Shown in pieces: positions 1-17,299 of a stretch of 17,299 nt of DNA. A program made the position numbers and the translations under genes. The stretch is from assembly GCA_003697085.1 (NCBI GenBank), contig RFFU01000121.1:1-17299 (forward strand). Reading direction: 5' to 3'. The notes beneath the pieces were generated by a model, which saw only the letters and a program-made list of their open reading frames with translations, was not told the origin of the DNA and ran no database searches. Positions within the stretch are counted from its first letter, which is position 1, and every line of letters begins with the position of its first letter. Origin of the DNA: Candidatus Hydrogenedentota bacterium. GTDB lineage: Bacteria; UBA8481; J006.

Positions 1-3000
1 CCCCCGCTCCGGCCGACGCTGACGCCGCCCGCGGCACCGGCGTCTCGGTCCGCTCCAACCGCGCCGTTATCAGAAGCAGATCCGTCAGCAGAATGCGTTC
101 GCGAGCCATCTCTTCCGCCCGGAGCCAATGGATCCGCGCCCGCGTGGTGTCGCCGCCCCGATGGTAGATGTCTCCGAGGATCCGCTCGGTTCCCACAACA
201 ATCTCGGCCATTCCCGAGGACTCGGCCATTCGCGCCAGACGCCGGCATATCTTTAGTGCAGGCTCACGCCGCCCCAGAACCGCCAGAATGTCGGCCTGCA
301 CGTAGAGCGAGCGGATACGCGCCTCCAAGAAGCCCGTGTACTCGGCCGCCCGCAACGCCCGCTCGATGTACAACTGCGCCGCGACCAGCCGGTTTCTCAG
401 GAATTCGGCATACGCGCGGTTCCGGAGAATGTCACTGACCAGGTTCAACTCGGTCGTCTGTTCGAGATACTCGTTCGCCTTCTCCAGGAACGGAGCCGCT
501 CGTTCCGCAAAACCCAGTGTGAGGTAGGCCGCGGCGATTCCGAGGTAGGCGTAAACCAGGCCGCGCCGGTCCCCGATCTTCTTCCGGATCATCGCGGCTC
601 GGCGGTGCAGTTTGACCGCTCCCGCCAGATCGCCCGTGAGTTTCGCGCAACCGGCTCGCCCGTCCAAGGCGTACGCCAGCCCCGCACGATCGTTCGCCTG
701 GCGGGAGGTGGAGTCCAGCTCGGAAAAACATCGCAACGCATCCTCGAACGCACAGACCTTGAGATAGGAGTTCCCAAGGCTGAAGAGACCTCGGGCTATG
801 TTCCGCGGATCGCCCGCCTTTCGCCTCTCCGCCAGCGACAGCTCGCCGTACCGGATCGCCTCCCGGTACTTCCCGAGATACCAGTACGCAACCGTGAGGC
901 TGTTGTAGCATTTCGCAAGCGTGTCCGAACGCGCGGCGTCGTCCCGACCGGGCAGCCGCTTCAGCAACCGCAGGGCGCGCAGCGAATGGTGCCGCGCCTC
1001 CTCGTGCCGACCTTCCCGCTGACGGCAGATCCCGATCGAGTCGCGCGCGCGCGCCGCACCGAGCCAGTCTCTTCTCCTGCGCGACACCCGCTCCGCCTCC
1101 GCGTAACTCCGGACCGCCTCGTCATACCGCCCGAGGCGCTTCCAGACCTCCGCCAGTTTCATCAGGATCCCGGCCCGTCCCGGCTCGCCGCCCCGCGGCA
1201 CGGCGGAAGCCCAGTACGCGGCCCGCTTGTAGTGCTCGATGGCCCGCTCGTTCGCGAAGACCCGGTCCGCCTCCTCCGCCAACGCCAGGTGATACCGCGC
1301 GGCCTTTTCGGGAATACCGGCCTTGTCGAAATGATACGCCAGGAAGAAGAGATCCGGATGGCGCCGCGCTTCCATCCGCTCGGCCAGCCATCGGTGAAGA
1401 TCCCGAGCCTGCCGCCGGGGAACACTGTCGTAAACCGCTTGTTGGGTCAGGGCGTGCCGGAAACGGAAATGGAACGACGAAAGGCGCATCAGGAACTGGT
1501 GGGTCGCCAGGTAATCCAGGATGCCGGCCAACCGTTTCAACGAAACCCGGACCGGCAGAATCTCGCGGACCCGACGGCAGTCGAAATCCATGCCGATCAC
1601 GGCGGCGGCCCGCAGAATGAGGCGGTATTCCTCCGAAAAACGATCCAGCCGCGCCATCATCACCGCGTTTATCGAGCCCGGGAGCCGGCCGAATCCACCG
1701 GTATCGCGCACGGCGGCGAGGAGTTCGGTCAAGAAGAAGGGGTTTCCTTGCGCGCGCTGGTGGATTTCGCGGCACTGGTCCTCGCTGAGCCGCCCCTTCC
1801 CCAGCATCCGCCGCGCAAGAAGAACCGTGTCTTCGTAGGAAAACGGCTCCAACGCGACATCGTGACTCGGCCGGAAAACGGTCCTTCCTTCGGGACGCGT
1901 CGTGACGATGACCTTGAGGCCGCGCTCCTTCCGGAAGAGGACGTCGAGAACCTGTCTCGAATGAGGATCCATCCAGTGAATGTCCTCCAGAAGAAAGAGC
2001 CCGTTTCGTTTTCTTGCGAGGATCTCCGTTACGACGCGCCGGCGCAGCTCGGGATCCGGCCGTCGCCTGCGCCCCTTCGCCTCGATTCCGAACAGTGCCC
2101 CCACCACCGAGCGTTCCGCTCCTCGAAGTCTGTTGATCCGCGAGCGCAGCCCGCGCGGTGAAATCTCCTCCGGCCAGTCGAGGCAGGAGGCGACGAGGCG
2201 GGAGAGCGTACTGAACGGTCGCTCAACCTCGTGCCGACGGCTCTCCACCCGGACACTCGCCCCGCCCCTTCCGGCCCAACGCGACTCCGCGTAATCCATA
2301 AGCGTCGTCTTGCCGATACCCGCCTCGCCCGCGATCCGGATCAAGAATCCCTCGCCGGAACCGAGTCGTCCATCGATCAGCCTCCGCTCCTTCCACCGGC
2401 CGACCATCGCCATCTGGACCTTCGCTCCGCTCGAACCGCGCCGATGGCCGCGTACCTCGAAAGCCGCGACCGGCTCGCGTTTCCCTTTCGCCTTGATCCG
2501 CCGGGAGGTCGTGTCGAAGAGCGGACGAGCCGCGTTGATCGTCTCCGCACCCGCCAGAATCCGCCCCCAGCGTGCCGCGGCCATACACCGCGCCGCGGTG
2601 TTCACCGCGTCTCCCATTATGGTGTACTCCCGCCGGGTCGCCGCACCCACCATCCCGCAGAAGACGTCCCCCGTTTGGATTCCGATCCTGGACCTGAGCC
2701 GGAGCCGCACTTCTTTACCCGCATCCAGGAGCGCAAGGGCGGCGTTGAGCGCACCTTCCTCGTCGCGTTCCCTCCCCACCGGCGCGCCGAAGAACCCCAG
2801 AATCTTCAGGCCCTTGTCGCAGAGATCGACGCGCGAGAAGACACCACCGTACGTCCGGAGAATCCGGTTGACGCGGCGGAGATACCGTGTCATCGAATCG
2901 CGATAGCGCGTCGATGACCGGCCCGCCGCGGCGTCGTCCGCGGAGTCTTCCCAGCCCGCGACGTTCAGAAAGAGTGCCGTGACCCGCCTCCGTTCGAAAA

Positions 3001-3760
3001 GCCACGCACTCCCTTCCCGCAGGTACGCGAGGCGTTCGGCCACGGTGGGCGGAAGGAATCTGCTGTTCAGGCGTTTCAAAGCGGCGCGTTTCGAAGCCGG
3101 GATCGGCGGATACCATTCCGAACGTTCCGATCCGGTCAGGCGGCATCTCCGGAGCGAGAGCCGAACGAACCCTTTTCGTACCCCGCTTAATGCGAGCGCC
3201 TTGGCGAAGGCGGGGGTGGCCAGCAGTTCCCCGCTCGAGGCTGCGGCTTCGCAGCGCGCAAGACACTCCAGGTCCCTCCCCGCGATAACGTATTCAAGTT
3301 GACCAACCCCCAGATCCGCAATGAATCCAACGATGCTTCCCGAGTGAAGCGCCACCTTGAGGCGCAGCTTCACGCGGCTCCCCTCCACCCCCAGCGGCGG
3401 CAGGGCGCGTGTGGATTCGATCAGCCGCCGGCCGCAAACGGCTGCCCGTTCCGCGGCGGCGCGCGGCTCCGAAGGAAAATAAACGAGAAGCGCATCACCG
3501 CCGAATTTCAGCACGCTCCCTCCGTGCTCGCCGATGATCGCAAGGTACCGTGAGAAGCAACGTGAAACCGCGTCGGTCAGTATCTCAGCCCCCTCGTCCC
3601 CGGTCACCGCCAGCCGCTCGGAAAGTTCCGTGAATCCCGATATATCGGCATAGAGGAAGGCTCCCTCCAGCGCCTCGAAGCCGTCCTGGTTCCCCCGCAG
3701 GACGGCGGCGACAACGTGCGGCGGCAGGAAAGGAAAAGCGGAAGTCGAAACCGCAGTCAT
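1..3760 (-). CDS. sAC-like tandem adenylate cyclase / P-loop ATPase / TPR protein, C-terminus cut by window edge
   Basis: At least 1253 residues are visible, and the frame is still open at base 1. Cyclase domain 1 (about residues 32-200) has both metal Asp motifs, YADISGFT (D39) and LKFGGDALLVYF (D89, with K85). Its usual transition-state Asn is replaced (GRDLECLAR, R169 kept). Cyclase domain 2 (about 255-435) lacks the metal Asp residues but keeps DKGLKILGFFG (K316) and EYTIMGDAVNTAAR (T380, N387, R391). A P-loop ATPase follows, with Walker A GEAGIGKTT (478-486), Walker B FLLEDIHWMD (about 589-598) and the FRHALTQQAVYD segment typical of this family. From about 830 the chain is TPR-like repeats. 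The predicted role is soluble, cytosolic conversion of ATP to cAMP, regulated through the ATPase/TPR part. ATG 3760 is chosen because an in-frame TAA lies 22 codons upstream with no good start between. The ribosome site is weak. The AsmA gene is 135 nt upstream on the same strand, so the two may be cotranscribed. Confidence 0.93.
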   Translation of the reverse strand, partial: MTAVSTSAFPFLPPHVVAAVLRGNQDGFEALEGAFLYADISGFTELSERLAVTGDEGAEILTDAVSRCFSRYLAIIGEHGGSVLKFGGDALLVYFPSEPRAAAERAAVCGRRLIESTRALPPLGVEGSRVKLRLKVALHSGSIVGFIADLGVGQLEYVIAGRDLECLARCEAAASSGELLATPAFAKALALSGVRKGFVRLSLRRCRLTGSERSEWYPPIPASKRAALKRLNSRFLPPTVAERLAYLREGSAWLFERRRVTALFLNVAGWEDSADDAAAGRSSTRYRDSMTRYLRRVNRILRTYGGVFSRVDLCDKGLKILGFFGAPVGRERDEEGALNAALALLDAGKEVRLRLRSRIGIQTGDVFCGMVGAATRREYTIMGDAVNTAARCMAAARWGRILAGAETINAARPLFDTTSRRIKAKGKREPVAAFEVRGHRRGSSGAKVQMAMVGRWKERRLIDGRLGSGEGFLIRIAGEAGIGKTTLMDYAESRWAGRGGASVRVESRRHEVERPFSTLSRLVASCLDWPEEISPRGLRSRINRLRGAERSVVGALFGIEAKGRRRRPDPELRRRVVTEILARKRNGLFLLEDIHWMDPHSRQVLDVLFRKERGLKVIVTTRPEGRTVFRPSHDVALEPFSYEDTVLLARRMLGKGRLSEDQCREIHQRAQGNPFFLTELLAAVRDTGGFGRLPGSINAVMMARLDRFSEEYRLILRAAAVIGMDFDCRRVREILPVRVSLKRLAGILDYLATHQFLMRLSSFHFRFRHALTQQAVYDSVPRRQARDLHRWLAERMEARRHPDLFFLAYHFDKAGIPEKAARYHLALAEEADRVFANERAIEHYKRAAYWASAVPRGGEPGRAGILMKLAEVWKRLGRYDEAVRSYAEAERVSRRRRDWLGAARARDSIGICRQREGRHEEARHHSLRALRLLKRLPGRDDAARSDTLAKCYNSLTVAYWYLGKYREAIRYGELSLAERRKAGDPRNIARGLFSLGNSYLKVCAFEDALRCFSELDSTSRQANDRAGLAYALDGRAGCAKLTGDLAGAVKLHRRAAMIRKKIGDRRGLVYAYLGIAAAYLTLGFAERAAPFLEKANEYLEQTTELNLVSDILRNRAYAEFLRNRLVAAQLYIERALRAAEYTGFLEARIRSLYVQADILAVLGRREPALKICRRLARMAESSGMAEIVVGTERILGDIYHRGGDTTRARIHWLRAEEMARERILLTDLLLITARLERTETPVPRAASASAGAG

Positions 3761-3895
3761 CTTCGTTTTTCTTGGGAAACCGCCGCCTTTCGGAGTTCCG
3801 CGTGCGCCTGCCGGAGTTTATCCAACGGCATCGCGACCGCGATGGTGATAACTCGGATCGGCAATAATCTCTTGCACCCCAACGCATCCTCCGCG

Positions 3896-5347
3896 CTAAA
3901 AGAGTCCCTTGAGTTTCTCCAGCCCTTGGCCGACGCCGCCTTTCACTCCTTCCAGAGCCTTTCCCGGAGCTGACTTCAAGGCGTCGCCCGAGGGGAGAAC
4001 ACCCCGGAAGATATTCTTGAAAAGATTCTTGAACGCGCGGGAAAAATCCACTTTCGGATCCGTAATCGGTCCGCGCAGACCGATTTCAATCGTCAGCCCG
4101 CCATCGTCGTCCCGCGGTATCATCGAAAGTCTCTTGGAACGAATCTGGTTTGCCATCTCCGGGGAGAGTTTGATCGAGACGATATAATCCATCGTTTCCT
4201 TGACGAGATTCACCTTGCCGTCAGCCTTGGCAAGCAACCCTACGGCGACGAGCGTGGCGTCCGGCGTGATCAGCACTCCCTTCTCGATCGTGTAGGTGCC
4301 TTTGAGCGCCGAATATTGAAGGCTGCGGAGTGTTTCGAGGCCGAGGAGGTCGGCGGCCTTTTCGAGCGCGGGAATATGGCTCAGCTTGCCCGGAGCAACT
4401 TCATATTCTCCTTTCCCGTTCAAACTCTTCAACCCGGCCGACGTTCCACGCACGGTTCCGTTATGCGTGAGCGCGCCGAGCATCGTGCCTTTGAAGCCAA
4501 GCCGCTGGGCAATCAGAATATTCGGATCGAGACCCCGCACGGCTGTCGCGATTCGGTATTCGGTGAGTTTCTTCGTCAGATCGACCTCGGCCGAACCGGA
4601 CACGGTTCCCTTATACGCCCGTAGGGTCAGGTTCGGCAGTTTGAAATGACCGTCCGCGAGTTCGAATTCCCCGGACAGTGGTCCGGCGTGAAACCCCGCG
4701 TAGGCCATCTTCGCGATTCCAAGCGTTCCCTTCATACTCAGGTTCGCCAGCGCCCCGCCTTTCGATTCATCGAGCGTCTTCAGCAGGACTTCGGATGCGT
4801 TCAGATCAATACCTTCCAGTCTCCCCGTTTTCTTCGCTCCCCCGAGGTGATCAACGAAGGTGACATCCGCGTTCGTGGTTCCGATCCTGGATATCCTTAG
4901 CGAGAGTTCCTTCACGAAGGACGGCAGTTCCACCGGTTTCTCCTCGGGCTTCTTCTCCGCAAGCGCCAAGAGATCGTCGAAGTTGAACTCGCCTTTGCGG
5001 TTCCGCTCGATAAGGAAGGACGTTCTGAGCAATTCCACGCGGTTCACCTCGAGGCGCTTCGAAAGGAGCGGCAGGAGTTCGTATTTCAGCACGAGTCCTT
5101 CTGAACGCACAAAGGGCGTATCCGAGAATCCTTCGCGGTTCGCCATCTCGATCCCTTCGATCCGGATGCCCTCAATCAGCCGCAACGAAATTCCCCGGAG
5201 TGTGACTTCTCGTCCGGTGAGGTCGGTAAGCCCTGTCTCGATTCCGCCTTTCCATTCGGACAGGTCGAATCGTATGAAGAGAAGGCCCACGATAAGCGCC
5301 GCCAGAACAACCGCGGCAAACCCGACCCATTTCACAAACCTTTTCAC
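3896..5347 (-). CDS. AsmA family envelope protein
   Basis: The protein has 483 residues from GTG 5347. It opens with a short basic stretch (VKRFVKW) and one membrane helix (about residues 8-27). Next comes the motif common in AsmA-like proteins, an amphipathic segment leading into TGREVTLRGISLRLIEGIRI. The rest is beta-rich. The C-terminal part (SALKGTYTIEKGVLITPD, then a GLRGPITDPKVDF segment) is typical of the AsmA C-terminal region. Family members are anchored in the inner membrane, span the periplasm as a groove and take part in lipid movement to, or assembly of, the outer membrane. The start is uncertain: the frame stays open to ATG 5566, and GTG 5407 is another candidate. GTG 5347 gives the standard family N-terminus, but no start has a well-placed Shine-Dalgarno. 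The large cyclase gene follows on the same strand. No partner transport genes are visible. Confidence 0.85.
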   Translation of the reverse strand: MKRFVKWVGFAAVVLAALIVGLLFIRFDLSEWKGGIETGLTDLTGREVTLRGISLRLIEGIRIEGIEMANREGFSDTPFVRSEGLVLKYELLPLLSKRLEVNRVELLRTSFLIERNRKGEFNFDDLLALAEKKPEEKPVELPSFVKELSLRISRIGTTNADVTFVDHLGGAKKTGRLEGIDLNASEVLLKTLDESKGGALANLSMKGTLGIAKMAYAGFHAGPLSGEFELADGHFKLPNLTLRAYKGTVSGSAEVDLTKKLTEYRIATAVRGLDPNILIAQRLGFKGTMLGALTHNGTVRGTSAGLKSLNGKGEYEVAPGKLSHIPALEKAADLLGLETLRSLQYSALKGTYTIEKGVLITPDATLVAVGLLAKADGKVNLVKETMDYIVSIKLSPEMANQIRSKRLSMIPRDDDGGLTIEIGLRGPITDPKVDFSRAFKNLFKNIFRGVLPSGDALKSAPGKALEGVKGGVGQGLEKLKGLF

Positions 5348-5604
5348 ACCGGTATTGGACCACTTCCTCCCCGCGGTTTCAACGAAATCTCCGAGGAAAT
5401 TTCTCACCCGGGAAAAGTGTCGGCCTCTCGTTTTTTCTTCCGATTTCCGCCTCTTTCCCGTATCCTTTGCTCCGTCACATCGGTGTATTGGAGGAGACGG
5501 TTTCCGCCGGAGGCATCCACTCCGCTCCAGAGACCCGGCGAGCGGGAGGGGCGTTTCCTGGGACATCGATAAAAGGTTCTATTTTCTCGCGAGGTGACGG
5601 TAAA
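5348..5604. other. divergent intergenic region between AsmA gene and lipoprotein gene
   Basis: This 257-nt spacer separates the minus-strand AsmA gene from the plus-strand lipoprotein gene and should hold promoters for both directions. I found no convincing -35/-10 pair on either strand. The one clear signal is GAGGTGA (5591-5597), a good ribosome binding site placed for ATG 5605. If the AsmA gene starts at GTG 5407 or ATG 5566, the spacer shrinks accordingly. Frames remain open through it on both strands, but codon context and similarity give no support for a gene. Confidence 0.5.
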
Positions 5605-6780
5605 ATGAAACAAGCGTGTCGAGGTCTATTGGGAATTCTGGCCGTGGTCCTTCTCGCCGGCTGCTTCAGTTACAGCGAGCGATTGGAGATCGAGCCGGAC
5701 GGTTCGGGAAGACTCGAGATGCATTTTACCCTGCCGGAATACCTCTTCCACCTCGACAAGGTGAATCTGGGGGCGCAGATGGCGGAAACGGAGAATCCTG
5801 CTTCCAAGATTTCCCTCGAAGCCTTCCTCGACGAGATCGATTCCGGCAACGCCCGTGTCTTTCTCTACAACGAAGAAAACAGCAACGGAGGGCGGACGAT
5901 CAGCCTCGGTCTCGAAATTCGCGACGTCACCCGGCCCGTCGGAACCGTCGTCGGAAGCCAACGGGTTGTCGCTTTTCGAAACGGACCGGAAGGCATCGAG
6001 TATGTCTCCTACATTCGGAAGCCGCAATCCGTGGGAAATGACGAACCGACCTCTGAAGAGGAAGAAGAAGACAATCCTCTTTCGGGGAATCCTATCGGTG
6101 GAAATCCGATGCAGAAGCAGTTTCTCACTGTCTTTTTCGCCGGCCAGACCTTCGACTACACCGTGGCTCTCCCGAAAAACATCCTCTCGTCCAACGCCGA
6201 GCGGGTCAGCGGCTCCGAAGCCACCTGGTCCTTTCCTCTCTCGGAGATGGCGCAGCGAAAGAACGGAATCCTTCTATTTGCCGCGGACCATCCGAAAGAC
6301 TGGTCCCCCTTGATCGACGCCATCGCGAACGCGGAAGCAAAGGGAGAAAGCATAACGCAATCGCTTATTCTCCAGTCTCTGGAGAAAGAAACCGAAGGTG
6401 AGACGGAAGCGTTCTCATCCCAGGAGCCGAACGAAAATTCCGAGAGGAAGCAGGAACTGAGCGCGGTCCCGGAGGAAGGCGGTGCGACGGCAGGCGGCTT
6501 CGCCGAAGACGAACTCTTTCGGACCTTTCCGGAGCCGGTGCAGTTGCGGCTTCACGGCATTCTCGATGCTCTCGATGCATACGCGGCGGACCACGGAGGA
6601 GAATTTCCCTGGTCCGCCCGGGAAACCCCACCGGAAATGTGGCTCTCGCCGATTTATCTTCCGCCGGCGATGGAACTCTTCCCCGAGGGTTGGCGAATCA
6701 CGTATCGCGGAAATCGAAAGGACTTCACGCTTTCGGTTTACGATGACGAGGGAAATGTTCATTCGTTCGAGGGTCCTTGA
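5605..6780 (+). CDS. lipoprotein with LppM-like N-terminal part and pseudopilin-like C-terminal segment
   Basis: The protein has 391 residues. ATG 5605 is fixed by GAGGTGA a few bases upstream, although the frame is open from 5467. The signal peptide ends in a lipobox, VVLLAGC, with C20 as the lipidated residue. The segment after it (SERLEIEPDGSGRLEMHFTL) has the look of LppM-type lipoproteins, where a conserved 'pDGsG' turn starts a beta-rich domain; this match is from memory and moderate. An acidic Glu-rich linker (about 151-157) and a second low-complexity Glu/Ser/Asn stretch (about 258-300) separate the parts. The last 80 residues (HGILDALDAYAADHGGEFPWS through WRITYRGNRKDFTLSVYDDEG) resemble the soluble part of type II secretion pseudopilins without the N-terminal helix. 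It is likely anchored in the envelope and its function is unknown. It appears to be monocistronic or the first gene before the 6925 run. Confidence 0.85.
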   Translation: MKQACRGLLGILAVVLLAGCFSYSERLEIEPDGSGRLEMHFTLPEYLFHLDKVNLGAQMAETENPASKISLEAFLDEIDSGNARVFLYNEENSNGGRTISLGLEIRDVTRPVGTVVGSQRVVAFRNGPEGIEYVSYIRKPQSVGNDEPTSEEEEEDNPLSGNPIGGNPMQKQFLTVFFAGQTFDYTVALPKNILSSNAERVSGSEATWSFPLSEMAQRKNGILLFAADHPKDWSPLIDAIANAEAKGESITQSLILQSLEKETEGETEAFSSQEPNENSERKQELSAVPEEGGATAGGFAEDELFRTFPEPVQLRLHGILDALDAYAADHGGEFPWSARETPPEMWLSPIYLPPAMELFPEGWRITYRGNRKDFTLSVYDDEGNVHSFEGP

Positions 6781-6892
6781 ACCTTCAGCGTAATTTCCTT
6801 TTCGCCATTTTCTTGTTCCCTCAAATGGTAAGAATGAACTCGCTCCCCGCGCAAAAAAGTATTCCGGCTTTGAACTTTAGCGGGATACAGTA

Positions 6893-6917
6893 CCTCCTGA
6901 AAAAATTTTTGAGGAGG
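6893..6917 (+). promoter_or_regulatory. hairpin sequestering the Shine-Dalgarno of the gene at 6925
   Basis: CCTCCT (6893-6898) is a perfect complement of AGGAGG (6912-6917), which is the Shine-Dalgarno 7 nt before ATG 6925. Between them lies an A-run followed by a T-run that can pair internally (about 4-5 A-U pairs) below a G-G mismatch, so the whole element folds as one hairpin. In the mRNA the ribosome site would be masked in the stem. This resembles a translational switch such as a thermometer or a protein- or antisense-controlled site. The pairing is seen directly; regulation is inferred. Confidence 0.55.
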
Positions 6918-6924
6918 AAGGGAT

Positions 6925-7383
6925 ATGAAACGGTTTTTTATCCGGACTGGTGTTGTAGTTTTGCTCCTGGGCACAATGTCGGTTGAAGTCACACCGATCC
7001 TTGCCGCCACGAAAAAGGCCTCGGGGCCGGAGAAAGCCCTCTTGTCTTATTTTGACTCTCTCAAAAACGGACGATTCGACCGCGCGTTGAATCTTTTGGA
7101 GGACCATGACGGCTCCGAATTCTTCACCAACTCACTCCGCCTTATCCGCAACAGCAAAAATCTCAAGGACGCCAAGGCATGGTCGGAGGCAATCGCGGCC
7201 CGCCCGAAACTTCACTCCCGCCTTCCCTTCTATCGGCAAAAGGACTTCCCCATTACCGTGACGAATCAACTCATCGTCGGAAGGCATGCTCGTGTCTGGT
7301 TTACGTACGGATCCGGATCCGATCGCTCGAAGGCTTACCAAGATTTTGTCAGGATCGACGGACGATGGTTGCTTACCTCTTGA
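6925..7383 (+). CDS. small exported protein with NTF2-like fold (predicted)
   Basis: The protein has 152 residues. It starts MKRFFIRTG, followed by a hydrophobic core and a likely signal-peptidase I site near residues 25-28 (PILAA). There is no lipobox Cys. The mature part begins with a helix containing LLSYFDSLKNGRFDRALNLL, which is typical of NTF2/SnoaL/DUF4878-like proteins (helix, then a curved sheet). It ends with FVRIDGRWLLTS, matching the usual final strand 'f.kidGrWki'. It is probably periplasmic and its ligand is unknown. ATG 6925 has a perfect AGGAGG 7 nt upstream, inside a hairpin. The GT2 gene begins 22 nt downstream, so this gene probably opens the glycosylation operon. The call rests on pattern only, without detectable catalytic residues. 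Confidence 0.8.
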   Translation: MKRFFIRTGVVVLLLGTMSVEVTPILAATKKASGPEKALLSYFDSLKNGRFDRALNLLEDHDGSEFFTNSLRLIRNSKNLKDAKAWSEAIAARPKLHSRLPFYRQKDFPITVTNQLIVGRHARVWFTYGSGSDRSKAYQDFVRIDGRWLLTS

Positions 7384-7405
7384 TCTTCCGCGGCCGAATT
7401 GCGCG

Positions 7406-8077
7406 GTGAAGATCACGGTTGCGATTCCCACGCTCAACGAAGCCGCGACGATCGGTGACGTTGTCGACGAAGTGAAACCCTATGCGGACGAAATCCTCGT
7501 CATCGACGGCGGTTCGAAGGATGGAACACCGGATATCGCACGCCGGAAAGGAGCGCGGGTTGTCTTCGACGGCGGCGGAGGAAAAGGGCGCGCCATTGTC
7601 ACGGCGGCCCGTGAGGCCTCCGGAGATATCACCGTCTTTTTCGACGCCGACGGCTCGCACGATGCCAAGGACATTCCCGCATTGGTCGCGCCCATCCAAG
7701 AGGGCCGCGCGGAGCACGTCACCGCCTCCCGCCTCCTCGGCGGCTCGTCGGAACTTCACGGTGGTTTCGACGAATTTCTCCGCCTCTCCGGCGCCGCGTT
7801 TATCACCGCGTGCATCAACCGCCGCTTCGGCATCCGTCTCTCCGACAGCCAAAACGGTTTTCGGGCGTTACGGACCGATTTCCTCCGCTCTCTCACGCTC
7901 GTCTCCCGTCACACCACGATCGAGCAGGAAATGATCGCCAAAACGCTCAAGGCAGGGGGGCGCATCGTCGAAATTCCCTCGCACGAACACCCGCGCCGGG
8001 CGGGCAAGAGTCACGTCAATCCGGTCCGGCACGCTCCGGCCTATCTCTGGAGCCTTCTTCGGGACGTGCTTTTGTGA
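7406..8077 (+). CDS. GT2 glycosyltransferase, dolichol-/polyprenyl-phosphate-sugar synthase-like
   Basis: The protein has 223 residues from GTG 7406. The start is set by the family N-terminus KITVAIPTLNEAATIGDVV. The frame opens further upstream, but that part overlaps the preceding gene. GT-A motifs are present: VIDGGSKDGT (nucleotide binding, D34) and the metal-binding FFDADGSHD (D80, D82). Downstream SDSQNGFRALR and IEIP-like EIPSHEHPRRAGKSHVNP match the DPM1-like branch. The length suits the cytosolic type without C-terminal membrane helices. The likely reaction transfers a sugar from a nucleotide-sugar to polyprenyl phosphate on the cytoplasmic face. No Shine-Dalgarno is evident, so translation may depend on coupling to the gene ending 22 nt upstream. 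Its TGA overlaps the GTG of the carbamoyltransferase (GTGA). The sugar cannot be read from the sequence. Confidence 0.88.
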   Translation: MKITVAIPTLNEAATIGDVVDEVKPYADEILVIDGGSKDGTPDIARRKGARVVFDGGGGKGRAIVTAAREASGDITVFFDADGSHDAKDIPALVAPIQEGRAEHVTASRLLGGSSELHGGFDEFLRLSGAAFITACINRRFGIRLSDSQNGFRALRTDFLRSLTLVSRHTTIEQEMIAKTLKAGGRIVEIPSHEHPRRAGKSHVNPVRHAPAYLWSLLRDVLL

Positions 8078-9846
8078 CCGCCGTTTCTTCCCACTCTCCC
8101 CTCCCTCGCGATCCCGAACTCGTCTTCGGCGTCTGGGACGGCCATGATGCCGGCGTCGCGGTCGTGCGGAATCTTCCGCGGGAACAGCGCGCCGAGGTTC
8201 TTTACGCGGCGAATGAAGAACGCTTCACGCACCGCAAACTCGATGTCGGTTTTCCCCATCACTCCCTCCGGGAAGCGGTTCGGCTTTACGGGAAACCCGA
8301 CCTCATCGTCGTTCCAACGATCGATCCGAGCAAGGTGTTGGCGCGGGCGGTTCCCGCCGCGGCACGATCCTACTACCGATTCCGCCGCCATCTCGCCGAT
8401 CCTTCCTTTTTGAACCGCTGGAAACTGCGCTTCAAATTGCTTACGACTCAACTGCCTCCGCTGCCCGGATGCCGGACGCTGACCGCTTTTCTGGCGAATT
8501 GGCGCGCCCACATCGGACCCGTTCCGATCGCAACCTGCGATCACCACGCGGCGCACCTTCGCGCCGCCTACTTCACCTCGGAATTCCCCCGGGCCACCGT
8601 CCTTTCGCTCGACGGCATCGGCGACGCCGCCTCGGGAGCCGTCGCTCTCGGTGACGGCTCCTCTCTTTCCATCCTCACTCATCTTCCGGGGCGCGATTCG
8701 ATCGGGCTCATCTATGAACACGCCACGCGCCTGCTCTCGATGCGGGAACTCGAGGACGAGGGAAAGGTAATGGCCTTGGCGATGCACGCCGACCTCGATG
8801 AGAAGGAACGCACCGTGCTTCACGACTTGATCACCGTTGAACGAACAGCCGCGGGAATCCGAATCCGCCGCGACCGCCACGCGTTTCATCGGCTCGAAGC
8901 CTTGCTGTGGAAATGGGGCCCGGAACGTTTCGCCGCCGCAGTCCAGTCCTTCGCGGAACACGCCGCCCTCGAGATCGTCCGTGCCGTGCTGGATTGGACC
9001 AAGGAGCCCCGGCTGGCTGTCGCCGGAGGTGTCTTCGCAAATATCCGAATCAATCGTCTTCTCCGCGAAACCGTCGGATCCCCCCAAACACACGATTCTC
9101 CCGCTTCACCGTGGATCTTCCCTCATATGGGAGACGGGGGGTTGGCGTTGGGAGCCGCTCTCACGCATCCCACCGTTCTCCATCCCTTCCTCGGCTCGCC
9201 GCTCGATGAAGAGGAAATCCGCCGAACGGCGGAACGAGCGCGGGGAGAGAATTTCCGAGTGAAAGAAACGAGCCCTCGAGAAATTGCACGGCTCCTCGCG
9301 GAGGAACGGGTCATCGGCTATGCTCAAGGAAGGATGGAGTTCGGACCACGGGCTCTCGGCGCCCGCTCGATTCTGGCCCGCCCCGACAACCCCGCTATTC
9401 GGGATCGGCTCAACCTCGTCCAAAAACGCCGCGTCTTCTATCAGCCTTTCTGTCCCACACTTCTTCTCCGTGAGGCCCGCGAAAGCCTCGAAAACTACGA
9501 CGGAAGAGCGGAACGGTGGATGACATCTCTTTACGGAACAATCCCGCAAAAACGAACACGCCTGGGCGGCGTTATCGGCCCCGATGGGTCGTGCCGTTGT
9601 CAGATTCTCCCGGAATCCCCCGAGACTCCGGAGGAGACACGGTACAAGGAAGTGGTGGAGGCCTTCGCGGAAGAGACCGGAATCGGAGCGCTCCTCAATA
9701 CCTCCTTCAATATCCACGGTGATCCCATCGTGCGGACGGCGAAAGATGCCTATGAAACCTTTCGAAAAAGCCGACTCGATGCTCTCGTCCTCCAGGATAT
9801 TCTGATCGAACGCAGGGAAAGGAATTCATCGTCCGAAAAAGGATGA
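8074..9846 (+). CDS. O-carbamoyltransferase, NodU/CmcH/TobZ family
   Basis: The protein has 590 residues, the normal family length. The N-terminal ASKHA/Kae1-like domain shows GVWDGHDAGVAVV (about 19-31), AANEERFTHRK (45-55), the metal-binding CDHHAAHLRAAY (H157/H158/H161) and LSLDGIGDAASG (178-188). The C-terminal domain has GRMEFGPRALGARSI (419-433) and LLNTSFNIHGDPIV. Family enzymes activate carbamoyl phosphate with ATP and transfer the carbamoyl group to a hydroxyl of a sugar or natural product. GTG 8074 is chosen because it overlaps the upstream stop by 4 nt and directly precedes the conserved N-terminus; an in-frame extension to 7810 lies inside the GT2 gene. The stop overlaps the ATG of the membrane glycosyltransferase (ATGA). 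Both neighbours are glycosyltransferases, so a glycan or lipid-linked sugar is the likely acceptor. Which hydroxyl is modified is unknown. Confidence 0.93.
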   Translation: MTAVSSHSPLPRDPELVFGVWDGHDAGVAVVRNLPREQRAEVLYAANEERFTHRKLDVGFPHHSLREAVRLYGKPDLIVVPTIDPSKVLARAVPAAARSYYRFRRHLADPSFLNRWKLRFKLLTTQLPPLPGCRTLTAFLANWRAHIGPVPIATCDHHAAHLRAAYFTSEFPRATVLSLDGIGDAASGAVALGDGSSLSILTHLPGRDSIGLIYEHATRLLSMRELEDEGKVMALAMHADLDEKERTVLHDLITVERTAAGIRIRRDRHAFHRLEALLWKWGPERFAAAVQSFAEHAALEIVRAVLDWTKEPRLAVAGGVFANIRINRLLRETVGSPQTHDSPASPWIFPHMGDGGLALGAALTHPTVLHPFLGSPLDEEEIRRTAERARGENFRVKETSPREIARLLAEERVIGYAQGRMEFGPRALGARSILARPDNPAIRDRLNLVQKRRVFYQPFCPTLLLREARESLENYDGRAERWMTSLYGTIPQKRTRLGGVIGPDGSCRCQILPESPETPEETRYKEVVEAFAEETGIGALLNTSFNIHGDPIVRTAKDAYETFRKSRLDALVLQDILIERRERNSSSEKG

Positions 9847-11846
9847 AAATTTCTTTGCGAAATTCCCGCACTGCGCTTCCCTTCCTCGCTCCCGTCCTTT
9901 GGTTACTCTTCCTCTACATCCACGCCTTCACCCTGCCGTCTGAAACGGCGGAACGCGTATTGGTTCAGTTCCTTCCCGCAATGGTTTCGTTTCACCTCCT
10001 GCTGCTGCTCCTCTGCGGCGCAGCCCTTCTCGTGCGTCGTCTTCGCCAAAACCGTCTCCACTTCGACGCCGGAATCGTCCTGCTTCTCATCCTTTCTTTC
10101 TTTGCCGTCCTTTTTCTACCTCCCCACACGCACCGCCTCTATTTCGACGAGGATATCTCGATTCAGATCGCGGAATCGATCTCCGCCGAGCACCGCGCGG
10201 GGATGGTCGATCTTGCGTTGCCTGATCGGAACGCCCGCGGCTGGCGGGGACTGGAATATTCCCTGAACAAAGAACCGATCGCTTTTCCTGTTCTCGTATC
10301 CTTTCTCGAACGGTTCCTTCCGGGGCGCCATTCCAACGGCGCCGCGGTCTCGGTCCTTCTCCACCTTGCCGGTATCCTCGGGCTCTATTGCCTTGGAAGG
10401 CGCCTCGGGGAGGTCACGTTTCCCGGAAAGAACAAAAAAGAAACGCTATGGGCGGGACGTGCGACGGGCTTCACCGCGGCGTCACTCTACGCCTTTTGGC
10501 CCGAGAATCTGCGTTGGGCCGTCACCGCTTCCGTCGAGCCGACCGCGGCGGGCTTGGCGATCCTGGCCGTCGCCGTGATGGAAGCCGCCGGCCGGGAAAA
10601 AGATCGTCTCACGACAATGACAGCCTTCATGCTCGGTACCTTCGCCGTCCAAGTTCGGCCTGAGGGCCTCCTTCTCTTACCGGTCCTCGGATTTTCCTGG
10701 CTCGCAGGCTTTCGCGGTTTTTCTTCCTCTCGTTCCGCCGGCGATAATGATTCCTTACCCGATTCCCGGACCGCGCAGGCGGCCTCCCTCATTCGAGGAC
10801 GCAGTCTTCCGCTTCTCGTCGTCTTGACGGCCGCGCTTCTTCTTCCTCATCTCCTCCTTCTCAAAACGACGGGACATCAGGATTGGGGAGCCACCGGCCC
10901 GAAATTCTCTTTGCAATTTCTCCGCGGAAATCTTGAAACCAACCTGAGGTACTGGTTCTTTCCCCGAAAAGGAGCCTCGCCTCCCGCCGCCCCGCCCTTT
11001 CCCGCATGGTTTGCCCTTTTCTCTCTCCTCCTACTTCCCCTCTTTTCCCTGCTCTTTCGAGAGAAAACACCCGTTGTTCCTTCCCACGAGACGAATCTTC
11101 GGGCAAAGAACGATCCCAACTCCTCCAGAAGCGATCTCTCCGGAAAGGCGTTCCCTTCTCCCTTCTTTCTTCTTCACGCGGCTGTGATTTCATGGTTCCT
11201 CCTCTTCTTCGGCGTCTTTCTTTTCTTTTACGCTGGATCGTACCACTACGGAGCGGACGTGCGCTTCGCGCTTTTGGCCGCCCCTCCGATCTTTCTCGAA
11301 GCCGCTTGTGGAGTAACCGGCGCGGTCCTTCTCCTTTACCGTACAACGGGGGGCGTTCCCCCGTTCAATCCGCGACTGCTCGCGTTCTTCTTCCCCGTTC
11401 TCTTCGTCGCCGGCGGATTCCTTACTGAAACCGCCCGCCTCGGCGAGGAAGCCTGGCAAGCCCGTTGTGATCACTCCGTCGTTCGAACCTGGGCTGAGAC
11501 GCTTCCCGACTCCGCTGTCATCGTCACCCACACTCCCGCTCTTTGGCTCGTCCACCATCGCGCGGCTCTTCAGGTCGTTTGGGCCGTAAACCGGATTCCG
11601 GAGGTCCAGAACTTGGTGGAAAAATACCCGGTCTTTTATCACGCCGGGTACTGGGACGCCTCCCCCTCCCGTAGCCCGACGCCGTGGGGCGAGATTTCGA
11701 AACATTTTCTCAAAAACTTCGATTCCACCCCGGTGCGGACAACCTTCGCTCCGCGAGGATGGACCTTCCGGCTCTTCCGAATCACGAATCGAGTTCCTTC
11801 CCGGCTTCCCGTAAAAACCTCGGAGGAAAAGAAAGACGTGAATTGA
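9843..11846 (+). CDS. multi-membrane-spanning GT-C glycosyltransferase (GT39/ArnT-like)
   Basis: The protein has 667 residues with many strongly hydrophobic segments. The first three lie at about 13-30, 40-66 and 76-93. RLYFDEDISIQIAE (about 98-111) follows, containing the acidic D102-E103-D104 cluster in a loop; in the GT39/GT83 families such a DE pair is catalytic on the periplasmic side. More helices run to about residue 530. A soluble C-terminal part of about 120 residues (WAETLPDSAVIVTHTPALW onward) resembles the periplasmic cap of ArnT/PMT-like proteins. Enzymes of this class move a sugar from a polyprenyl-phosphate donor to a lipid, glycan or protein acceptor outside the inner membrane. 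That fits the adjacent DPM-like GT2, which could make the donor. ATG 9843 overlaps the carbamoyltransferase stop by 4 nt. The hydrophilic loop near 295-315 is long and poorly conserved in appearance. The exact family and acceptor are unknown. Confidence 0.82.
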   Translation: MKISLRNSRTALPFLAPVLWLLFLYIHAFTLPSETAERVLVQFLPAMVSFHLLLLLLCGAALLVRRLRQNRLHFDAGIVLLLILSFFAVLFLPPHTHRLYFDEDISIQIAESISAEHRAGMVDLALPDRNARGWRGLEYSLNKEPIAFPVLVSFLERFLPGRHSNGAAVSVLLHLAGILGLYCLGRRLGEVTFPGKNKKETLWAGRATGFTAASLYAFWPENLRWAVTASVEPTAAGLAILAVAVMEAAGREKDRLTTMTAFMLGTFAVQVRPEGLLLLPVLGFSWLAGFRGFSSSRSAGDNDSLPDSRTAQAASLIRGRSLPLLVVLTAALLLPHLLLLKTTGHQDWGATGPKFSLQFLRGNLETNLRYWFFPRKGASPPAAPPFPAWFALFSLLLLPLFSLLFREKTPVVPSHETNLRAKNDPNSSRSDLSGKAFPSPFFLLHAAVISWFLLFFGVFLFFYAGSYHYGADVRFALLAAPPIFLEAACGVTGAVLLLYRTTGGVPPFNPRLLAFFFPVLFVAGGFLTETARLGEEAWQARCDHSVVRTWAETLPDSAVIVTHTPALWLVHHRAALQVVWAVNRIPEVQNLVEKYPVFYHAGYWDASPSRSPTPWGEISKHFLKNFDSTPVRTTFAPRGWTFRLFRITNRVPSRLPVKTSEEKKDVN

Positions 11847-11978
11847 AGAGACGAACACGCGGGTGATTCCGAAATACTTGGGAGCGGGACGATGCAGCCG
11901 CGTCACATTTTTTTCGTTCAGGACGCTTTTTGAAATCCTTGTGGTCATCCGATACCTTTCCTGTTATAAAGGAATGCG
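11847..11978 (+). other. intergenic region with weak terminator-like and promoter-like signals
   Basis: A seven-T run (11908-11914) follows a poor 4-bp stem (GACG 11888-11891 with CGTC 11901-11904), at best a weak terminator for the glycosylation operon. Further on, TTGAAA (11930-11935) with a 17-nt gap to TACCTT (11953-11958) could be a promoter. TTGTGG/TGTTAT (11939-11944 and 11962-11967) is an alternative, but it would start transcription inside the ribosome site. AAAGGA (11968-11973) is a fair Shine-Dalgarno for ATG 11979. The signals are consistent with a new transcription unit starting here but none is strong. Confidence 0.3.
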
Positions 11979-13316
11979 ATGAAACGGATTCTTCCATTTA
12001 CGGCTTATCTTCCGACGGAAAAAGGCTCCAAAATTCTCTCCCGCCTCGTCGCACCCCAATTCGATGAACTCGCCGCTCCTGTTCGGAAGGTCTTTTCCGC
12101 CTCTCACAAGAATAATTTCGTTCGTTTCGAATCCCGTCATCCTCTTCCTCGAGAACGCCGGAAAGATCCGAATGTGAGAATGTCGGTGGCCTTTCAGGAG
12201 ATTCTCGAGAAGGATCTCTTCCGAAGAGCCGATGAACCCGCTTATTATCTGCTCGAGATCAACGAAAGCGGTCAACTCGTCCGAGGAATCGTTGCCATGA
12301 TTTCCCTCGATTCCGATCTGTGCATCTTTGAAGAACTCCACGAAGGAGAAGCCGCGGACCGTATCTTTCAACTGGAACACCTCAATCTTCAAACCGCTCC
12401 GATTCTTCTCGGAGTTTCCACGGATCACAACCGAATAGGGTTCTTCGACCGGATCTGCGATCCGCTCCTGAACCGCCCGCCGCTCTTCCAGATTTCCCTT
12501 CCCTCGGGCGGTACTCACCGCGTATGGCGGATCACGGACACAGCCCATGAGATCGAACCCTGGCTCTCGCGTCAAAAGGCGGTCCTCTTCGACGGCTTGG
12601 AACGGTACCGCGCCGCCCAGAGTCTCGCCGCCAGGCTTCATTCCTCCAAAACCCTCTATTCTCCCTTCCAAACTCCCAACTTCGTTCTAGCCTGGATCGT
12701 TCCTCTCGAAAATCAACAACTCCACTTTCGAGCGCGGCACCGAGCCTTACGGACCGGCATCTCGTCCGTTCCCCCGCAACGCCTTCTCGAAGCGCTGGAG
12801 GATTTCTTCGAGATCGAACGCTATCCCTTTTCCAATAAGAAACAGAAAAACCGGGAACTCGAAAATCTGCTCGAAGAGATGGATTTCATCGGAAAACTCA
12901 ATCATTCCTACGGGCTTTATATTGGAGATGACGCGTTTTATATGCTGATGTTGCGCGATGCGGAAGCCTACGAGAGGATGCAGAATGTGCGTCATTCCCG
13001 GCGCTGGAAGCGCCTCGACATTACGATCCTCCATTCCCTCGTTTTCGAACGCATCCTGGGTTTTTCGGGCACGGAGAACGCCGTTCTCGAACGTTTTCGA
13101 ACACCGGTGGATGCTCATTATGCGATCCAAAGCGTCGATGAGGGCGAATCGGAAGCCGCATTTCTTCTCAATCCCCCCCCCGTGGCGCATCTCATCGAGA
13201 TCGCCGAGGCCCGCGAGTGCATCCCCACCCACTCCGTCCTTCCTACGACGCGTCCCTGGGTCGGGACTCTGATGGCGCCGGTCGGAGCCGACTGTTTCGT
13301 CGCCGACCCCACATAA
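11979..13316 (+). CDS. divergent DUF1015 (SerK-like) family protein lacking the DGHHR motif
   Basis: The protein has 445 residues, near the family length. DUF1015 landmarks are in order: ILPFTAYLP at the N-terminus, EELHEGEAADRIFQLEHLN then PILLG (about 118-145), THRVWRITD (179-187), a Y-rich C-terminal half, and an ECIPTHSV segment near the end. In typical members the centre reads 'ADGHHRY'; here it is FDGLERYRAA (D205, L207, E208, R209), so both histidines are gone. The usual 'aPpYDVi' near residue 25 reads APQFDELA, and the C-terminal 'PxKSTyFyPK' reads PTHSVLPTTR. An archaeal member is a free serine kinase (SerK), but this protein probably lacks that activity or has a different one. ATG 11979 has AAAGGA upstream. 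aroB begins 22 nt downstream, so the genes are likely cotranscribed. A C9 run lies within codons 399-401. Confidence 0.75.
   Translation: MKRILPFTAYLPTEKGSKILSRLVAPQFDELAAPVRKVFSASHKNNFVRFESRHPLPRERRKDPNVRMSVAFQEILEKDLFRRADEPAYYLLEINESGQLVRGIVAMISLDSDLCIFEELHEGEAADRIFQLEHLNLQTAPILLGVSTDHNRIGFFDRICDPLLNRPPLFQISLPSGGTHRVWRITDTAHEIEPWLSRQKAVLFDGLERYRAAQSLAARLHSSKTLYSPFQTPNFVLAWIVPLENQQLHFRARHRALRTGISSVPPQRLLEALEDFFEIERYPFSNKKQKNRELENLLEEMDFIGKLNHSYGLYIGDDAFYMLMLRDAEAYERMQNVRHSRRWKRLDITILHSLVFERILGFSGTENAVLERFRTPVDAHYAIQSVDEGESEAAFLLNPPPVAHLIEIAEARECIPTHSVLPTTRPWVGTLMAPVGADCFVADPT
13173..13181 (+). repeat. C9 homopolymer inside the DUF1015-like gene
   Basis: Nine consecutive C encode three Pro (residues 399-401). 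Slippage by one base would change the last 44 residues, including the region aligned to the family's conserved C-terminal motif. It could be a contingency tract or simply a sequencing-error hotspot. The downstream frame still matches the family, so the present reading looks correct. Confidence 0.6.
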
Positions 13317-13338
13317 ACCCGACCGAAAGGAGACGCTT

Positions 13339-14403
13339 GTGAATCCCACTCGCCGGGGGAACGCAACCAAGGTGCTCGTACCGATTCCGGGAAAGCGCCG
13401 TTACTCGGTCACCATTGGCTATCGTCTTGGAAATCCCGGTTTACTACCCCCCGGTCGGCGAACGGTTCTTCTTTACGACCGCCGCCTCACGCCCCCGAAC
13501 CTTCGCACCGTCGCCCGCCTCGCCCTCCCGTCCGGAGAAGCGGCGAAATCCTTTGCTTCCTACAAAAAGATCATGAACACGCTCATCGAAGCGGATACGG
13601 GCCATCCCCTCCTGGTGGTCGGTTACGGCGGCGGGGCCACCTGCGACGCCGCCGGTTTCGCCGCCGGCACCTATCGCCGTGGCATCCCCTTTTTTCTGAT
13701 TCCGACGACGCTTCTGGCAATGGTGGACGCCTCCGTCGGGGGAAAAACGGCGATCAATCATCCGCGAGCCAAGAATATGATCGGGGTCTTTCATCAACCG
13801 TGCGGCGTGTGGGCTGACTTGCTGTCCCTCGAGACGTTACCGGCACGCCAGATGCGTTCCGGAATGGCCGAAGTCATAAAGCACGGGTTCATCGCCTCTC
13901 CCGATCTCCTCGAGCGCCTGAGGCGTCATCCCGCCGACCACCTCGATCCGAGATCGCCTTTCTTGTGGAAAGCTGTGGAAGAGAGCGTGCGGATCAAGGC
14001 AGCGGTCGTCAAGGCGGATGAGCGTGAGACACGAGGAAAGCGCGAATTTCTCAATTTCGGCCACACGATCGGCCACGCAATCGAGGCCGTTCATCGTTTT
14101 CGCGGCGTCACACACGGGGAAGCCGTTGCGATCGGAATGGCCGCCGCGGCGCGCATCGGACGCCACCTTTTGGGATATGACGCGGTCGATCTTCTCGAGG
14201 AAATCCTCTCCGCCTACCGCCTTCCGACGCGCCTCTCCGGGGAACCCATCTCCGATCTCGTCTTCGCTATGAAGAAGGATAAAAAACGCAGGACTGGTCG
14301 AACTCGAATGACCCTCTTGGCCGGCCCGGGGAATCCCCGCGTCGTTGATGCCGTCCCCTTGCGCCTGGTAAAATCCGTTCTCAAGGAGTTGGGAGGTGGA
14401 TGA
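13339..14403 (+). CDS. aroB: 3-dehydroquinate synthase
   Basis: The protein has 354 residues. It converts DAHP to 3-dehydroquinate in the shikimate pathway (EC 4.2.3.4) in the cytoplasm, using NAD and a divalent metal. The NAD-binding glycine run GYGGGATCDAAGFAAGTYRRG is followed by IPTTLLAMVDASVGGKTAIN and KNMIGVFHQP. The metal ligands are E178 (GMAEVIKHG), H242 (LNFGHTIGH) and H259 (THGEAVAIGM). The R235/N239/H242/H246 spacing fits true dehydroquinate synthases, which argues against the related natural-product sugar-phosphate cyclases. The N-terminal 45 residues are less conserved. GTG 13339 has AAAGGAG just upstream. The gene follows the DUF1015-like gene by 22 nt, and its TGA overlaps the start of the LolA-like gene. 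No other shikimate gene is in the window. Confidence 0.95.
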   Translation: MNPTRRGNATKVLVPIPGKRRYSVTIGYRLGNPGLLPPGRRTVLLYDRRLTPPNLRTVARLALPSGEAAKSFASYKKIMNTLIEADTGHPLLVVGYGGGATCDAAGFAAGTYRRGIPFFLIPTTLLAMVDASVGGKTAINHPRAKNMIGVFHQPCGVWADLLSLETLPARQMRSGMAEVIKHGFIASPDLLERLRRHPADHLDPRSPFLWKAVEESVRIKAAVVKADERETRGKREFLNFGHTIGHAIEAVHRFRGVTHGEAVAIGMAAAARIGRHLLGYDAVDLLEEILSAYRLPTRLSGEPISDLVFAMKKDKKRRTGRTRMTLLAGPGNPRVVDAVPLRLVKSVLKELGGG

Positions 14404-15176
14404 TGAAAAAGACTGATCTTTTTTCCTTTTTGTCTCGCTTGAGGAGTGTGTCCGCTCGTCGGGACGAGCACCACATGCGTTCGAACCTTTCGCGTTTTTG
14501 TTTCCCGGTGCTTCTTGTCTCCTTCATACTCCTGCTCTCGCCGGCCTCCGCGCACGCGGCGAAAACCCAGGACACCGGACCTCTCGCCATCCTTCAGCGT
14601 ATCGAGACGGCGCGCGCCAAAACGCATTCCCTTTTTTGTAAAATCGAGGTGCGAATCCCCAAAGAATCCGGGAAGTGGAGTCATTTTCCGATGACGGTGG
14701 AATTTCTCGCACCGCGTTTCTATCGAACCGAGATGAAGATGGCGATCGAGGGTGACGTTCTTACGGTTGCCGATGGCAAAACGATTTGGTCCTACGAAAA
14801 GAAACGGAAGAGGGTTTACCGACAGGATCAACAGAAAGCCATCGACTATCTTCGAGAGTGGGGGCCATACGATCCCACAACGGCATTGCTCGTCCCGGAG
14901 GTTCCGTTGAAGGATCTTTTCGTTCTCGAATCGGCTTCGCACCGAAAGGGCCTCTTGACCGTTTTACTCCGACCGATCAAGCCGGTTCCCGGATACGAAG
15001 AGGTGAAGGTCGTCTTCCGGGAAAAAACCCTGGTTCCCGTCTTCGCCGAGACCTTCAGCGGTGGAAAGACCATAGGGCGTCTCGTCTTCAAAAAATGCCG
15101 AAAGAACATCAAGATCGATCCGGCGCGTTTTCGGTTTACTCCCCCGGCGGGCGTGAAGGTTTCAGAGGTTCAGTAA
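14403..15176 (+). CDS. LolA-like outer-membrane lipoprotein-carrier family protein
   Basis: The protein has 257 residues. The mature part shows the LolA/LolB-like beta fold: ILQRIETARAKTHSLFCKIEV, then EFLAPRFYRTEMKM, VADGKTIWSYEKKRKRVYRQ (the 'vsDGktlWiYd' hallmark) and a final RFRFTPPAGVKVSEV. LolA-family proteins ferry lipoproteins or other lipids across the periplasm. The exact cargo here is uncertain, since many bacteria carry paralogues. The signal peptide ends near SAHA (about residues 50-52) and is preceded by an unusually long 25-residue basic N-region. An internal ATG at 14475 would give a standard signal peptide, but GGGAGG (14391-14396) is spaced for ATG 14403. ATG 14400, overlapping the aroB stop, is also possible and adds one Met. 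The gene is translationally linked to aroB. Confidence 0.8.
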   Translation: MKKTDLFSFLSRLRSVSARRDEHHMRSNLSRFCFPVLLVSFILLLSPASAHAAKTQDTGPLAILQRIETARAKTHSLFCKIEVRIPKESGKWSHFPMTVEFLAPRFYRTEMKMAIEGDVLTVADGKTIWSYEKKRKRVYRQDQQKAIDYLREWGPYDPTTALLVPEVPLKDLFVLESASHRKGLLTVLLRPIKPVPGYEEVKVVFREKTLVPVFAETFSGGKTIGRLVFKKCRKNIKIDPARFRFTPPAGVKVSEVQ

Positions 15177-15335
15177 CATCATCCTGTTTCTTTCCTATAG
15201 GGCGACCACTCCCATCGTCAAAGGGTTGTCAGATCCTTTGTATCCCTCTTGCGAGGTTGTTCCATTCCGGTATTCCACCGATTTCTTTTATTTCGAGGCC
15301 GAGATTTCTTATGATTCCCCTAGCTTGAAAATCTT
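15177..15335. other. intergenic region before the propeller gene
   Basis: This is a 159-nt AT-richer spacer. TTGTCA (15226-15231) resembles a -35 box, but there is no acceptable -10 at the expected distance. AAAGG/CCTTT (15221-15225 region and downstream) could form a short stem without a T-run, so it is not a terminator. No Shine-Dalgarno is seen before ATG 15336. I see nothing that can be named with confidence. Confidence 0.4.
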
Positions 15336-16361
15336 ATGAAATTTTCCTTCACGAAAGTTGTCGCTTTCATCCTCCTCTTTCCGTCGACTTCTCTTCCCGT
15401 TCAATCGCATGAACAACTTGGTCCACCCGGTGTCTCTTCCCTATCGCCCCCGCCGGCGACTCCGTCGATCCGTAAACGGGAATTTTTGCCCCCTCCTCCC
15501 GATAGGAACCCATCCGGGATTCCTGGGAAAGCTGCAGAAACGCCAAGCGACTTCGATCGATTTCATCAGCATCCTTGGAAACGTAATCTAAGGATTTGCC
15601 GTAGTGAGGACGGAAACACCTTCGGAATCTCCCGGCTTCTCGTTGAGGCAGCTGGAGTTCCCAGCGCCGTTCGTGACACCTACGGAAGAATTCTCGTTGC
15701 CTTCCAATGGTTTCCGTCCGACAGCCCTGCCGCGTGGGATAAGATCGCCGTCTCGATTTCGAATGACGACGGGAACTCTTTTTCATCGCCGGTACCGATT
15801 GTTATCCAGAATTATCCAAAAAACTACATAAGACCCTTTGATCCGACTTTGGGGTTGGTGGAAGACGGCTCTTTCCGGCTCTATTTTTCTTGTATGCCGC
15901 GCCCCCGGCCCGGGGAACCCGGCGGAAACCGCAACGCCTCAATTTGTTCCGCCATCTCCCGCGATGGTCTTCATTTCGTCTTCGAACGGGGGTTTCGCGT
16001 CCAAATCAACGAGCACGGCGTAATCGATCCTGCGGTGATTCGTCTCCACGGCCGCTGGCATCTCACGGCACCTAGGGGCCGTCCGGAAGAGGGAGCCCTC
16101 CATTTCGTCTCCGCCGATGGTCTGGACTTCGAAAGAGTCTCCGACATTCCTTCGAAAAATCACTTCAACTGGACGGGAAATCTCATAAATTACGGAAAAG
16201 GGGTACGGTTCTACGGGAGCTCGCCACGCGGCATTTGGTGGTCTTTCTCGGAAGACGGCTTCTTATGGTCTGATTCCGTCCCCGTCGGGATACAAGGCGG
16301 CGACCCCACAGTGGTCCAAACCGCCGCAGGAGAATTTCTGATGATCTATGTAAGTCGGTAA
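15336..16361 (+). CDS. secreted beta-propeller protein with five Asp-box repeats (sialidase/GH43-like fold)
   Basis: The protein has 341 residues with a signal peptide (about 1-24, ending near PVQSHE) and a Pro-rich linker (28-64). The rest contains five evenly spaced Asp-box type motifs: SEDGNTF (90-96), SNDDGNSF (142-149), SRDGLHF (208-214), SADGLDF (259-265) and SEDGFLW (305-311). Between them sit blade-like segments such as FDPTLGLVEDGSFRLYF, IDPAVIRLHGRWHLT and GDPTVVQTAAGEFLMIY, where an Asp-Pro pair starts the strand. This is the pattern of five-bladed propellers (GH43/GH32-like) and of sialidase-type proteins. A glycan-binding or glycan-cleaving role outside the cytoplasm is likely, but I cannot assign catalytic residues or substrate. 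There is no lipobox. The start lacks a clear Shine-Dalgarno. Confidence 0.75.
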   Translation: MKFSFTKVVAFILLFPSTSLPVQSHEQLGPPGVSSLSPPPATPSIRKREFLPPPPDRNPSGIPGKAAETPSDFDRFHQHPWKRNLRICRSEDGNTFGISRLLVEAAGVPSAVRDTYGRILVAFQWFPSDSPAAWDKIAVSISNDDGNSFSSPVPIVIQNYPKNYIRPFDPTLGLVEDGSFRLYFSCMPRPRPGEPGGNRNASICSAISRDGLHFVFERGFRVQINEHGVIDPAVIRLHGRWHLTAPRGRPEEGALHFVSADGLDFERVSDIPSKNHFNWTGNLINYGKGVRFYGSSPRGIWWSFSEDGFLWSDSVPVGIQGGDPTVVQTAAGEFLMIYVSR

Positions 16362-16404
16362 TCGAAAAGGCTCGAATCCAGCGCCGGTGCGAAGACTCCG
16401 AGCG

Positions 16405-17148
16405 CTATCCCTCCCCCTCAACGTAAACAACAACTACTGTTACGTTGTCTGGAGCACCTCGCGCAAGACTTTGATCAATCAGATACCGGCAGGTCCGCTC
16501 CGGTTCATCGCCTGTCGCCAGAGCCTGTGCGATCTCCTCATCCGACACGCATTTTTGAAGGCCGTCACTGCATAACAGAAAACGATCTCCAACCTTTACC
16601 GGAAAAAAATCGATGTCCGGCGCTCGAAACTCGGCCATTCCCAATGCCTGCATCAACCACCCGGCCCGTTCGTGATGTTCAGCTTCTTCCCGCGTAATTC
16701 TTCCTGCTTGAACGGCGTACTCAACCCAGGTGTGATCACAGGTCAATAACTCGAAGCGGTCTTCCTGGAGTCGGTAGATCCTTGAATCTCCAACGTGGAG
16801 CGAATAGGCGAGGTCTTTACGGAAATAAAGCGCAGAAAACGTCGTCGCCATTCCTTTTCTCTCCCCCTGCGCTTCCTCGAGAAGAACCTCGTTGGCGCGA
16901 ACAACGGCGTCACGAAGAACGAAGGCGAGGTCCCGCTCAGTTTGAACCTCCCGCGAAATCTCTTCCTCGAACACCTCCAGTGCTCGACTCGACGCAACTT
17001 CGCCCGCAGCCTCCCCTCCACAACCGTCCGCTACGGCAACCCATCGGTCATCGCCAAGAGACGCAATCTTGAACGCATCTTCGTTGTTTTTTCTCACCCG
17101 ACCGATGTCAGTCAACCCCGCGAAGCGGAAGGTCGCTGCACTTCCCAT
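16405..17148 (-). CDS. PP2C-type Ser/Thr protein phosphatase (Stp1/PrpC-like)
   Basis: The protein has 247 residues and consists of a single PP2C domain, as in bacterial Stp1/PrpC. It removes phosphate from Ser/Thr of proteins phosphorylated by Hanks-type kinases and is metal dependent and cytosolic. All motifs are present: GRVRKNNEDAF (residues 16-26), VADGCGGEAAGE (39-50, D41), GMATTFSALYF (99-109), LHVGDSRIYRL (117-127), TCDHTWV (136-142), LLCSDGLQKCVSDEEI (191-206, D195) and GAPDNVTVVVV (231-241, D234). The usual DGMGG reads DGCGG. ATG 17148 is the first usable start, since an in-frame TAA lies 6 codons upstream, but its ribosome site is poor. It is convergent with the propeller gene, with stops 43 nt apart. 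No kinase is visible; it may lie beyond the right edge. Confidence 0.95.
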   Translation of the reverse strand: MGSAATFRFAGLTDIGRVRKNNEDAFKIASLGDDRWVAVADGCGGEAAGEVASSRALEVFEEEISREVQTERDLAFVLRDAVVRANEVLLEEAQGERKGMATTFSALYFRKDLAYSLHVGDSRIYRLQEDRFELLTCDHTWVEYAVQAGRITREEAEHHERAGWLMQALGMAEFRAPDIDFFPVKVGDRFLLCSDGLQKCVSDEEIAQALATGDEPERTCRYLIDQSLARGAPDNVTVVVVYVEGEG

Positions 17149-17299
17149 CCTACCGGCCCCGGTTTAAACGAACTGTGCGAAAATCATCCATCACCTCTGG
17201 AGCGTATCAAATCTTCAGCCACCGGCAAGTTTCTTCAGAGATAGGCTCTGTTTCGATGTGCAACTCCGCCCCCGTACTTCCCCCCCCTCACCGTAATCC
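17149..17299 (-). other. upstream region of the phosphatase, possibly with the 3' end of another minus-strand gene
   Basis: On the minus strand, 17287-17207 reads as 26 residues ending in a TGA (…AELHIETEPISEETCRWLKI). This looks protein-like and could be the end of a gene entering from the right. The frame is closed by a TGA next to a G8 run (plus-strand C8 at 17280-17287); a one-base change in the run would open it to the edge. Between this stop and the phosphatase, GAGGTGA precedes two tiny frames (7 and 13 codons), the second ending 1 nt before the phosphatase ATG. The evidence is too short for a firm call. Confidence 0.25.

Follow-up and report, generated by a model that had tools for sequence, protein, structure and literature searches.

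A soluble adenylyl cyclase-like tandem cyclase from a Hydrogenedentota bacterium combines a single composite active-site pattern with a P-loop NTPase and TPR region

The window, the whole 17,299-nucleotide stretch of DNA analyzed here, corresponds to bases 1 to 17299 of contig C17 in a 3.2-Mb draft genome of a Candidatus Hydrogenedentota bacterium. A single long minus-strand frame runs without a stop from position 3760 to the contig end and encodes 1253 residues from the first ATG, the 3' end of the gene being cut (Table 1). A Pfam search of this protein finds two Guanylate_cyc (PF00211) stretches (herein C1 and C2), a P-loop NTPase with AAA_16, NACHT, and NB-ARC matches, and a TPR region. The NTPase carries Walker A (GEAGIGKTT, residues 478-486), Walker B (LFLLEDIHWMD, residues 588-598), and GNPFF (residue 672) motifs, a set that we take to be typical of STAND NTPases. 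Two features of proteins resembling soluble adenylyl cyclase (sAC) are present in the protein: two cyclase homology domains in one chain, and a P-loop NTPase (STAND) with C-terminal repeats behind the cyclase pair. The first-pass annotation of this DNA had not picked up the NTPase or the TPR repeats (about residues 450-1220).

Table 1. Coordinates in the window of the tandem cyclase gene, its domains, and its motifs
Feature	Position	Strand	Remarks
sAC-like tandem cyclase/P-loop NTPase/TPR protein	2..3760	-	Full-length relatives in genomes G030 and G177
C1 cyclase domain, about residues 29-188	3197..3676	-	D39, D89, K85, K135; without Asn (E165)
LKFGGD motif	3494..3511	-	K85 = human K95, D89 = human D99
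AGRDLECLAR	3254..3283	-	E165 at Asn position, A168 at human R176, R169 at canonical transition-state Arg column
C2 cyclase domain, about residues 255-440	2441..2998	-	T380, N387, R391; no metal Asp (N266, L318)
FSRVDLCDKG	2810..2839	-	R310 at human K334, K316 at human K340
EYTIMGDAVNTAAR	2588..2629	-	T380, N387, R391 of C2 half-site
P-loop NTPase, putative STAND type; end approximate	1511..2404	-	AAA_16, NACHT, NB-ARC matches and motifs
TPR repeat region, about residues 838-1219	104..1249	-	TPR_12, 8 stretches, 4e-20; also matches to TPR chains

The neighboring genes in the window (AsmA/DUF748, glycosyltransferase, carbamoyltransferase, DUF1015, 3-dehydroquinate synthase, and LolA) show no functional link to the cyclase, and the frames around its relatives in four other genomes (G030, G177, G365, and G061), inspected by eye, have no obvious common neighbor. 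Elsewhere on the plus strand of the window, a glycosyltransferase family 2 frame overlaps a NodU/CmcH-type carbamoyltransferase frame (7286-9846), the true start of the second probably lying further downstream, and a DUF1015 protein adjoins a 3-dehydroquinate synthase-like protein (11979-14403). A minus-strand frame (16405-17148) resembles a PP2C-type protein phosphatase, as judged by eye from its translation. The source genome (G000) holds five further class III cyclase domain matches besides its 21 cNMP-binding domains, a cAMP-rich signaling set.

The closest structural counterpart of the cyclase pair is human sAC. A phmmer comparison of the two proteins gives an E-value of 6e-22, and the best profile match in the PDB is human sAC over both domains (E about 1e-64; best single-domain cyclase, 8.5e-40). 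The AlphaFold2 model of the C1-C2 pair (pLDDT 89.4, pTM 0.90) retrieves human sAC at all of ranks 1-24 in Foldseek, and VIA Z values fall from human sAC (39.4) through AC9 (34.4) to the Pseudomonas aeruginosa protein 6yii (27.7). In a tree of individual domains, the C1 domains, including the human one, form one group and the C2 domains another (support 100 and 96); this grouping persists when the motif columns are removed (C1, 100/99; C2, 93/84). Each human domain groups with its bacterial counterpart, so human sAC and the bacterial proteins inherited the tandem from a common ancestor, and the C1/C2 duplication is most likely older than the split of human sAC from the bacterial family. Profile, structure, and domain tree therefore agree on the animal-type domain order and intramolecular C1-C2 arrangement that had been proposed for this protein. 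Human sAC is the one eukaryotic sequence in the tree, too few to fix its exact place; it stands beside proteins from genomes G365, G083, G061, and G332 (SH-aLRT 93), and a constrained tree joining it to the window lineage is as good (p-AU 0.52). The suggestion that the locus is informative for the origin of this architecture is weakened, since the bacterial architecture was already described and the human placement is not firm.

To place the active-site residues, human sAC was aligned by three agreeing routes: phmmer, a profile of 21 bacterial tandem homologs against the PDB, and MAFFT with 91 bacterial homologs. The resulting equivalences (window = human) are D39 = D47, D89 = D99, K135 = K144, T380 = T405, N387 = N412, and R391 = R416. 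The Asn position in C1 is occupied by E165, C2 carrying the Asn there; the metal positions of C2 are N266 and L318, so both metal Asp are missing from this domain. With metal Asp and no Asn in C1, and N387/R391 and no metal Asp in C2, the pair can form at most one active site. All three routes bear out the complementary loss of catalytic residues noticed earlier, with D39/D89 only in C1 and T380/N387/R391 in C2, and the protein has the sAC-type single composite site: an Asp pair in C1, Asn and Arg in C2, and a C2 without metal Asp. K135 had been overlooked; its human counterpart, K144, is named as a PPi receptor in a 2026 study (PMC12867704). Two earlier assignments in C2 have to be corrected. 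K316 had been equated with the base-recognition Lys, human K334, and the M337 position had been read as K319; the gap-free alignment, anchored by the shared DKG, instead gives K334 = R310 and M337 = L313, with K316 at K340 of the FDKG loop and K319 at S343. Of the two elements of a class IIIb adenylyl cyclase, Thr/Ser in C2 and the base-recognition Lys, the protein accordingly keeps T380 and has R310 in place of the Lys.

This residue pattern is widespread. The family profile matches at 1e-40 or better in 88 of 386 genomes sampled across the domain, many of the matches covering the full pair, and all searches together yielded 91 distinct bacterial tandem pairs, the window protein included; the aligned homologs include Chloroflexota, Actinomycetota, a WOR-3 bacterium, and a Zixiibacterium. 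Both C1 Asp are present in 91/91 and the C2 Asn and Arg in 89/91, and the strict one-site pattern is found in 78/91. The single composite site is the rule of the bacterial family, not an oddity of this protein. The K334 position is more variable, with Lys in 37/91 and either Lys or Arg in 48/91; the nearest relatives have Ser (G030) and Ala (G177). One genome in the set (G031) shows an expansion that is unusual for a genome of 2.1 Mb: about ten or more of its proteins, 1150-1400 residues long, are sAC-like tandem cyclase/NTPase/TPR proteins (for example L074, L105, L128, L034, and L054), and the profile finds 23 matches there with an E-value of 1e-15 or better.

Human sAC binds bicarbonate through K95 and R176, the latter pairing with D99 in the empty site. 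The first-pass annotation saw a kept K95/R176 pair in K85 and R169 and proposed a bicarbonate-activated sAC with a human-type bicarbonate site. The first half of this equation stands, K85 being aligned with K95; the second does not, as the R176 position is A168 and R169 aligns with L177. The Arg offset from the Gly of the VIG motif differs likewise (human R176 at G+7, window R169 at G+8), and because human C1 is one residue longer from the Gly to the next strand, a gap that put R169 on R176 would have to run in the opposite direction. A joint alignment of C1 and C2 clarifies the register: K95 shares a column with K334, D47 with N298, and D173 with N412, while R176 lies one column ahead of R416 and L177 lies in the R416 column. 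These columns place R169 at the catalytic Arg position of homodimeric class III cyclases. A rough motif count of 22 other class III domains in the sampled genomes finds 17 with Lys at the K95 position and 16 with Arg at the catalytic position, 12 of the domains having the two together; Lys at the K95 position is common enough to be considered an ancestral residue rather than a bicarbonate marker. K85 and R169 are best read as remnants of an ancestral second active site.

The family as a whole points the same way. Lys occupies the K95 position in 40/91 bacterial homologs, the family tree requires at least 13 changes there, and both nearest relatives have Arg; at the R169 position, G030 has Glu and G177 has Arg. 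None of the 91 tandem homologs combines K95 with R176, and of this mammalian-type pair the window protein has the Lys (K85) and not the Arg (A168). The count agrees with the 2026 report, which describes one or both of K95/R176 as missing in most non-mammalian sACs and the sea urchin and salmon enzymes as responding to pH, not bicarbonate; there, giving the sea urchin enzyme the Arg in addition to its Lys (N198R) leaves it bicarbonate-insensitive (PMC12867704), so even a genuine K/R pair is insufficient. A search of the draft genome for carbonic anhydrase of the beta type found none, and a search of the available literature on Chloroflexus cyclase and bicarbonate found no paper. What speaks for a bicarbonate site is the identity of K85, the basic character of R169 one residue off the R176 position, and T380. 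The last lies at the human Thr place, making a bicarbonate response by another route conceivable, and we take it to be the Thr of an older proposal. That proposal, as summarized in PMC3383692, put forward Thr in sAC-like cyclases as a predictor of bicarbonate response. Set against A168, the lability of K85, and the empty family count, these points leave a bicarbonate-activated enzyme with a human-type site improbable; a kept bicarbonate site is not borne out by the alignment, and the sequence gives no indication of bicarbonate control. It is more improbable still that the degenerate site of bacterial sAC-like tandems, here with K85 and the adjacent R169, is an ancestral sensor of anions or pH and that the mammalian bicarbonate site arose from it later, when the Arg moved by one residue.

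The replacement of the base-recognition Lys by R310 (Ser/Ala in the nearest relatives) makes the substrate choice, and even the activity, of the protein uncertain, and it bears on two further readings. The tandem might be catalytically dead, acting as a sensor that binds ATP and governs the NTPase/TPR part; the loss of the Lys in the window lineage would suit this, as would 6yii, a cyclase-like ATP-binding protein whose match to the fold (Z 27.7) counts against a functional cyclase. A dead site is expected to lose some of its residues, however, and here D39, D89, N387, and R391 are all kept, as is K135 at the position of K144; this full retention makes a dead tandem unlikely. Alternatively, an active enzyme with relaxed or changed base choice might make a product other than cAMP. 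R310 and the Ser and Ala of the relatives are compatible with this, and Pycsar pyrimidine cyclases match weakly (PycC, 2.9e-12), a similarity that reflects general class III kinship. Because T380 is kept, the Glu/Cys pair of guanylyl cyclases is absent, and 48/91 homologs have Lys or Arg at the K334 position, we regard a different product as unlikely.

Given the domain order, residue pattern, predicted fold, and kinship described above, we consider it likely that the protein is a bacterial sAC-like enzyme with a one-site intramolecular C1-C2 pair, a degenerate second site, a STAND-type NTPase/TPR regulator, and cAMP as its most likely product. C1 and C2 of one chain would form the catalytic unit, in which both metal Asp come from C1 and the Thr, Asn, and Arg from C2, with the pseudo-symmetric second site degenerate. 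The architecture suggests that the NTPase/TPR part probably controls the cyclase: binding of a signal by the TPR region would trigger an NTP-driven rearrangement of the NTPase, probably of the STAND type, that switches the cyclase. The product, most likely cAMP, could then reach the many CRP-type receptors of the same genome, in which 21 cNMP-binding domains are found. With this protein, a large bacterial family whose C1-C2 tandem has a common origin with that of animal sAC gains a member from a sparsely sampled lineage. The counts across this family show that having one composite active site is an old and general trait; the bicarbonate residues are neither old nor general. The comparison also calls for caution, since Lys and Arg in a degenerate class III domain can be catalytic remnants and alone are no mark of a bicarbonate site.

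Two other assignments were rejected. Matches to anti-phage (Pycsar) cyclases are weak and confined to the cyclase domains, and the TOMM system kinase/cyclase fusion model (TIGR03903) scores 126 bits, far under its cut-off of 705.75; its partial match over cyclase, NTPase, and TPR begins at residue 256 and omits C1. P. aeruginosa 6yii, called an ATP-binding protein by its depositors, resembles most of the pair in its class III cyclase-like fold and is a lower match than human sAC.

Human sAC (ADCY10; 4clf/4usu) shares with the window protein the C1-C2 tandem, the one site, the same residue loss, K144 (= K135), the DKG loop, and a STAND/P-loop part behind the cyclase pair; for the full-length human enzyme, a STAND domain with a P-loop is predicted, according to PMC12802110. 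The two differ in sequence (23% identity over the pair), in the replacement of K334 by Arg, R176 by Ala, and M337 by Leu, and in the C1-C2 linker, which is shorter in the window protein. Much closer are the proteins of G030 (L139:7151-11050) and G177 (L140), which are 40-42% identical to the window protein and have AAA_16 and TPR in the same order; they differ in having Arg at the K95 position and Ser or Ala at the K334 position. Bacterial sACs with a P-loop NTPase are already on record, as noted in PMC6660944, which cites Roelofs and Van Haastert 2002 and Kobayashi, Buck and Levin 2004. The window protein has a like architecture and represents a sparsely sampled lineage (the set includes only 2 genomes of its phylum); it is a further member of this bacterial sAC family already described in outline.
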